A DNA stretch of 64,000 bases, taken from assembly GCA_911810475.1 (NCBI GenBank), contig OU461276.1:2034001-2098000 (forward strand), read 5' to 3'. Each line of letters opens with the position of its first letter. The stretch's first letter is position 1. Below the pieces are notes generated by a model. That model was given only the letters and a program-made list of their open reading frames with translations, did not search any database and was not told the DNA's origin. Source of the DNA: Candidatus Celerinatantimonas neptuna. GTDB taxonomy: Bacteria > Pseudomonadota > Gammaproteobacteria > Enterobacterales > Celerinatantimonadaceae. The position numbers and the translations under genes were made by a program. Shown piece by piece: positions 1 to 64,000 of this stretch.

Positions 1-194
1 TACAGTGCATCTTCATGAGTGAGATGAACCTGTTTTGTGGGTCGCTCTAATAATCGGATCACTAACCGGGTTTCTAGCTGTTTGATGATGTTGGTGATAG
101 TTGGTCTGGGAAGCTTTTGAGCATCAGCAGCCAATGTAAAACTGTTGCGTTTGGCTATGCGGACAAATACTTACATCTCTTTAAATCGATCCAT
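1..194 (-). pseudogene. Decayed LysR-family regulator (5' part, runs off window)
   Basis: Reading the minus strand from the ATG at 194-192 gives MDRFKEM, then an in-frame TAA (173-171), then VFVRIAKRNSFTLAADAQKLPR and a continuing LysR-type winged-helix DNA-binding segment ending with VHLTHEDAL at the window edge. Intact family members have a Gln codon (MQVFVRIA) where the stop lies, so a CAA-to-TAA change is the likely lesion. It faces the decayed SDR gene at about 290-852, the usual arrangement of a LysR regulator and its target. The rest of the gene lies outside the window, so further damage cannot be judged. That it is LysR-derived is clear; loss of function is inferred from the stop. Confidence 0.75.
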
Positions 195-289
195 CCACTC
201 GTTCTATTATTAATATTTTAGAAAAATGAAATTCATTTTTGATTGATTATAAATCCTAAAATGAACTATATGCTGATGAGGCTGAATTT

Positions 290-852
290 TTAGTGAACAC
301 TCTGGAAATCAGTGGGGTAAACGCTATTGCGATCAAGTGTAATGCGGCGATTGCGGCAGAAGTGTTGCAGATATTTGATGCAATTGAGAAAGAACTGAGG
401 CATATCGATCTTTTGGTGAATAATGCCGGGATTATGAAACTAGCGAAGTTATCTGAAAGTAATGATGCGCTTTTTGAACAACATATAGCGATTCATCTCA
501 AAGGAACTTTTAACATGTTGAAACTTGTGGCTGAATGATTGTGGAGCGTGGACGGATTACGATTGGAGTCTTATGGTGTGTATGCTGCGACCAAATCGGC
601 CGTTGAAACAATGTTAGCTATTCAGGCAAAAGCGTTATTTTATAAATGGTCAATACTGTGGCAGCAGGACCGACAGCGGCCAATCTGTTCCTTGATGGGA
701 AATCTTCCGAACTGATTGATCGGCTTGCGCATATAAACCCATTAGAAAGGTTGGAAACGCCAGAAAATATTGCAAACGTAGTGGTTTTTTTAGCCAGCCT
801 GCGGGGAGAGTGGATCGGTCATTATGTGAAATGGCCAGCTTGGTCGTTGTGA
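290..852 (+). pseudogene. Decayed short-chain dehydrogenase/reductase
   Basis: Two SDR pieces lie in different frames. Residues coded at 293-538 contain the SDR core motif LLVNNAGIM and helix region HLKGTFNML, then a stop. Around 560-640 the segment ESYGVYAATKSAVETM carries the catalytic YxxxK motif. The piece at 646-852 (NTVAAGPTAANLF ... LERLETPENIANVVVFLASL) matches the usual SDR C-terminal third but ends in an altered tail. The N-terminal Rossmann segment with TGxxxGxG is missing. At least one frameshift and an N-terminal loss make this a remnant. It probably belonged with the broken LysR gene on the other side of the intergenic gap. Confidence 0.8.
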
Positions 853-894
853 TGCTATAGTTGCAATCGCATCACAGCGAGATTTTATAGTAAA

Positions 895-946
895 GTCCCT
901 GCTTTAGACTTTTAAAAAAGTATTGATGATGGCTTAAAGCAGGGGA
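895..946. terminator. Possible terminator hairpin between SDR remnant and gorA
   Basis: CCCTGCTTTA at 897-906 pairs perfectly with TAAAGCAGGG at 935-944 across a 28-nt loop. It sits just past the gorA stop codon and past the SDR remnant, so it could end transcription from either side. The loop is long and the T-tract weak, so the call is tentative. Confidence 0.35.
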
Positions 947-953
947 TGAACGA

Positions 954-2312
954 TTACATTGTTACTAATTCTTCTGCACTGGTTGGATGAATGGCGACGC
1001 AGGCATCAAAATCAGCTTTGGTTGCGCCCATTTTCATGGCCACGCCGAAGCCCTGCAATATTTCATCCATTCCCAGCCCGATGCCATGAAGACCCACAAC
1101 TTTTTCATCGGCTCCGGCACAGATGATTTTCATTTTAGTCAGTTGCCGGTTGCGGGTTACAGCGGTGTACATAGCGCCAAAGCTGGATGTATAGATTTTG
1201 ATCTGTTCGTTGCCGTAGTACTCGCGTGCCTGAGGCTCTGTAAGACCAATCGTGCCGATCACCGGGTGACTAAAGACCACGGTTGGAACCAAGTCATAAT
1301 CCATTTTAGCGTCAGGCTTGTGATTGAATAGCCGTTCGCTAAGCAGCCTCCCTGCTTTCACTGCAACCGGGGTTAGCTCGATTTTGCCGATGTTATCACC
1401 CAGTGCATAAACTCCTTCGGCGGTGGTATTGGAATATTCGTCAACTTTGATATAGCCGTGTTCATTCAATTCGACCCCGGCGGCGGATAAATTGATCTGA
1501 TCGGTATTGGGTTCACGGCCAATGGCCCAGATGACACAATCAACATGCAGTGTTGCGTCATTTTCAAATGTGAGGATTAAGCTGCCATCTGCTTGTTTAT
1601 CTAAACGTTTTGGAATGCTGTGCGTGTGCAGGGTCGGGCCATGTTCTGCCATCATTTCCATCAGTGTTTCGCTGAGCATCGGGTCAAAGGCTCGCAGTGG
1701 TGCATGTTTGCGAACGGCCAGATGCGTTTCACTGCCCAACGCATGCAGTACCCCAGCCAGCTCAACTGCAATATAACCGGCTCCGATAACAGCAACTCGT
1801 TTGGGTTGTTCATTGAGGGCAAAAAACCCATCGGACGTGATGCCGTGTTCGACTCCCGGAATATTCGGTAGCGTCGGGCGACCACCGGTTGCGATTAAAA
1901 TATGTTTGGCGCGGTAGTGTACGCCGTTCACTTCAACGGTATGGGCATCGACAAACCGGGCAAAACCATGGATGCGGGTAATCTCATTATTGCCCAGCAC
2001 GCGATCGTATGAACCGTGAATCCGGTCAATATAGGCCTGGCGATTTTTCACCAGTGTTGCCCAGTCAAAATGGTTCAGATTGACATCGAATCCGTAATCT
2101 GGGGCATATAGGTGAATGGCTTCGGCAATTTGAGCACCAAACCACATGGCTTTTTTCGGGACACAGCCGACATTGACACAGGTCCCACCCACTTGATTCG
2201 CTTCGACTAACGCAACTTTTTGTCCATATCGGGCAGCCCGATTGGCTGAGGCAATGCCGCCACTTCCAGCGCCAATACATAGATAATCAAATTCATTTGC
2301 AGGTTGTGTCAT
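954..2312 (-). CDS. gorA: Glutathione reductase
   Basis: Cytosolic flavoprotein that uses NADPH to reduce glutathione disulfide. The 452-residue length is normal. The FAD-binding Rossmann motif GAGSGG is at about residues 14-20. The redox disulfide motif [13 protein letters not shown] places the active cysteines at 45 and 50. A second nucleotide-binding fold ([13 protein letters not shown]) lies near 170, and the C-terminal dimerisation domain ends with the catalytic HPTSAEE (His442). The central motif with YIAVE and a downstream arginine fits NADPH rather than NADH use. It is a single gene, divergent from prlC. The start ATG at 2312 is preceded by a weak AG-rich stretch. Call based on clear full-length family resemblance. 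Confidence 0.96.
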
Positions 2313-2578
2313 GAGTATCCTCAGTCAGAATAAGTGAAAAGAATATGAGTATAGCGGGAACGATTCGATTGATCATATGGTGCCAGCGAAGGGTGCAATA
2401 GTTAATAACGATGATTAATCTATAGGTACCTTTGGGTGATGTAAACATGTGATTTTGTACGGTGAAGCGCGTTTTAGTTTGTGAGGATGATTTACTTGGC
2501 CGAGTTGATTTCATGCGGATAGATCCCCATAGTGAGTATATTGTACGCTGTATTGCGTCGTTTGATTAAGGAGCCGGT

Positions 2579-4612
2579 ATGACAAATCCGCTATTAGAAT
2601 TCGAAGGGTTACCGCCATTTTCACAGATTAAACCCGATTTTATTAAACCAGCCGTTGAGCAATTAATTGCCGAATATCGAAATGTGGTTGAACAGGTTGT
2701 CGGGTTACCTGAGTACACATGGGATAACTTTATCGAACCACTGACTGACATTTCCGATAAGCTAAGCCGGGTCTGGTCGCCTGTCGGTCATTTGAATTCG
2801 GTGTTAAATAGCGATGCATTGCGTGATGCCTATGAAAGTTGTCTGCCGTTGTTGTCTGAATTAAGTACTTTCCTGGGGCAGCATCAGGGGCTGTACCATG
2901 CTTATCAGGCATTGCGTGAGAGCCAGGCGTTCGCAGGTTACAGTCAGGCTCAGAAGAAAACCATTGATGATTCACTGCGTGATTTTAAATTGTCGGGAAT
3001 TGCGTTACCTGAAGATAAACAGAAACGATATGGCGAAATCAGCCAGAAATTATCCGAATTGTCTTCAAAATTCTCGAATCAGGTGCTTGATGCAACGCAT
3101 GCATGGCAGAAAAATGTCACAGATAAAAATGTGTTAAAAGGGTTGCCAGATTCAGCATTAGAAGCCGCCGCTCAAGCTGCTAAAGCAAAAGGATTAGCTG
3201 GTTATCTGTTGACGTTGGATATCCCCAGTTATCTGCCGGTGATGACGTATGCCGATGATCGCAGTCTGCGCGAAGAGCTTTACCGGGCTTATTGTACCCG
3301 CGCATCAGAGCTTGGCCCGAATGCCGGTGAATTTGATAATACTGATGTGATTAAAGAAACGCTGGCGCTGCGCTATGAACTGGCACAGCTGCTGAGTTTT
3401 AATAATTATGCCGAGTTATCACTGGCGACCAAAATGGCCCAGAGTCGTGAACAGGTGGTTGGTTTCTTAGACGATTTGGCGAAACGCTCAAAACCACAAG
3501 GCGCGCATGAACTTGACGAGTTAAAAGCCTATGCTCATGAGCAGTTTGGTGTCGATGAGCTTAAGGCTTGGGATATCTCGTATTACGGCGAAAAACTTAA
3601 GCAGCATAAATATGCGATTTCCGACGAACAATTACGGCCTTATTTCCCGGAAGATAGAGTGTTAAGCGGTTTGTTTGAAGTGGTGAAACGGCTGTATGGC
3701 GTCCGCGTCGAGCAGGCTGATGGTGTAGAGACCTGGCATCCGGAAGTGCGCTATTTTGAGTTGTATGACCAAAATAATGTTTTGCGGGCTTCATTTTATC
3801 TGGACTTATATGCCCGCGAACATAAACGCGGCGGTGCCTGGATGGACGAATGCCAGGTTCGCAGACGCTGTGCCAATGGGAAGCTACAGCTGCCGGTTGC
3901 TTATCTGACCTGTAATTTTAACCGCCCGGTCGGTGATAAACCTGCGTTGTTTACTCATGATGAAGTGCTCACATTGTTTCATGAATTTGGCCATGGGCTG
4001 CATCATATGCTGACTCAGATCGACGTGGCTTCGGTGTCTGGAATTAACGGGGTGGCCTGGGATGCTGTTGAGCTGCCCAGCCAGTTTATGGAAAACTGGT
4101 GCTGGCAGCCGGAAGCATTAAGTTTTATCTCTGGTCATTATGAAACCGGCGAGCCATTACCGAGCGAGATGCTGGATAAACTGTTGGCAGCCCGGAACTA
4201 TCATTCAGCCATGGCGATGCTGCGCCAGTTAGAATTTGCCTTGTTTGATTTTAAACTGCATAGCCAGGATCCAAGTGGCATTTCAGTGCAGCAGGTACTC
4301 GATGAGGTGCGCGCTCAGGTCGCCGTGCTCAAAGCGCCTGAGTTTAACCGGTTCCAGAATGGCTTTGCGCATATTTTTGCCGGAGGATATGCCGCCGGAT
4401 ATTACAGCTATAAATGGGCGGAAGTATTATCGTCTGATGCATTTTCAATGTTTGAAGAAAATGGTATTTTTGATGCCAAAACCGGTCATTCATTCCTGTC
4501 AAATATTTTGGAAAAAGGCGGCTCTGAAGAACCAATGAAACTGTTTGAAGCATTCCGTGGGCGACCACCACAGATTGATGCATTGCTTCGTCATAGCGGT
4601 ATTCAGTCTTAA
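2579..4612 (+). CDS. prlC: Oligopeptidase A (M3 metallopeptidase)
   Basis: Cytoplasmic zinc oligopeptidase that degrades short peptides, including cleaved signal peptides. At 677 residues it matches the family (E. coli about 680). The M3 zinc motif HEFGH is at residues 468-472 within LFHEFGHGLHHML; the third zinc ligand is expected in the downstream helix region following ELPSQFMENW. No signal peptide. The ATG at 2579 follows AAGGAG about 6 nt upstream, a strong ribosome site that fixes the start. A strong hairpin terminator follows at 4632-4660. In many relatives prlC neighbours gorA, as here, though the two genes are divergent. Confidence 0.96.
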   Translation: MTNPLLEFEGLPPFSQIKPDFIKPAVEQLIAEYRNVVEQVVGLPEYTWDNFIEPLTDISDKLSRVWSPVGHLNSVLNSDALRDAYESCLPLLSELSTFLGQHQGLYHAYQALRESQAFAGYSQAQKKTIDDSLRDFKLSGIALPEDKQKRYGEISQKLSELSSKFSNQVLDATHAWQKNVTDKNVLKGLPDSALEAAAQAAKAKGLAGYLLTLDIPSYLPVMTYADDRSLREELYRAYCTRASELGPNAGEFDNTDVIKETLALRYELAQLLSFNNYAELSLATKMAQSREQVVGFLDDLAKRSKPQGAHELDELKAYAHEQFGVDELKAWDISYYGEKLKQHKYAISDEQLRPYFPEDRVLSGLFEVVKRLYGVRVEQADGVETWHPEVRYFELYDQNNVLRASFYLDLYAREHKRGGAWMDECQVRRRCANGKLQLPVAYLTCNFNRPVGDKPALFTHDEVLTLFHEFGHGLHHMLTQIDVASVSGINGVAWDAVELPSQFMENWCWQPEALSFISGHYETGEPLPSEMLDKLLAARNYHSAMAMLRQLEFALFDFKLHSQDPSGISVQQVLDEVRAQVAVLKAPEFNRFQNGFAHIFAGGYAAGYYSYKWAEVLSSDAFSMFEENGIFDAKTGHSFLSNILEKGGSEEPMKLFEAFRGRPPQIDALLRHSGIQS

Positions 4613-4631
4613 TTGTTCCATTGCTTTTCAT

Positions 4632-4662
4632 AAAAAGGCCCGTGTATCACGGGCCTTTTTAC
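4632..4662 (+). terminator. Rho-independent terminator of prlC
   Basis: AAAAGGCCCGTG pairs with CACGGGCCTTTT around a 3-4-nt loop, followed by further T residues. It lies 20 nt after the prlC stop and is close to symmetric, so it could also act on the other strand. Confidence 0.9.
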
Positions 4663-4727
4663 TATATTTCTCGATGTATCAAAACTTTAAATTCATTCTT
4701 TACACGATCATCAATCAACTCTATATC

Positions 4728-5297
4728 TGGCCAGTTTTTTAGCGTTTTAACCTTTGGTCCGGAAAAGGGATCATTCAGAAACTCTTTCAGGTTTTAGCAC
4801 AGGACAATGACTCCGAATGGTTGTTCATTGATGGCAGTATTGTTAAGGCCTATCAGGATAGCTGTGGCGCAGCGAGTACTAATGCAGAAGCGATCGGAAA
4901 AAGTCGGGGTGGGAACTCAACTAAAATTCACCTTGCCGTTGATAGTGGTGGCTTGCCCGTTTATTTCGAACTATCAGGAGGTCAGGTCAATGATATTGTT
5001 CATGCTCAGAGCCTGATATCTGGCTCTCCGGATGCAGCCAGTGTTTGTGCAGATAAAGGTTATGATAGTGATAATCTGAGAGATTTTATCGAAGAAAATG
5101 GCAGTAGAGCGAATAGACCACGCAGAGCCAATACGAAAGCAGGGAATGAGCATATGGACTGGTGTTTGTACAAATATCGCCACCTGGTCGAAAACGCTTT
5201 TTTGAGAATTAAGAAATACCGGGCGGTTGCAACCCGATACGACAAATTAGCAAGAAATTACAGAAGTATGGTGGCTCTGTCTTTTGTCATGATGTAG
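4728..5297 (+). mobile_element. 5'-truncated IS5-type transposase remnant
   Basis: The intact stretch from 4743 reads RFNLWSGKGIIQKLF, then FIDGSIVKAYQDSCGA (the DG of the first catalytic DDE aspartate block), then KIHLAVDSGGLPVYF, VCADKGYDSD (second Asp block) and a C-terminal HLVENAFLRIKKYRAVATRYDK carrying the Glu. This is the order of IS5-family transposases. An in-frame TAG at 4740-4742 interrupts the reading frame, and nothing recognisable as the N-terminal helix-turn-helix lies upstream. It begins about 65 nt after the prlC terminator. I could not identify terminal inverted repeats. It is a dead fragment, not an active element. Confidence 0.85.
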
Positions 5298-5727
5298 TTG
5301 CCGATGTACTGCTGAATAAATAATGAACAAAGATCAATAGCCTCTAGAACGTTTGTACAATCTCTACATCGTTTTCCGTGAATTAAATTCTCAAGTGTAC
5401 CACTTGCCTATCTCTACGCCTTTTGTTCCCTTCTTTTGGCTTTGGTAAAAATAAGAGTGTTCTGCTGATTATTTAACCAAAACAGGTCCGTTTTTCTTAA
5501 TGTTCACAAATTTTTTGCAAATCTTATGGTTTTAATCTGATTTTCTGGCGTTTTTGCCGCTCTTTGCGCTTTATTGCATGGGTTCAAAACTTGCCGAACA
5601 TGATGATGTTGCGGTAAAACTGCTGTTAATCGCAGTTGCTAAAGGATTTTATAGGGCAATCTGACGAGTTTAAAAAACAACATCGCAATAATCATAAATC
5701 GTTTCAAAATGGTAATGGAGATATGCA
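5298..5727. other. Intergenic region upstream of livK
   Basis: About 430 bp between the IS remnant and livK. I see no ORF with family resemblance, no terminator-like hairpin and no recognisable operator. The livK promoter must lie here. The last 60 bases are A-rich, and a GGAG motif (AATGGAGATATGC) sits about 9 nt before the livK ATG. Confidence 0.5.
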
Positions 5728-6849
5728 ATGAAAAAATGGACCAGGAAGGCAGTTGTTGCAGCCATTTCAATCTCAATTTGGGGATCGGTCTTTAGTGTTC
5801 AGGCGGCAGATACGGTCAAAATTGCAATAGCCGGGCCTGAAACCGGATCTGTTGCGCAGTATGGTGATATGGAGTTTGACGGTGCACATGTGGCAGTCGA
5901 GTTGATCAATAAAGCGGGTGGGATCAACGGTAAAAAGCTTGAAGCCATCGATTATGATGACGCCTGTGAACCGAAACAGGCTGTCGCTGTGGCGAACCGT
6001 GTGGTGAATGATGATATTCAGTTTGTGGTGGGGCATTTATGTTCGGGGGCAACGCAGCCTGCATCAGATGTTTATGAGGATGAAGGCGTTTTGATGATGA
6101 CCCCTGCCGCTACCAGTCCGGCGATTACCACCCGGGGCTATCAGATGATTTTTCGGACTATCGGGCTTGATAGTGATCAGGGGCCAACTGCCGCAAAATA
6201 TATTATTAAACACATTAAACCGAAACGGGTGGCGATTGTTCACGATAAGCAGCAATACGGGGAAGGGATTGCAACTGCGGTGCGGGACAATTTGCAAAAA
6301 GCCGGGATCAAAATTGTTTCCTTTGATGGGATTACCACCGGCACGAAAGATTTCTCAGCTCTGATTGCCAAACTTAAACAAGAGAATGCCGATTTTGTCT
6401 ACTATGGTGGCTACCATCCTGAACTGGGGCTGATTCTTCGACAGTCTGCTGAGAAAGGCTTTAAAGCACAGTTTATGGGCCCTGAAGGGGTCGGCAATAA
6501 AGATCTATCGGCTATTGCCGGTAAAGCATCTGAAGGCTTGTTGGTGACTTTACCTAAAAAATACGATCAGAATCCTGAAAACGCCAAGATTGTGAAAACA
6601 ATGAAAGCGGAAGGTAAGGATCCTTCTGGTCCGTTTGTCTGGACCAGTTATGCAGCCGTTCAGGCGCTCACCGCCGGGATCAAAGCGGTTGGCGATGATC
6701 CGCAAGCTGTTGCCAAATTCTTACGCTCACATCAGGTGAACACTGTGATGGGGCCTCTGAAATGGGATCATAAAGGCGATCTGAAAGGGTTCGAATTCGG
6801 CGTGTTTCGCTGGCATGCAGATGGTACGTCAACCCCTTTAAAACTGTAA
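5728..6849 (+). CDS. livK: Branched-chain amino acid ABC transporter, periplasmic binding protein
   Basis: Captures leucine, isoleucine and valine (or leucine only) in the periplasm for the LivHMGF transporter. A classic signal peptide (charged MKKWTRK, hydrophobic core, VQA cleavage after residue 26) precedes the type I periplasmic-binding fold, which begins [17 protein letters not shown]. The length of 373 is typical. The segment [32 protein letters not shown] is the ligand-contact region of the Liv/Leu-binding family. It heads the liv operon; a stable hairpin separates it from livH, as in other liv operons where the binding protein is made in excess. Whether specificity is LivJ-like or LivK-like cannot be told. 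Confidence 0.94.
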
Positions 6850-6860
6850 TCTTTAATGAA

Positions 6861-6888
6861 TGGGTTGTTACTTGTCGGTGACAACCCA
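6861..6888 (+). promoter_or_regulatory. Hairpin between livK and livH
   Basis: TGGGTTGTTAC (6861-6871) pairs with GTGACAACCCA (6878-6888) with one G-T wobble and a 6-nt loop. No T-tract follows. The position after the binding-protein gene and before the permease genes suggests a partial terminator or an mRNA 3'-end stabiliser that gives more LivK than LivHMGF. The role is inferred from position. Confidence 0.6.
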
Positions 6889-7042
6889 GGGCATGTATTG
6901 CTTTAAAATGATGAGGTTGCTGCTGTGGTTTTTGCCTGCCAATAGGGTGTGTCGTTAAGCATGACCATATAGATCTGATCTTATGAAGTCTGAGCAATGC
7001 CTACTTTTAAAGATACACGACCCTGGATGATTTGAGGTCTGT

Positions 7043-7969
7043 ATGTCTGAGCATGTTTTCTATTTTTTTCAACAGTTGATCAATGGCCTGACGGTTGGTA
7101 GCTCCTATGCGTTGATTGCCATTGGTTATACCATGGTTTATGGCATTATCGGCATGATCAATTTTGCCCATGGTGAAGTGTATATGATCGGCACGTATGT
7201 CGCGTTTATCGCGTTGTCGGTGATGACGATGATGGGCTTTGATAATGTTCCGATTTTGTTTATCGGCGCATTTGCTTTAAGTATGGTGATTACCAGTGTC
7301 TACGGATGGACGATTGAGCGTGTTGCCTACCGGCCTCTGCGAGGCGGTAATCGATTGATCCCGTTGATCTCTGCCATTGGAATGTCGATCTTTTTGCAAA
7401 ATCTGGTTCGCACCGCACAGGGCAGCCGTGATGTGGCCATTCCTGCTCTGGTCCAGGGCGGCTGGACGATAGGCCCTGCCGATCATTTTCATCTGACAAT
7501 TTCATATATGCAGGTGGTCATTTTTGCCGTGACCTTTGTTGCGATGGCCTGTCTTACGACGTATATCTCCCGTTCCAGAATGGGGCAGGCCTGTCGGGCC
7601 TGTTCTGAAGATATGAAAATGGCGAGTCTGTTGGGGATCGATACCAATAAAGTGATTGCATTTACGTTTGTTGTCGGGGCGGCGCTTGCTTCGGTCGCCG
7701 GGGTTTTGCTGGGGGTCTATTACGGTGTTGTGAACCCGTATATTGGTTTTATTGCCGGGTTAAAAGCTTTTACGGCGGCGGTTTTAGGTGGCATTGGCTC
7801 GATTCCTGGTGCGGTTGTAGGTGGCTTGCTGCTGGGAGTTGCTGAGGCATTAACGGCTGGTTATATCAGCCCTGAATATTCAGATGTTGTTTCGTTTTTG
7901 CTGCTTTGCCTGGTTTTGCTGTTTATGCCCACCGGTATTTTAGGTCGCCCGGAGGTTGAAAAAGTATGA
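7043..7969 (+). CDS. livH: Branched-chain amino acid ABC transporter permease LivH
   Basis: Inner-membrane permease of 308 residues, about eight membrane helices. It has the family opening [39 protein letters not shown], diagnostic for LivH. The C-terminal coupling region [30 protein letters not shown] is also characteristic. The stop overlaps the livM start (ATGA), which indicates translational coupling. It forms the heteromeric channel with LivM, energised by LivG and LivF. Confidence 0.96.
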
Positions 7970-9234
7970 AAACAGCGAATTTGAAAGCGGCATGTTGTGC
8001 GGCTGCCATTTTTTTACTTTTGGCCGGCTGGCTGTTGGGGATTCGGATGGAAACCACCGCCAAAGGGCTGACTCTGGCCTGGTCGACTTTGCCTCGTTGG
8101 GGGCTTTTAGGGCTCGGAACTATGCTGGTGTTTCTCGGGCAGTGGTTTCATCAGCCGATCCGTTCGGTTTGGGCCACGCTCAATCACTCTTCTGCGAAAG
8201 TGGTGAAGTTACCGTCTCCAGAAGAGAACCCAACTTTTTATCGTTATCTGATCGGTGTGGTGCTACTGGGCGCACTGATCTGGCCGTTTGTTGTTTCCCG
8301 TGGCGTGGTGGACTTGGCTACGTTGACGCTGATTTATGTCATGCTGGGATTAGGGCTTAATATCGTGGTCGGTCTGGCCGGATTGTTAGATCTGGGGTAT
8401 GTCGGATTTTATGCGGTCGGTGCATATAGCTACGCATTGCTGAACAGTTATTTAGGGTGGGGATTCTGGAGTTGTTTGCCTGTTGCGGGGGCTCTGGCGG
8501 CATTTTTTGGTTTCCTGTTAGGGTTCCCCGTGCTCAGGCTTCGCGGTGATTATCTGGCCATTGTCACATTAGGGTTTGGGGAGATTATCCGGATTATGCT
8601 CAATAATCTGACCTCTTTGACCGGTGGACCTAATGGTATCGGAGGGATCCCCAAGCCGACATTATTTGGTTTGGAATTTTCACGTCATGTTCGTTACGGC
8701 GGATGGGATACCTTTGATCACTTCTTTGGATTGAAATATAGCTCGGATCATAAAGTGATTTTTCTGTATCTCATGGCGGTGTTGCTGGTGATTATTACGA
8801 TTTTTGTGATCAACCGTTTGTTGCGAATGCCAATTGGCCGGGCCTGGGAAGCACTACGCGAAGATGAAATCGCCTGCCGATCTCTGGGGCTCAACCCCAC
8901 GGTCATTAAGTTGACAGCGTTTACCATTGGTGCCGGATTTGCCGGGTTTGCCGGAAGCTTTTTTGCTGCCCGACAGGGGTTTATCAGCCCTGAATCATTT
9001 ACGTTTATCGAATCGGCGATCATTTTAGCCATTGTTGTATTAGGCGGAATGGGATCCCAGGTTGGTGTCGTATTGGCGGCTATTATTATGACGGTTTTAC
9101 CTGAGCTCGCGCGTGAATTTAGTGAATATCGAATGCTGTTGTTTGGGTTAATGATGGTGTTGATGATGGTGTGGCGACCTGAAGGATTGTTACCGATGAG
9201 CCGGCCGAAGATGGAGTTGAAGTCGCATGAATGA
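7966..9234 (+). CDS. livM: Branched-chain amino acid ABC transporter permease LivM
   Basis: Second permease subunit, 422 residues. An extra N-terminal segment (about 100 residues with two or three hydrophobic stretches) precedes the conserved LivM core, which starts near [32 protein letters not shown]. The coupling motif [29 protein letters not shown] is typical. It overlaps livH by 4 nt and livG by 8 nt, so the four cytoplasmic and membrane genes are tightly coupled. The long N-terminus is usual for enterobacterial-type LivM (about 425 residues). Confidence 0.96.
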
Positions 9235-10000
9235 GCGAAGTAATGTGCTAGAGGTTCACGATCTTTGTATGCGATTTGGTGGTTTATTAGCCGTGAATCA
9301 GGTGTCGTTAGCGATCGCCCGAGAACAGGTAGTGTCGATTATCGGCCCGAATGGCGCGGGTAAGACCACGGTGTTTAACTGTATTACTGGCTTTTATAAG
9401 CCCTCATCCGGGAAGATTGTTTATCAGGGAGAAGCGGTTCAGGGGTTATCAAGCCATAAGATTGCCCGTAAAGGAATGGTCAGGACTTTTCAGCATGTTC
9501 GATTATTTAAAGAGATGACAGCAATTGAAAATTTATTGGTTGCTCAGCATATGCATCTGAATACCAATATTCTCAGTGGGCTGCTTAAAACGCCGAGGTT
9601 TCGCCTGGCAGAGCGTAGCGCGTTGCAGCGGGCGCAATACTGGCTTGAAAAGGTGGATTTAACTGATGTGGCCAACCGACCGGCAGGGCATTTGGCCTAT
9701 GGTCAACAGCGTCGTTTGGAAATCGCACGTTGTATGGTGACTGAGCCTGGTTTATTGATGCTTGATGAACCGGCTGCGGGGTTAAATCCGAAAGAAACTC
9801 AGGATCTGGACCGGTTAATTATGGATCTTCGCTCTGATGAAAAAATAGCGGTTTTATTGATTGAACATGATATGAAGCTGGTGATGGATATTTCTGATTC
9901 TATCTATGTGATCAACCAGGGATCGCCTCTGGCTGATGGGACACCTGAAGCAATTCGCGCGAATCCTGATGTTATCAAAGCCTATTTGGGAGAGTCGTAA
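9227..10000 (+). CDS. livG: Branched-chain amino acid ABC transporter ATPase LivG
   Basis: Cytoplasmic ATPase of the liv importer, 257 residues. Walker A is GPNGAGKTT at residues 40-48. The signature loop reads [14 protein letters not shown], a normal LivG variant of LSGGQ. Walker B is [11 protein letters not shown], and the H-loop histidine is in [11 protein letters not shown]. The family's LivG-specific insertion after Walker A ([22 protein letters not shown]) is present. The stop codon shares one base with the livF start (TAATG). Confidence 0.96.
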
Positions 10001-10707
10001 TGAGTTTACTTCAGGTCAATCAGGTCAGTACCTATTATGGCAAGGTGAAAGCGCTGAATGATATTTCACTTTGTGTTGAAGAAGGTGAAATTGTTAGTTT
10101 AATTGGTGCTAATGGCGCGGGTAAAACCACTTTATTAATGACATTGTGCGGGGACCCAAGGGCGGCCAGTGGCCAGATTGTTTACGATGGTATCGATATT
10201 ACAGTGATGCCTACCTCTGAGATTATGCGATCGAGTATAGCTATTGTGCCTGAGGGGCGGCGAATATTTTCGAGTCTGAGCGTTGAAGAGAATCTTTCTA
10301 TGGGGGCTTTTTTTGCGACGGTGTCAGAGAAAATTGAATTACTGCAACAGATGTTTGAGCTGTTTCCAAAACTTCGAGAGCGCCGCTCACAGCGGGCCGG
10401 GACTATGTCCGGTGGTGAGCAACAAATGTTAGCGATAGGCCGGGCTCTGATGAGTCAGCCTAAGTTGTTACTCCTTGATGAACCTTCTCTTGGGCTGGCA
10501 CCACTGGTCATCGCTCAGATTTTTGAAACGATCGAATTATTGCGTAAAGACGGCATGACGATTTTCTTAGTTGAGCAAAATGCCAACCGGGCTTTAAAAC
10601 TGGCTGACCGGGGTTATGTTTTAGAAAATGGCCGGATCGTATTGGAAGATAGCGGTGACGCTTTGTTGAAGAATACCAGGGTACAACGTGCTTATCTGGG
10701 AGGATAA
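10000..10707 (+). CDS. livF: Branched-chain amino acid ABC transporter ATPase LivF
   Basis: Second ATPase subunit, 235 residues. Walker A is GANGAGKTT at 36-44, the signature is MSGGEQQMLAIGRALM, Walker B is LLLLDEPSLGL, and the switch region is FLVEQNANRAL. The start overlaps the livG stop by one base. It is the last gene of the liv operon. No clear terminator follows, and glpE begins about 100 nt later with its own ribosome site, so some read-through is possible. Confidence 0.96.
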   Translation: MSLLQVNQVSTYYGKVKALNDISLCVEEGEIVSLIGANGAGKTTLLMTLCGDPRAASGQIVYDGIDITVMPTSEIMRSSIAIVPEGRRIFSSLSVEENLSMGAFFATVSEKIELLQQMFELFPKLRERRSQRAGTMSGGEQQMLAIGRALMSQPKLLLLDEPSLGLAPLVIAQIFETIELLRKDGMTIFLVEQNANRALKLADRGYVLENGRIVLEDSGDALLKNTRVQRAYLGG

Positions 10708-10805
10708 GCAGTAACGGCTGTTTATTATTAAATTGTGACAACTTTTGATAGCGGGTTATTTTTGCTGTTACACTATTTTAACCTGTGGCTGTCGATGGAG
10801 TTTTT

Positions 10806-11111
10806 ATGGAACAGTTTTTACCGATTAATGTGGCTGATGCAAAGCGTCTTATCAAAGAACGTGGGGCGATACTGGCAGATATTCGTGATGAAGATTCATA
10901 TCAGAAAAGCCATGTCTCAGGTTCGATTCATCTGACGAATCAGACTTTGGTGTCATTACTTGAAGAGAACGATCTATTAACGCCTGTGATTGTGATGTGT
11001 TATCACGGCATTAGTAGTCAGGGGGCTGCTCAGTATTTATTGCATCAGGGGTTAGAAGAGGTATATTCGCTGGAAGGGGGATTTGAAGCCTGGTCCAGAG
11101 AGTCTGCCTGA
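10806..11111 (+). CDS. glpE: Thiosulfate sulfurtransferase GlpE (single-domain rhodanese)
   Basis: Small cytoplasmic rhodanese that moves sulfane sulfur from thiosulfate to a thiol acceptor such as thioredoxin or cyanide. I chose the ATG at 10806 (MEQFLPINVADAK) because GGAG lies 5 nt upstream and it matches the family start; an in-frame ATG 21 nt earlier lacks this. The product is 101 residues. The active-site loop is CYHGISSQG with Cys65. It is followed by glpG, the usual glpE-glpG pairing; no glpR follows here. Confidence 0.9.
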   Translation: MEQFLPINVADAKRLIKERGAILADIRDEDSYQKSHVSGSIHLTNQTLVSLLEENDLLTPVIVMCYHGISSQGAAQYLLHQGLEEVYSLEGGFEAWSRESA

Positions 11112-11310
11112 CTGTCATATTTATCTGTTTCTGATCCGGGTTCTTGCTGCAAGAGAGGGGGATGTATTCGTTCAACATCATTTGTGTTTAGTTGCGGCTG
11201 ATTCACTTAGAATGATAAGCTCCAACTCCATATCGGGCTAAATGTGTTTAATTTGAATATAATTCAACCGCCCAAGTAACTGTCCAGCCCACGTTTTGAA
11301 TGGTAGATTT

Positions 11311-12156
11311 ATGCAGCAACTCGTCATTGTTTCGAACCCCCGCCTGGCTCAGGCATTTATTGATTATATGGCTGTAAAGGGAGTTGAATGCCAGCTTGGT
11401 CCGGCAGAACAGGGGGTTGCCGTCTGGTTGGTGAATGACCAGGATTTATCTGTCGCAGAGCCTGAACTTAAGGCATTTTTAGCTAATCCTCTTGATTCTA
11501 AATATCAGGAAGCATCATGGACGATCGGTGATCATCGACGTGTCCGTTTTCAATACGGCAGTTCCATTACGTTGATTAAACAACAGTTAGTCGAACATAG
11601 TGGCCCGTTCACGTTATTGATGATGTTTATCGCTACTGCCGTATATATGGGTGGTTTTTTGGCCGGCCAGGACAATATGTTTGCTGCTTTGCGTTTCCCT
11701 GATACGTTATCTCAGCTGGCAAGTCAGCCATGGCGGGTGATTACCCCTATTTTTTTGCATTTCTCCATCTTACATATTTTATTTAATTTGTTGTGGTGGT
11801 GGGAGTTCGGTGGGGTGATTGAAAGGCATCTTGGAACCGGTAAAATTATTATATTGACGTTGGTGGCTGCCATTATTCCAAATTTTGCGCAATTTTGGGT
11901 GGATGGCCCTCTGTTTGGTGGTTTGTCCGGTGTGGTTTATGCGTTGTTAGGTTACCTTTGGTGGACTCAGTGGCTAAGACCTCATGTCGGTGTGCGCATT
12001 AATAAAGCCATTGTCGGATTTATGCTGATTTGGCTGGTGTTGGGATTCGCCAATATCATCGGTCCGGCAACAGCTAATTTGGCCCATTTGTTTGGGTTAT
12101 TTGTTGGCTGCCTCCAGGCTGTTTTTGACCGCTTTACTGATAAAGATATTTCGTAA
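11311..12156 (+). CDS. glpG: Rhomboid intramembrane serine protease GlpG
   Basis: Inner-membrane rhomboid protease that cleaves transmembrane segments. From the ATG at 11311 (MQQLVIVSNPRLAQAFIDYMA) the product is 281 residues; a TTG 15 nt upstream is a less likely start. The N-terminal cytosolic domain covers roughly residues 1-90, followed by six membrane helices. The catalytic Ser206 lies in GGLSGVVYALLGY and His259 in ANLAHLFGL, matching the 201/254 pair of the E. coli enzyme with a constant offset of 5. The loop motif HFSILHILFNLLWWWEFGG is also conserved. Its 3' end overlaps the convergent FliL-like gene by 23 nt. Confidence 0.95.
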   Translation: MQQLVIVSNPRLAQAFIDYMAVKGVECQLGPAEQGVAVWLVNDQDLSVAEPELKAFLANPLDSKYQEASWTIGDHRRVRFQYGSSITLIKQQLVEHSGPFTLLMMFIATAVYMGGFLAGQDNMFAALRFPDTLSQLASQPWRVITPIFLHFSILHILFNLLWWWEFGGVIERHLGTGKIIILTLVAAIIPNFAQFWVDGPLFGGLSGVVYALLGYLWWTQWLRPHVGVRINKAIVGFMLIWLVLGFANIIGPATANLAHLFGLFVGCLQAVFDRFTDKDIS

Positions 12157-12553
12157 AAATTAAATCTTCGATAGTGCCTTTTTTACCGGTTTCCTGAAAC
12201 ATCAGGTCTCTGACGTGAGTGAGGCATTTTTCTTTGAGCTTCTCCCTGCCTGTCAGTGAGCGAACTTCCTGATCGGTGCTTGAACCTAAGATTTCGATGA
12301 TAGCGTCACGCAGTAGTGGGGCGTTATGTTCAACTAATTCTAATTCACTTTTATGGGCAATCCGAAGTTCCACTGAAACTCGAATATATCCAAGTGTTCT
12401 GGCATTAGGGCTGATGTAATTGGTGATAATATCGGGCTCGAATCCATAATAGGCATAACTGTCTGCTGCTGGGTCTTCTTTGGCTGCCTGGACAGTCTGA
12501 AGGCTTGAAGTTGCCATGAATACAATAAAAATAATCCATTTGAGCCATTTCAT
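12134..12553 (-). CDS. FliL-like protein with signal peptide
   Basis: A 139-residue protein with a cleavable-looking signal peptide (hydrophobic core, VQA before AKED, cut near residue 23) instead of the membrane anchor of true FliL. The mature part, GFEPDIITNYISPNARTLGYIRVSVELRI and then a helical region with EVRSLTGREKLKEKCLTHVRDLM, follows the FliL fold pattern. No flagellar genes lie nearby. FliL-related genes next to glpG are, from memory, a recurring arrangement in Vibrio-type bacteria. The product is probably periplasmic; function unknown. It overlaps glpG tail to tail by 23 nt. Confidence 0.7.
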   Translation of the reverse strand: MKWLKWIIFIVFMATSSLQTVQAAKEDPAADSYAYYGFEPDIITNYISPNARTLGYIRVSVELRIAHKSELELVEHNAPLLRDAIIEILGSSTDQEVRSLTGREKLKEKCLTHVRDLMFQETGKKGTIEDLIFTKYLYQ

Positions 12554-12957
12554 ATAATATGTACCTGTGTTAACACGATTTTTTGTATTGTCACTGTTTT
12601 GGCAGACGGGTCAAGCTTATTCAGTTTCTATGAAGACTGTTTAAGCGTAGTTTAAGATATTAGAAATGGTTAGTTGAAAACTGTCGGGGTTATTTCAAAG
12701 CGAATGATTTGATAAAAAATAATCTCAATCTGGGATAAACGGGTCGTGATTCATTATACTGTATCAGTTTTTATCTCTACCAGAATAGTTGAGATTAAAT
12801 AACATATGGAACATCTCAGTGCATCTGATGATTCGTATATTTGTGTGTATGAAGACTTGAATGTCGTATGCTCTGAATCATATGATGTATTTTGTGTATT
12901 ATAATTGCCTGATGTCAGAATGATGTTTTCTATCTTTATCAATCGGGAATATGGTTT
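12554..12957. other. Divergent intergenic region, FliL-like gene / ubiC
   Basis: About 400 A+T-rich bases between two divergent genes. A 9-nt inverted repeat (TAATCTCAA 12720-12728, TTGAGATTA 12789-12797) with a wide spacer is the only structure I found. A TATAAT hexamer at 12900-12905 lies upstream of ubiC but has no good -35 partner. I see no convincing gene. Confidence 0.4.
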
Positions 12958-13461
12958 GTGAATATCAAGCAATGGCCGGAACACCAAGTGGTTGAGTGGT
13001 CCGCTGTGAAGCCAGATGTTCCGGCGACACTCTATAGTTGGTTGGCCGGAGCAGGCTCACTTACGTTAAAATTAGAAATATACTGTAGTGAGTTGACAGT
13101 AGATATTATCTGCAGCGCCCCGGCTGATGTTTGTCAAAGCGAGCAAATCGGTTTGGGGGATGAGACTTGTTGGCAGCGGGATGTTTGTCTTTTGGGCGAC
13201 GGGATCCCGTGGGTGGTGGCGCGAAGTCTGTGGCCTCAAACATTGCTTTCATTAAATACACTCGAGACTACCCCCCTGGGGCTATTATTATTTAATCAGC
13301 CTCAACCAGACGATGTGCAGCGTGAGATTGGCTGTTTTTGCGTCGATGGCCAGAAGCTCTGGGCCAGACGAAGTATTTATCAATATGATCAACATCCGGT
13401 TTGTGTTCAGGAATTATTTTTGCCGGGAAGTCCGGCTTATCGGGAGATATATCATGGTTAG
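12958..13461 (+). CDS. ubiC: Chorismate pyruvate-lyase
   Basis: Converts chorismate to 4-hydroxybenzoate and pyruvate, the first committed step of ubiquinone synthesis. The product is 167 residues, against about 165 in E. coli. Family features include [20 protein letters not shown], which carries the substrate arginine and the product-binding loop, and the C-terminal [25 protein letters not shown] with the conserved Glu. It starts at GTG 12958; a GGGA about 10 nt upstream supports it. It overlaps ubiA by 8 nt, so the two sequential enzymes are translationally coupled. Confidence 0.92.
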
Positions 13462-14326
13462 CGAAGGTTCGAAGTGGCTACCATTTGTTCGACTTATGCG
13501 CCTTGATCAACCGATTGGCTCATTGTTGTTGCTGTGGCCAACATTATGGGCTTTATGGTTGTCTGCAAAAGGATTGCCTGATCCCGGGGTTTTGATTGTT
13601 TTCATTTTGGGGGTCTGGATGATGCGCTCTGCCGGATGTGTGATTAATGATTTTGCAGATCGCAATGTTGACGGGTTTGTTAAAAGGACTAATCAACGCC
13701 CGATTCCGTCAGGCAAAGTGACTCCTGTGCAGGCACTTGGGTTATTTATCTTGCTGGTTGCCTGTTCATTTGCAATGGTGTTGACGCAAAACCGGCTGAC
13801 TATTGAGTTGTCATTTATTGGTCTACTTCTGGCTGCTATTTATCCGTTTATGAAACGCTATACTCATCTGCCGCAGTTGTTTTTGGGGCTGGCGTTTAGT
13901 TGGGCTATTCCGATGGCGTATGCGGCTCAAAGTGGCCATTTACCGCTTGAGGCCTGGTTGCTGTTGTTGGCTAATAGTACCTGGACTGTGGCTTATGATA
14001 CATTGTATGCCATGGTGGATCGTGATGATGATGTAAGAATCGGGGTGAAATCGACAGCTATTTTGTTTGGCCGTTTCGATAAATTGATCATTGGGCTCTT
14101 ACAGCTGGCTTCGTTGCTGATTCTGGCATGTATTGGTCATCTTCAGCATCTGTCTGGGATTTATTTTGTAAGCTTACTGGCTGCTGGGGGCTTGTTTGTG
14201 TATCAGCAACATATTGTACGCACCCGTGAACGTCAGGCTTGCTTTAAAGCTTTTCTGAATAACAATTACGTCGGATTAATTATCTTTTTAGGGGTCGCTC
14301 TGCATTTTATCTGGATTCATGCATAA
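13454..14326 (+). CDS. ubiA: 4-hydroxybenzoate octaprenyltransferase
   Basis: Membrane prenyltransferase that joins the polyprenyl chain to 4-hydroxybenzoate supplied by UbiC. I place the start at ATG 13454 ([30 protein letters not shown]), giving 290 residues, the same as E. coli; a longer upstream frame overlapping ubiC is not family-like. The first Asp-rich motif NDFADRNVD spans residues 65-73, and the second is [13 protein letters not shown]. About eight membrane helices. It ends the ubiCA unit; a perfect 10-bp hairpin follows. Confidence 0.96.
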
Positions 14327-14371
14327 AATCGTATGTTTGATCTGACTCAATGTGAAGTAAACGTGATTAAG

Positions 14372-14396
14372 ATTCTCACGCGCTGAGCGTGAGAAT
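14372..14396. terminator. Hairpin between ubiA and the bacterioferritin genes
   Basis: ATTCTCACGC (14372-14381) pairs perfectly with GCGTGAGAAT (14387-14396) around GCTGA. It lies between two converging units. T-tracts are weak on both sides, so it is a terminator by position more than by sequence. Confidence 0.6.
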
Positions 14397-14414
14397 ATGA
14401 GATGGGTTCTGATA

Positions 14415-14882
14415 TCAGAGCTGAGCTTGCAGATAAACTTCCAGACTCAGGAGTTTGATTTGATGCAGCTGTTGTTCCAGCCAGTGGGCATGATCGATCT
14501 CAGTATCATCGATCAGTTTTTGTAGTGCATGTTTGGTGACAAAATCCTGCTCCTGTTCGCACAGTGCCATGGTTTCTTTTAGCAGATTGTCAACAGTATA
14601 TTCAACCTGTAAATCATTGGCTAACATGCTTGGAACATCGTGACCAATCTTAAGAGGGTCTCTTGTACTCATATCTGGTGTACCCTCTAAGAAAAGAATA
14701 CGTTCAATGAGAATACTGACATGTTCTCGCTCATCGAGTGATTCGTGATCGATGCGTTCAAATAGTTTGATGTAGCCCCAGTCGTCATACATGCGCGCAT
14801 GTATCAGGTATTGATCCATAGCTGTTAATTCGTTGGCCAGTAGCCGATTCAGTGCATCGATAATAATCTGTTTGCCTTTCAT
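14415..14882 (-). CDS. Bacterioferritin, ferroxidase-type subunit without heme ligand
   Basis: Iron-storage subunit, 155 residues. Compared with E. coli Bfr, all six di-iron ligands are present: Glu18, Glu51, His54, Glu94 and, after a one-residue insertion, Glu128 and His131 (in DDTEIDHAHWLE). The heme axial Met52 is replaced by Arg (ERE at 51-53). This is the pattern of the ferroxidase partner in two-subunit bacterioferritins. It starts 2 nt after the stop of the companion gene (14885-15361), so the two are co-translated and probably co-assemble into one 24-mer. Confidence 0.9.
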   Translation of the reverse strand: MKGKQIIIDALNRLLANELTAMDQYLIHARMYDDWGYIKLFERIDHESLDEREHVSILIERILFLEGTPDMSTRDPLKIGHDVPSMLANDLQVEYTVDNLLKETMALCEQEQDFVTKHALQKLIDDTEIDHAHWLEQQLHQIKLLSLEVYLQAQL

Positions 14883-14884
14883 GG

Positions 14885-15361
14885 TTACTCATCCTCCGAA
14901 ATTTTTGTCTGAAGGTATTTTTCGATACCCATTTGGTCTATCTGGTAGAGTTGTGCTTCAAGCCAGTCAATATGATCTTCTTCGGCATGGAGTATCTCTT
15001 GAACAATGTTACGGCTGACATAGTCTTTTTGCACTTCGCATTGTGCAATGGTTTGTCTTAACTGTGGGAGTTGTTCATTGAGAAATGTCAGATCGCAGCC
15101 TAAACATTCTTCTGTATGTTCGCCGATTTTAAGTGAATCCAGTGCCTGCAAATTTGGCAGCCCTTCCAAAAAGAGGATTCGCTCGATCAGTTCATCAGCT
15201 TGTTTCATGTCTTTAATGGATTTCTTATAACTGACTTCTTTTAGCTCTTCAAATCCCCAGTTACCAAACATTTTGGCATGGAGAAAAAATTGATTGATCG
15301 AGGTAAGTTCCTGAGTCAGTAGTTTGTTTAGTAACTGAAGAATTTGTGGATCGCCTTGCAT
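14885..15361 (-). CDS. Bacterioferritin, heme-binding subunit with degenerate ferroxidase site
   Basis: First gene of a bacterioferritin pair. The start at 15361 (MQGDPQILQLLNKLLTQEL) is set by AAGGAG 8 nt upstream; the reading frame extends further but without family resemblance. The product is 158 residues. The heme-ligating Met52 is kept (DMK at 51-53), but di-iron ligands are altered: Asp at 51 instead of Glu, Gln at 54 instead of His, and Leu at 94 instead of Glu. Glu18, Glu127 and His130 remain. It should therefore carry heme and depend on the downstream subunit for iron oxidation. A Fur-like site lies about 90 nt upstream. Confidence 0.9.
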   Translation of the reverse strand: MQGDPQILQLLNKLLTQELTSINQFFLHAKMFGNWGFEELKEVSYKKSIKDMKQADELIERILFLEGLPNLQALDSLKIGEHTEECLGCDLTFLNEQLPQLRQTIAQCEVQKDYVSRNIVQEILHAEEDHIDWLEAQLYQIDQMGIEKYLQTKISEDE

Positions 15362-15452
15362 CAATGGCTCCTTGATTGCAAATGTGACGTGACAATTAAG
15401 TATACAAATATTTGCGGATTTGTTAAATAAGAATCTATATAAATCAATTGTT

Positions 15453-15476
15453 TGATAATTAGTTATCATTCTCATT
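15453..15476 (-). promoter_or_regulatory. Fur-box-like site upstream of the bacterioferritin pair
   Basis: Read on the minus strand the region is GAGAATGATAACTAATTATC, close to the Fur consensus GATAATGATAATCATTATC with one inserted base, and it contains the palindrome TGATAATTAGTTATCA. It sits about 95 nt before the first bacterioferritin start, where a promoter would be. Iron control is expected for such genes; the site itself is a match by eye. Confidence 0.55.
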
Positions 15477-15560
15477 TTTGTTTGTAAACCAGTTGACATG
15501 CATCTGTTTGTTTTATCTTAATTTTGCATGCCCCCCATCATGTATAAGTTTAGTCTAATT

Positions 15561-15632
15561 GACCTTAATTCGGGGTAAGAAGTCACAATGAATAACGATT
15601 GATTCATGATGGGGCAATCTTGTTTTCTGATA
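15561..15632 (+). repeat. Dispersed intergenic repeat, copy A
   Basis: These 72 bases match the reverse complement of 48392-48463 at about 64 of 72 positions by hand alignment with no gaps. The shared core includes CGATTGATTCATGATG and GATAAGAAGTCACAAT-like segments. It lies between a YjeH-type gene and the bacterioferritin pair, in non-coding DNA. Its right edge overlaps the left arm of a separate hairpin at 15624-15672. Confidence 0.75.
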
Positions 15633-15672
15633 GAGATTTAACGCCGAAATTGACTTTAATCCCTATCAGAAA
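15624..15672 (-). terminator. Hairpin downstream of the YjeH-type gene
   Basis: TTTCTGATAG (15624-15633) pairs perfectly with CTATCAGAAA (15663-15672). It lies about 150 nt past the end of the minus-strand permease gene and before the bacterioferritin promoter. It may separate the two units; there is no long T-tract. Confidence 0.35.
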
Positions 15673-15823
15673 CGGCTTTCTTATTCCGAGTAGATGTTAA
15701 TTGGTTTGTGGCTGGTGGTTGAATAGGGTAGAAAATCATGTTGCGGAGTATTTCTTTGCATATATTTATTTACCGCAACATTTATTTTTTCACTCAGGCT
15801 TTTGTTTTTTAGAACAATCAATC

Positions 15824-17116
15824 TCAGGATGGATAAGAGGATGAATGTGTTTTCGTCGTTTTTCTGTAACGCGGCCAGTTTCGGCTTACATAACGCAGTC
15901 CCCAGAATAAGAAAAAGCATATGCATAAAATGAGAGCATAGGCATTTGCTTTTCCTAAACTGAGGAAAAATATTAATGTGATGATGACGCCTGTGATGGC
16001 TATGATCCGTTGGTACCCTTTTAGTAATATGACACCTGCTAACATAGACAGCATATAGATTAGAATAAAGTTTCCATTAGTATAAAGCAGTAGATCGGTT
16101 AACGGCTGGTTGAGTGCCCAGACGACAATAGTCAGAAACATTGAGACCGATGTGATGGCGATAAGTGCGTTCAGGGGGATTTTTTGTGGTGTGAGCCGTC
16201 CCAGACAATGTGGTAATTTTTTTTCATCCGCCATGCTCCAGATGAGGCGTGTATATCCTTGAATGTAGACGTTGGTACTGGCAAAGCAGGATAGAAATCC
16301 AAGAATAGTGACCAGTAGACCTGTTGTTCTTCCCAGATGGACTGTTGTGATCGCAGGTAATGAGCCTGAACTGGGCAAGGTCGCAATTTCTGGCAGGTGT
16401 TTTAATACCACAACGCTGGTTGCCCAATATATAGTGAATGTGAGCAGTGTCCCCAAAATAAGGGCAAGCGGGTAATCCCGTTTGGGATTACGAAACTCTT
16501 CCCCCATATGCGCGAAAGCTTCAATCCCTATGACACACCAGAACATGAGCCCCAGAGCGTTAAAAAATGATGGCCCGCTAACGGAGAAAGGAATTGCAAT
16601 ATCAATCGAGTGCAAATCGGAGAGCCACCATAGTAGGCAGATGAGCAGGATGATAAGTGCTGCAATTAGTGTTTGTATCAGTCCTGAGCTTTTGGTTCCA
16701 GCAATCCCTAAGCCAAACATGGCGACCAACATGGCAAGCTGAATGGCTAAATTGGCGAATGGCGTTAATGGTATAATGGCCTGAATAAAACCACTGCCAA
16801 TGATTAGAGATGCTGGCATACCGACGGGTAAAATGGCGAAAAAAAGGAATGCACTAAGCCGTTCTGATGTTTTGCCAAAAGCCTGCCCGATGAGATGGGG
16901 AGCACCACCTGCGTGAGGGTATCGTTGTCCCAGCGCTGCGAAGGTAAAAGCAATTGGTAATGACATGAATAATAACAATATCCATGCTAAAAGTGACGAT
17001 TTGCCTGTGTGTAGTGCAGTGATTGATGGAACGATAAAAATACCTGTGCCGAGCATGGTTGTAGCCAGAAGCCCAATGCCCTGTACGATACCGAGTTGTG
17101 GTTTTAAACGACTCAT
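15824..17116 (-). CDS. yjeH: YjeH-like amino acid exporter (APC superfamily)
   Basis: Inner-membrane transporter of about 430 residues and 12 helices. From the chosen start at 17116 it reads MSRLKPQLGIVQGIGLLATTMLGTGIFIVPS, the same opening pattern as E. coli YjeH, an exporter of methionine and branched-chain amino acids. Other YjeH-like segments are GRRYPHAGGAPHLIGQAFG-type loop 2, PVGMPASLIIGSGFIQA and MFWCVIGIEAFAHMGEEFRNPKRDYP. A 17-codon upstream extension in the same frame is less likely to be translated. It is divergent from an Lrp/AsnC-type regulator, which may control it. The substrate is inferred from the family only. Confidence 0.85.
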   Translation of the reverse strand: MSRLKPQLGIVQGIGLLATTMLGTGIFIVPSITALHTGKSSLLAWILLLFMSLPIAFTFAALGQRYPHAGGAPHLIGQAFGKTSERLSAFLFFAILPVGMPASLIIGSGFIQAIIPLTPFANLAIQLAMLVAMFGLGIAGTKSSGLIQTLIAALIILLICLLWWLSDLHSIDIAIPFSVSGPSFFNALGLMFWCVIGIEAFAHMGEEFRNPKRDYPLALILGTLLTFTIYWATSVVVLKHLPEIATLPSSGSLPAITTVHLGRTTGLLVTILGFLSCFASTNVYIQGYTRLIWSMADEKKLPHCLGRLTPQKIPLNALIAITSVSMFLTIVVWALNQPLTDLLLYTNGNFILIYMLSMLAGVILLKGYQRIIAITGVIITLIFFLSLGKANAYALILCICFFLFWGLRYVSRNWPRYRKTTKTHSSSYPS

Positions 17117-17331
17117 AGAAGCCTTGAATAATGAGTTTAACTGCGAAGGGATTATGATAATGTACAACGGGTTATTTATGGGCCGTCATGATAGCGTTTT
17201 TTTTAGTGATTTTGACGGCTTTTACCGTTGATTTGCCGATGAGGCTAAAAAGTTATTGTTGTATGGCTTGATGGTAGTTCAACCCCTTGTTATAACGTGA
17301 ATATTGATATAGATATAAGATTACCCAATAA

Positions 17332-17757
17332 ATGGATAAATTTGATCGCCAAATCGTTGCTTTGTTGGCCCAGAATGCTCGAATGGCGGTAAGTTCTATT
17401 GCTCGCCAGATCAGTTTGTCTCGTTCTGCAACTCAGGAGCGTATTCGTCAGCTTGAGTTACGGGGAATTTTGGCCGGTTATCATGCGAAAGTGGTTGACC
17501 CTGAACGTGGTGAGTCGATTTGTGTGTATTTTGAAGTTCATAGTCATGATACGGAATGGACTGACTATGATGATTTAATTGGTCGGATTCCGGAAGTCAG
17601 AACGTGTCAGTTTATTAGTGGTCATATTGATATTATTATTTATGCTCAAGTGTCCAGAATGAGCCGGCTTGATGCAATACGTGATGAACTGGAGCGGTTA
17701 CCGGGAGTGACCATGGTGCGCACGCATATGGTGATGAAAACTCTTTTTGAGCGGTAA
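17332..17757 (+). CDS. Lrp/AsnC-family transcriptional regulator
   Basis: A 141-residue DNA-binding regulator. The N-terminal helix-turn-helix (FDRQIVALLAQNARMAVSSIARQISLSRSATQERIRQLE) covers roughly residues 3-45, with the conserved link RGILAGYHAKVVDPE, then the RAM ligand-binding domain (residues about 65-138), including the TCQFISGHIDIIIYAQV strand. It starts at ATG 17332. It is transcribed away from the amino acid exporter at 15824-17116, so it is a candidate local regulator responding to an amino acid. The effector cannot be read from sequence. Confidence 0.9.
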   Translation: MDKFDRQIVALLAQNARMAVSSIARQISLSRSATQERIRQLELRGILAGYHAKVVDPERGESICVYFEVHSHDTEWTDYDDLIGRIPEVRTCQFISGHIDIIIYAQVSRMSRLDAIRDELERLPGVTMVRTHMVMKTLFER

Positions 17758-17970
17758 GTCATTGCCAGGGCATTTCACCGTAAAATCTGTTTTTTAAAGT
17801 TTTTAGAATCTGATTTATTAATTCTAATTATTATTAGGGTTAATAAAATTGACTCATATAAGTCTAATCATGTATTTTATCAGTCATAAGAATGGCTTAA
17901 TTCATCTGAGGTTATCAGGTCATGGATTAACACGTTCCAATTCAGATTGAGTTAGTTTTTTTAATGGTCT

Positions 17971-17985
17971 GTAAATGACGGTAAA
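17971..17985 (+). promoter_or_regulatory. CpxR-box-like site upstream of the RND efflux operon
   Basis: The sequence GTAAATGACGGTAAA is a perfect GTAAA-N5-GTAAA direct repeat, the consensus for the envelope-stress regulator CpxR. It lies 189 nt before the membrane-fusion gene, in a 416-bp intergenic region with no other feature. CpxR and CpxA are encoded at 37.7-39.8 kb in this window. In E. coli the related mdtABC operon is a known CpxR target. Confidence 0.65.
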
Positions 17986-18173
17986 AAATGATTTCGTTCA
18001 TTGATTTGGACACTTCATTACCTGATATTAAACACCGACCTTTCGTAATCAGCGGGTCTGAAGAAAGGGATTAAGGCGAAAAAACGTTTTGAGTCGCTAA
18101 ATAGCTTAGATGAGTCTGGTTTAAGCTTCCTTTTCCTTACTTTCGTTGGCTTTTTTGATGGAAAAAGATAAGC

Positions 18174-19388
18174 ATGACTTCCAAAAGAGTTCCTTCTCGT
18201 CTGGGAAAGTATCGTTTCCCTATCGTCATTATATTCGTTTTGATTGTCATTGCCGGTTGGTTTTTATGGCAACATGACCACGCTTCATCTTCGAAGCAAC
18301 AGGAAACAACGCACGCGGCTCATCCGGGCCGACGACCTCATCCGGGAGGTTCAGGACCTAATCAAATCACCTCTGTTTATACCAATTTTGCAAGTCATGC
18401 CAACGTTCATGTTTACTTGCATGCACTTGGAACGGTTGAAGCAAATAAAACGGTGACCGTTACAAGCCGGGTTACCGGTGAATTAATGAAAGTGTTCTTT
18501 ACTGAAGGTCAGTTTGTTAAAAAAGGACAGCGGCTGGCTCAAATTGATGATCGAAGTTATCGGGCTACATTAGCCCAATACTTAGGTGAGTTATCACAAA
18601 ATAAAGCACAGTTGAAAAGCGCTAAGCTGACATTGACCCGCTATCGTCGTCTTTACCAACAGAAATCACTTTCTGAGCAGGATCTTCAGGATCAAATTGC
18701 ATCGGTTGGCCAGTACCGAGGCGCGGTCGAAGCGGATCAGGCTCAGGTCGACTCAGCCCGGTTGAGTATCGAATATGCGGATATCCGTTCTCCTATCAGC
18801 GGTTATACCGGGTTGCTGTCTACAGATACTGGAAATTTAGTCAGTGCCGATAGCACGACGATTGTTACAATTACTCAGGTTAACCCCATAGCTGTAACAT
18901 TTAGTCTTCCTCAGGCAAATATCCCTGATATTTTAGCTGGTTTGCGTCATGGACATTCCTTTAAGGTTGATGCTTTCAACCAGACCGGGAATAAGCAGCT
19001 GGCCTCAGGTTTGCTGAAATATATGAGTAACCAGATTGATACGGATACCGGAACAGTTAAGCTCAAAGCGTTATTCAATAATAAAAATGAAAGGTTATAT
19101 CCGAATCAATTTGTGAATATACGGCTGAAATTAAAAACGTTGAAAAATGCAGTTGTTATTTCGAAGGCGGCGTTGCAGTTAAATGATCATGGTGACTTTG
19201 TTTTTGTTGTTGATAAATCGTCTCATGTGAAGAAACATTTGGTCAAAGTAGGACCTTCTGATGGGGAAGACCGGGTTGTTATTTTATCGGGCGTGAAAGC
19301 TGGCAATCAATTGGTAACAACCGGAATTGATAATTTATCGGACGGCTCTAAAGTACAGGTGATCACGAAGAACAAGGCTCATTCATGA
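18174..19388 (+). CDS. RND efflux periplasmic adaptor (MdtA-like)
   Basis: Membrane-fusion protein linking the inner-membrane pump to the outer-membrane channel. It has 404 residues with an N-terminal membrane anchor (about residues 14-31), a low-complexity His/Pro/Gly linker, a barrel-sandwich segment around [40 protein letters not shown], an alpha-hairpin (about residues 115-190), and the beta-barrel domain beginning [19 protein letters not shown]. This MdtA-type pattern and its two different pump genes downstream suggest an MdtABC-type system. The stop overlaps the first pump gene by 4 nt (ATGA). A CpxR-like box lies 189 nt upstream. Confidence 0.9.
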
Positions 19389-22300
19389 ATCCGTCCCGTT
19401 TATTTGTTCTGCGTCCGGTTGCCACGATCTTATTGATGGTTGCTGTATTGTTATCAGGAATTGTAGCCTATCGCGAACTTTCGGTGTCTGCACTGCCCGA
19501 GGTCGATTATCCGACGATTCAGGTGACAACGCTTTATCCTGGTGCTAGCCCGGATGTGATGGCAACTTCAGTTACAGCACCGCTTGAGCGAGAGCTGGGC
19601 GAAATGTCAGGGCTGAGTCAAATGTATTCGACCAGCTCCGGTGGGGCGTCGATTATCACGCTTAAGTTTAAATTGTCTTTATCGCTGGATGTTGCAGAAC
19701 AGGAAGTGCAGGCTGCGATTAATTCGGCGGATACATTATTACCATCGGATTTACCTGATCCTCCGACATATAAAAAAGTGAATCCTGCTGACAGTGCGGT
19801 TCTGACGATTGCAGCTACATCTTCTACACTGCCTTTGACAAAAGTGCAGGATCTGATTAATTCAAGGATTGCACTGAAATTGTCGCAGATTTCGGGTGTC
19901 GGCATGGTTTCGCTGGCTGGTGGACATCAACCGGCTGTACGGATCCAGGCTAATCCTCAGGCTTTGGCTGCGCATCATTTAACACTCGAAGATATCTATA
20001 CATTAATTAATGAAAGTAATGTTAATGGCTCTAAAGGTGGATTCGATGGTAAGTACCATTCCATTACGATCGATGCAAATGACCAACTGCGTAATGCAAA
20101 AGCCTATGCCAACCTGATTCTAAAATATGAAAATGGTGCGCCGCTGCGATTGAAAGATGTTGCTAAGGTGACAGATGGTAGCGAAAACCAGTATTTAGCT
20201 GCAACTGCAAATGGTAAACCGGCCATTATTGTACAGGTAAAACGACAACCGGGCGCTAATGTGATTGCAGTGGTGGATCGGATTAAACAACGGTTGCCGC
20301 AGCTAAAATCTTTGCTTCCAAGAAGTGTCCATCTGACAATTTTATCGGATCGTACCCAAACGATTCGTGCTTCTATTCAGGATGTTCAATTTGAGTTGAT
20401 GCTGGCTATTGCGCTGGTGGTGATGGTCACATTTTTGTTTTTGCGAAATGTAGCAGCAACTTTTATTCCCAGTGTAGCGGTTCCTTTGTCACTGGTCGGC
20501 ACCTTTGGTGTGATGTATTTAATGGGCTTTAGCCTCAATAACCTGAGCTTGATGGCATTGACGATTGCAACGGGGTTTGTGATCGATGATGCAATTGTTG
20601 TTGTCGAAAATATTTCACGTCATTTAGAACAAGGTAAAACGCCTTTGCAGGCGGCCCTTAAAGGGTCAAAAGAGATTGCATTTACGATTATCTCTTTAAC
20701 GTTTTCATTGATTGCAGTATTGATTCCTCTGTTGTTCATGGGGGATATCGTTGGCCGGTTATTCCGTGAGTTTGCAATTACTCTGGCCGTTTCTATTTTG
20801 GTGTCGATGTTGGTTTCTTTGACTTTAACACCAATGCTTTGTGCTTATTTGCTACGGCATATTCCAGAGGAAGAACAGAGCCGGTTTTATAAAAAAGGTG
20901 GCGAGTTATTTGATCGTCTGCTTAATGCTTATGATCGCGGATTATCATATGTTTTAGATCACCGGCGGCTTGCCTGGTGTGTCATCCTCTCACTTTTTGT
21001 TTTGACCGCAGGACTATATTTGGTGCTCCCCAAAGGTTTTTTCCCTTCTCAGGATACAGGGTTATTAAGGGGAATGACGATTGCGCCAGCGAATGTTTCG
21101 TTTGCAGAGATGGCCCAGCGACAAGAGCAGTTAGTGAACCGGCTGATGAAAGATCCTGAGATTAAGAGTATCAGTTCGACAATTGGTGTTGATGGTAATA
21201 ATACCAGTCTGAACCGTGGGCGGTTACAGATTAACCTCGTTTCTTTTGATAAACGTTCGGATCGTGCACCGGCGATTATTAAACGGCTGAATAAAGAGGT
21301 TGCAAATATTCCGGGGATCCGCCTTTATTTACAATCTCAGCAGGATTTGACAGTGGATGATCAGGTGACTGCCAGCCAGTATCAATTCTCTCTTGATGAT
21401 ACTGATAGTAGTCGCTTACTAAAATGGACTCCCCGGTTGGTTGATGCTCTGAAACAAACGCCTGGATTTAAAAATGTTGTCAGTAATCTGGATACTCAGG
21501 GACGGGTTGTCTATGTCAATATTCACCGCGCGGTTGCGGCCCGATATGGGATAACGGCTTCGGATGTGGATACGGCACTTTATAATGCTTATGGGCAGCG
21601 GCTTATTTCAACGATCTTTACTCAGTCTAATCAGTATCGGGTGGTTCTGGAAGTTGCGCCAAGCCACCAGAAAGGGCCCGTTGATTTGAATCAGCTTTAT
21701 TTGGCTGGCAGTTCGGATGATAGCAGCAGCTCAGATGATAGTAGCAGTTCAGATGATAGTAGCAGTTCAACGCCGATGGTTCGTTTGACAGATGTTGCTT
21801 CTATCACCGAAAAAACCGGTTCATTGATGAAAGCCCGCCTTGATCAGATACCGGCTGCGACTGTTTCTTTTGATTTAACGGATGGTTATTCTATCGAACA
21901 GGCGCAGCAGGCTATTCGTCAGGTTGAAGCCCATTTAAAAATGCCATCAAGTATTACATTGAAATATCAGGGGTCTGCAGCGGCATTTAGCCGTTCATCG
22001 GGAAATACGTTGTATTTGATTTTAGCGGCTGTGGTGACCATGTACATAGTTTTGGGTGTACTTTATGAGAGCTTTGTGCATCCGGTTACCATTTTATCAA
22101 CATTACCGACTGCTGCCGTTGGCGCATTTCTCGCTTTGCTGATGACGGGGACCGAATTTAGCATGATTGCTTTGATTGGGGTGATTTTGCTGATTGGGAT
22201 TGTGAAGAAAAATGCAATCATGATGATCGATTTTGCATTAGAAGCAGAACATCATCAGCATCTATCGCCTCGTGCGGCGATTCATCAGGCTTGCTTACTG

Positions 22301-22525
22301 CGTTTTCGCCCGATTCTCATGACGACGATGGCGGCATTGCTGGGGGCATTGCCTTTGATGTTGGCTCACGGCTCCGGTGCTGAACTGCGTCGGCCAATGG
22401 GGCTGGTGATCGTTGGTGGCCTGATTTTTAGTCAGTTACTGACGTTGTTTTCTACACCTGTGATCTATCTGTGGTTTGATCGATTCTCAAGGTCCCGTTC
22501 GCGGCAGACGGAGCAATCTGAATGA
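19385..22525 (+). CDS. RND multidrug efflux transporter (MdtB-like)
   Basis: Proton-driven inner-membrane pump of 1046 residues. It opens [24 protein letters not shown], as in the MdtB/MuxB group. The proton-relay aspartates Asp401-Asp402 lie in [16 protein letters not shown] in helix 4, and the relay lysine is in [18 protein letters not shown]. Between residues 777 and about 795 is a tandem repeat of SDDSSS, not usual for the family, in a periplasmic loop just before [10 protein letters not shown]. The next gene encodes a second RND protein; in MdtBC-type pumps the two form a mixed trimer. Confidence 0.93.
21713..21769 (+). repeat. In-frame 18-bp tandem repeat (SDDSSS x3) in the RND pump gene
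   Basis: Three copies of an 18-bp unit, TCAGATGATAGTAGCAGT; the first differs at three third positions (TCG, AGC, AGC), and the second and third are identical. They encode Ser-Asp-Asp-Ser-Ser-Ser three times, followed by Ser-Thr-Pro. The unit is a multiple of three, so slippage would change loop length without breaking the frame. Confidence 0.95.
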
Positions 22526-25500
22526 GTATTGCCCGTGCCTCAATTCTTCGACCTGTTGCGACATGGTTGTTGAGTGCATCGCTGATGTTAATGGGGATTT
22601 TAGGTTTTCGTTTTTTGCCGGTATCAACCTTACCGTCGATTTCTTTACCCGTCATCGTGGTTTCTGCCTCTTTATCCGGAGCTAGCCCAAAAACGATGGC
22701 TGCGACTGTCGCAACTCCTCTTGAAAGGTCCTTGGGCCAAATTGCCGGTGTGACTCAGATGTCGTCGTCGAGTTCGCAAGGGGCTACAGAAATTGTTCTG
22801 GTTTTTAGCTTAAAACGTAATATTAATGGGGCTGCCAGGGATGTTCAGGCTGCGATTAATGCCTCACGAAGTTTATTACCTACTTCGATGACATCTTTGC
22901 CAACCTATCAGAAATTTAATCCCTCGTCTGCTCCTGTCCTGATGCTGGCGTTGACGTCGAATTCACTGTCACCGTCTCAATTGTATGATTTCGCATCGAC
23001 CAATCTTGAACCCAGGATTTCTCAGGTTCAGGGGATTGGGGAAGTGACTATATCCGGTAGTTCATTACCTGCTATACGTGTTGATATTCATCCTCAGGCG
23101 CTGACTCATTATGGAATTTCACTGGAAACTGTGCGCAAGGCTCTTGTTCATGCGACCAGCCATCAGCCAAAAGGAATCATCGAAGGTAAGCGATATTCCT
23201 GGGCCGTGAATAGTAATGATCAACTTAAGCATGCCAAAGCATTTCGCCAATTGGTGATTACTTATAAAAATGGCGCTGCGATTCGACTTGGCGATGTTGC
23301 CCATGTGTATGATGGTGTTCAGAACGAATATAACGTGGCTTATTATAACAATAAACCAGCGATTAACATTCGGGTGACCCTTGCATCCGGCGCGAATATG
23401 TTATCGACCATTGATGCGATTAAAGCACAGTTGCCGGTTTTCAGGCGGTTATTACCTGAGGGTGCAAAGCTTGTTGTTTCGATGGATCGTTCGCCAACGG
23501 TACGTTCATCATTGCATGAAACGGAACGGACGTTATTGATTGCTGTATGTCTTGTCATTGCTGTGGTGTTTATCTTTTTACGAAATATCAGGGCTGTTTT
23601 AATACCGGCACTGGCTTTGCCGCTTTCTTTAGTCGGGACGTTTGCGGTGATGTATCTGTTGGGATACAGCCTGGATAATCTTTCATTAATGGCATTAATT
23701 GTTGCGACTGGATTTGTCGTTGATGATGCCATTGTTGTATTAGAGAATATCTCACGCCATTTAGAGAGTGGACTCGGGCCGGTACGCTCGGCTATTAAAG
23801 GTGCAAAAGAAGTTAGCTTTACTGTATTGTCGATGACAATCTCATTGGTTGCGGTGTTTATTCCGTTATTGCTGATGGGGGGAATTATCGGGCGGCTATT
23901 TCGCGAATTTGCTGTGACGTTAACCGTTTCGTTGCTGATCTCAATGCTGATTTCTCTGACATTGACACCGATGCTTTGCTCCCGTCTGCTTCGTAAAAAG
24001 AAAGATAGAACTGAGCCATGGTTATATCGCGTGATTGAACGGGGTTTTATCCTGTTGCAACATGGTTATCGAATTTCTCTGGCTTGTATCTTGCGACACA
24101 AACGACTGACTATCATCGTTTTGTTGATTACTATTGGTTTTAATTTTCACTTGTATGGAGTGATTAAAAAAGGGTTCTTTCCACAGCAGGATACGGGGGT
24201 CATCTTTGGGATGGTCCGTTCTGATCAAAATACATCATTCGCTCAGATGAAACCGCGATTACGTAAATATTCGAAGCTTATAGAATCGGATCCGGCGGTT
24301 CAGAGTGTGATGAGTTCCATTTCCAGCTCAAGGCGGGGAACCCGTAATACCGGTCGGTTTTTTGTTCGTCTGAAGCCTTTGTCGCATCGCCATGCGAGTG
24401 CGGCTGAAGTTGCCAACCGTCTTTATAAAAAAGCGCTTCATATGGCAGGGGGGCAGTTATTTTTGATGGCTGCGGGTGATTTGCATGTAGGTGGACGAAG
24501 TGCGAATGCCAGTTATCAATTTAGTTTACAGGCTGATGACTTGAGCTTACTTCGTCATTGGACCCCCATTGTACAAAGAGCGTTATCGAAGCTACCACAA
24601 CTGAGTGGGGTGGATTCGGATTTTCAGGATGGAGGACAGCAGGTTCGTCTTGTGATTGACCGTGATGCAGCTAAACGTCTTGGCGTATCTGTTGAAGCGT
24701 TGGATGAATTTTTGAATGATTCATTTAGTCAGCGGCAAGTTGCAACGCTCTATCATACATTGAATCAGTACTATGTGGTGATGGGGCTAACTCCGGACTA
24801 CATCAGTAATAGTGCTGTGCTAAAACGAATTAAAGTGATTAATAGCAGCGGTAAGGCGATACCTTTGAGTGCTTTCACCCATCTCAAAGGCGGTAATGCG
24901 CCTTTATCGGTGAATCATGAAGGGCATTCAGCAACATCGACTATTGCTTTTAATACGGCTGATGGGGTGTCTTTAAGTCAGGCTCAACACGCGATTAAGC
25001 TTGAATTGGAAAAATTAGCGTTACCAAGCAGTATTGTGGCAAATTACTCAGGGAGTGCACTGTTGGCCGGAACGTTTATTAGCAATATTCCATTGTTGAT
25101 TTTAGCTGCTCTGGCCGCAGTATATATTGTGCTTGGTATGCTCTATGAGAGTTATGTGCATCCGTTGACAATTTTGTCTACTTTGCCTTCGGCAGGTCTG
25201 GGCGCTCTATTGTTAATGCGCCTTTGTGGCACATCACTTACGGTTGTTGCTTTGATTGGTATTCTATTGTTGATTGGTATCGTTAAAAAGAATGCCATTA
25301 TGATGATTGATTTTGCTCTGGATGCGCAAAGGAACAAAGGATTACTTCCCGAACAGGCAATTTTTGAAGCTTGTCTTAAACGGTTTAGGCCTATCTTGAT
25401 GACATCGCTGGCTGCTTTTTTTGGAGCATTACCCATTGCTCTGGATAGCGGGGGGGATGCTAATTTGCGGCGACCGTTAGGGATTGCAATTTGTGGAGGG

Positions 25501-25647
25501 CTGGTTATTAGCCAGATCCTCACGTTATATACCACGCCGGTGGTATATGTTTATATGGACCGCTTTAGTCGGTGGGGACGACGCTTATGGCGACGATGTC
25601 TTCGCAAAGAGCATGCGGTTGAACGATCATTCCAGCAAGGTGAATAG
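22522..25647 (+). CDS. RND multidrug efflux transporter (MdtC-like)
   Basis: Second RND pump subunit, 1041 residues, overlapping the first by 4 nt. It opens [39 protein letters not shown], typical of MdtC/MuxC. The proton-relay Asp401-Asp402 lie in [16 protein letters not shown] and the lysine in [18 protein letters not shown]. Both relay sites are intact, so neither pump copy is obviously inactive. It differs clearly from the upstream pump in its periplasmic loops, so this is a distinct paralog rather than a recent duplicate. Confidence 0.93.
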
Positions 25648-25652
25648 AAAAT

Positions 25653-27095
25653 ATGATCGATATGCGAATCAACATGATCAGCATGACGTTGATGACGATA
25701 TTATTAGCCGGTTGTGCTGTTGGCCCTGATTATCATCGTCCGTCGGTGCCTGTGACAGCTCATTATAAGGGAACGAAAGGCTGGCAGCAGGCGAAACCAA
25801 TGGATCAAGTGAACAAAGGCCCATGGTGGCAGATTTATAAAGATCCTGTGTTGTCATTATTGTTGGAAAAAGTGTCGATCAATAACCAAAATGTGGCCCA
25901 ATATGCAGCTCAGTACCGTAAGGCTCGGGCTTTAGCTAAAGAGGCCGGGGCGAATCTGTATCCAACGATTGATTTGTCAGCCAGTGGAACACGATCGTTA
26001 AGTTCGCAGACGACAGAAAATCAATACACTACATCGGCCAGTGCAAGCTGGGAGCTTGACCTGTGGGGTAAGCTACGGCGGACCAGACAAGAAGAGAGAG
26101 CCAGTGCTCAGGCAAGTGCTGCAGAACTTGCTAATGCTCTTTTGAGTGCTCAGTCTGAACTTGCTCAGGATTATTTTCAGTTGCGCGTGACTGATGCCAA
26201 GATTCGGCTATATAAGAAAAATATTGATGTTTACCGGCATTATCTGGCGGTTGTTGAAAATCAGTATAAAGCGGGTAAAGGGACGTCTGCTGATGTTGCA
26301 CAGGCCCGGACTCAGCTTCATTCCACCACAGCATCGATGTTGGATCTGGTTTGGCAACGAGCGCAATATGAACATGCGATTGCAGTGTTAATGGGGCGTA
26401 GCCCCAGTAATTTTTCATTACCTGTAAAATCATTGAATTTTTATCTTCCGAAAATCCCGGTCGGTATTCCTAGTGAGTTGTTACAGCGACGTCCGGATAT
26501 TGCGTATGCAGAGCGGAATATGGCATCGGCTAATGCGGCTGTAGGTGTTGCGATCGCCGGTTATTATCCTGATGTGACACTGTCTGCCAGTGGTGGGTTT
26601 CAAAATTCGTCCTGGGCTGATCTGTTTACGCTACCGTCGAAAATGTGGTCGATAGGCCCGAGTATTAGTGAGACGCTACTGGATTTTGGAGCGACTAAAG
26701 CGAAAGTTGCCAGTGCCAGAGCTAATTATGATGCAAAAGTCGCCGCATATCGGCAAAGCGTGTTATCGGCTTTTGAAGAAGTAGAAAATAATATGGTTGA
26801 GTTATCTGTTCTAAAGCAGGAGTATTTTGCGCGTGATCAGGCAGCGAAGGCGGCGGAAGAGTCTGCTCGAGTGACTTATAATCAGTACAAATCAGGTATG
26901 ATTAGTTATCTGGATGTGGCCACAACAGAATCGACCAGTTTAAGTCAGCAGCAAAGCTTATTAAGTCTGGTGGAAACTCGTTTAGTGACCAGTGTTAAAT
27001 TAGTGGCTGCACTTGGCGGTGGCTGGCAATCAAGCCTGCTCCCTGGTGAGAAAGCATTACCTATTTCACTTAAACCGGTTAAATCCCGGCAATAG
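25653..27095 (+). CDS. Outer-membrane efflux lipoprotein (NodT/OprM family)
   Basis: TolC-like outer-membrane channel, 480 residues. A lipoprotein signal ends in LLAGC with the lipidated cysteine at residue 21; several in-frame ATGs at the 5' end leave the exact start open. After it comes the family opening AVGPDYHRPSVPVTAHYKG. Two repeats of the outer-membrane efflux domain follow, with the typical ASWELDLWGKLRRTRQEERA and RRPDIAYAERNMASANAAVGVAIAGYYPDVTLSASGG. It starts 5 nt after the second pump gene and completes a self-contained tripartite efflux operon. Its 3' end overlaps the convergent SDR gene by 17 nt. Confidence 0.93.
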   Translation: MIDMRINMISMTLMTILLAGCAVGPDYHRPSVPVTAHYKGTKGWQQAKPMDQVNKGPWWQIYKDPVLSLLLEKVSINNQNVAQYAAQYRKARALAKEAGANLYPTIDLSASGTRSLSSQTTENQYTTSASASWELDLWGKLRRTRQEERASAQASAAELANALLSAQSELAQDYFQLRVTDAKIRLYKKNIDVYRHYLAVVENQYKAGKGTSADVAQARTQLHSTTASMLDLVWQRAQYEHAIAVLMGRSPSNFSLPVKSLNFYLPKIPVGIPSELLQRRPDIAYAERNMASANAAVGVAIAGYYPDVTLSASGGFQNSSWADLFTLPSKMWSIGPSISETLLDFGATKAKVASARANYDAKVAAYRQSVLSAFEEVENNMVELSVLKQEYFARDQAAKAAEESARVTYNQYKSGMISYLDVATTESTSLSQQQSLLSLVETRLVTSVKLVAALGGGWQSSLLPGEKALPISLKPVKSRQ

Positions 27096-27864
27096 AACCG
27101 CCATCACACCGTATTTGGCTGCCTGTGATATAGCTTGCTTGTGAGCTTACGAAAAATGCCGCCGTGGCGGCAAATTCTTCAACACTGCCATAACGTTGTA
27201 CCGGAATTTGCCGTGCAGCTTGTTCTCTGATTTGCTCTATCGGACAACGATTATTTTCGGCGGCTATTTTATCGAGTTGATCAACCCGGTGGGTGTGGAT
27301 TCGTCCTGGGAGGAGCATATTACAGGTGACACCATCAGCTGCAACTTCATTAGCGAGAGTTTTAGACCAGCCGACCAAAGTGGAGCGAAGTGCATTGGAT
27401 AGCCCCAGATTTGCGATCGGTTGTTCAATGCTTGATGATGCAATCGTTAGTATTCGTCCCCATTGCTGTTTTCTCATATCATTGATGAATGTATTGGTGA
27501 TAGAGACGATCCTCAGTACCATCATTTCAAAATAGCTTTGCCAGTCGTTTTGGCTGAACTCAGTAATAGCTCCAGGACGTGGGCCACCTGAGTTATTGAC
27601 TAAAATGTCTATCGAACCGAAGTGATGACTCACTTTTTCTTTTAATATATCGACGCTGTTTGCATTGCTAAGATCCAGTGGGCAGGCAATTACTTCAGAT
27701 GATGTTTGCGTTTTCAGTTGTTGTGCGGTCTGGGCCAGTTCAGGTGAGCGGCCTGTGATGATAACTTGGCAGCCTTCCATTGCGAGTTGTTTGGCGATAC
27801 CTAAGCCTAATCCCCGGGAAGAGGCTAAAACTAATGCACGTTTTCCATGTAGTCCAAGGTCCAT
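27079..27864 (-). CDS. SDR-family oxidoreductase with atypical active site
   Basis: A 261-residue Rossmann-fold protein related to 3-oxoacyl-ACP reductases. The cofactor loop reads ASSRGLGLG, and NNSGG replaces the usual NNAG. After the catalytic serine region (IASSSIEQPIANLGLSNALRSTLVGWSKTLANE) there is no YxxxK: the expected Tyr and Lys positions are Ser or Leu and Arg. The C-terminal QRYGSVEEFAATAAFFVSSQASYITGSQIRCDGG is normal. A branch of SDR proteins with this QP...SNALR pattern exists, so it may be a real subfamily rather than a broken enzyme. Substrate unknown. Confidence 0.8.
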   Translation of the reverse strand: MDLGLHGKRALVLASSRGLGLGIAKQLAMEGCQVIITGRSPELAQTAQQLKTQTSSEVIACPLDLSNANSVDILKEKVSHHFGSIDILVNNSGGPRPGAITEFSQNDWQSYFEMMVLRIVSITNTFINDMRKQQWGRILTIASSSIEQPIANLGLSNALRSTLVGWSKTLANEVAADGVTCNMLLPGRIHTHRVDQLDKIAAENNRCPIEQIREQAARQIPVQRYGSVEEFAATAAFFVSSQASYITGSQIRCDGGSIAGI

Positions 27865-27940
27865 ATTATCTCCTGATTATTTTTGGCATCTAACCAGAAT
27901 AGCGCCCTGAAAAGCTTTTTTCTATGAATTCAGTCGTGTG

Positions 27941-28453
27941 TTAGTGTTTGCTGCATGTGTGTATCATCTGTTTTAACCAACGGCCTGGGGTTATGTGAAA
28001 TCGATAGCGACGATGTTGAAATCTGAGCCATGCCAAGATACTGAGCAAAGCCCATAATGTAATGGAAAGCAATGCAGCTCTTAGCCCACTGGTTACATCG
28101 AGTAGATGGCTAAAATAGAAGTAACTACCAAGATAGAGTGCTATTGCAGTTAAAGACGAGAGTGTAAAGAATTGCCTGAAAAGAACATCGTGATTGCGAA
28201 CGACGGTTCCATTTGAAAAACGGACACTTTGTACAGACCGTTTAAAAAACAATCCCCCTTGATAAATGGCTATCTCAAGTTCTTGCTGACTCTGTAGCGC
28301 ATCATAGATAGTGGTATCCATCTGAAGTGGCCCATCAATGATTCGTCCGTCACTTAATTCGATTGAGCTGCAACGAATAATCTGGGCTTTTGCTTTGGGG
28401 TGAATGGTTAAATTATTTTGACCTAACGTTTTAATCTGGCCTTTAATCAGCAT
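27941..28453 (-). CDS. Unrecognised two-helix membrane protein
   Basis: 170 residues. The N-terminal half (about 95 residues) is soluble, with beta-strand-like segments (GQIKTLGQNNLTIHPKAK, ELEIAIYQGGLFFKRSVQSVRFSNGTVV). Two hydrophobic helices follow at about 97-117 and 123-141, then a basic tail RFQHRRYRFHITPGRWLKQM. I do not recognise the family. It has a start ATG at 28453 with a GGAGATG-like ribosome site upstream on the minus strand. It lies at the border between the efflux region and the mobile island. A real gene is likely from length and composition; function is unknown. Confidence 0.6.
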   Translation of the reverse strand: MLIKGQIKTLGQNNLTIHPKAKAQIIRCSSIELSDGRIIDGPLQMDTTIYDALQSQQELEIAIYQGGLFFKRSVQSVRFSNGTVVRNHDVLFRQFFTLSSLTAIALYLGSYFYFSHLLDVTSGLRAALLSITLWALLSILAWLRFQHRRYRFHITPGRWLKQMIHTCSKH

Positions 28454-28675
28454 GCTTTTCCATCTCCGGTTACCACCGCCTTTGACTGGATGACATACTG
28501 CAAAGTAAACAATTCAATGTTTATAAAACGAAAAATTACGATAGTATTCATCCACTGTGTGATTTTTCAGTCCAGTTTTCAGGCTTACCCGGTTATTTTA
28601 TCGCCAATTCATCAAAAATTCATCTTTTTAGAACTTCTTTACTTAAAAACCCCCAAGTTTTGTGACACAAGAATC

Positions 28676-29358
28676 CAGAGTATCCGCATGAGTGTGCATT
28701 ATTTGACCGTTGATGTAAATCCAGCCAGCAATACTCGCTCCAAAAATTCTGGGTTTATCGTGTAGAGTTTCTGTTTCATTGGCGCGTAGATCTGGGGTGA
28801 TTCCGCTTGCAACATATTCAAGGTCATGTGTTTCAGACAGGTAAGGTTTTCCGCCACATTTTCTCGGTATATTTGACATGCATCTCCTGCAAACTGATAT
28901 CCAAAATCCAGTGCATAGACTTTATGCCTGCGTTCACGGATCTCTTGACTGGCCTGCTCGGGCATTAACGCCTTAGAGCTGATGTAGTCACTATATTCAA
29001 GTTCTGGCTCTTTTCCTTTGACTGCTCGGAAATTTTTCACCGTAACGGGGCTCTTTAGCTCTTTCCTGGCTTGACCATCCAGCTTTCCGGCATTGAGGAC
29101 AGCAGATGCGTGATTCGACCCGCCCATGGTGCTTATCAACCTGCCAGAGGGACTGTCGATACTGCGCAAAGGTCTGCTCGTACGGCTTTGTGCAAGTCTG
29201 TCCTGATTGCCTTTCACTGCTAACAGGTCATCGCTCCTTGGGTGATGATGGTTTTGGCTATTTTGGTCTGACTCGCGAACCCGTGAGCCTCGGAGATCGA
29301 GCATTTTGCTGAGCGCTGGAATAGCGGTGCTCTCATTGCTCTTACTGTCCGTTTTCAA
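28676..29358 (-). mobile_element. Decayed ISAs1-family transposase (3' part)
   Basis: The minus strand from 29358 reads KTDSKSNESTAIPALSKMLDLRG, then a frame-shifted stretch, then DDLLAVKGNQDRLAQ, later NAGKLDGQARKE, VKGKEPELEYSDYISSKALMPEQ, and DACQIYRENVAENLTCLKHMTLNML. This is the order of the H-repeat/ISAs1 transposase C-terminal two-thirds. Another frame in the shifted stretch restores QTKIAKTIITQGA, so compensating indels are present. The N-terminal part is missing, so the element is dead. CAGAGTATCCGCATGAG at 28676-28692 is a possible terminal repeat of the element, judged from memory of the family. Confidence 0.8.
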
Positions 29359-29606
29359 TGATATGTCCTTTTCTGGTCTTTTCTTGTCCTTTTTTGGTGT
29401 TGTTATCTAATCGTTGTATTGAGATAATTTAATCGTTGTTTAGTGAAATTAATGATTAGTTAATGACTTTTTTATTATGAGGAACAATAAAATTAATCTT
29501 ATTTAAAGAAGGTTTTTAGAAGACGTTTCTTATTAAAATGATGCCATCATTATGGTGATGAAGTGTATTATATACAGAATACAACAATTCTAAGTAATGA
29601 GTAGTC

Positions 29607-30533
29607 ATGAATAGAAACGTTTATTTTTTGGTATTACCGAATATTCTCGTTTTAGATATGGTTGGGCCAGCGGAAACCTTTAAGCTTGCAAGTGAGGCGT
29701 TTCGGTTAACTTATATTGCTCCTGAAGAAAATATCACGATGCCTTTAGGGTTGAAGGTAACTGATTTGAAGCCATTTCCTAAAAGTTTGCCTAAAAATAG
29801 CTTACTTGTTATTCCTGGTGTTTATGATTCATCTATAGATTTTAGGAATGATTTGGCAAATATTGCTCGAAATTGGATTGCTAGTTTAAAGGAATCTGTA
29901 GAACGGGGGGATATTAGTATTTTATGTATCTGTTCAGGAGCTGTACTTGCTGCTGAAGCTGGACTTTTAAATGATAGGCGATGTACAACCCATCATTCCA
30001 TTATTGGGCGGTTAAAACAAATTGCTCCAAAAGCTAAAGTTATTGATAATTTGTTATTTGTCGAAGATTGCGGTGTATATACTTGTGCGGGAATTATGTC
30101 TGGAATTGATTTGGCTTTAGAGTTAGTTCGAAAATTTATAGGTGTGGAAGATTGTATTCGTGTTGCTAGAGAAATGGTGGTATATCTTCCCAGAAGCGGT
30201 AGTGATAGTCAAAATTCTCCCTGGCTTAAATATAGATATCATCATCATCCTATTATTCATCGAGCTCAAGATCTGATTGTATCTAATCCCCGGGAATATT
30301 GGACATTAGAGAAAGTATCATCAGAGGTTCATGTAAGTTCAAGGCATTTATCTCGAATATTTAAACAGTATTTGAATATTAGTGTTAAAGATTATCATGA
30401 ACATATAAAGCTAATATTAGTTTCACAGTACATGGAGCAAGGGAAAAATCTAGAACTTGCAACATCTTTATCTGGATTTTCATCAAGTAGGCAATATAGA
30501 AGAGCTAAGTTAAGATCTAAAGTCGTAAAATAG
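29607..30533 (+). CDS. GlxA-type AraC-family regulator (DJ-1/PfpI domain plus HTH)
   Basis: A 308-residue transcription factor. Residues about 1-190 form a DJ-1/PfpI-like domain (LVLPNILVLDMVGPAETFKLA ... LLVIPGV) with Cys109 in the nucleophile-elbow position, CICSGAVLAAEAGLL. Residues about 210-305 form the AraC double helix-turn-helix (WTLEKVSSEVHVSSRHLSRIFKQY ... LELATSLSGFSSSRQYRRA). Such proteins often control nitrogen or small-molecule catabolism genes. It precedes, in the same direction, the ATP-grasp and isochorismatase-fold genes, and is A+T-rich like them, so it is probably their regulator and was acquired with them. Confidence 0.85.
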   Translation: MNRNVYFLVLPNILVLDMVGPAETFKLASEAFRLTYIAPEENITMPLGLKVTDLKPFPKSLPKNSLLVIPGVYDSSIDFRNDLANIARNWIASLKESVERGDISILCICSGAVLAAEAGLLNDRRCTTHHSIIGRLKQIAPKAKVIDNLLFVEDCGVYTCAGIMSGIDLALELVRKFIGVEDCIRVAREMVVYLPRSGSDSQNSPWLKYRYHHHPIIHRAQDLIVSNPREYWTLEKVSSEVHVSSRHLSRIFKQYLNISVKDYHEHIKLILVSQYMEQGKNLELATSLSGFSSSRQYRRAKLRSKVVK

Positions 30534-30565
30534 TATATTATAATCTTTATAGAAATGAGAATTAT

Positions 30566-31832
30566 ATGAACAGGATTAATAAATATATCAGGCCATGCAT
30601 TATTCTAGTTGATCCCTGTTCAACAAGTTCTGTTCTTGCAAAAGAGTTTGATAAAAGGGGATATGACTGTATATCATTAATATCTAGGATTAAAATCCCT
30701 GAAGTATTTGCATCATCTTATCAACCAGATGATTTTTTATTTGAGATAAGATATAAAAATAATATTGAAGAAGTGTTAAGTACACTTAGCGATGTTCCAA
30801 TAACAGTTGTTATTTCATGTTTGGAGACTAGTGTTTTTCTAGCAGATACGATTGCTGAGCGATTAGGCTTGCCAGGAAATAATCCTAAAACAAGTCGCCT
30901 TCGCCGGGATAAGTATCAAATGATTGAAGCTGTTCGTCGTAGAGGGTTGAAAGCTGCGTGGCAAAAGGTTTTTAGTGTAACTCAAGATGCTGTTAGTTGG
31001 ATTAATCAAAAAGAGTTTCCTGTTGTAATTAAACCATTACGTTCAGCGGGTACGGATAGTGTGTTTATATGTAATTCTATTGTTCAGGTTGAAGAAGCAT
31101 GCAATACAATGATTAAATCACAGAAATAAATTAGAAGAAGCTAATAATGAAGTGCTGGTTCAGGAATTTTTAACCGGTGACGAATATGTTGTTGATACAG
31201 TGACCTTGAATGGGAAAACCGTTACTTGTAATGTATTTTCTTATGAGAAAGAGCGGGCAAACGGTGCTGATTTTGTTTATCGAGCTATACGAGCTATTGA
31301 TTTATCTTCTCCTATTTCCCAAAAATTGATTGCATATAATAATGAGGTCATTAAAGCCGTTGGTATTTTCCAAGGAGCTGGGCATAGAGAGATAATGCTC
31401 ACTGATAATGAACCCTGTTTAGTTGAGATAGGTGCCCGGCTACATGGAGGGAATATTCCGAGTATTGTTCAAAAATGTGCTCCCTGGTCTCAAATAGAAT
31501 TGTTAATCGATGCATGTATTGATCAGAGATTATTTGAACAGAAATCAAAGCAACAGCTTCATTTAGATAAAAAATTTTTAATCCATTTTTATATATCATC
31601 TAAAGAAGGGATGATTGAAATAATTAAAAATAATCATTTAATTACATCATTAGATTCATATTTTGATTCGATCTGGTATCGGGGAACTGGAGACTATTTA
31701 GATAAGACTATCGATTTATATACATGTCCTTTAAAAATAATCTTAGCAAATCGGAATAAAGAATTACTTCTCAGGGAAAGAAATAGTTTGATTGATATTG
31801 AAAAGAAATCACTTCTTTTCCGATTGAGATAA
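30566..31832 (+). pseudogene. Frameshifted ATP-grasp ligase (amino-acid-ligase-like)
   Basis: Two reading frames together form one ATP-grasp protein of about 415-420 residues. Codons 30566-31129 encode the N-terminal preATP-grasp domain and the start of the ATP-binding fold (FPVVIKPLRSAGTDSVFICNS), ending IKSQK and a stop. Shifting by one base at CAGAAATAAA (31121-31130), as if one A were extra, continues as NKLEEANNEVLVQEFLTGDEYVVDTVTLNGK and on to CLVEIGARLHGG, the metal-binding end of the fold. EYVVDTV and the EIGAR..GG end resemble L-amino acid ligases and related peptide-forming enzymes. Either a recent mutation or a sequencing error; substrate unknown. Confidence 0.8.
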
Positions 31833-31876
31833 TGATGGATGACTTTTATTTTTCTGAGTAATTTATATTGAGATAA

Positions 31877-32470
31877 GTGAAAAGGAGATATTATGGGAAA
31901 GTAGCTGTTTTAACCAATAATCTTCAATATACACGTATCCAAGAGAACATCGTATCTTTTAACATAATTGAAAAATTTAAAGAGGACTTTCCTTTATTTT
32001 TACAACAAATGAGAGAGATGGGGCATGCTATTATTCATTTAAAATATATTGACTATCCTCTTTGCACCAGGTTTATTAAAGACCGACCATTACCCGTGTC
32101 GAGCAAAGCTGTGGATCCTGAGCTCATTCGTGAATTTGTTTGTGGGTCTGATATCGTTGTTTGTAGGAGTAAAGAGAGTGGTTTTTATCAGACATTACTT
32201 GATCCTATTTTGAAATTGTTGCTAGTTGATACAATAGTTGTCGCTGGATTTCAAATGCAAAGCTGTATTCAGGCTACTGCGGCCGATGCATATTTTCATG
32301 GATATAATGTATGGATTGCTCGAGATGGAATGTATTCCCTTTATCCGGAAAATAAAAAGCGTACACTCACTTTATTGTCGAGATATTGTGCGACGGTTTT
32401 AGATCTTCAAACCATTATTGATTACTTAAAAAGTAATTCTTGTTTGCCTGCTAAGATAAGAAATGGTTGA
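31877..32470 (+). CDS. Isochorismatase-fold hydrolase with altered active site and start
   Basis: A 197-residue isochorismatase-like cysteine hydrolase. The family triad is Asp-Lys-Cys: Lys99 (RSKESGFYQT) and Cys130 (QMQSCIQATAADA) are present, but the expected Asp in the first strand (usually TND) is Asn15 (VLTNNLQY). The reading frame opens at GTG 31877. A better start, AAGGAG (31881-31886) followed by ATG 31893, is out of frame by one base and hits TAG after three codons; one extra A in GGAAAG would give MGKVAVLTNN. So a one-base deletion near the 5' end is likely, with possible rescue from the GTG. Role in the island unknown. Confidence 0.7.
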   Translation: MKRRYYGKVAVLTNNLQYTRIQENIVSFNIIEKFKEDFPLFLQQMREMGHAIIHLKYIDYPLCTRFIKDRPLPVSSKAVDPELIREFVCGSDIVVCRSKESGFYQTLLDPILKLLLVDTIVVAGFQMQSCIQATAADAYFHGYNVWIARDGMYSLYPENKKRTLTLLSRYCATVLDLQTIIDYLKSNSCLPAKIRNG

Positions 32471-32625
32471 GGAACGTTTTTAGGACCTTGCCATCATTGT
32501 GTTTTTGAGTTCCTATGATTGGGCTGTGAACAAGCGGTATTTATATTCCATTTGGTGTTATGATGTGCGTTCAGCTTACCTTTTTCGCTTAAGATAACTA
32601 TTGTTCGACCTTCTATTAATAATCT

Positions 32626-34938
32626 ATGAGAATACAAAAAAGATTACGAGTAAACGGCATTGTTCAGGGGGTTGGTTTCAGGCCTTTTGTTCATCGGATT
32701 GCGGTTGCTAATCACCTGACGGGATGGGTGAATAATGATTCTCATGGTGTTTTGATTGAGGTTCAGGGTGAGTTAGACGATTTTCATCAATTTAAATCTC
32801 AACTTGTTCATGATATCCCGGCTATGGCGATGATTTCGCAAGTTGAAGAAATACAAGGTCATTCAGAGATATCCTTTTCTGAGTTTAAGATTATTGCGAG
32901 CGAAAAAAATGCAGATACATTGACGCTTATCCCCCCCGATGCGTATGTCTGCGATGATTGTTTGCGTGAATTATTTGATCCGACTGATCGGCGATATCAC
33001 TATCCGTTTATCAACTGTACGAATTGCGGGCCTCGTTTTTCGATCATTAAGGATATGCCCTATGACCGGGTGCAAACGACCATGTCGGAATTTTCAATGT
33101 GTTCAAGCTGCGCTAATGAGTATAGCGATCCTTCTGATCGGCGTTTTCATGCTCAACCCAATGCTTGTGATGCGTGTGGCCCAAAGGTGTGGCTCTGCGA
33201 TGAAGCCGGACAGAAGCTTAATGATGAGCCAATCGCACAGTGTTGCCATCTATTACGAGCCGGGGCGATTGTTGCGGTGAAGTCAGTCGGAGGTTTTCAC
33301 TTGTGTGTTAATGCGTCAGACAGCCAGGCTGTGAACCGGTTACGACAGCGTAAACAGCGGGGAAATAAACCTTTTGCTCTGATGGTGCGAAATATCGATG
33401 TGGCCCGGCAATACTGCGAGATCAGTATAGACGAAGAGCGGTTATTAACATCGTCTAAAGCCCCCATCGTGGTGTTGAAGAAAAAATCGGATTGTGCGTT
33501 ATCTGATGCGATTGCCCCTTTAAACCCTTCTTTAGGGATCATGCTAGCTTCTTCCCCTGTGCATCATCTTCTGCTGGATGATGGGCTGCTTCATACGCTT
33601 GTCATGACGAGTGCAAATCGCCGGGGGCAACCGATTGTTTATGAGAATCAACGGGCGATAGACGAGTTACAAGATATTGCGGATGCTTATTTGTTACATA
33701 ATCGGGATATTCATACCCGGGTTGATGATTCCGTGATTAAACTGACTGAGTTAGAGGGGCTGTCAGCGCCGGTTCTGTCATTTATACGGCGTTCGAGAGG
33801 TTATGCGCCAGCGCCTGTCATGTTTCAACAGGCGCTGGCGCCGGTAATTGCAGCCGGTAGTGAGCTCAAAAATACACTGGCTTTGTCAAAGGGACATCAT
33901 GTGTATCTGAGCCAGCATATTGGTGATCTGAAAAATGACCAGGTTTTTGATGCTCATCAAGAGTGTGCAAAAAAACTGTCTTCATTGCTGGATATACAGC
34001 CAAGTGCTTGGGCGGTTGATTTACATCCACAATTCAGGTCGACTCAATTTGTTGAGGAGCGCTCAAAATTACCCATCTACAAAGTGCAGCATCATCATGC
34101 ACATATGGCGTCATGTATGGCCGAAAACCAGCTCAGTGGCCCGACTATTGGTATTGTTTTTGATGGAACCGGTTATGGTTCGGATGGCACAATTTGGGGT
34201 GGGGAATTTTTGTTGGGAGATTATGTGCATGCTGAACGTGTCGGTACGATTAAACCGTTTCAATTAATTGGTGGTGATAAGGCCGTTGAAGAGCCGTACC
34301 GGGTCGCTGTGAGCTTGCTGATGGAAACCTATGGTGATTCGTTTTTGAAACTAAAACTTCCTTTGTTTGATGAATTGTCTGGCCAGAATATTCATGTGTT
34401 GCAGCGTATGGCAAAACGTTATCTAAATAGTTTTAGCACAACCAGTATGGGGCGTCTGTTTGATGGGATATCGGCACTGCTTGGGATTCGTTCCAGAATT
34501 GAATATGACGCGCAGGCGGCCATTGAGCTAGAGGGATTGCTTGGACGAGATCAAACGATGGTGCCATGTTATGACTACCAGATTAACCAGCAAGGCAGTT
34601 TGTTTGTTTTTGATTATCACCCGATGGTAAGACAGATTGTCTGTGATATTGAGCAAGAGCGACGGACTGTTCCAGATATTTCCCGAAGGTTTCATAGTAC
34701 GTTAGTTACGGCCAGTTGTGCGATGAGCAGTATGATTTCAAAATATTATGGCGTTTCCCAGGTGGTGCTATCGGGGGGAGTTTTTATGAATGAATTCATG
34801 CTTTCGAATCTCTATAGGCAATTACGTTTGGATGGTTTTGATGTATATGTCCATCAGCAGGTTCCTGCCAATGATGGAGGAATATCACTTGGGCAGATTT
34901 GTATAGCGAACGCACAACTTGCGCTAACATCTCAATAA
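32626..34938 (+). CDS. hypF: Carbamoyltransferase HypF, [NiFe]-hydrogenase maturation
   Basis: Makes the thiocarbamate that becomes the CN ligands of the [NiFe] site, using carbamoyl phosphate and ATP and passing it to HypE. It has 770 residues in four parts: an acylphosphatase domain (NGIVQGVGFRPFVHR at the start), two zinc-finger motifs (CDDC-x18-CTNC and CSSC-x18-CDAC), a YrdC-like domain (VAVKSVGGFHLCVNAS) and a Kae1-like domain with the metal motif VQHHHAHMASCMAE. The downstream GIVFDGTGYGSDGTIWGGEF is typical. No other hyp or hydrogenase gene is in the window. It reads toward lexA. Confidence 0.95.
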   Translation: MRIQKRLRVNGIVQGVGFRPFVHRIAVANHLTGWVNNDSHGVLIEVQGELDDFHQFKSQLVHDIPAMAMISQVEEIQGHSEISFSEFKIIASEKNADTLTLIPPDAYVCDDCLRELFDPTDRRYHYPFINCTNCGPRFSIIKDMPYDRVQTTMSEFSMCSSCANEYSDPSDRRFHAQPNACDACGPKVWLCDEAGQKLNDEPIAQCCHLLRAGAIVAVKSVGGFHLCVNASDSQAVNRLRQRKQRGNKPFALMVRNIDVARQYCEISIDEERLLTSSKAPIVVLKKKSDCALSDAIAPLNPSLGIMLASSPVHHLLLDDGLLHTLVMTSANRRGQPIVYENQRAIDELQDIADAYLLHNRDIHTRVDDSVIKLTELEGLSAPVLSFIRRSRGYAPAPVMFQQALAPVIAAGSELKNTLALSKGHHVYLSQHIGDLKNDQVFDAHQECAKKLSSLLDIQPSAWAVDLHPQFRSTQFVEERSKLPIYKVQHHHAHMASCMAENQLSGPTIGIVFDGTGYGSDGTIWGGEFLLGDYVHAERVGTIKPFQLIGGDKAVEEPYRVAVSLLMETYGDSFLKLKLPLFDELSGQNIHVLQRMAKRYLNSFSTTSMGRLFDGISALLGIRSRIEYDAQAAIELEGLLGRDQTMVPCYDYQINQQGSLFVFDYHPMVRQIVCDIEQERRTVPDISRRFHSTLVTASCAMSSMISKYYGVSQVVLSGGVFMNEFMLSNLYRQLRLDGFDVYVHQQVPANDGGISLGQICIANAQLALTSQ

Positions 34939-34968
34939 ATCAGAGAAAAAGTTGCTCTTCCCCAACTA

Positions 34969-34984
34969 CTGTATATACTAACAG
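34969..34984 (+). promoter_or_regulatory. LexA (SOS) box 1
   Basis: CTGTATATACTAACAG fits the CTGT-N8-ACAG SOS consensus exactly. It ends 27 nt before the lexA start codon, where it would cover the lexA promoter. Confidence 0.9.
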
Positions 34985-34987
34985 ATG

Positions 34988-35003
34988 CTGTATAAAAACA
35001 CAG
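34988..35003 (+). promoter_or_regulatory. LexA (SOS) box 2
   Basis: CTGTATAAAAACACAG is a second exact CTGT-N8-ACAG site, 3 nt after box 1 and 7 nt before the lexA ATG. Two closely spaced boxes match the E. coli lexA arrangement and imply tight autorepression. Confidence 0.88.
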
Positions 35004-35010
35004 GTCTGTT

Positions 35011-35658
35011 ATGAAAGCACTTACAAAACGCCAAACACAAGTCTTAGAACTGGTTAAATCGCATATTCAGGCAACGGGTATGCCTCCAACGCGTGTGGAG
35101 ATTGCCAAAGAGTTGGGATTTCGTTCTGCTAATGCAGCGGAGGAACATCTTAAAGCTCTTAATCGTAAAGGGATGATTGAGATGATCCCTGGGGCATCTC
35201 GTGGGATCAGGTTGGTTGCTCATTCAGATGAAGCGTCTGTTTCTGAAAATGTCCCGATTCCTGAAGATCAAGGGCTTCCCCTGATTGGTCAGGTTGCTGC
35301 CGGGGCTCCTATCTTGGCACAGCAACATATTGAGTCTCATTATTCGGTTGATCCCGCTTTGTTTCATCCTCACGCAGATTTTCTGTTACGGGTTCATGGT
35401 GAAAGTATGAAAGAGATTGGGATTATGGATGGCGATTTATTGGCCGTACATAAAACCCAGGATGTCCATAACGGTCAGGTTGTTGTGGCCCGGGTTGGCG
35501 ATGATGTGACAGTAAAACGATTAGAAATGCAGCATGATAAAGTTCTACTCCATCCTGAGAATACTGATTTTACTCCGATTGAGGTTGATTTAACATGTGA
35601 GGAACTCACGATTGAAGGGTTAGCCGTTGGTATTATCCGAAACTCAGATTGGTTATAA
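35011..35658 (+). CDS. lexA: SOS repressor LexA
   Basis: Represses DNA-damage genes and self-cleaves when RecA is active. The product is 215 residues, slightly longer than E. coli LexA (202). The winged helix covers residues about 1-65 ([32 protein letters not shown]). The cleavage bond is Ala97-Gly98 in QVAAGAP, and the Ser-Lys dyad is Ser132 (HGESMK) and Lys169 (VKRLE); all are offset by 13 from E. coli, keeping the spacing. Two SOS boxes precede it. dinF follows 71 nt later, the classical lexA-dinF pair. Confidence 0.97.
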
Positions 35659-35729
35659 TTAGTCTCTTCCTTTCCTTCCTGTGCAGCCGATGGCGGCTGT
35701 AAATTAGCCGCTATACAGAGGGAGCTGTC

Positions 35730-37097
35730 ATGTATTTTGATCGTCGCCATTTTAAGGCTATTTCAGCAATATCTGTTCCAATGATTCTGTCTAACATTAC
35801 AGTGCCATTACTTGGCCTTGTGGATACGGCTGTTGTTGGGCATTTAGATCATAGCTATTACTTGGGTGGCGTTGCGATTGGTTCAACGGTTATTTCATTT
35901 ATTTTCTGGTTGGCAGGTTTTTTAAGAATGTCAACGACCGGGATGGTTGCTCAGTCTATGGGGCGTCAGGATTACCATCATGCCGTCCAGATCTGGTGTA
36001 ATTCAGCACTGCTTGGTATGGGTATAGCGGTTGTGATGCTTGCTTTACAATACCCTATATGGTTGCTCGCTGATAAGTTAGCTGGAGCTGATTCAACTGT
36101 TGCGCACTATGCACATGTTTATTATCAGATTCGAATCTGGGGGGCTCCGGCTGCATTACTTCATTATTCAACGCTGGGATGTTTGTTAGGGATGAAACGG
36201 GCTCGTTTCCCTATGATCCTATTGATTGTGATGAATGTTATCAATATTAGTTTGGATGTGACATTTGTGATGGGGTTTCACTGGGGGGTTGCCGGAGCTG
36301 CCATTGCCTCTTTAATCGCAGATTATGCCGGTGCCTTTTTGGGTATTTGGTTCTTAGTAAGGCTTTGGCGACAACATGGTCAGAATCTATGGCCAAGCTT
36401 TCATAGGGCGGTTTTTCATCTTGATAAAATGTGGGAGCTGTTGCGACTGAATCGTGATATTTTTTTGCGGACCTTGTCTTTACAGCTCTGTTTTAGTTTT
36501 GTGACATTTGAAGGTGCAAAGCTGGGTACTGTTATTGTGGCAACGAATGCTGTATTGATGAATTTTATGATGTTTGCTTCATATGCGCTTGACGGGATTG
36601 CTTTTTCTGTAGAAGCTCTGGCAGGTGATGCTTATGGGCGAAATAACCGCCATGAATTTCACCGGTGTATTATGCATTGTCTATTCTTGGGAGGTATTGC
36701 CAGCATTCTGTTTTCTTGTATGTATGGTTTATTTGGTGATCATATTGTGGCGCTTCTAACGAGTATCCCAAGCATTCGGCAAAGTGCTCAAATTTATCTG
36801 CCCTGGCTGGTGGTGATGCCGGTATTAGCTGTATGGAGTTACATTTTTGATGGTGTTTATGTCGGTGTGACTCAGGGGCGGGTAATGCGTAATGGTATGT
36901 TGATCTCAACCTTTTTGATCTTTTTCCCAGTATGGTGGCTGACTCGTTCTTTAGAAAATCATGGGCTGTGGCTTGCATTGTCTTGTTTCATGATTGCCCG
37001 TGGAGGAACATTGATTTTCCATTATGCGTTGTATGGGAAAAACTGGTTTAAAAATTCAGCCACGATTTCTTCTTCTGCTTCAATAAAAAATTCATAG
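35730..37097 (+). CDS. dinF: MATE-family efflux protein DinF
   Basis: Inner-membrane MATE transporter of 455 residues with about 12 helices. It opens HFKAISAISVPMILSNITVPLLGLVDTAVVGHLD, the DinF-group signature. It lies directly after lexA in the same direction, as in E. coli, and is therefore probably SOS-induced from the lexA promoter. A short hairpin (CAGCCG/CGGCTG near 35683-35698) lies between the genes without a T-tract. Transport substrate is not predictable; E. coli DinF has been linked to oxidative and bile-salt protection. Confidence 0.9.
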   Translation: MYFDRRHFKAISAISVPMILSNITVPLLGLVDTAVVGHLDHSYYLGGVAIGSTVISFIFWLAGFLRMSTTGMVAQSMGRQDYHHAVQIWCNSALLGMGIAVVMLALQYPIWLLADKLAGADSTVAHYAHVYYQIRIWGAPAALLHYSTLGCLLGMKRARFPMILLIVMNVINISLDVTFVMGFHWGVAGAAIASLIADYAGAFLGIWFLVRLWRQHGQNLWPSFHRAVFHLDKMWELLRLNRDIFLRTLSLQLCFSFVTFEGAKLGTVIVATNAVLMNFMMFASYALDGIAFSVEALAGDAYGRNNRHEFHRCIMHCLFLGGIASILFSCMYGLFGDHIVALLTSIPSIRQSAQIYLPWLVVMPVLAVWSYIFDGVYVGVTQGRVMRNGMLISTFLIFFPVWWLTRSLENHGLWLALSCFMIARGGTLIFHYALYGKNWFKNSATISSSASIKNS

Positions 37098-37242
37098 TTC
37101 AGAGGGTGATTGAATAATGCCCAATCATGCCTCCTTCCTTTAAAAGATTGGGGGTATTGAATGTCGTTATTTATTTTAAGTCTGGAGGCTCCGCGCTATA
37201 CTGCCTGCCAATTTTATGAACGAGGTATGAGGTATATAAAGC

Positions 37243-37707
37243 GTGTTCCACATCGCATTATTTGAACCGCAAATTGCACCTAATTGCGGAAATATCATTC
37301 GTCTTGCAGCGAATAATGGATGCCGGTTGCATTTGATTGAACCTTTGGGGTTTGATTTGGATGAAAAGAAACTTCGGAGAGCCGGGTTGGATTATCATGA
37401 CTTAGTTAATGTGACGATTTATCCTAACTATGATGAGTTTATCCATCAAATGGGAGAACATCGGATTTTTGCCTGCACAACAAAAGGGACGCATTCTTAT
37501 ACCGATGTTGCATATCAGGAAGGGGATATATTGTTATTTGGGGCAGAGACTCACGGGCTTACCCCAGACGTTATGGCTTCTATTGCTCCTGAAAACCGTA
37601 TTCGTATTCCAATGCAACCGACAAGTCGTTGTCTTAATCTTTCCAATTCAGTCGCTGTAATTAGCTACGAAGCCTGGCGCCAGCAAGGATTCCCCGGTGG
37701 TCAATAA
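37243..37707 (+). CDS. trmL: tRNA (cytidine/uridine-34-2'-O)-methyltransferase TrmL
   Basis: SPOUT-class enzyme that 2'-O-methylates the wobble base of leucine tRNAs. It has 154 residues, from GTG 37243 ([36 protein letters not shown]). The knot region near the C-terminus, [10 protein letters not shown] and [27 protein letters not shown], binds S-adenosylmethionine and is fully conserved. An ATG 14 nt upstream is out of frame. It converges with cpxA, 18 nt apart. Confidence 0.95.
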
Positions 37708-37725
37708 TTATATTCGCCTTTTTAA

Positions 37726-39132
37726 TTATTCGTTGGTTTGATTCGGCATATAAGGGATTGTCATTGTGACACATAACCCTGAATGATCAGTTCTATTTGA
37801 TGCCCGGATCATTCCGCCGTGATGACGAATTGCCCAATCCGCAATGGCTAATCCAAGTCCGACACCTCCGGAATCTCGATCGCGTGCTTTGCTTGCCCGA
37901 TAAAAAGGTCTGAAGATCTGTTCCAGTTCTTCTTTATCGATTCCTGGGCCGTCATCTTGAACTTGTATATAAAGCTGGTTTTCTTTGGTGGTTATTTTAA
38001 GTTCAACGAGTTTTTGGGCATATTTGATGGCGTTACGGCAAAGATTTTCGATGGCGCTGAGTAAGGCATCCGGATAGCATCGGATATGCTCTGGTCCGTA
38101 GTTTTCTACCCGGAATGTTTTCTCAACCTGACTAGCTTCAAATTGGCAATCGCTGCTGAGCTCTTCTAATAATGAAGATAAATTTTGATCTTCGAGTCGG
38201 CTTTCATCAAGCTGCATTCGAGATAACCCTAGTAGTGCCCGGATCATCTCTTCTAGCCGTACAGATTCTTTTTCTATCCGCACCAGTTCATTGCTTGGGC
38301 CGTGACGTTTATAACTGAGGGCTACTGCCATATTGAGCCGGGTCAGAGGTGAACGTAATTCATGGGATATGTCACTGAGGAGTCGTCGTTGATTGGTTAT
38401 TGCGTTGGCTAGAGTCTGGGCCATATGAGAGAAACTTTCGGCTAACTGACCGATTTCATCTTTGCGTTGTATAGCTGGTAATGTAGCGCATAGTTCACCC
38501 ATTGCAATACGATTGGCAGCTGTGCGGAGTTTTTTCAACGGTCGGGAAATATGCCATGCAAGTACCAGGCAGGCGGCTAAGCTGAAAGCTATTAGTATAA
38601 ATAGTAATATTTCAGGTTGTGCCCGAAAACGGCGAAGCTGATCTAAATGAGATGGAGATAATTGCGAAGCAATATAAAGAAATTTTACTTGTTCACCTTT
38701 ATGAAAAGGCCATGGTCCAAAGATTACCTGGTTGTGATGGAATATGCGTAGTTTCGGCTGATTAGGGTCATTGACGTTAAAAATAAAATTTAGAACTTCT
38801 CTTTGTTGATCTCCGAGAACAGGAGCATTGATGATTTGTCCGCGTTGATTGACAACAATTAAACGGCTGTGTTCCATTTGAGGAAAGGGGCGCGGTGGAA
38901 GGTTTTTCATAATGGACAGTGGTGGCGGTGGCGGTCCATACTTCATGAAAAAAGCGCCATGTTGCAGTTCTCTTTTCGCCCAGTTTGGCAAAGGATAGTT
39001 ATCCTTAGTTCCTAAATGAACAATCAGCATTGCTGTAATCACAGTGAGCAAAACAATAATCCAAAAGGATAAAAATATTTTAAAAAACAGGCTATTCGCC
39101 ATATACCATAGACGGCTTACCATTGAAGCCAT
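37726..39132 (-). CDS. cpxA: Envelope-stress sensor histidine kinase CpxA
   Basis: Inner-membrane sensor kinase. From the upstream start it has 468 residues; starts at 39123 or 39102 (MANSLFFKIFLSFW) are also possible, the last best matching E. coli. Two membrane helices flank a periplasmic domain with a proline-rich patch (YGPPPPPLSIM). A HAMP linker follows (RPLKKLRTAANRIAMGELCA), then the dimerisation H-box LLSDISHELRSPLTRLNMAVAL and the ATPase boxes ENLCRNAIKYAQ, DDGPGID and GVGLGLAIADWAI. It follows cpxR with overlapping or nearly overlapping ends. It senses misfolded envelope proteins and phosphorylates CpxR. Confidence 0.92.
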   Translation of the reverse strand: MASMVSRLWYMANSLFFKIFLSFWIIVLLTVITAMLIVHLGTKDNYPLPNWAKRELQHGAFFMKYGPPPPPLSIMKNLPPRPFPQMEHSRLIVVNQRGQIINAPVLGDQQREVLNFIFNVNDPNQPKLRIFHHNQVIFGPWPFHKGEQVKFLYIASQLSPSHLDQLRRFRAQPEILLFILIAFSLAACLVLAWHISRPLKKLRTAANRIAMGELCATLPAIQRKDEIGQLAESFSHMAQTLANAITNQRRLLSDISHELRSPLTRLNMAVALSYKRHGPSNELVRIEKESVRLEEMIRALLGLSRMQLDESRLEDQNLSSLLEELSSDCQFEASQVEKTFRVENYGPEHIRCYPDALLSAIENLCRNAIKYAQKLVELKITTKENQLYIQVQDDGPGIDKEELEQIFRPFYRASKARDRDSGGVGLGLAIADWAIRHHGGMIRASNRTDHSGLCVTMTIPYMPNQTNE

Positions 39133-39812
39133 AGATAACCTTTTCCTCTGACTGTTTTGATTCGGGGATGTTGATCGTCACGCTCTGGGATTTTGCGGCG
39201 CAGATTACTAACATGCATATCGAGGCTACGATCGAAAGGCATTAATTTTTTCCCTAATACCTCTTCATTCAGTTCTGCCTTATCTAGTATTTCTCCAGGG
39301 TGACGCAAAAATTGTTCTAATAAAAGAAATTCAGTACTGGTTAAAGTGATGGGATGTCCATGATGCAATACCTCTTGTCTTCTCGGGTAAAGGACGAGAT
39401 CATCATGGCTTATATTTTCATCGCCATTTCCTTCTGAGGCGCGTTGTTTATTCGCTCGACGTAAAACAGCTTTTATCCGGGCCATTAATTCGCGATCGCT
39501 AAATGGTTTTGGCAAATAATCATCTGCTCCGAGTTCAAGCCCGAATACCCGATCAAATTCATCCCCTTTAGCCGTCAACATGAGAACGGGTAAATCAGAT
39601 TTATTGGCGCGTAATTCCCGTAAAATATCAAATCCATTTTTTCCCGGCATCATCACGTCAAGTAACAACATATCGATGTCATTTTGGTTGGACAATTTCT
39701 CTAAACCGAGTTGACTGTCGTGACAGGCTTCAAATTCGAATCCTTCCAAAGTCAGTAGATCACTTAATAGTTCGGTGAGTTCCTGATCATCGTCAATCAT
39801 CAGCAGTTTCAT
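39117..39812 (-). CDS. cpxR: Envelope-stress response regulator CpxR
   Basis: OmpR-class regulator of 231 residues. The receiver domain carries the acidic pocket IDDDQE and phospho-acceptor Asp52 (LLLLDVMMPGKNGFDIL), with the conserved Thr and Lys later (MLTAKGDEFD, LPKPF). The winged-helix output domain contains SLDMHVSNLRRKIPERDDQHPRIKTVRGKGYLW. It is co-transcribed with cpxA. A perfect CpxR-type box lies 283 nt upstream in the interval shared with fieF, and another lies before the RND efflux operon at 18.2 kb. No cpxP gene is present in the cpxR-fieF interval. Confidence 0.96.
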   Translation of the reverse strand: MKLLMIDDDQELTELLSDLLTLEGFEFEACHDSQLGLEKLSNQNDIDMLLLDVMMPGKNGFDILRELRANKSDLPVLMLTAKGDEFDRVFGLELGADDYLPKPFSDRELMARIKAVLRRANKQRASEGNGDENISHDDLVLYPRRQEVLHHGHPITLTSTEFLLLEQFLRHPGEILDKAELNEEVLGKKLMPFDRSLDMHVSNLRRKIPERDDQHPRIKTVRGKGYLWLQW

Positions 39813-40094
39813 GGGCTGTCCTCTCTTATTCTTCCTTTAGTTGTTTATCACCAGTCAAATCGTGCACTTTCAATAAAGTATTCTGAAAGTTGATATCGAC
39901 CATCGTCTGTTAAGCAAATCTGGCATAAAAAATTAACACCTCATTGCTTAAAGAAGAATGTTAATGTTATTACAATTTTTTCTGACTTATCTGAATCTTG
40001 TTCTGATTCTTATCACCGAACAAAGGATATGGACAGCCAGCATTTTAATCTTTAGAAAGAAGTTTAACGAAACTTATGACGCCGAAGAGGGGGG

Positions 40095-40109
40095 TTTACC
40101 GACCTTTAC
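40095..40109 (-). promoter_or_regulatory. CpxR-box-like site between cpxR and fieF
   Basis: On the minus strand the sequence is GTAAAGGTCGGTAAA, a perfect GTAAA-N5-GTAAA repeat. It is 99 nt from the fieF start and 283 nt from the cpxR start within a 395-bp gap that holds no gene. It could serve autoregulation of cpxRA, expression of fieF, or both; its orientation reads toward cpxR. Confidence 0.7.
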
Positions 40110-40207
40110 ATAATAATATAATCAAATTCTTTTGATATATCAGGCTGATCCCTTTATAAGGCTTATATCGAGTATACTAAAGAGCGGTTCATTCTAGGGT
40201 AAATATT

Positions 40208-41116
40208 GTGTCTTATCAATATAACAAGCTCGTTCGACGGGCGACATTGCTGGCGACTTCCATTGCTCTTCTATTATTGGTGATCAAAAGTGTTGCTTAT
40301 GTTTTGACCGGAGCTGTGAGTATTCTTGCATCTCAGGTTGATTCGTTAATGGATATAGGTATTTCATTGGTCAACCTTTTTGCAGTCCGTTATGCACTTC
40401 GTCCACCAGATGAAGAACATCGGTTTGGTCATGGTAAGGTTGAACCTATCGCAGGGCTTGCACAGGCCGCTTTTATTTGTGGTACCGCCATTATACTGTT
40501 GTATACTGGGTTGGCTTCTGTATGGGAGCCAAGACCGATAGAACAATCATCTATTGGTTTGGTCGTTATGTTATTTTCGACCCTGGCAACAGCCATTTTA
40601 GTCGCTTATCAGCTCTATGTAGTACGCCGTACCAGTAATAGTGTCATAAAGGCTGATTCATTACATTATAGTATTGATATTTTGATGAATTTAGCGGTTG
40701 TTGCCGCGTTATTATTAGAACGTTGGGGATGGCATTGGGCCGACGGTATTTTTACGGTTGGTATTGCTTTATATATATTTAAGGGGGCCTGGCAAATCGG
40801 TTTTGATGCATTTCAGCATTTGTTGGATCGAGAGTTAGATGAGCCGGTTAAGCAACAGATTATGTCCATTACGCTTGAAACTCCAGGTATTCGTGGTGCT
40901 CATGATTTAAGGACCCGTCAGGCCGGCCAGGTGAAATTTATTCAACTTCATATTGAGTTGGATGATGAGTTACCGTTGATTGAGGCCCATAACCTTGGCG
41001 ATGAAGTTGAACGCCGTTTACTTAGCCATTGGCCTACGGCTGATATTTTATTGCATCTTGACCCTTTGTCAGTCATCGGAAATGAACCATCATTTGATTT
41101 TCAATCGGTAAATTAA
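40208..41116 (+). CDS. fieF: Cation-efflux pump FieF (CDF family)
   Basis: Proton-coupled exporter of ferrous iron and zinc, 302 residues, with six membrane helices. The transport-site ligands known for E. coli FieF are all present at the same numbers: Asp45 and Asp49 (QVDSLMDIG), His153 and Asp157 (SLHYSID). The C-terminal cytoplasmic dimerisation domain (PGIRGAHDLRTRQAGQVKFIQLHIELDDELPLIEAH) is intact. The start is GTG 40208. It faces cpxRA and is followed after 15 nt by cysE. Confidence 0.94.
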   Translation: MSYQYNKLVRRATLLATSIALLLLVIKSVAYVLTGAVSILASQVDSLMDIGISLVNLFAVRYALRPPDEEHRFGHGKVEPIAGLAQAAFICGTAIILLYTGLASVWEPRPIEQSSIGLVVMLFSTLATAILVAYQLYVVRRTSNSVIKADSLHYSIDILMNLAVVAALLLERWGWHWADGIFTVGIALYIFKGAWQIGFDAFQHLLDRELDEPVKQQIMSITLETPGIRGAHDLRTRQAGQVKFIQLHIELDDELPLIEAHNLGDEVERRLLSHWPTADILLHLDPLSVIGNEPSFDFQSVN

Positions 41117-41131
41117 GGGATATATGAATTT

Positions 41132-41905
41132 ATGACCCGTCAGCAGGTGTGGGAACAGATCCTAAAAGAGGCCAGGCAACTGACAATTGATGAGCCTATG
41201 CTTGGGAGTTTTTTTCATGCGACGATTTTAAATCATAAAAGCCTGCGTTCTGCGCTGAGTTTTCAACTTGCAAGTAAGCTGGATAGTACGACAGTTCAAT
41301 CGATCGTCCTTCGTGAAATAATCGAAGAGGCATGCCGAGCCGATAATCAAATTCTTGATGCGGCAGCAGCAGATATCATTGCAGTCGTCGAGCGTGATGC
41401 TGCTGTGGGTGATTATGCGATTCCATTACTTTATCTGAAAGGTTTTCATGCATTGCAGGGTTATCGGGTTTCTCATTGGCTGTGGATTAATGGACGCCGT
41501 TCATTAGCCAGTTATTTGCAGAATCAGATTTCGGTTGTCTTTGGTGTTGATGTGCACCCGGCCGCTCAAATAGGTCAGGGTATTATGTTCGACCATGCTA
41601 CCGGTATTGTTATTGGTGAAACAGCGATTATTGAAGACGAAGTTTCTATTTTGCAATCGGTGACACTAGGGGGAACTGGAAAAGAGAGTGGTGATCGTCA
41701 CCCTAAAATTCGCAAAGGGGTGATGATTGGTGCTGGTGCCAAGATCCTGGGCAATATTGAAGTCGGATGTGGGGCAAAAGTCGGTGCCGGGAGTGTTGTG
41801 TTACAGTCAGTTCCTGCTCATACAACTGTGGCTGGTGTCCCGGCTAAGATAGTTGGTCGACCTGATTGTGATAGCCCGGCGAGCAATATGAGTCAGTCGA
41901 TTTAA
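41132..41905 (+). CDS. cysE: Serine O-acetyltransferase CysE
   Basis: Cytosolic enzyme that acetylates serine with acetyl-CoA, the first step to cysteine. It has 257 residues: an N-terminal helical domain (EQILKEARQLTIDEPMLGSFFHATILNHKSLRSALSFQLASKL), then a left-handed beta-helix of hexapeptide repeats. The active site lies in IMFDHATGIVIGETAIIEDEVSILQSVTLGGTGKESGDRHPKI, with the catalytic His and Asp. The C-terminal tail is slightly short compared with E. coli (273 residues). It starts 15 nt after fieF, so the two may be co-transcribed. Confidence 0.95.
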   Translation: MTRQQVWEQILKEARQLTIDEPMLGSFFHATILNHKSLRSALSFQLASKLDSTTVQSIVLREIIEEACRADNQILDAAAADIIAVVERDAAVGDYAIPLLYLKGFHALQGYRVSHWLWINGRRSLASYLQNQISVVFGVDVHPAAQIGQGIMFDHATGIVIGETAIIEDEVSILQSVTLGGTGKESGDRHPKIRKGVMIGAGAKILGNIEVGCGAKVGAGSVVLQSVPAHTTVAGVPAKIVGRPDCDSPASNMSQSI

Positions 41906-41934
41906 TTTGAATTGGTCAGGTGGACTGGGAAAAG

Positions 41935-42186
41935 CTATTTATCCGCTTTGACAAGTTTAAAACGTGGTTGTGTTGTCCCATTACGATTGACCAGTTCATT
42001 AAACGAGCTTAATGGACGTACCCATAATTCTTTTTTCCCATAACATGGACGATAGAGAACCAGTAATTCTTCTGTTTCACTATGTCGTACCGTGTTGATG
42101 ACCTGGTAATTATTCCCTTTGAAATGTTGGTACAGCCCTGGAACAGGTTGTGATGCTTCATTGTCATTGAATGGTGAGTGACCCAC
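41935..42186 (-). CDS. DUF1653 domain protein
   Basis: A small soluble protein of 83 residues. The core PVPGLYQHFKGNNYQVINTVRHSETEELLVLYRPCYGKKELWVRPLSSFNELV matches the DUF1653 pattern (short all-beta domain with G-Y-H-x-K-G-x-x-Y and W-x-R-P). It converges with cysE, 30 nt apart, and stands alone. No function is established for the family to my knowledge. Confidence 0.85.
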   Translation of the reverse strand: MGHSPFNDNEASQPVPGLYQHFKGNNYQVINTVRHSETEELLVLYRPCYGKKELWVRPLSSFNELVNRNGTTQPRFKLVKADK

Positions 42187-42492
42187 GCTTTTCTCCTTGT
42201 TGCATTGTCCATGCAGCGGTATGCTGCACGTGTGATTTTGGTCGTGATGTTATCATCTTTGCAGGTATGGAGAGGTTACTGATCTATCTTTATTCTTCTA
42301 TAGTTTTTAATGATACAACGATTGGTCTGGAAATTTGGATGGGTCGTTTTATCGAATTTATGTTCAGTGAGTGTTTTGCAATATCTATTTTTATTGCAGA
42401 CAGATTTAATGCAGAAATTGGTCAAATTAAAATAGCCGAATGAAAAAGCTTGCTTAAACGGGCTTGGGTTATTTTACTAGATAGGAGTAACT
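42187..42492. other. Intergenic region, DUF1653 gene / zapB
   Basis: About 305 bp between divergent genes. A short hairpin, TGCAGC/GCTGCA (42211-42227), lies near the DUF1653 start. An AGGAG ribosome site for zapB is at 42482-42486. I see no other gene or operator. Confidence 0.4.
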
Positions 42493-42702
42493 ATGTCGTT
42501 TGAATTGCTCGAAGAGCTGGAAAAAAAAATCCAATCAGCAGTAGAAAATATTGAATTACTGCGTATGGAAGTTGATGAATTAAAAGAACAAAACAGTCAG
42601 TTGAGTGATGAAAACAACCGTCTTCATCAGGAACAACAAGCCTGGCAGGACCGACTAAAATCTTTACTTGGACGTATGAATAATGCAAACGTCGACAATT
42701 AA
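42493..42702 (+). CDS. zapB: Cell division protein ZapB
   Basis: A 69-residue protein that is coiled coil almost throughout (ELLEELEKKIQSAVENIELLRMEVDELKEQNSQLSDENNRL), the form of ZapB, a Z-ring-associated filament protein that binds ZapA. E. coli ZapB is about 81 residues, so this one is a little shorter. AGGAG 6 nt before the ATG sets the start. It converges with rraA; E. coli also has zapB near rraA. Confidence 0.9.
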   Translation: MSFELLEELEKKIQSAVENIELLRMEVDELKEQNSQLSDENNRLHQEQQAWQDRLKSLLGRMNNANVDN

Positions 42703-42717
42703 ATATATCTAGCCCAG

Positions 42718-42747
42718 ATTAACGCGACAGATTTCTGTTGCGTTAAT
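42718..42747. terminator. Bidirectional hairpin between zapB and rraA
   Basis: ATTAACGCGACAGA pairs with TCTGTTGCGTTAAT (one G-T wobble) around a 2-nt loop. It lies between two converging genes and overlaps the last codons of rraA. Confidence 0.7.
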
Positions 42748-43231
42748 CGAGATCAAGCGGATCAGGAGAAAGAATAATTCCTGTGGTATCGGCATAGAGA
42801 TGATCTTCGGGTAAGAAGGTAACTCCTGAGAAGTTTACGGGAATATTAATTTCGCCATTTTCATCTTCGAAATCAGCCCCGACAGGAATTGCTCCCATTG
42901 CCTGAATTCCTATTTCCAGATCTTCTAAAGCATCGACATCACGAATACATCCATAGACAACAATGCCTTCCCAATTATTATCTAATGCTGTTGCAGCAAT
43001 GGCTTCGTCGACAAGTGCCTTACGCATTGAACCACCGCCATCGATTAGCAGGACTTTCCCTTCACCGTTTTCCTGAACGGTCTGATTGATTAATCCGCTG
43101 GCTTCGAAGCATTTTATGGTCACGATCGCTCCACCGAATGATGATTTACCGCCGAAGCTGGCAAATATGGGGTCAACGACATCTACGGTATCTGCATATA
43201 TATCGCATAGTTCCGATGTGTTGTATTCCAT
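42743..43231 (-). CDS. rraA: Regulator of RNase E activity A (RraA)
   Basis: Binds RNase E and lowers its activity, altering mRNA decay. I place the start at 43231 ([34 protein letters not shown]), matching E. coli [12 protein letters not shown] and with AGGA upstream; the frame extends six codons further. The product is 162 residues. The central [40 protein letters not shown] and C-terminal [19 protein letters not shown] are fully conserved. RraA resembles aldolases but has no demonstrated catalysis. Confidence 0.95.
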
Positions 43232-43564
43232 TATTGGGATCCTGCTCATAGTGACTAATGGCCCAAGTATAAACCCTAAGTGGCCGTTTTCAATTGAAAA
43301 AATATGAACTACTCAGTTATTTTGCGCTAAAAAAAGATGAATTTATAATTATAACTAGTTAGTTTTCTTATGAAAAACTTTATATATCATGCGGTTATTT
43401 TGTCGTTTTGATAAAGATGGTAAATACTCAGCTAAGATAATTTATAGATGATTTAGTGCGGGATAGATTCGTTCTGAATCGTAATTATTTGTGTTATAGC
43501 AGTACTTAGTAAAAGGACAAGAGTGATCCTCTTGCCCTTAATTATGTTTTTCTGTGACTTACAA
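43232..43564. other. A+T-rich intergenic region, rraA / hslU
   Basis: About 333 bp with no recognisable gene. It holds the hslVU terminator at 43511-43540 and must hold the rraA promoter. Nothing else stands out. Confidence 0.5.
43511..43540 (-). terminator. Terminator of the argS-ftsN-hslVU unit
   Basis: On the minus strand AAGGGCAAGAG pairs with CTCTTGTCCTT (one G-T wobble) around 5 nt, followed by TT and A-rich DNA. It begins 25 nt past the hslU stop. Confidence 0.75.
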
Positions 43565-44899
43565 TTACAAAATAAAGCGGGTTAAATCTTCATCTTCGAT
43601 TAATGTGCCCAGGTGTTTATTGACATAATCTGCATCGATAGTAATGGTTGAATTATCATACTCTGTGGCACTGAAGCTGATTTCTTCCATCAGTTTTTCC
43701 ATGACTGTATGTAAACGGCGAGCCCCGATATTTTCAGTGCGTTCATTTACCTGCCATGCTGCGTCTGCAATACGGGCAATACCTTCTTTAGTGAACTCAA
43801 TGCTGACATCTTCGGTTTTTAGTAATGCCTGATATTGTATGGTTAATGATGCATTGGGTTCTGTCAGAATTCGAATAAAGTCTTCGGCTGTTAATGCACT
43901 TAAGTTGACACGAATTGGCAGTCGCCCCTGTAGTTCTGGGATGAGATCTGATGGCTTAGCGACCTGGAATGCGCCAGATGCAATAAATAAAATATGATCA
44001 GTTCGGACCATCCCGTATTTTGTATTAACTGTTGAGCCTTCAACTAATGGCAGTAAATCGCGTTGAACACCTTCACGACTGACATCTGGGCCTGAAGTAT
44101 TTCCACGTTTACAGATTTTATCGATTTCATCTAAGAAAACGATGCCATGGTTTTCAACTGCAGCCAGGGCTTTTTCTTTTAATTCTTCAGGATTGAGCAG
44201 CTTAGCCGCTTCTTCTTCTGTCAGAACTTTGAGTGCTTCTTTGATTTTTAGCTTGCGTTTTTTAGTGTTGTTCTGGCCACCTAAATTCTGGAACATATTT
44301 TGGAGCTGATTAGTCATCTCTTCCATTCCGGGAGGCGCCATGATTTCAACGCCAACCTGAGGCAGAGCAACATCTATCTCAATCTCTTTATCATCGAGCT
44401 GATCTTCTCGCAATTTTTTACGGAAAATCTGGCGAGTATGATTATGATTTTCCCCCTCATCTTCCTGGCCCCAACTACTTTTTGCCGGAGGGAGCAGAGC
44501 ATCTAAAATTCGTTCTTCTGCGTTTTCTTCAGCCCGGAAGCGAACTTTCCCCATTTCCTGTTCACGGGTCATTTTCATCGCGACATCAGTGAGATCACGG
44601 ATGATCGTATCAACTTCTTTGCCGACGTAGCCGACTTCTGTAAATTTAGTTGCTTCAATTTTAATGAACGGTGCTTTGGCCAGTTTAGCTAGTCGTCTGG
44701 CAATTTCTGTTTTGCCGACACCTGTTGGCCCGATCATTAAGATATTTTTAGGGGTTACTTCCTGACGCAGCTCAGGATCAAGTTGCATTCGGCGCCAACG
44801 GTTACGTAATGCGATGGCTACAGCACGCTTTGCTTCGGCCTGCCCCACAATATGGCGGTCGAGCTCTGATACAATTTCACGTGGGGTCATTTCAGACAT
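43565..44899 (-). CDS. hslU: HslUV protease ATPase subunit HslU
   Basis: AAA+ unfoldase that feeds substrates to the HslV chamber. 444 residues. Walker [10 protein letters not shown] begins at residue 57, Walker B is VFLDEIDKI, and the arginine-finger region ([19 protein letters not shown]) is intact. The I-domain insertion (about residues 110-240) contains the usual acidic and charged stretch. The C-terminal tail ends ...LTRFIL, the motif that docks into HslV. It lies 22 nt after hslV. Confidence 0.97.
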
Positions 44900-44921
44900 G
44901 TCAGAATCCTGTAATCAGTAA

Positions 44922-45449
44922 TTATTTGGTATCCAGTTCTTCAATAGTTTGGTTGGTATTCGTATAGATACAAATACCACCGGCTATTGTTAGACTTTTT
45001 TCAACAATTTCGTGGGCAGATAATTCGGTATTTTCCAGTAATGCCAAGGCTGCGGCCTGTGCATAGGGGCCACCAGAACCCATGGCAATCAAATCATGCT
45101 CTGGCTGAAGTACGTCACCATTACCCGTAATAATCAAAGAGGCAGTTTTATCAGCTACGGCTAGTAAAGCTTCCAGACGACGTAATGCACGATCTGTTCG
45201 CCAGTCTTTTGCCAGTTCTACAGCGGCTTTCATCAGTTGTCCCTGATGCATTTCCAGTTTTGCTTCAAAACGTTCAAATAACGTGAAGGCATCGGCGGTT
45301 CCGCCGGCGAATCCGGCTAAAACCTGATTGTTGTATAGCCTGCGAACTTTGCGTGCATTTCCTTTCATCACGGTGTTGCCCAGTGATACCTGGCCATCGC
45401 CACCGATGACGACTTTATTGCCGCGACGTACGGATACAATAGTAGTCAC
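44922..45449 (-). CDS. hslV: HslUV protease peptidase subunit HslV
   Basis: Proteasome-like peptidase; after removal of the initiator residue, Thr2 becomes the nucleophile. I place the start at GTG 45449 ([29 protein letters not shown]), preceded by GGAGAGG; a longer upstream frame would bury the catalytic Thr and cannot be right. 175 residues. DRTDR-type and [12 protein letters not shown] segments are conserved (here [19 protein letters not shown] and [16 protein letters not shown]). A sigma-32-like promoter lies 59-85 nt upstream. Confidence 0.95.
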
Positions 45450-45507
45450 AATAAACCTCTCCGTTGCATCGTTAAAACATGCATAATCGTTAAATATTGA
45501 TGAAGAT

Positions 45508-45534
45508 ATGGGGATGAAGACCCCTTTCTTCAAG
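45508..45534 (-). promoter_or_regulatory. Sigma-32-type heat-shock promoter of hslVU
   Basis: On the minus strand: CTTGAA at 45534-45529, a 15-nt spacer, then CCCCAT at 45513-45508, matching the sigma-32 consensus (CTTGAA and CCCCAT boxes). The region also folds as CCCCTT/AAGGGG. hslVU is a sigma-32 target in E. coli, and rpoH is encoded in this window. Confidence 0.75.
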
Positions 45535-45605
45535 GGGCTTAAGTCTATTATCTTCAGGAAGGATTTGATGATAATTATAAGAATAAATCATCAAAATAAT
45601 TCGAT

Positions 45606-46151
45606 TTAATTCCAATACCAGACTTGGCAACCATTTATATTATTGCGTTGAAGCCGGTGGAGATCTCTCTCGGCAGAGCGGCGTGTTTTATAAGGGCCAA
45701 GGATGACTCTGAACCAGGTCCCGTTTTTTCCTTCTGTCCTTCGTACTTCGCTTGACAGACCTGTAAAGGCAATTTTTGCCTTGAGAGTTTCTGCATCATG
45801 ACGATTACGAAGCGATGCACACTGCATTTGATATTGGTGGGTAGGTTTTTTTCGCTTCGGAACTTTGACTTTTACCTGTTTATTTTCAAGCTCGCGAATA
45901 TATGCAGGCTCTTTAGGGCGTTTAGGTAATGGTTTTACCGTAACCGGTTTAGTCGTTTGAGGTTGCACAGCCGTAGGTAAAGGGGCAGGTTTGGATGCTG
46001 AATTTTTCACATTCCAAAGAACCACGACAAAGCCTGCAATTACCACGACAAGGATAATGACTGCCAACCATGGAAAACGCCGTTTAGGAGGCGTTTTTTT
46101 TGTATTTCGTTTTTTGGGGGTTGGTTTGCGCCCTACATAATCACGAGCCAT
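45606..46151 (-). CDS. ftsN: Cell division protein FtsN
   Basis: Late divisome protein that activates septal peptidoglycan synthesis. 181 residues, shorter than E. coli FtsN (319), as in several marine relatives. A basic N-terminal cytoplasmic tail (ARDYVGRKPTPKKRNTKKTPPKRR) precedes one membrane helix (about 29-47). A Pro-rich linker follows, then a C-terminal SPOR domain (YQMQCASLRNRHDAETLKAKIAFTGLSSEVR ... RVILGPYKTRRSAERDLHRL) that binds denuded glycan. It starts 4 nt after argS and is followed by hslVU, the conserved order. Confidence 0.9.
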   Translation of the reverse strand: MARDYVGRKPTPKKRNTKKTPPKRRFPWLAVIILVVVIAGFVVVLWNVKNSASKPAPLPTAVQPQTTKPVTVKPLPKRPKEPAYIRELENKQVKVKVPKRKKPTHQYQMQCASLRNRHDAETLKAKIAFTGLSSEVRRTEGKNGTWFRVILGPYKTRRSAERDLHRLQRNNINGCQVWYWN

Positions 46152-46155
46152 TAGT

Positions 46156-47904
46156 TTACATCCGCTCTAAAGTTTTGATTCCCAGCAGCGCAAGCCCCTG
46201 CTTGATAACTTTTGCTGTTAAGGCTGCTAGTTGTAATCGAGAATTCATTAATGATGTCTCAGCCGATAACATTGGGCATGCTTCATAGAAACTCATAAAG
46301 TTTCCGCTCAGTGTATATAGATAATTACACAACAGATGCGGCATGCCTTTTTCTGCAACTAGATGGACGACATCATTAAACTGGATTAGTTGTTGGCTGA
46401 GCGCTATCTCTTGTTCTTGTTGTAATGAGATAGGCGCTTGATGTGTTTTAAGATCAAAGCCAGCTTTACGGAAAATAGCACAGATGCGAGCATAAGCATA
46501 TTGCAGATAAGGAGCTGTATTTCCGTTAAAAGCCAACATATTATCCCAGTCAAAGATATAGTCAGTGGTTCGGCTTTTTGACAGGTCTGCATATTTAACG
46601 GCTGCAATGGCAATTGTACTGGCTACGTTTTGCTGTTCTTCGAGTTCAAGTGTTGAATTTCTCTGGGTCAGTAGTTTTTCTGCCCGTGATTCGGCTTCAT
46701 CCAGCAAATCTTTTAGTTTTACTGTGCCACCAGTGCGTGTTTTAAACGGACGGCCATCTTTACCAAGCATCATGCCAAACATATGGTGCTCTAGTGGAAT
46801 GGATTCGGGAACATAACCAGCTTTACGGACAATTGACCATGCCTGCATCAGATGTTGATGTTGTCGACTGTCGATAAAGTAGAGTACCCTCTCTGCTTTT
46901 AATGTTTCGTAGCGATATTTAGCACAGGCAATATCAGTTGTAGTATAAAGATAGCCACCGTCTTTTTTGCGTACGATGACACCCATTGGTTCGCCATCTT
47001 TATTTTTAAACTCTGGCATAAAGACCACAATTGCGCCATTGTTTTCAACTGCAATGCTTTTTTTGATCAGATCATCAACGATTCCCGGGAGCATGTCATT
47101 ATAGAGGCTTTCTCCCATGACATCCTTTTTACTCAGAGAAACATTCATCCGGTCATAGGTTTTCTGATTATGATTTAAGGTGATGTCGACGAGCTTACGC
47201 CATAGCCTATGACAATGCTCGTCACCACCTTGAAGAAGAACAACGTAATGACGTGAGCGTTTAGCAAATGCTTCATCACTATCGTAGCGTTGCTTGGCTT
47301 CCCGGTAGAAACCTTCCAGATTGGCTAGACTGATTTGTGTTGGATCGATGCCTTGTTCGTTAGCAACGTCCTCCAGATTAGCAATTAACATACCGAATTG
47401 CGTTCCCCAGTCTCCGATATGATTGGCTCGGATAACATGGTTCCCTAAAAATTCTAAAGTGCGGGTTACAGCATCACCAATGATTGTAGAGCGGATGTGT
47501 CCTACATGCATCTCTTTGGCTACATTGGGGGCTGAGTAGTCAACAACAATTGTCTGGCTTTGATCGACTTTGACACCACATGTTTTCGAATGTGCCATTT
47601 GCTCAATCTGGTTTGCCAGCCAGTTGCTGTTCAGGTAAAAGTTGATAAATCCGGGACCTGCAATTTCTGTTTTTTCAACGAGTGTTGATTCGGGAATATT
47701 CTGAATAATCAACTCGGCTAATTCCCGTGGATTTTTTCCGGCGGGTTTGGCATTGACTAAAGCCAGATTGGTTGCCAGGTCTCCGTGGCTTTTATCCCGA
47801 CTGTTATCTACCATGATGCGCGCATTAAGTTCCTCTGGGAGGAGTTCTTTCTGCTTGAGTAAATGAATCGTTTCTTCAAGAAGTTCTTTAATACGCTTTT
47901 TCAT
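46156..47904 (-). CDS. argS: Arginyl-tRNA synthetase
   Basis: Charges tRNA-Arg with arginine. I use the start at 47904 ([18 protein letters not shown]), giving 582 residues (E. coli 577); the frame runs 25 codons further without family resemblance. The N-terminal tRNA-binding domain covers about residues 1-110. The class I HIGH motif appears as [12 protein letters not shown], and the KMSK region is degenerate as is common in ArgRS ([17 protein letters not shown]). The C-terminal anticodon domain starts near [14 protein letters not shown]. Leads the argS-ftsN-hslVU set. Confidence 0.96.
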
Positions 47905-47980
47905 GGTTAGGTTGTACCCGTGTGGTGTAAAGCTTGGTTTGAAATTCAGGCCGGTTATTTTAACGATAAACGATGACAAA

Positions 47981-48251
47981 CTCTAGGGCGTGTTGACGTT
48001 TGGTGGTTGAATTTTGTTCAAATGAAACGCGTTTTGAGCGCGACGCGGACTGTGAAGCTTAGTTTCCTAAGGGAACAGGCCGCAACAAAGTTCAATACGC
48101 GTTTCAATGAATCCAAAGGGCAACGTTTGCTGTTCATTTATTCTACGTTAGGTCCTGATTGTGTAGATGACTACATGGAACAGAACCTGCCTTGTCTAAA
48201 TAAACAGCAAAAAACTGCAAAAACATCGCCAAACGTCAACACGCCCTAGAG
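47981..48251. mobile_element. MITE-like element with perfect 23-bp terminal inverted repeats
   Basis: The ends 47981-48003 (CTCTAGGGCGTGTTGACGTT plus TGG) and 48229-48251 are exact reverse complements over 23 bp. The outermost CTAG lies at both edges and could be a 4-bp target duplication. Inside, TGAAACGCGT and ACGCGTTTCA form a second inverted pair and GTTTCC/GGGAAC a small hairpin. It is 271 bp and carries no transposase domain; an 80-codon frame inside it has no family resemblance. Non-autonomous mobile element by structure; parent family unknown. Confidence 0.85.
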
Positions 48252-48391
48252 ACTATTTATCTTTGGTTGGGTTTTTCGCTGTGTTTTTTTGTTGCTATAA
48301 CAGAATAGATGTTTCGGGGAATGTTGATCTTTGCTATGGTTGACTGATTTAGCTCGCCAAGTCTTATAAACTTGAATTCGATCTTAATCCA

Positions 48392-48463
48392 TATCAGAAA
48401 ACAAGACTGACACATCATGAATCAATCGTTATTTATTGTGACTTCTTATCCCGAGTTGAGGTT
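48392..48463 (-). repeat. Dispersed intergenic repeat, copy B
   Basis: Reverse complement matches copy A (15561-15632) at about 64 of 72 positions without gaps. It lies between the MITE-like element and the end of priA, 140 nt from the MITE edge. No coding potential. It is inverted relative to copy A. Confidence 0.75.
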
Positions 48464-48532
48464 TATTATCTGCGCTGAGACGTAAAATTCGTTTAATCTG
48501 AATAAAATTTAACGATCTAGGCTTAACCGCTT

Positions 48533-50743
48533 TTAGAGCATATCTATAGGATCAATATCGACTGACCACCGGATGCGTTTGGCACTTGGCGCTACTTCTA
48601 ACCATGTAATCAGGCGATGAATCAATTGATGAAGTGGTTGCCTGTGGGAGGCCTGTAAGAGTTGCTGCATCCTTATTTTTCCTGCGCGTTTGGGGATTGG
48701 GGATTCAATTACGGGAAATACAAAACAACGATGTTCATGGTTATATTGATTGCCCTGATGTTCAAGTTCTCCGGCGAACTGTTTTAATTTTTGTAAATCG
48801 TTTCCTTCAAACCGAATTAATACCTGATGGCAAAATGGCGGAAGTTGGGTGAGTTGACGTTCTTTGAGTGCAAATTTAGCGAAATGTTCATAACCGTTAT
48901 TGACCAGATCTTGAAGCAGTTCATGTTCTGGGTGATGAGTTTGTAATAATACTTTTCCGGGTAAGTTTGCCCGTCCGGCCCGACCTGAAACTTGAATGAA
49001 CAGTTGGGCTAACCGTTCAGCAGCGCGAAAATCACTACTGAAAAGCGCATTATCAATATCAATAATGGCAACCAGTGTCACGTTAGGGAAATGATGTCCC
49101 TTGGCCAACATTTGCGTACCGATTAGGATGTGGTGGTGTTGATTTTGAATGGCGTTTAATAGCCGATCTAATGAGCCTTTAGTCCGGGTGCTGTCTCTGT
49201 CGATTCTGGCGACTGAATGGTCTGGGAATAATTCGCTGATTTGTTGTTCGAGTTGTTCGGTACCGATTCCGGTTGTTACCAGCTCGGTTGAACCACAGTG
49301 ATGACATTGCTTGGGAATCGCTCGCTGACTTCCGCAATGGTGACAGGCCAAATGGGCTGGGTTTTGATGGTATGTGTAAAATCGTTCACAGCGGGGGCAT
49401 TCAATGACTTCTCCACATTCATGACATAACATGGCCGGGGCGTATCCACGGCGATTGAGGAACAACATGACCTGTTGTCCCTGTTCGAGAGTGTGCCTGA
49501 TTGATTCGATCAATTGTGAACAAAGTCCTGAACGAAGCGGTTGATGGCGGATATCGATTAATTCACATTGGGCTGGTTGGGCATTGCCTGCTCTCTGGGT
49601 TAAACGAAGATGCTGATAGCGGTTACTTAGTGCATTTTGCAGGGTTTCCAGGCTTGGGGTTGCAGTGCCAAGAACAATGGGAATAGATTGGAGCTTGGCC
49701 CGCATTAAAGCGACATCTCTTGCATGATAACGAAAAGTATCCTGTTGTTTTAATGATGGATCATGTTCCTCATCGATAATAATAATCCCTGGATTCTTAA
49801 GGGGAGTGAATAGTGCAGAGCGGGTTCCAATGATAATGGCTGCTTCACCAGTGCGGGCATCGAGCCACGCATCTAATCGTTGTCGGTCATTAAGTGCTGA
49901 ATGTAATACGGCAATTGGTGCATTAAAGCGTTGGCGAAAGCGAGCGATGGTCTGAGGTGTCAAACCAATTTCAGGAACGAGAATTAAAGCTTGTCTGCCG
50001 GCGTTTAAGATGGGTTCCAACACTTGTAAATAGACTTCAGTTTTCCCAGAACCGGTAACGCCTTCAAGAAGGTAGGCTGTAAACGGTTGACTCCGGTGTG
50101 TAATGGCTGCAACGGCGATGGCTTGTTGTTGGTTGAGTTTCGGTGGCTCTTGCTTTAGCCCGAAGTTTTTTCGCCAGTCAACGGGTTCTGGTGAAATGGT
50201 CGTTTCCCGTATCCAGTCTTGTTGACGAAGGTTTCTCAACATAGCTGTTGAAATATTATGAACTTCCCATTCGTGATGAGGGAAAGGTGCTTTGGATTTT
50301 TCGAGTAGTTTAAGTGCAACTCGTTGTTTGGGAGCTTTGGTACTCTGGTTTAATTGTGCTAAACGTTCTTTGCCGGATTCGGTAATATGCCACCCTTTAG
50401 CTGGCCTGTGTTGGTCGGGTTCTCCCTGGCGAAGTAAGGCAGGTAACATCTGAAAATAAACATCGCCTAAATTATAGTGATAATAGTTGGAGGCCCATTT
50501 CAATAATTGATCTAATTTATTATCAAATAGCGCATGTTGATCGAGGACTTCGCTAACCGGTCGTAATTTTTCAGGGGCAATAGTTGTCTCTTCTGGAAAC
50601 CCGATAACAATTGCAATCATATTTCGGGTCCCGAATGGGACTCTGACACGAGCACCAAGCGCAGGAGTTGCGATTGTATCAGGTAAGATATAATCAAAAT
50701 CACGACGTAAATGAGTGGCCATTGTCACTCGGACCAGTTTCAT
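48533..50743 (-). CDS. priA: Primosomal protein N' (PriA helicase)
   Basis: 3'-5' helicase that restarts replication at stalled forks. 736 residues. Walker A GVTGSGKTE, the DEEHD box (IIDEEHDPSLKQQ) and later helicase motifs (GTATPSLETL, GTQMLAKGHHFPNVTLV, QVSGRAGR) are present. The zinc-binding block CHECGEVIECPRC ... CHHCGSQRAIPKQCHHCGS supplies eight cysteines. The N-terminal 3'-DNA-end binding domain is complete. It is divergent from rpmE, as in E. coli and Vibrio. Confidence 0.96.
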   Translation of the reverse strand: MKLVRVTMATHLRRDFDYILPDTIATPALGARVRVPFGTRNMIAIVIGFPEETTIAPEKLRPVSEVLDQHALFDNKLDQLLKWASNYYHYNLGDVYFQMLPALLRQGEPDQHRPAKGWHITESGKERLAQLNQSTKAPKQRVALKLLEKSKAPFPHHEWEVHNISTAMLRNLRQQDWIRETTISPEPVDWRKNFGLKQEPPKLNQQQAIAVAAITHRSQPFTAYLLEGVTGSGKTEVYLQVLEPILNAGRQALILVPEIGLTPQTIARFRQRFNAPIAVLHSALNDRQRLDAWLDARTGEAAIIIGTRSALFTPLKNPGIIIIDEEHDPSLKQQDTFRYHARDVALMRAKLQSIPIVLGTATPSLETLQNALSNRYQHLRLTQRAGNAQPAQCELIDIRHQPLRSGLCSQLIESIRHTLEQGQQVMLFLNRRGYAPAMLCHECGEVIECPRCERFYTYHQNPAHLACHHCGSQRAIPKQCHHCGSTELVTTGIGTEQLEQQISELFPDHSVARIDRDSTRTKGSLDRLLNAIQNQHHHILIGTQMLAKGHHFPNVTLVAIIDIDNALFSSDFRAAERLAQLFIQVSGRAGRANLPGKVLLQTHHPEHELLQDLVNNGYEHFAKFALKERQLTQLPPFCHQVLIRFEGNDLQKLKQFAGELEHQGNQYNHEHRCFVFPVIESPIPKRAGKIRMQQLLQASHRQPLHQLIHRLITWLEVAPSAKRIRWSVDIDPIDML

Positions 50744-50982
50744 TTAAAGGCGCTCCCTCATTCGTCTATGGCTTGTTGCAGAAAACGTAGTTTAATCATC
50801 ATTATTCGTTAGTGCCAGTTTTCCATAGAGATGAAACGGCGAAAAAACATCTGTTATATTGTGAATAATCGTTGCCTGTATGGGGCTGATGGGCTAAGAT
50901 GCGCGCCTGAATATTTTTGTATAATTCATGTGGTGTCTGGCTTCGGGCTGGATAGCGACATGGCCTGACAGTGAGGTTTCCC

Positions 50983-51192
50983 ATGAAATCTGGAATTCAC
51001 CCAGAATATGCAGAGCTGGTAGCGACCTGCTCTTGTGGTAATGTGATTAAAACTCGTTCAACTCGTGCTGGTAACATTACTTTAGATGTATGTGATAAAT
51101 GCCATCCATTCTATACTGGTAAACAACGTGTTGTTGATACCGGTGGACGTGTTGATCGCTTTAACAAACGTTTTGGTAAGTTTGCTAAATAA
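50983..51192 (+). CDS. rpmE: 50S ribosomal protein L31 (zinc-binding type)
   Basis: 69 residues from ATG 50983, set by GAGG 6 nt upstream; an in-frame ATG four codons earlier lacks a ribosome site. Zinc ligands Cys16, Cys18, Cys37 and Cys40 ([16 protein letters not shown]) mark the C+ form, which is expected to be replaced by a C- paralog under zinc limitation in species that have one. The ending [15 protein letters not shown] is diagnostic. A strong terminator follows. Confidence 0.96.
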
Positions 51193-51255
51193 ACGTACAT
51201 TACGTTTGAGCCTGACATTTCATGATTTATTGTGATTATCAGGATGAAGAGTAGG

Positions 51256-51287
51256 CCCGATAGTGCGCTGCATTGTCGGGTTTTTTA
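51256..51287 (+). terminator. Rho-independent terminator of rpmE
   Basis: CCCGATAGTGC pairs with GCATTGTCGGG (two wobbles) around GCT, followed directly by six T. It lies 64 nt after the rpmE stop. Confidence 0.92.
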
Positions 51288-51396
51288 TTGTTTAGTATAA
51301 ACTTGTGTTTTTTGCAGAAAACGGTGCCTTGTTGGTTCATTTAAATTCGTCTTGTGATTTGTCTGGGCCGATTGATCTAACTTGTTAAGTTTCATT

Positions 51397-51465
51397 CCAG
51401 AAAATAGCTTTGAAGCACTATGAATATATCGTAATTTAGTTGTGGCGACTTATTCTGTGTTGAGG
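51397..51465 (-). repeat. Dispersed intergenic repeat, diverged copy C
   Basis: Aligned with copy B in the same strand sense, this stretch keeps CAGAAAA near one end and GTTGAGG at the other, with about two thirds of bases identical and one inserted base. It lies between the rpmE terminator and the kdgR stop. The match is weaker than A to B and could be coincidental. Confidence 0.4.
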
Positions 51466-51510
51466 CTAAAGAGAAAACCGACAAACAGCCAGTTTTCTAT
51501 TTTTTATCGG

Positions 51511-52314
51511 TTAAGCAACATTCCCGGTGAAATGTTTTGGATAATTGTGATAACCGAGTTGTTCAGATAAAACTGCTGCAGATGATTGTAGCATTTCGAC
51601 ATATTCATCCCGTCGTTTTTCTTCAAAGCGAATTGTCGGGAATGAGATACTCAGACCGGCGATGACGGTTCCAAAACGATCAAATACAGGAACAGCCAGA
51701 CACCGCAACCCCTCTTCTTGTTCTTCGCAGTCTTCTCCAACAGTCTGTTCACGGACCGTGGCTAATTCAGCCAGAAGCTGGTCGATATTGGACAGCGTGT
51801 TTTCAGTATGAGCAATAAATTCAACATTTTTGAGTGTATTGCGAACAAATTGTTCATCCCGGTATGCAAGTAGTACTTTACCTATCCCTGTACTATATAG
51901 TGGGTTACGACGGCCGATCCGGGAATGCATCCGTAAATTATAACTAGAGTCAATTTTATGAATATAGATGATAGAATCTTCATCCAGGGCACCCAGATGG
52001 AGCGCTTCACCGGTTTTTTCTGCAATTTTACGCATTTGGCGGTCAGCTAAAGCGATGAGATCGACATGCTCAAGGGCTTTTGAACCCAGCTCAAATAGTT
52101 TGAGTGTCAGTGCGTATTTTTCACTATCACCTTCTTGTGAAACATAGCCTGCCGATTTCATAGTTTGTAAGAAACGGTAGACAGTGCTTTTTGACATCAT
52201 CAGACGTTGTGCTATCTCGGTGATGCCGATTTCTTTTTGCTCGCCTAGCGCTTGAAGGATGCCAAAAACTTTGAGTACTGATGAAACAGACTCGATTTGC
52301 TTGATCACTCCCAT
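51511..52314 (-). CDS. kdgR: IclR-family regulator KdgR
   Basis: Repressor of pectin and 2-keto-3-deoxygluconate catabolism genes. 267 residues. The N-terminal winged helix (SVSSVLKVFGILQALGEQKEIGITEIAQRLMMSKSTVYRFLQTMKSAGYV) is KdgR-like. The C-terminal effector domain contains STGIGKVLLAYR and GLRCLAVPVFDRFGTVIAGLSISFPTIRF. It faces kduD across a 253-bp gap that holds a KdgR-type operator. KdgR rather than another IclR member is supported by both sequence and partner. Confidence 0.9.
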   Translation of the reverse strand: MGVIKQIESVSSVLKVFGILQALGEQKEIGITEIAQRLMMSKSTVYRFLQTMKSAGYVSQEGDSEKYALTLKLFELGSKALEHVDLIALADRQMRKIAEKTGEALHLGALDEDSIIYIHKIDSSYNLRMHSRIGRRNPLYSTGIGKVLLAYRDEQFVRNTLKNVEFIAHTENTLSNIDQLLAELATVREQTVGEDCEEQEEGLRCLAVPVFDRFGTVIAGLSISFPTIRFEEKRRDEYVEMLQSSAAVLSEQLGYHNYPKHFTGNVA

Positions 52315-52461
52315 AGTGATTACCTTTTTTATATTTGTATTGATTAAATCGATCAGGGTACGTTATTTTTCAAATTTTATAAAACATGATTTTAGCAATC
52401 CTGACTAATTATGTGTCAGATACATTAAAATATGTGATTTAGCTCGCCAACCTTATTTAAA

Positions 52462-52481
52462 AATAAAACAATATTTCATAT
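52462..52481. promoter_or_regulatory. KdgR-box-like operator upstream of kduD
   Basis: AATAAAACAATATTTCATAT is close to the known KdgR operator AATGAAACAATGTTTCATTT, with G-to-A changes in each half and one more mismatch. It is 87 nt before the kduD start in the kdgR-kduD interval. It fits derepression of kduD by 2-keto-3-deoxygluconate. Confidence 0.65.
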
Positions 52482-52567
52482 TCATTGAAATGATGGTTTT
52501 AAAAAGCTATATTAGTTTCATAAATGACGCTAAGTGGGCGTCCAATGTTTTATGAAGGGGATTAATC

Positions 52568-53329
52568 ATGATTCTGGATAAGTTTGATTTGACCGGTAAG
52601 GTTGCAATCGTGACTGGTTGCGACACCGGATTAGGACAAGGGATGGCTCTTGGACTAGCCGAAGCAGGTTGTTCTATTGCCGGGATTAATATCGTTGAAC
52701 CAACCGATACCATTGCAAAAATGGAAGAAGGCGGACATAAATTTTTAGACATTCGAGCCAATGTCGCTGAAATTGATCAATTTGACTGCCATATGGATAA
52801 GATTTTATCTGAATTTGAAGAAATTGATATTTTAGTAAACAATGCCGGGATTATTCGTCGACAAGATGCTCTCAAATTTACTGAGAAAGATTGGGATGAT
52901 GTGATGAATCTTAATATTAAAGCATTGTTCTTCATGTCTCAGACCGTCGCTAAGCAGTTTGTTAAACAAGGGCTCGGCGGTAAAATTATCAATATTGCAT
53001 CTATGTTGTCATATCAAGGTGGCATCCGGGTTCCTTCTTATACTGCGTCAAAAAGTGCCGTGATGGGGGTTACTCGTTTATTGGCCAATGAGTGGGCAAA
53101 ATATAATATCAATGTGAATGCTATTGCCCCAGGTTATATGGCAACTAATAATACCCAAGCATTAAGAGCGGATGAACAACGTTCTCATGAAATTCTTGAC
53201 CGTATTCCTGCCGGTCGTTGGGGAACACCTCAAGACGTTGCTGCACCAGCTGTTTTCTTAGCTTCTGAAGCTGCAAGCTATATTAATGGCTATACTATTG
53301 CTGTTGATGGTGGCTGGCTGGCCCGTTAA
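52568..53329 (+). CDS. kduD: 2-deoxy-D-gluconate 3-dehydrogenase / KduD
   Basis: NAD-dependent SDR that reduces 2,5-diketo-3-deoxygluconate to 2-keto-3-deoxygluconate in pectin or uronate breakdown. 253 residues. Cofactor motif TGCDTGLG at 16-23, NNAG at 91-94, catalytic Ser145, Tyr158 and Lys162 (YTASK). Near-identical layout to E. coli KduD, including RIPAGRWGTPQDVAAPAVFLASEAASYINGYTIAVDGGWLAR. A KdgR-type operator precedes it. kduI is not in the window. Confidence 0.94.
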   Translation: MILDKFDLTGKVAIVTGCDTGLGQGMALGLAEAGCSIAGINIVEPTDTIAKMEEGGHKFLDIRANVAEIDQFDCHMDKILSEFEEIDILVNNAGIIRRQDALKFTEKDWDDVMNLNIKALFFMSQTVAKQFVKQGLGGKIINIASMLSYQGGIRVPSYTASKSAVMGVTRLLANEWAKYNINVNAIAPGYMATNNTQALRADEQRSHEILDRIPAGRWGTPQDVAAPAVFLASEAASYINGYTIAVDGGWLAR

Positions 53330-53345
53330 TTAATGTTAAAAATAG

Positions 53346-53375
53346 AAGCCATGCACATATTTTATTGCATGGTTT
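53346..53375 (+). terminator. Hairpin after kduD
   Basis: AAGCCATGCA pairs with TGCATGGTTT (one wobble) across a 10-nt loop, 17 nt past the kduD stop. The tail has few T residues. It probably separates kduD from rpoH. Confidence 0.5.
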
Positions 53376-53533
53376 CGTGTTTCAGGGGAACATTTATCGT
53401 TTGTAGTAGTCTATCAACATATCATCTTTTCAGGCTGGGTGTGTTGAGTGTGTGGTTGGAAATTTTTAGGCTGCGTGATAGACTGAAATTAAGGTTGTTT
53501 GTGCAACTAACGGCATTATGTTGAGGTTATATG

Positions 53534-54382
53534 ATGAGCGATAATTTAGCGTCTACCGCTTTGGTTCCTCAAGGGAGCATCGAAGCTTATATTCAGACTG
53601 TTAACAGGATTAAAATGTTAACAGAAGAGGAAGAAAAGGCGTTAGCACTTCGTTGGTGGGAACACGGTGATTTAAAAGCTGCTCGTCAGCTGGTTATGTC
53701 GCACTTACGTTTTGTCGTGCATATTGCTAAGAATTACTCAGGATATGGGCTGCCGCAGTCAGATTTGATTCAGGAAGGTAATATCGGATTGATGAAAGCG
53801 GTTAAACGTTTTGACCCGCATCATGGTGTCCGTTTGGTTTCGTTTGCTGTTCACTGGATTAAAGCTGAAATACATGAGTATGTATTACGGAATTGGCGTG
53901 TTGTTAAGATTGCAACGACAAAAGCGCAGCGTAAATTATTCTTTAATTTACGTAAGTCGAAAAAACGTCTTGGTTGGTTTAGTCAGGATGAAATTGCAAC
54001 GGTTGCAAGTGCGCTGGGTGTGTCAACACGTGAAGTGACCGAGATGGAATCCAGAATGGCTGCTCAGGATCATGCATTTGATTTGAGGAATGACGATGAA
54101 CAGGAAGGTAATTTTGCTCCTGTCCAGTATCTTGAAGATAAAACGTCTGATATAGCAAGAGCCGTTGAGCAGGATAACTGGGAGAATCATGCATCTAATC
54201 GACTAGCGGCTGCGCTGAATATATTAGATGATCGTTGTCGGCATATTATCGTCAGGCGCTGGCTGGATGAAGATAAAGCAACATTGCAAGAGTTGGCTGA
54301 TGAATATCAGGTGTCGGCCGAGAGGGTTCGTCAGTTAGAAAAGAATGCATTAAAAAAATTACGCTCGACGATGCAGTTATAA
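53534..54382 (+). CDS. rpoH: RNA polymerase heat-shock sigma factor RpoH (sigma-32)
   Basis: 282 residues from the second of two adjacent ATGs (53534), which has better spacing to GAGG than the first (53531). Region 2 ([38 protein letters not shown]), the RpoH box ([18 protein letters not shown]), and region 4 ([26 protein letters not shown]) identify it. The usual ftsYEX neighbours are absent; kduD lies upstream. It should drive the sigma-32-type promoter before hslVU at 45.5 kb. Confidence 0.97.
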
Positions 54383-54445
54383 TCGTTGGTAGTTTGTGAA
54401 ATTGGTTTAGAGTAACGCAATACTTTATATTGCTTATTATTGAAA

Positions 54446-54476
54446 TAAAGCCCTGTCGGATCGATAGGGTTTTGTT
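54446..54476 (+). terminator. Rho-independent terminator of rpoH
   Basis: CCCTGTCG pairs with CGATAGGG (one wobble) around GAT, flanked by AAAG and TTTTG. It lies about 65 nt after the rpoH stop. Confidence 0.8.
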
Positions 54477-54683
54477 GTATCTATAGCGTTGTTGGCTTTA
54501 TCTTTAGAAATTTTGTACGGGTTCTTTTTAAAAGGAAATGACCCAAGGTTTTGCTGATCTTTATACTTGGATTTTCTATTCTGCGAGTGTATCAGAAAAT
54601 GCCCCCGTTGATGCAGAGAAAGAATCTACCCAAATGAATGAACATTCTTTATACTAAAATTTTTGACGGTTTTGGAAAATTGG

Positions 54684-55181
54684 ATGGATAAGGAATTCGA
54701 TAAAAGTCAGGTTAGTTTTATCATCGATGCTCAAGGGCACCGTCAGGCTGCCATTATTCCTATATCCATGTATCAACAATTACTGGCTTTGCAGAGTTTG
54801 TTGTCTGAGGATGATCCACAAGATAAAACCAAAGCTGATTTTCAATTTGAAGTGAAATCAGCGAAAGCGTTTGGTTATCCTGTTGGTAGCAAAACGCGGC
54901 CTGGGTTTATGGTTGTTAAAGGTTCAACGGCGAACCTCGGTTTGACTGAATCGATGCGACCTGCTGTACGTCAATTACGTGATCAATTACTTCTTGAGCA
55001 TGTATTAGTCGAGAATTCTGATCGATATGAGTTTTTAAGAGATTACCAGTTTTCCAGCCCGAGTTTTGCAGCATGTTTGATTGCCGGTAATGCTCGCAGT
55101 GGACTGGATGCTTGGCAAGATCAATGGGGGCGTTCACTTAAAGCTCGTGGTTACGGTAAGAAGCATTCTAAAAAAGGATAG
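54684..55181 (+). CDS. DUF4357 protein with antitoxin-like N-terminal segment
   Basis: 165 residues from ATG 54684; a TTG seven codons upstream is also in frame. Residues about 8-38 (QVSFIIDAQGHRQAAIIPISMYQQLLALQS) resemble the strand-helix segment of Phd/YefM-type antitoxins. The second half (RPGFMVVKGSTANLGLTESMRPAVRQLRDQLLLEHVLVENSDRYEFLRDYQFSSPSFAACLIAGNARSGLDAWQD) is a DUF4357 domain, recognised by FSSPS and the ending tryptophan region. No toxin gene follows. Function unknown; may bind nucleic acid. Confidence 0.75.
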   Translation: MDKEFDKSQVSFIIDAQGHRQAAIIPISMYQQLLALQSLLSEDDPQDKTKADFQFEVKSAKAFGYPVGSKTRPGFMVVKGSTANLGLTESMRPAVRQLRDQLLLEHVLVENSDRYEFLRDYQFSSPSFAACLIAGNARSGLDAWQDQWGRSLKARGYGKKHSKKG

Positions 55182-55441
55182 CTGTTTTCTCGAATGATTT
55201 AAGATGGTTGAAGTATCTTCTTATTTTTCTTTTCTCTAAAGGCATATCTGTGCAGTTCACACTCTTATATGCTTATAGCGCATGTTAAAATTTCTGCTTT
55301 ATTTAGCTAAATAATCGTTGATTATTCGTATCCTGAGACTGGTTTGATTAAAAATTAATCGACTTGTGTGGGGATAATCACTATTGTGATTAGTTGAAGT
55401 AGTATTTCTTATTCTCCTTTTACTAGCATGAGATTTTCATT

Positions 55442-56404
55442 ATGAACAGATCAGAATTTTCCAGATTAGCAAAGCCAGTTCAGGATTTCTTTAACAGTAT
55501 GGGGCCGAATGATTTGCCCAAACTTGGGAAAATGTCTCCTAATGATGCACGTAATGCTTATCGTCAGGTTGGAGAAAATTTAGGGGGAGAGTCTGTCGCT
55601 ATTGAGCTAGTTGAAGATCTGCATGCTAAGGGGCCGGCAGGTCTTATTCCCATTAGAATTTACCGTTCTAAAATTGAGCATTCAGGCGATATTCCTGTCA
55701 TTGTCTACTTGCATGGCGGTGGATGGATGTGGGGTGATCTTGATTCCCATGATAAAATTTGTCGAAGATTAGCACATTGTAGTGGTTGTGCTGTCGTTGC
55801 CGTTGACTATCGGTTAGCTCCTGAACATCCAGCCCTTGCGGCGAGTGATGATGTGATTGCCGCAATATTTTGGCTTTATGGTTGTGCTAAAGAGTTGGGT
55901 TTAAATAAACAGAAAATTGCGATTGCCGGAGATAGTGCCGGAGGAAATTTAGCAGCAATAGCCTGCCAACAGCTTAGAGATAGCCATATTCAGCTTAAAG
56001 CTCAGGTATTGTTCTATCCGGCGACTGATTTGACACCTGAAAGCGACAGTTTTCAATCTCGTCAGGAGAATGGCGCAATACCTCCATTACCTCTTGAAGC
56101 GATTCATTTTGCTTCACAGACTTATCTTTCTGGTTTTGATGCTTATGATCCGAGAGTTTCTCCGTTACAAAATTCTAATTTGCAAGGGTTGCCACCTGCT
56201 TTATTTATCGTTGGGGATTGCGATGTACTGTTGGATGATTCAAAGCACTATGCAAGAGCGCTTAAAGACGCTGGAAATAAAGCAGATTATGTAGAAGTTT
56301 CGGGGATGATCCATGGATTTATTGAGATGGCTGGTATTTTTCATGCTGCGATTGACGCAATAGAGCAGGCTTCGTCATTTTTAAAAAATCATCTTCAAAG
56401 TTAA
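55442..56404 (+). CDS. Alpha/beta hydrolase, hormone-sensitive-lipase family
   Basis: Esterase of 320 residues without a signal peptide. Oxyanion-hole motif HGGG at residues 91-94, nucleophile Ser165 in GDSAGG, Asp261 (VGDCDVLLDDS) and His291 (GMIHGF) complete the triad. This is the lip/acetyl-hydrolase branch that acts on short acyl esters or aryl esters. It stands between the DUF4357 gene and glpX with its own 260-bp upstream region. Substrate not predictable. Confidence 0.92.
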   Translation: MNRSEFSRLAKPVQDFFNSMGPNDLPKLGKMSPNDARNAYRQVGENLGGESVAIELVEDLHAKGPAGLIPIRIYRSKIEHSGDIPVIVYLHGGGWMWGDLDSHDKICRRLAHCSGCAVVAVDYRLAPEHPALAASDDVIAAIFWLYGCAKELGLNKQKIAIAGDSAGGNLAAIACQQLRDSHIQLKAQVLFYPATDLTPESDSFQSRQENGAIPPLPLEAIHFASQTYLSGFDAYDPRVSPLQNSNLQGLPPALFIVGDCDVLLDDSKHYARALKDAGNKADYVEVSGMIHGFIEMAGIFHAAIDAIEQASSFLKNHLQS

Positions 56405-56544
56405 GGATTAATCGAAAATTTTCGTGGCAGAGTGGAATTAAAAGGCTGTGATAGAGAAACTTTTGTAGATTTTGATGTAATTCGTTAACAGTTTGAGAGA
56501 ACAATGCGAAAATAAGGGCAGTTGTTCAACTTAGGATGAAATGG

Positions 56545-57519
56545 ATGAATCAAGATGTTGTCTTTCGGTTTGCCGAAGTGACTGAAGCTGCGGCTTTAGC
56601 CGGGTTCAAATGGTTAGGCCGTGGTGATAAAAATGCAGCAGATAATGCGGCTGTTGAAGCCATGCGTCAATCTCTGGGGCAGTTAGCTATCGATGGTGAA
56701 ATTGTCATTGGGGAAGGCGAAATTGATGAGGCTCCGATGCTATATATCGGTGAACGAGTCGGTTGTGGCGGTGTTGGGGTCGATATTGCGGTTGACCCGA
56801 TTGATGGAACCCGAATGACAGCAATGGGCCAGGGTAATGCGCTGGCTGTATTAGCAGTAGGCGAAAAAGGAGCTTTTCTAAAAGCACCTGATATGTATAT
56901 GGAGAAGCTGGTTGTTGGTCCAAGTGCAAAAGGGGTGATTGATCTTAATTTACCCCTGCTTGATAACTTAAAAGCCATTGCTCAAGCTAAAGGAAAGCCT
57001 CTGAATGAATTATCATTGATTACTCTGGCAAAACCACGCCATCAAGATTTGATTCATCAATTACAAGATCTGGGAATTCGGGTTTTTGCTATTCCTGATG
57101 GTGATGTTGCAGCCTCTGTTTTAACGTGCCTGCCTGAGAGAAATATTGATGTGATGTATTGCATTGGTGGTGCTCCTGAAGGTGTGGTATCTGCTGCCGT
57201 TGTTCGTGCTTTGGGAGGGGATATGCAAGCCCGCCTGTTAGCTCGTCATCAAGTGAAGGGTGACACAGATGAGAACAGAGCTATTGGTGAACATGAAATC
57301 GAACGGTGTTTAAACGTCGGAGTACCTGTTGAAAGCGTTCTACCATTGGAGCGTCTTGTTAAAAATGACCGGGTTGTATTTTCAGCAACTGGTGTGACCG
57401 CGGGTGATTTACTTGCTGGTATTCGTCATCATGGTCAGAAATGGCATACTGAGACGTTATTGGTTGACGGATTATCAGGTCGGGTTCGTCGTATTCACTC
57501 GACACATCGTCAATTATGA
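56545..57519 (+). CDS. glpX: Fructose-1,6-bisphosphatase class II
   Basis: Gluconeogenic phosphatase, 324 residues. I prefer ATG 56545 (MNQDVVFRFAEVTEAAALAGFKWLGRGDKNAAD) because AGGA lies 8 nt upstream, whereas the ATG at 56536 directly abuts it. Metal and substrate motifs IGEGEIDEAPMLYIGE and DPIDGTRMTAMGQGNALAVLA are intact, and VFAIPDGDVAASVLTCLP with IGGAPEGVVSAAVVRALGGDMQARLL follow. In E. coli the gene is in the glpFKX operon; here it stands alone before a YkgJ-type gene. Confidence 0.95.
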   Translation: MNQDVVFRFAEVTEAAALAGFKWLGRGDKNAADNAAVEAMRQSLGQLAIDGEIVIGEGEIDEAPMLYIGERVGCGGVGVDIAVDPIDGTRMTAMGQGNALAVLAVGEKGAFLKAPDMYMEKLVVGPSAKGVIDLNLPLLDNLKAIAQAKGKPLNELSLITLAKPRHQDLIHQLQDLGIRVFAIPDGDVAASVLTCLPERNIDVMYCIGGAPEGVVSAAVVRALGGDMQARLLARHQVKGDTDENRAIGEHEIERCLNVGVPVESVLPLERLVKNDRVVFSATGVTAGDLLAGIRHHGQKWHTETLLVDGLSGRVRRIHSTHRQL

Positions 57520-57589
57520 GCCATTGATTTAAAACTCTGTGGAACAAGCGCTCCTTAGTGCTTTAGTTCTGTATGGAATGGGAGGTTTG

Positions 57590-57869
57590 ATGTCTGATTC
57601 AAAATCGTGTCGGGCAGGATGTGGCGCTTGTTGTATAGCACCAAGCATTACATCTTCCATTCCTGGTATGCTTGATGGCAAACCGGCTGGCGTTCGCTGT
57701 GTGTATTCTGGATGGACGCAACCTATGTCGTTTGTTTGGCCAGCGTGAACGCCCTCTTGTCTGTCATCAATTTCAGTTTAGTGATTGGGTGTGTGGACAG
57801 AATAGAGAGCAGGCCATAGCCATATTGACTGAATTAGAAATCCAGACACAACCTGATTCTAACGAATGA
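57590..57869 (+). pseudogene. Frameshifted YkgJ-family zinc/iron-chelating protein
   Basis: GGAGG then ATG 57590 opens [38 protein letters not shown], the CxxxCxxCC start of the small Cys-rich YkgJ family. The frame then runs [13 protein letters not shown] to a stop. Shifting one base at TATTCTGG (57704-57711) gives [44 protein letters not shown], the normal C-terminal half. So one extra T is present; the full gene would code about 92 residues. Either a real mutation or a sequence error. Its end overlaps envC by 11 nt. Confidence 0.85.
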
Positions 57870-58983
57870 ATCGGTGTGGATTTTCAACTGATGAACGATA
57901 TCTAATCTGGAAAAACAGTGAATACTGAGGTCGTCCTCCGGTATTTCCGACCGTCGCAATTGTTTCACCTTTAAGGACTTTGTCTCCTACTTTATGAAGC
58001 AGTGTTTGGTTGAAACCATAGAGAGTCATGTAATGTTTTCCATGATTTAAAACGATGACTAGTCCATAGCCTCTTAGCCAATCCGCAAAGACCACTTGTC
58101 CGTTTGCAACTGCTTTTACAGGCGTTCCCTGCGGGGCTTTGATGACCACACCATCCCATCGGGTGCCTCCAAACTGATATGTTCTGTAGTCATGAATGAT
58201 TTTCCCTTTGACAGGCCAGTTTAAACTATGATGTGACAACCCGCCTAGTCGAATATTAGCTAAGACCTGATGAGTTAATTGTCTTTTCAGATACTGTCTT
58301 GCATCATTTAATTGCTGAGTTTTAAGTTGATTATTAGACAGCAACAGGTTGGTTTGTTTGACGGTTAACCTGCGTTTAGCCATTTGCACGGCCAATTTTT
58401 TCTGATGAAGTTTTTGTTGGTTTAATAATTGAGTGAGTGATGTCAGCTGCTGCTGCTGGCGCTGTTGATTCGATTTGATCTTCTTATCGGTTTCTTTAAG
58501 TGACGTAATTTCGTTTAAACGCGCTAAATTGAGATAATGATAATAGCCAAGCATTTGTTCCAGGTGACTTGATTCTCGCTGCTTAAGCAACATTTTAAGG
58601 TAGCTGCCTTTTCCCATGACATAAGCTGCTTCCACTTGTTTTTTGAGCAATCCCTGTTGCTGCTTTTGCTGTACTTGTAATGTTTGTGCTTTGCCTTTTA
58701 GTTTGCGGAGCTGTTGTTGTGTTGCAGTTACTTTAGAGACTGTATTTGAGATGGCCCGGCGTTGTCTGGATATTGATAATTCGTCATGTCTGAGCTGTTG
58801 TTGCAAACGAGTCAGCAGGGCTTTTGCCTGGGCTGTTGCATGATGTGTTTTATTTAACTCTTTAATAACCGCATGTAGCTGTGCGGGGCTGACGTCGTCG
58901 GCCTTGGCATAGTTGAATAGAAAAGTGCCAGCAAATAGGCTGACACTTATCAGTTTAAATAATCTGAAGAAAAAATACGTCAT
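57859..58983 (-). CDS. envC: Murein hydrolase activator EnvC
   Basis: Periplasmic activator of the septal amidases AmiA and AmiB under FtsEX control. 374 residues. A signal sequence ends near AKA (about residue 28). A long coiled coil fills residues 35-240 (many Gln and Leu heptads). The C-terminal LytM domain (WDGVVIKAPQGTPVKAVANGQVVFADWLRGYGLVIVLNHGKHYMTLYGF) lacks the zinc ligands of active M23 peptidases: GTRWDG replaces HxGxD, and FFQI replaces HxH. This degeneracy is normal for EnvC. It starts 7 nt after gpmM. Confidence 0.93.
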   Translation of the reverse strand: MTYFFFRLFKLISVSLFAGTFLFNYAKADDVSPAQLHAVIKELNKTHHATAQAKALLTRLQQQLRHDELSISRQRRAISNTVSKVTATQQQLRKLKGKAQTLQVQQKQQQGLLKKQVEAAYVMGKGSYLKMLLKQRESSHLEQMLGYYHYLNLARLNEITSLKETDKKIKSNQQRQQQQLTSLTQLLNQQKLHQKKLAVQMAKRRLTVKQTNLLLSNNQLKTQQLNDARQYLKRQLTHQVLANIRLGGLSHHSLNWPVKGKIIHDYRTYQFGGTRWDGVVIKAPQGTPVKAVANGQVVFADWLRGYGLVIVLNHGKHYMTLYGFNQTLLHKVGDKVLKGETIATVGNTGGRPQYSLFFQIRYRSSVENPHRFIR

Positions 58984-58990
58984 AGACGCA

Positions 58991-60520
58991 TTATTTCAAA
59001 ACCACTAGAGGGTGACCAGTCATTTCGGCAGGAATTTCTTCACCGAGTAATGTCAGCATGGTTGGAGCAATATCACTTAATCGACCATTTTCTTTCATGG
59101 TTGCGTCACGCCCGACATAAATGAAAGGGACAGGCAGATTCGTATGAGCAGTATGGATATTACCTGTTTTAGGATCAACCATTTGTTCCGCATTCCCATG
59201 ATCGGCAGTAATCAGACATTCACCACCGACTTCTTTTAATGCTTCTACGATTTCGCCAATACTACTATCAACGGTTTCACATGCTTTGATTGCCGCTTCC
59301 ATAACACCGGTATGGCCAACCATATCACCATTAGGATAGTTACAAATGATGACGTCATATTTACCACTTTTGATCGATTCAACCATTTTGGCAGTCAGTT
59401 CTTTTGAACTCATTTCTGGTTGTAGATCGTAAGTTGCGACTTTTGGCGAAGGAATAATTTCACGATCTTCGCCTTCAAATGGTGTTTCTTTACCGCCATT
59501 GAAGAAGAATGTGACATGTGCGTATTTTTCCGTTTCAGAAATCCGCAGCTGTGTTTTCCCTTTTTTCTCTAACCATTCACCAAGTGTGTTTACCAGATCT
59601 TCAGGTGGGTAGGCACAAGGGGTGTCAATATCTGCTGCATATTGGGTCAACATGATAAATTGGCATTTTGGAGAAACAGAACGGGTAAAACCTGTAAAGT
59701 CTGTATCAACGAAGGCTCGGGTTATTTCACGTGCACGGTCTGCCCGGAAATTCATAAAGATCACAGTATCTCCGTCATTGATCGAAGCGATGTCACCGAT
59801 GCGGGTTGCTTTAACAAACTCATCTGTTTCATCACGATCATAGGCAAGCGCAAGACCGGCTGTTGCATTATCAGCTGTGAATTCAGATTTACCTTCGGTT
59901 AATAACTCATAGGCTGCCTGAACACGTTCCCAACGGTTATCACGATCCATTGCATAATAACGACCGATTAAAGAAGCAAACCGACCGACTCCGAGGGCTT
60001 TGAATTTTTCTTCAAAAGCATCGATTGAGGCTTGTGCACTTTGAGGTGGTGTATCCCGTCCATCTAAAAATGCGTGGACATAGATGTTTTTAGCCCCTTC
60101 TTTAGCCGCAAGTTCTACCATCGCCAGCATATGATTTTCATGGCTGTGAACGCCACCTGGGGAAAGCAAACCTAAAATGTGGACGGCCTTGTTTGCACTC
60201 ACTGCTTTGTCTACTGCAGGTTTTAAGACCGGTTGAGAGAAGAAAGTTCCTTCACTAATGTCTTTATCGATACGGGTCAGATCTTGGTAAACCACACGGC
60301 CTGCACCGATATTGGTATGGCCGACTTCTGAGTTGCCCATTTGTCCGTCTGGAAGACCAACATCTAATCCTGAACCAGAAATCAATGTATTGGGCTTAGT
60401 TTTGGCTAGATGATCCAATACGGGGGTATTGGCTTGAGCGACTGCATTGTTACTGGCATCAGCCCGGTAACCCCAACCGTCCATGATAATCAGCGCTAAT
60501 GGTTTTTTTTGCACAGACAT
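58991..60520 (-). CDS. gpmM: 2,3-bisphosphoglycerate-independent phosphoglycerate mutase
   Basis: Manganese-dependent glycolytic mutase interconverting 3- and 2-phosphoglycerate. 509 residues. The metal and phospho-serine site is [19 protein letters not shown] with Ser64. Other metal ligands lie in [28 protein letters not shown] and [10 protein letters not shown]. It is divergent from yibN and followed by envC, the order seen in E. coli, Vibrio and Shewanella. Confidence 0.97.
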
Positions 60521-60816
60521 AGTTATTACCTGTAATTAGTAAGAGTAAATTGATCAGATTTTATGAAATTTTACTACATTTTGACGTCTCGTCACCTGTT
60601 TATTCTTAAAACAGATCAATCTTGGGGTTGTTTATTGAAAATTATCTACATTTTATTGTGAACTTAGAGACGGTTTCTGATCTCTGCGGCTGATCTTACT
60701 TTATGCTCGGTGTATACTTCTGGCCGGATAGTCAGCTATTTTGAGACTACATTTGTAGTGTTATGATAGGCTGCTTCTAAATGTTCGATTGATTAACCGA
60801 AGGATTATTGTTGGCA

Positions 60817-61245
60817 ATGCAGCAAATTATAGAATTTATCCAACTCCATCTGATGTTATGCCTTTTATGGGTGGTGTTGTTGGGCGCGGTTATTTATACC
60901 TTTTTGATGCCGATATTGTCTGGGGTGAGAAGTATCACTTACCAACAGGTCACTCAGTTTATTAATAAACGTGATGCTGTTATTTTTGATATTCGTTCCG
61001 GTGAGCAATACCGAAAGGGGCATATTGCCGGTGCCGTGAATATTCCAGAGTCTCAATTGAAGGCAGATAAGTTAACCAATTATGAGAAATATCGCAGTAA
61101 GCCGGTTGTTGTCGCTTGCGATCTGGGGAATAAAGCATCTGGTGCAGCTCGCCTGTTTAAAAAGGCAGGGTTTCAGGAAGTTTATTACATGCAAGGCGGA
61201 ATTGGTGCCTGGACTGGTGCAAATTTACCGTTAGTACGTAAGTAA
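60817..61245 (+). CDS. yibN: Membrane-anchored rhodanese YibN
   Basis: 142 residues from ATG 60817 (MQQIIEFIQLHLML), matching E. coli MQEIMQF; two TTG codons just upstream sit closer to AGGA but are less family-like. One N-terminal membrane helix (about 14-32), then a rhodanese domain (VTQFINKRDAVIFDIRSGEQYRKGHIAGAVNIPES) with the active-site cysteine in VVACDLGNKASGAARLF. It precedes secB; grxC, usually between them, is missing. Confidence 0.92.
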   Translation: MQQIIEFIQLHLMLCLLWVVLLGAVIYTFLMPILSGVRSITYQQVTQFINKRDAVIFDIRSGEQYRKGHIAGAVNIPESQLKADKLTNYEKYRSKPVVVACDLGNKASGAARLFKKAGFQEVYYMQGGIGAWTGANLPLVRK

Positions 61246-61337
61246 TGAAAATAAATCGGCAGGATGTTCCAGCCGTGTTGGTTGCCTTGGTCAAAAACCG
61301 GGGATCGATTTTTAACAAATAAAATAGGGTTTTTATT

Positions 61338-61808
61338 ATGGCTGACGCCGCTACCGAAGATACGGAAGTTGAATTTGCCATTCAGCGTATTTACACCAAA
61401 GATATTTCATTTGAAACGCCGAATTCTCCTGAGGTATTCCAGCAGGAATGGGAACCGGAAATCAAAGTCGATTTGGATAATGATGTCGCCGAGTTAGCTG
61501 AAAATACATATGAAATTGCACTAACTTTGACAGTGACTGCATCTCACGATGAAAAAGTTGCTTTTTTATGCGAAGTGAAACAAGCCGGTATTTTTACTTT
61601 GGGTAATATGGAACCTGCTCAATTGGCACATGCTGTGAATGCGTTTTGTCCTAATATCTTATTCCCATATGCACGAGAACTGGTTTCTAGCTTAGTTAAT
61701 CGTGGTTCATTCCCTCAATTGAACCTTGCTCCGGTTAACTTTGACGCGATGTTTGCTAATTATCTTGAGCAAGCGGCCGTGGAAGAAGAAGGTCAAGTAC
61801 AACACTAA
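61338..61808 (+). CDS. secB: Protein-export chaperone SecB
   Basis: Tetrameric cytosolic chaperone that holds preproteins unfolded and passes them to SecA. 156 residues. Conserved segments: [86 protein letters not shown]. The stop shares one base with the gpsA start, which couples the two as in other gammaproteobacteria. Confidence 0.97.
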
Positions 61809-62818
61809 TGGGTGACTTGATTAATAGCCCCCTTGCCGTGTTAGGAGCAGGTTCCTATGGGACCGCTCTGGCAATTGCTGTGGCCCGTAATGGCTATTCG
61901 ACCATCTTATGGGGGCATCAACGTGAACATGTGGCTAAATTAGCTGCAGATCGGCAAAATAGTGAATTTCTTCCCGATTGTCCTTTCCCGGATACGCTTC
62001 AATTGTGTGATGATTTAGAGAAAACACTGATGCTGTGTCAGGATGTTTTGTTGGTCGTTCCAAGTTATGCTTTTACGGATGTACTCACTCAGATTAAGCC
62101 TTTATTGAGCGATAGAGCACGGGTTGTATGGGCAACTAAAGGATTGGCTCCTCATACTGGGCAATTACTCTCTGATGTGGCGGTTCAGATACTAGGACCA
62201 GAGAGAACCTTAGCGGTGATTTCCGGGCCTACCTTTGCTAAAGAACTGGCCAAGGGGTTGCCGACTGCCATTTCTGTATCTTCTGATGACCGGCAATGGG
62301 TTAAAGATCTGGCGCATCTGCTTCATTGTGAACGTAGTTTTCGGGTGTATACCAATCATGACATGATTGGTGTGCAACTTGGCGGTGCGGTGAAAAATGT
62401 GATTGCAATTGGGGCCGGCATTGCTGATGGTCTTGGATTTGGCGCGAATGCACGCACTGCTTTGATAACTCGTGGCCTTCATGAAATGATGCGTCTTGGT
62501 CTGGCATTAGGTGCCAAACCCGAAACTTTCATGGGAATGGCTGGGTTAGGGGATTTGGTGCTCACCTGTACTGATAATCAGTCCCGAAATCGTCGGTTTG
62601 GTTTGGCGTTAGGGCATGGCTCTTCGATTGAGCAGGCACAGGCGCAGATTGGTCAGGTTGTCGAAGGCTACCGTAATACGCAGGAAGTTTATCAATTGGC
62701 ACAGCAGCACGAGATTGAGATGCCGATTGTTGAGCAGGTTTACCAGGTTCTCTATCAGGGTAAACTGGCGCAGGATGCTGCAATGGCGTTGTTGGCCCGT
62801 TCACAGAAAGATGAATAA
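61808..62818 (+). CDS. gpsA: Glycerol-3-phosphate dehydrogenase [NAD(P)+]
   Basis: Reduces dihydroxyacetone phosphate to sn-glycerol-3-phosphate for phospholipid synthesis. 336 residues. The cofactor motif [17 protein letters not shown] is at about 14-30. The catalytic lysine region [38 protein letters not shown] and [20 protein letters not shown] are conserved. It starts within the secB stop (TAATG). A perfect 12-bp hairpin follows immediately. Confidence 0.97.
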
Positions 62819-62821
62819 TGG

Positions 62822-62852
62822 ATTTCAATTGGCTGAGATGGCCAATTGAAAT
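62822..62852 (+). terminator. Hairpin after gpsA
   Basis: ATTTCAATTGGC (62822-62833) pairs perfectly with GCCAATTGAAAT (62841-62852) around a 7-nt loop, 3 nt past the gpsA stop. The T-tract is delayed (TTGTTTTTAG some 10 nt later). Confidence 0.7.
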
Positions 62853-62987
62853 ATTGATCCTATTGTTTTTAGTTTTTCGTAATTATTTCCACTTCATTTA
62901 ATTTGTTTTTAATTTATAGTTTTACTTATCAGTTTTATTGACATAAAATTACATTTCCTCATTAAGTTGTATTTATGAAGAGATAAT

Positions 62988-63554
62988 ATGTTAAAAATGA
63001 AAGGATTGATGCACATCGGTGTTTGTGCTATTGCTTTACCTATGGTTGCTCATGCCGCTTCTTTCAAATTAGATCCTCACCCTTACGTGGGTGTCAATGT
63101 CAGCCGACAGCATGTAAATATTGACGGTGTTAAACCGAATATAGGGATTGCATCATTGCAGGTTGGGGTTAATTTAAACTCCTATCTTGCTCTTGAAGCC
63201 CGGGCCGGTCATAGCTTTAAAAACGGTTCGTTCACGGAGGATGATGCTTCTGTAGATCATTTTAAGATGAACCATCAATATGCTGCTTACCTTAAAATGA
63301 TGCTTCCAACCGGTTATCGGGTGAAACCTTATCTTTTAGCTGGTTACTCATGGAGTCGTTTTGATGAAAAAAATTCTGCTGATGGAGATGTTCCTTTTGG
63401 TCAGAATCATTTCGCCTGGGGATTAGGGGCTCAAATTAAGGCTAGTACCCATACATTTGTTACGGTTGAATATATAGATCAAGGTAAAGCAACAGTTGAA
63501 AATACTAACATCAAATTTAACCAGATTGGATTATCTGCCAACTATCTTTTCTAA
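62988..63554 (+). CDS. Small outer-membrane beta-barrel protein
   Basis: 188 residues. A signal peptide ends AHA (residue 23). The mature part alternates hydrophobic strands and turns (PYVGVNVSRQHVNI, ASLQVGVNLNSYLALEARAGHSF, RVKPYLLAGYSWSRF, HFAWGLGAQIKASTHTFVTVEYIDQ) and ends in a strand with C-terminal Phe (LSANYLF), the outer-membrane assembly signal. It fits the OmpX/OmpA-like 8-stranded porin-family barrel. It has no operon partner. Physiological role unknown. Confidence 0.8.
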   Translation: MLKMKGLMHIGVCAIALPMVAHAASFKLDPHPYVGVNVSRQHVNIDGVKPNIGIASLQVGVNLNSYLALEARAGHSFKNGSFTEDDASVDHFKMNHQYAAYLKMMLPTGYRVKPYLLAGYSWSRFDEKNSADGDVPFGQNHFAWGLGAQIKASTHTFVTVEYIDQGKATVENTNIKFNQIGLSANYLF

Positions 63555-63580
63555 TTTTTGTTGTATTTAGAGTGTTTTTA

Positions 63581-63610
63581 CTAAAAGCTGCGGTAGACCG
63601 CAGCTTTTAG
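63581..63610. terminator. Bidirectional terminator, barrel protein / nfuA
   Basis: CTAAAAGCTGCGG pairs with CCGCAGCTTTTAG around TAGA. It lies between two converging genes and has T-rich flanks on both strands. Confidence 0.85.
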
Positions 63611-63633
63611 GCATTCGGTATCAATTATCCATA

Positions 63634-64000
63634 TTAATAATACGAATGTTCACCAGCCTGATGTTCAGTAATGTCTCTAACCCCTTTGAGTTCTTCAGGA
63701 AATGCTTCTAACAGCTGTTTTTCGATCCCTTCTTTTAACGTGACATCAACCATACTACATCCGTTACAGCCTCCGCCGAATTGAACAATAGCAATGTTAT
63801 CTTCACCAATTTCCAGTACGCTGACTCGGCCACCATGAGCTGCCAGGTTCGGGTTAATTTCGCTTTCCAGCAAATATTCTACGCGTTCAATCAGTGGTGC
63901 ATCATCGGCTACTTTACGCATTTTGGCATTGGGTGCTTTTAGAGTGAGCTGAGAGCCGATTTTGTCGGTTACAAAATCAATTTCTGCATCTTCTAAAAAT
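63634..64000 (-). CDS. nfuA: Fe-S biogenesis protein NfuA (3' part, runs off window)
   Basis: The minus-strand frame is open to the window edge and begins [45 protein letters not shown]. It then contains the NifU-like cluster-binding motif [19 protein letters not shown] and the NfuA-specific ending [16 protein letters not shown]. About 122 codons are visible, so roughly the first 70 residues are outside. NfuA carries 4Fe-4S clusters to target apoproteins under stress. Confidence 0.95.

Follow-up and report, generated by a model that had tools for sequence, protein, structure and literature searches.

A partly decayed, acquired cassette upstream of lexA in Candidatus Celerinatantimonas neptuna is related to a widespread module of an isochorismatase-fold protein with HypE and HypF

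Results

Gene content and limits of an inserted block

The window analyzed here, a 64,000-nucleotide stretch of the Candidatus Celerinatantimonas neptuna genome (GCA_911810475.1, contig OU461276.1, positions 2,034,001 to 2,098,000), contains three consecutive same-strand genes that a preliminary description had read as a GlxA/AraC regulator, an ATP-grasp ligase and an isochorismatase-fold enzyme, and Pfam matches and open reading frame calls agree with that reading. The first (29607..30533, + strand) encodes a GlxA-type regulator in an intact frame, with DJ-1/PfpI (42.3 bits) and HTH_AraC (35.4 bits) domains both above their Pfam cut-offs. The second, an ATP-grasp amino-acid ligase, is split between two frames on the + strand: an N-terminal piece (30566..31129), 49% identical to the ligase of Photobacterium marinum (locus L059) over residues 12-193 of the latter, and a C-terminal piece in the other frame (31152..31832), 61% identical over residues 184-419. 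The third (31877..32470, +) encodes the isochorismatase-fold protein, referred to here as Iso, whose Pfam match of 72.4 bits exceeds the cut-off. Its start is disturbed: on visual inspection, the best Shine-Dalgarno-like stretch precedes an ATG whose frame differs from that of the conserved family start, and a GTG at 31877, in frame with Iso, stays a possible start. The frame problems reported for two of the genes are thus borne out, as is the dead ISAs1 element said to lie beside them. The latter is a transposase remnant (28699..29358, - strand) that scores 58.1 bits with NF033564, under the cut-off of 70, has no Pfam match, and shares 68% DNA identity over 42% of the stretch with an annotated ISAs1 transposase of a Vibrio plasmid. 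Downstream of Iso, a gap (32471..32625, +) in which no remnant was detected occupies the place of HypE in an intact operon, and is followed by an intact hypF gene (32626..34938, +) with HypF domains by Pfam and a TIGR00143 score of 788 bits (cut-off 466).

The ends of the block were placed by comparison with the congener G001, in which the gene order is OEP, small ORF, lexA and dinF, the site before lexA is empty, and the spacer between the small ORF and lexA measures 199 bp. These four genes flank the block in the window as well (identities of 67% for OEP, 44% for the small ORF, 78% for lexA and 69% for dinF); the small ORF, at 27941-28453, has a weak GlpM match under the cut-off. Window positions 28590-28627 and about 34946-35084 align to the pre-lexA spacer of G001, the left-hand match being short (38 bp at 84%). 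Because spacer matches occur on both sides, the foreign block inserted upstream of lexA extends over about 28628..34945 (no strand assigned, ends approximate), reaches a few bases past the hypF stop at 34938, and so includes hypF.

Base composition had been used to set the three genes apart from all of their neighbors. Their GC content of 0.33-0.35 does differ from the 0.43-0.47 of the native lexA, dinF and OEP genes, but the edge at 32470 is not the edge of the cassette, since hypF lies inside the same block despite a genome-like GC content of 0.452. Composition misled the earlier reading because HypF is richer in GC than the other cassette genes, a contrast also seen in Photobacterium (0.42 for HypF, 0.36-0.39 for GlxA, ATP-grasp and Iso). 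The alignment of the spacers indicates that hypF belongs to a foreign cassette of which the three genes form the damaged front part. A promoter and terminator scan was uninformative, as its 14 and 3 sites were not above those in shuffled sequence (20.9 and 3.7). Megablast against complete E. coli genomes returned no match to the window stretch, nor to the Iso-HypEF stretch of Escherichia sp. E1V33.

An Iso-HypE-HypF module in other genomes

When five of the ten best plasmid matches to Iso were opened, hypE and hypF accompanied Iso in all five. These five, chosen for organism diversity and with their neighbors already seen, formed the seed alignment for a scan of genome contigs, which yielded 75 loci picked on the Iso sequence alone. 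HypE and HypF were both near Iso in 67 of the 75, from five phyla (Actinomycetota 49, Pseudomonadota 11, Myxococcota 4, Bacillota 1, Chloroflexota 1, unplaced 1). Three loci had HypF without HypE, two on short contigs (L107, L131) and one (L099) in which HypF runs off the end of the retrieved sequence; another (L116) had a HypE fragment without HypF; and in four the fetched stretch held neither (L104 from Ruminococcus, L114 from Gilliamella, L132 from Erwinia, and L133, a weak match). The sole Bacteroidota locus among the 75 had HypF only. Conversely, at 29 other HypF loci, whose short flanks were taken out to about 1.5 kb or to the contig end, HypE was present in 4 cases and Iso in none.

The Iso-linked proteins retain the features of the enzymes of [NiFe]-hydrogenase maturation, including the same set of HypF domains and the same HypE C-terminal PR(L/I)C. 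The HypE C-terminus reads LPRLC in 70 of 73 Iso-linked sequences, the exceptions (L075, L112, L116) being broken or fragmentary, and the Photobacterium HypE matches solved HypE to the last residue. Photobacterium HypE and window HypF match the solved proteins (3vti, 3vth) over nearly their whole lengths, and at the Streptomyces locus L036 HypE passes TIGR02124 and HypF passes TIGR00143. The gene neighborhoods, in contrast, are unlike those of maturation clusters. Phmmer searches with HypB, HypC and HypD from this genome covered 83 loci, made up of the 75, the five plasmid loci with Iso and three further plasmid loci; none of the three proteins was detected, and NiFe hydrogenase subunits occurred in two loci, both from Paraburkholderia. 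Around Iso lie instead ligase, NRPS, transaminase and exporter genes. By simple in-house gene calls, which make the counts approximate, the 75 loci include NRPS-family genes in 13, diaminobutyrate-type transaminases in 15, EamA in 10, LysR in 13, carbamoyl phosphate synthetase large-subunit-like genes in 5 and ATP-grasp genes above 30 bits in 15; each family was named from Pfam or NCBIfam tests of one or a few of its members, or from the annotation of plasmid genes (NRPS from L036; LysR and HAD from L034). All four transaminases tested (L035, L059, L060, L072) scored above the cut-off of TIGR00709, the diaminobutyrate transaminase family. As such a transaminase is present in only 15 of the 75 loci, diaminobutyrate is not a universal substrate. 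None of the titles and abstracts listed in searches of the largely open-access literature describes this module.

Intact and partial relatives of the cassette

The preliminary description had asked whether the three genes cluster elsewhere with intact frames. They do in Photobacterium marinum, where GlxA, ATP-grasp, Iso, HypE, HypF, a class-III aminotransferase and an EamA transporter follow one another on one strand, all intact (L059). Identities to the window are 57% for GlxA, 55% for ATP-grasp, 48% for Iso and 61% for HypF, and the aminotransferase scores 516 bits with TIGR00709 (cut-off 401.6). The trio is preserved only in part in Erwinia endophytica, where a 4.5 kb contig (L132) carries GlxA (51% identical to that of the window), ATP-grasp, a broken Iso and an ORF that groups with the Photobacterium EamA. 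Elsewhere the trio is rare. GlxA exceeds 200 bits in just 2 of the 75 Iso loci, and these counts make the regulator a peripheral part of the module. At E 1e-80 the ATP-grasp was found in 3 of 296 genomes of the family of the Photobacterium locus (one being Photobacterium, the other two matching at 38% identity), and among 198 genomes of the family of the Erwinia locus in 1, Erwinia itself; on these searches, GlxA with this version of ATP-grasp is a rare combination. An order-wide search for Iso recovered 3 of 394 genomes, this one and apparently the Psychromonas and Gilliamella already among the loci. Phage records gave eight weak Iso matches, the best among the matches listed having 31% identity over 81% of Iso, and none of 48 pattern stretches from an IMG/VR scan was confirmed.

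Together, these comparisons identify the three genes and hypF as a horizontally acquired, partly decayed member of the widespread Iso-HypE-HypF module, here extended by a GlxA regulator and an ATP-grasp ligase of the L-amino-acid type. The window has an Iso of the family and, adjacent to it, a HypF of the Iso-linked clade, and lacks the adjacent HypE; with HypE missing, it is classed as a decayed derivative of the module.

HypF, HypE and the native hydrogenase genes

A HypF tree of 102 rows, made by a quick method after L107 and L075 had been omitted from 104 as partial or split, placed the window and 71 Iso-linked HypFs on one side of a branch with an SH-aLRT of 100, and 30 other HypFs, all from genomes of the class of the window, on the opposite side. 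Within the Iso-linked clade the window is sister to Photobacterium (100), with Psychromonas next (96). Consistently, identity of the window HypF to the Photobacterium operon HypF (61%) is far above that to the HypF of the congener (35%). A protein search found a single HypF in this genome, and of the four matches in a TIGR00143-type family search that of the window was alone above the cut-off among the matches listed.

No counterpart of the cassette HypE was found. A tblastn search of the window with the L059 HypE gave a best E of 0.98, away from the gap, and searches of the window for remnants of HypE, transaminase and EamA gave E values of 0.24 or worse, none convincing. Only one HypE of this genome scores above the cut-off (C1:1686261), and it shares 68% identity with the HypE of the congener and at most 45% with 71 Iso-linked HypEs; by these identities it is of the native type and not of the cassette type. 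It adjoins ORFs recognized by eye as HypD, HypC, HypB and FhlA, and a hydrogenase-4-like set lies about 1 kb beyond these hyp genes. HypB, HypC and HypD gave no match in the window at E 0.01, and neither they nor hydrogenase genes accompany the cassette HypF as they would in a [NiFe]-hydrogenase maturation cluster.

Iso and its putative triad

By alignment, the window Iso fits a family marked by TNDLQ, KDSGF and C-QTTAADA motifs, with the Asp and Lys altered. Asp, Lys and Cys occupy the positions that we take to be the catalytic triad of the isochorismatase-like family in 71 of 80 aligned Iso rows, and the Cys is present in 80 of 80 (with a 70-bit limit, below which L132 fell, with the weak match L133 counted in, and with L104 dropped from the alignment for its stop codons). 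The window protein has N15, R97 and C130 at these positions (D15N, K97R, Cys130 kept) and hence lacks the Asp-Lys-Cys set of a competent isochorismatase-like hydrolase. In seven Nocardia members, whose loci retain HypE and HypF, the three residues are G, R and C. Replacement of Asp and Lys thus does not by itself imply an inactive protein, and it may be the Cys on which function depends.

The predicted fold of the window Iso (mean pLDDT 80) superimposes on 3hb7 with a Z score of 21.8 and an rmsd of 2.5 over 173 aligned residues, and is near RutB, triuret hydrolase and biuret hydrolase (Z about 18-19). In NCBIfam, Iso comes closest to biuret amidohydrolase, RutB and the PRK11440 hydrolase, with all scores far under cut-off. 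Iso thus shares its predicted fold (Z 18-22) and, in most rows, its triad with isochorismatase-like hydrolases such as biuret hydrolase, RutB and carbamoylsarcosine amidohydrolase, but differs as a separate sequence family close to HypE and HypF genes; hypE and hypF are not annotated within 10 kb at either of two carbamoylsarcosine-type loci, which are near copies of each other. The nearest named families, biuret hydrolase and RutB, handle carbamoyl and amide groups, which counts against uptake of a cyano unit.

The ATP-grasp ligase

The amino-acid-ligase type assigned to the second gene is upheld by its best PDB match, an L-amino acid ligase (E 2e-46). The Photobacterium protein passes the cut-off of PRK07206, an L-amino acid ligase subfamily (354 bits, cut-off 302), and the C-terminal piece of the window protein alone reaches 172.7 bits. 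Both fall below the cut-off of 840 for NF041595, the dapdiamide A synthase DdaF (100.5 bits for the window piece, 218 for the Photobacterium relative), and the window, Photobacterium and Erwinia ligases form a clade of their own (100/100). At the one dapdiamide locus examined, a diaminopropionate gene is present, and the annotation shows neither hypE nor hypF within 8 kb. Streptomyces ligases included in the tree lie on branches other than that of the window ligase, which suggests that ligases were recruited repeatedly.

Discussion

The three genes had been proposed to form a small unit for an amino-acid-derived molecule. This idea is supported in part, but the unit continues into hypF, and it lacks hypE; both facts had been missed. 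Since Iso normally neighbors HypE and HypF, its chemistry is likely to differ from that first envisaged. In hydrogenase maturation, carbamoyl phosphate is reported to be activated by HypF, which converts the cysteine at the end of HypE to a thio- or isothiocyanate (PMC4506123, PMC6022934). In the intact module, HypF would use carbamoyl phosphate to carbamoylate this C-terminal Cys, and HypE would dehydrate the carbamoyl group to a protein-bound (iso)thiocyanate. With HypC and HypD not found nearby, the conserved Cys of Iso could then take over the one-carbon, one-nitrogen unit and pass it to an amino-acid substrate, probably L-2,4-diaminobutyrate from the adjacent transaminase in operons of the Photobacterium type and perhaps often the same compound across loci. 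The product might be an N-cyano, cyclic-guanidine, nitrile or ureido amino acid, which the ATP-grasp ligase would build into a dipeptide-like product (at other loci a ligase or NRPS may incorporate it), with export by EamA and control of the operon by GlxA. The cyano transfer is a proposal drawn from the known chemistry of HypE and HypF and from the neighboring genes.

In this genome the absence of HypE, the frameshifted ATP-grasp, the out-of-frame start of Iso and the two changed triad residues make the pathway look dead, and on these sequence features it is very probably so. The genome has a hydrogenase-4-like locus, and no HypF other than that of the cassette was found in it; the cassette HypF has thus probably been domesticated, and was probably kept since it now serves hydrogenase maturation here. 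The best explanation of the locus as a whole, which we hold to be moderately probable, is therefore a decayed, acquired Iso-HypE-HypF cassette in which a cyano unit made by HypE and HypF would have passed through Iso to an amino acid and then to the ligase, with the pathway now dead and HypF retained for the hydrogenase.

Transfer of a carbamoyl instead of a cyano group would leave HypF and HypE as an S-carbamoyl donor and Iso as the protein that, in the manner of carbamoylsarcosine, biuret or triuret hydrolases, moves or trims the carbamoyl, to give a ureido amino acid such as N-carbamoyl-diaminobutyrate. The fold relatives of Iso and its sub-cut-off NCBIfam matches agree with this, and N-carbamoylation of diaminobutyrate is known from padanamide biosynthesis. 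However, padanamide carbamoylation takes a single OTCase-like transferase (PMC6022934), which would make a HypE partner superfluous, whereas the terminal Cys is kept in nearly all Iso-linked HypEs and the Photobacterium protein follows solved HypE to its end; we regard this alternative as unlikely. We give distinctly less credence to an accessory unit of hydrogenase maturation or cyanide housekeeping, in which Iso would be a repair hydrolase for mis-loaded HypE. Passage of TIGR02124 and TIGR00143 at L036, and of TIGR00143 by the window HypF, would fit such a role, as would the NiFe hydrogenase beside two Paraburkholderia loci, but HypB, HypC and HypD occur at none of the 83 loci and hydrogenase genes at only those two, NRPS-family and ATP-grasp genes recur around Iso, and a Paraburkholderia phymatum study has a second hypF tag among the hydrogenase genes of that organism (PMC8305402). 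Least credible by far is that the window HypF is the native hydrogenase protein, placed behind Iso by chance. Its genome-like GC content and its being the only HypF found speak for chance placement, yet it lies inside the insert, falls in the Iso-linked clade and resembles the Photobacterium operon HypF much more than that of the congener, and on position, tree and identity pattern we rejected this candidate.

Returning to the cyano-transfer reading, the intact relatives suggest a second bacterial use for the step that makes cyanide in hydrogenase maturation: coupled to a dedicated partner enzyme, it would serve to build small amino-acid-derived molecules. We advance only tentatively the broader notion that HypE and HypF split off as a separate, ancient route in which a protein-bound cyano group passes through an isochorismatase-fold cysteine protein into nitrile, cyanamide or cyclic-guanidine amino acids in many natural-product clusters, and that a HypF of this kind took over hydrogenase maturation here. 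HypE and HypF are known as makers of the cyanide ligands of hydrogenases, and a dedicated clade tied to Iso and accompanied by genes for ligases, NRPSs and transaminases would offer an unexploited route to cyano or carbamoyl groups in small molecules. In a 2026 preprint on nitrile peptides, aldoxime, oxidative and ATP-dependent routes are named, and the words "hydrogenase" and "carbamoyl" are absent from its main text (PMC13060819). The Iso-HypE-HypF signature is easy to mine for. Matches to hypE and hypF alone are no proof of a hydrogenase, and the window offers a case of a cluster HypF that seems to serve one.

Paraburkholderia phymatum provides circumstantial support for the proposed mechanism. 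A table that apparently covers nifA-dependent nodule genes gives strongly negative values for a cysteine hydrolase gene, hypE, hypF, ectB and a GNAT gene, and ectB is reported as down and 2,4-diaminobutanoate as lower (PMC8305402). The cysteine hydrolase is taken to be Iso from its position before hypE and from the plasmid match H25 (39%); as many other genes fall in the same way, the pattern indicates co-regulation only.

Variation among Iso loci

Seven Nocardia loci (L102, L105, L117, L120, L123, L124 and L126) encode an isochorismatase-fold protein (Iso) in which the Asp and Lys of the assigned Asp/Lys/Cys triad are replaced by Gly and Arg, respectively, while the Cys is retained. HypE and HypF accompany the triad-altered protein at all seven; these loci offer a natural experiment on the requirement for hydrolysis.

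The enterobacterial-type Iso loci comprise L034, carried on a Salmonella plasmid, together with L109, L114, L116, L118 and L122. By our approximate neighbour groupings, a LysR-grouped gene is present in all six and a HAD-grouped gene in five. Neither HypE nor HypF was found in the stretch fetched around Iso in Gilliamella (L114), and in Raoultella (L116) a HypE fragment is all that is left of the two beside Iso.

On a Streptomyces clavuligerus plasmid (L037), Iso-arginase-ATP-grasp-MFS and HypF-HypE-DUF3865 are divergently arranged; the ATP-grasp ligase falls on a different branch of the ligase tree from that of the window. A carbamoyl-phosphate-synthase-large-like gene (family F32, labelled by a Pfam check on the L101 copy and by grouping for the others) occurs in the actinomycete Iso-HypEF loci L078, L084, L101 and L110, where it perhaps provides a local supply of carbamoyl phosphate.

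Other features of the window

An SDR gene (27079-27864, minus strand) lies between the OEP gene and a small ORF (27941-28453). No SDR gene occupies the corresponding site between these genes in the congener genome G001 (locus L135), and the window copy is possibly a second insertion. Elsewhere, an ORF at 4821-5297 (plus strand) is a candidate IS5-type transposase fragment, its resemblance having been judged by eye.
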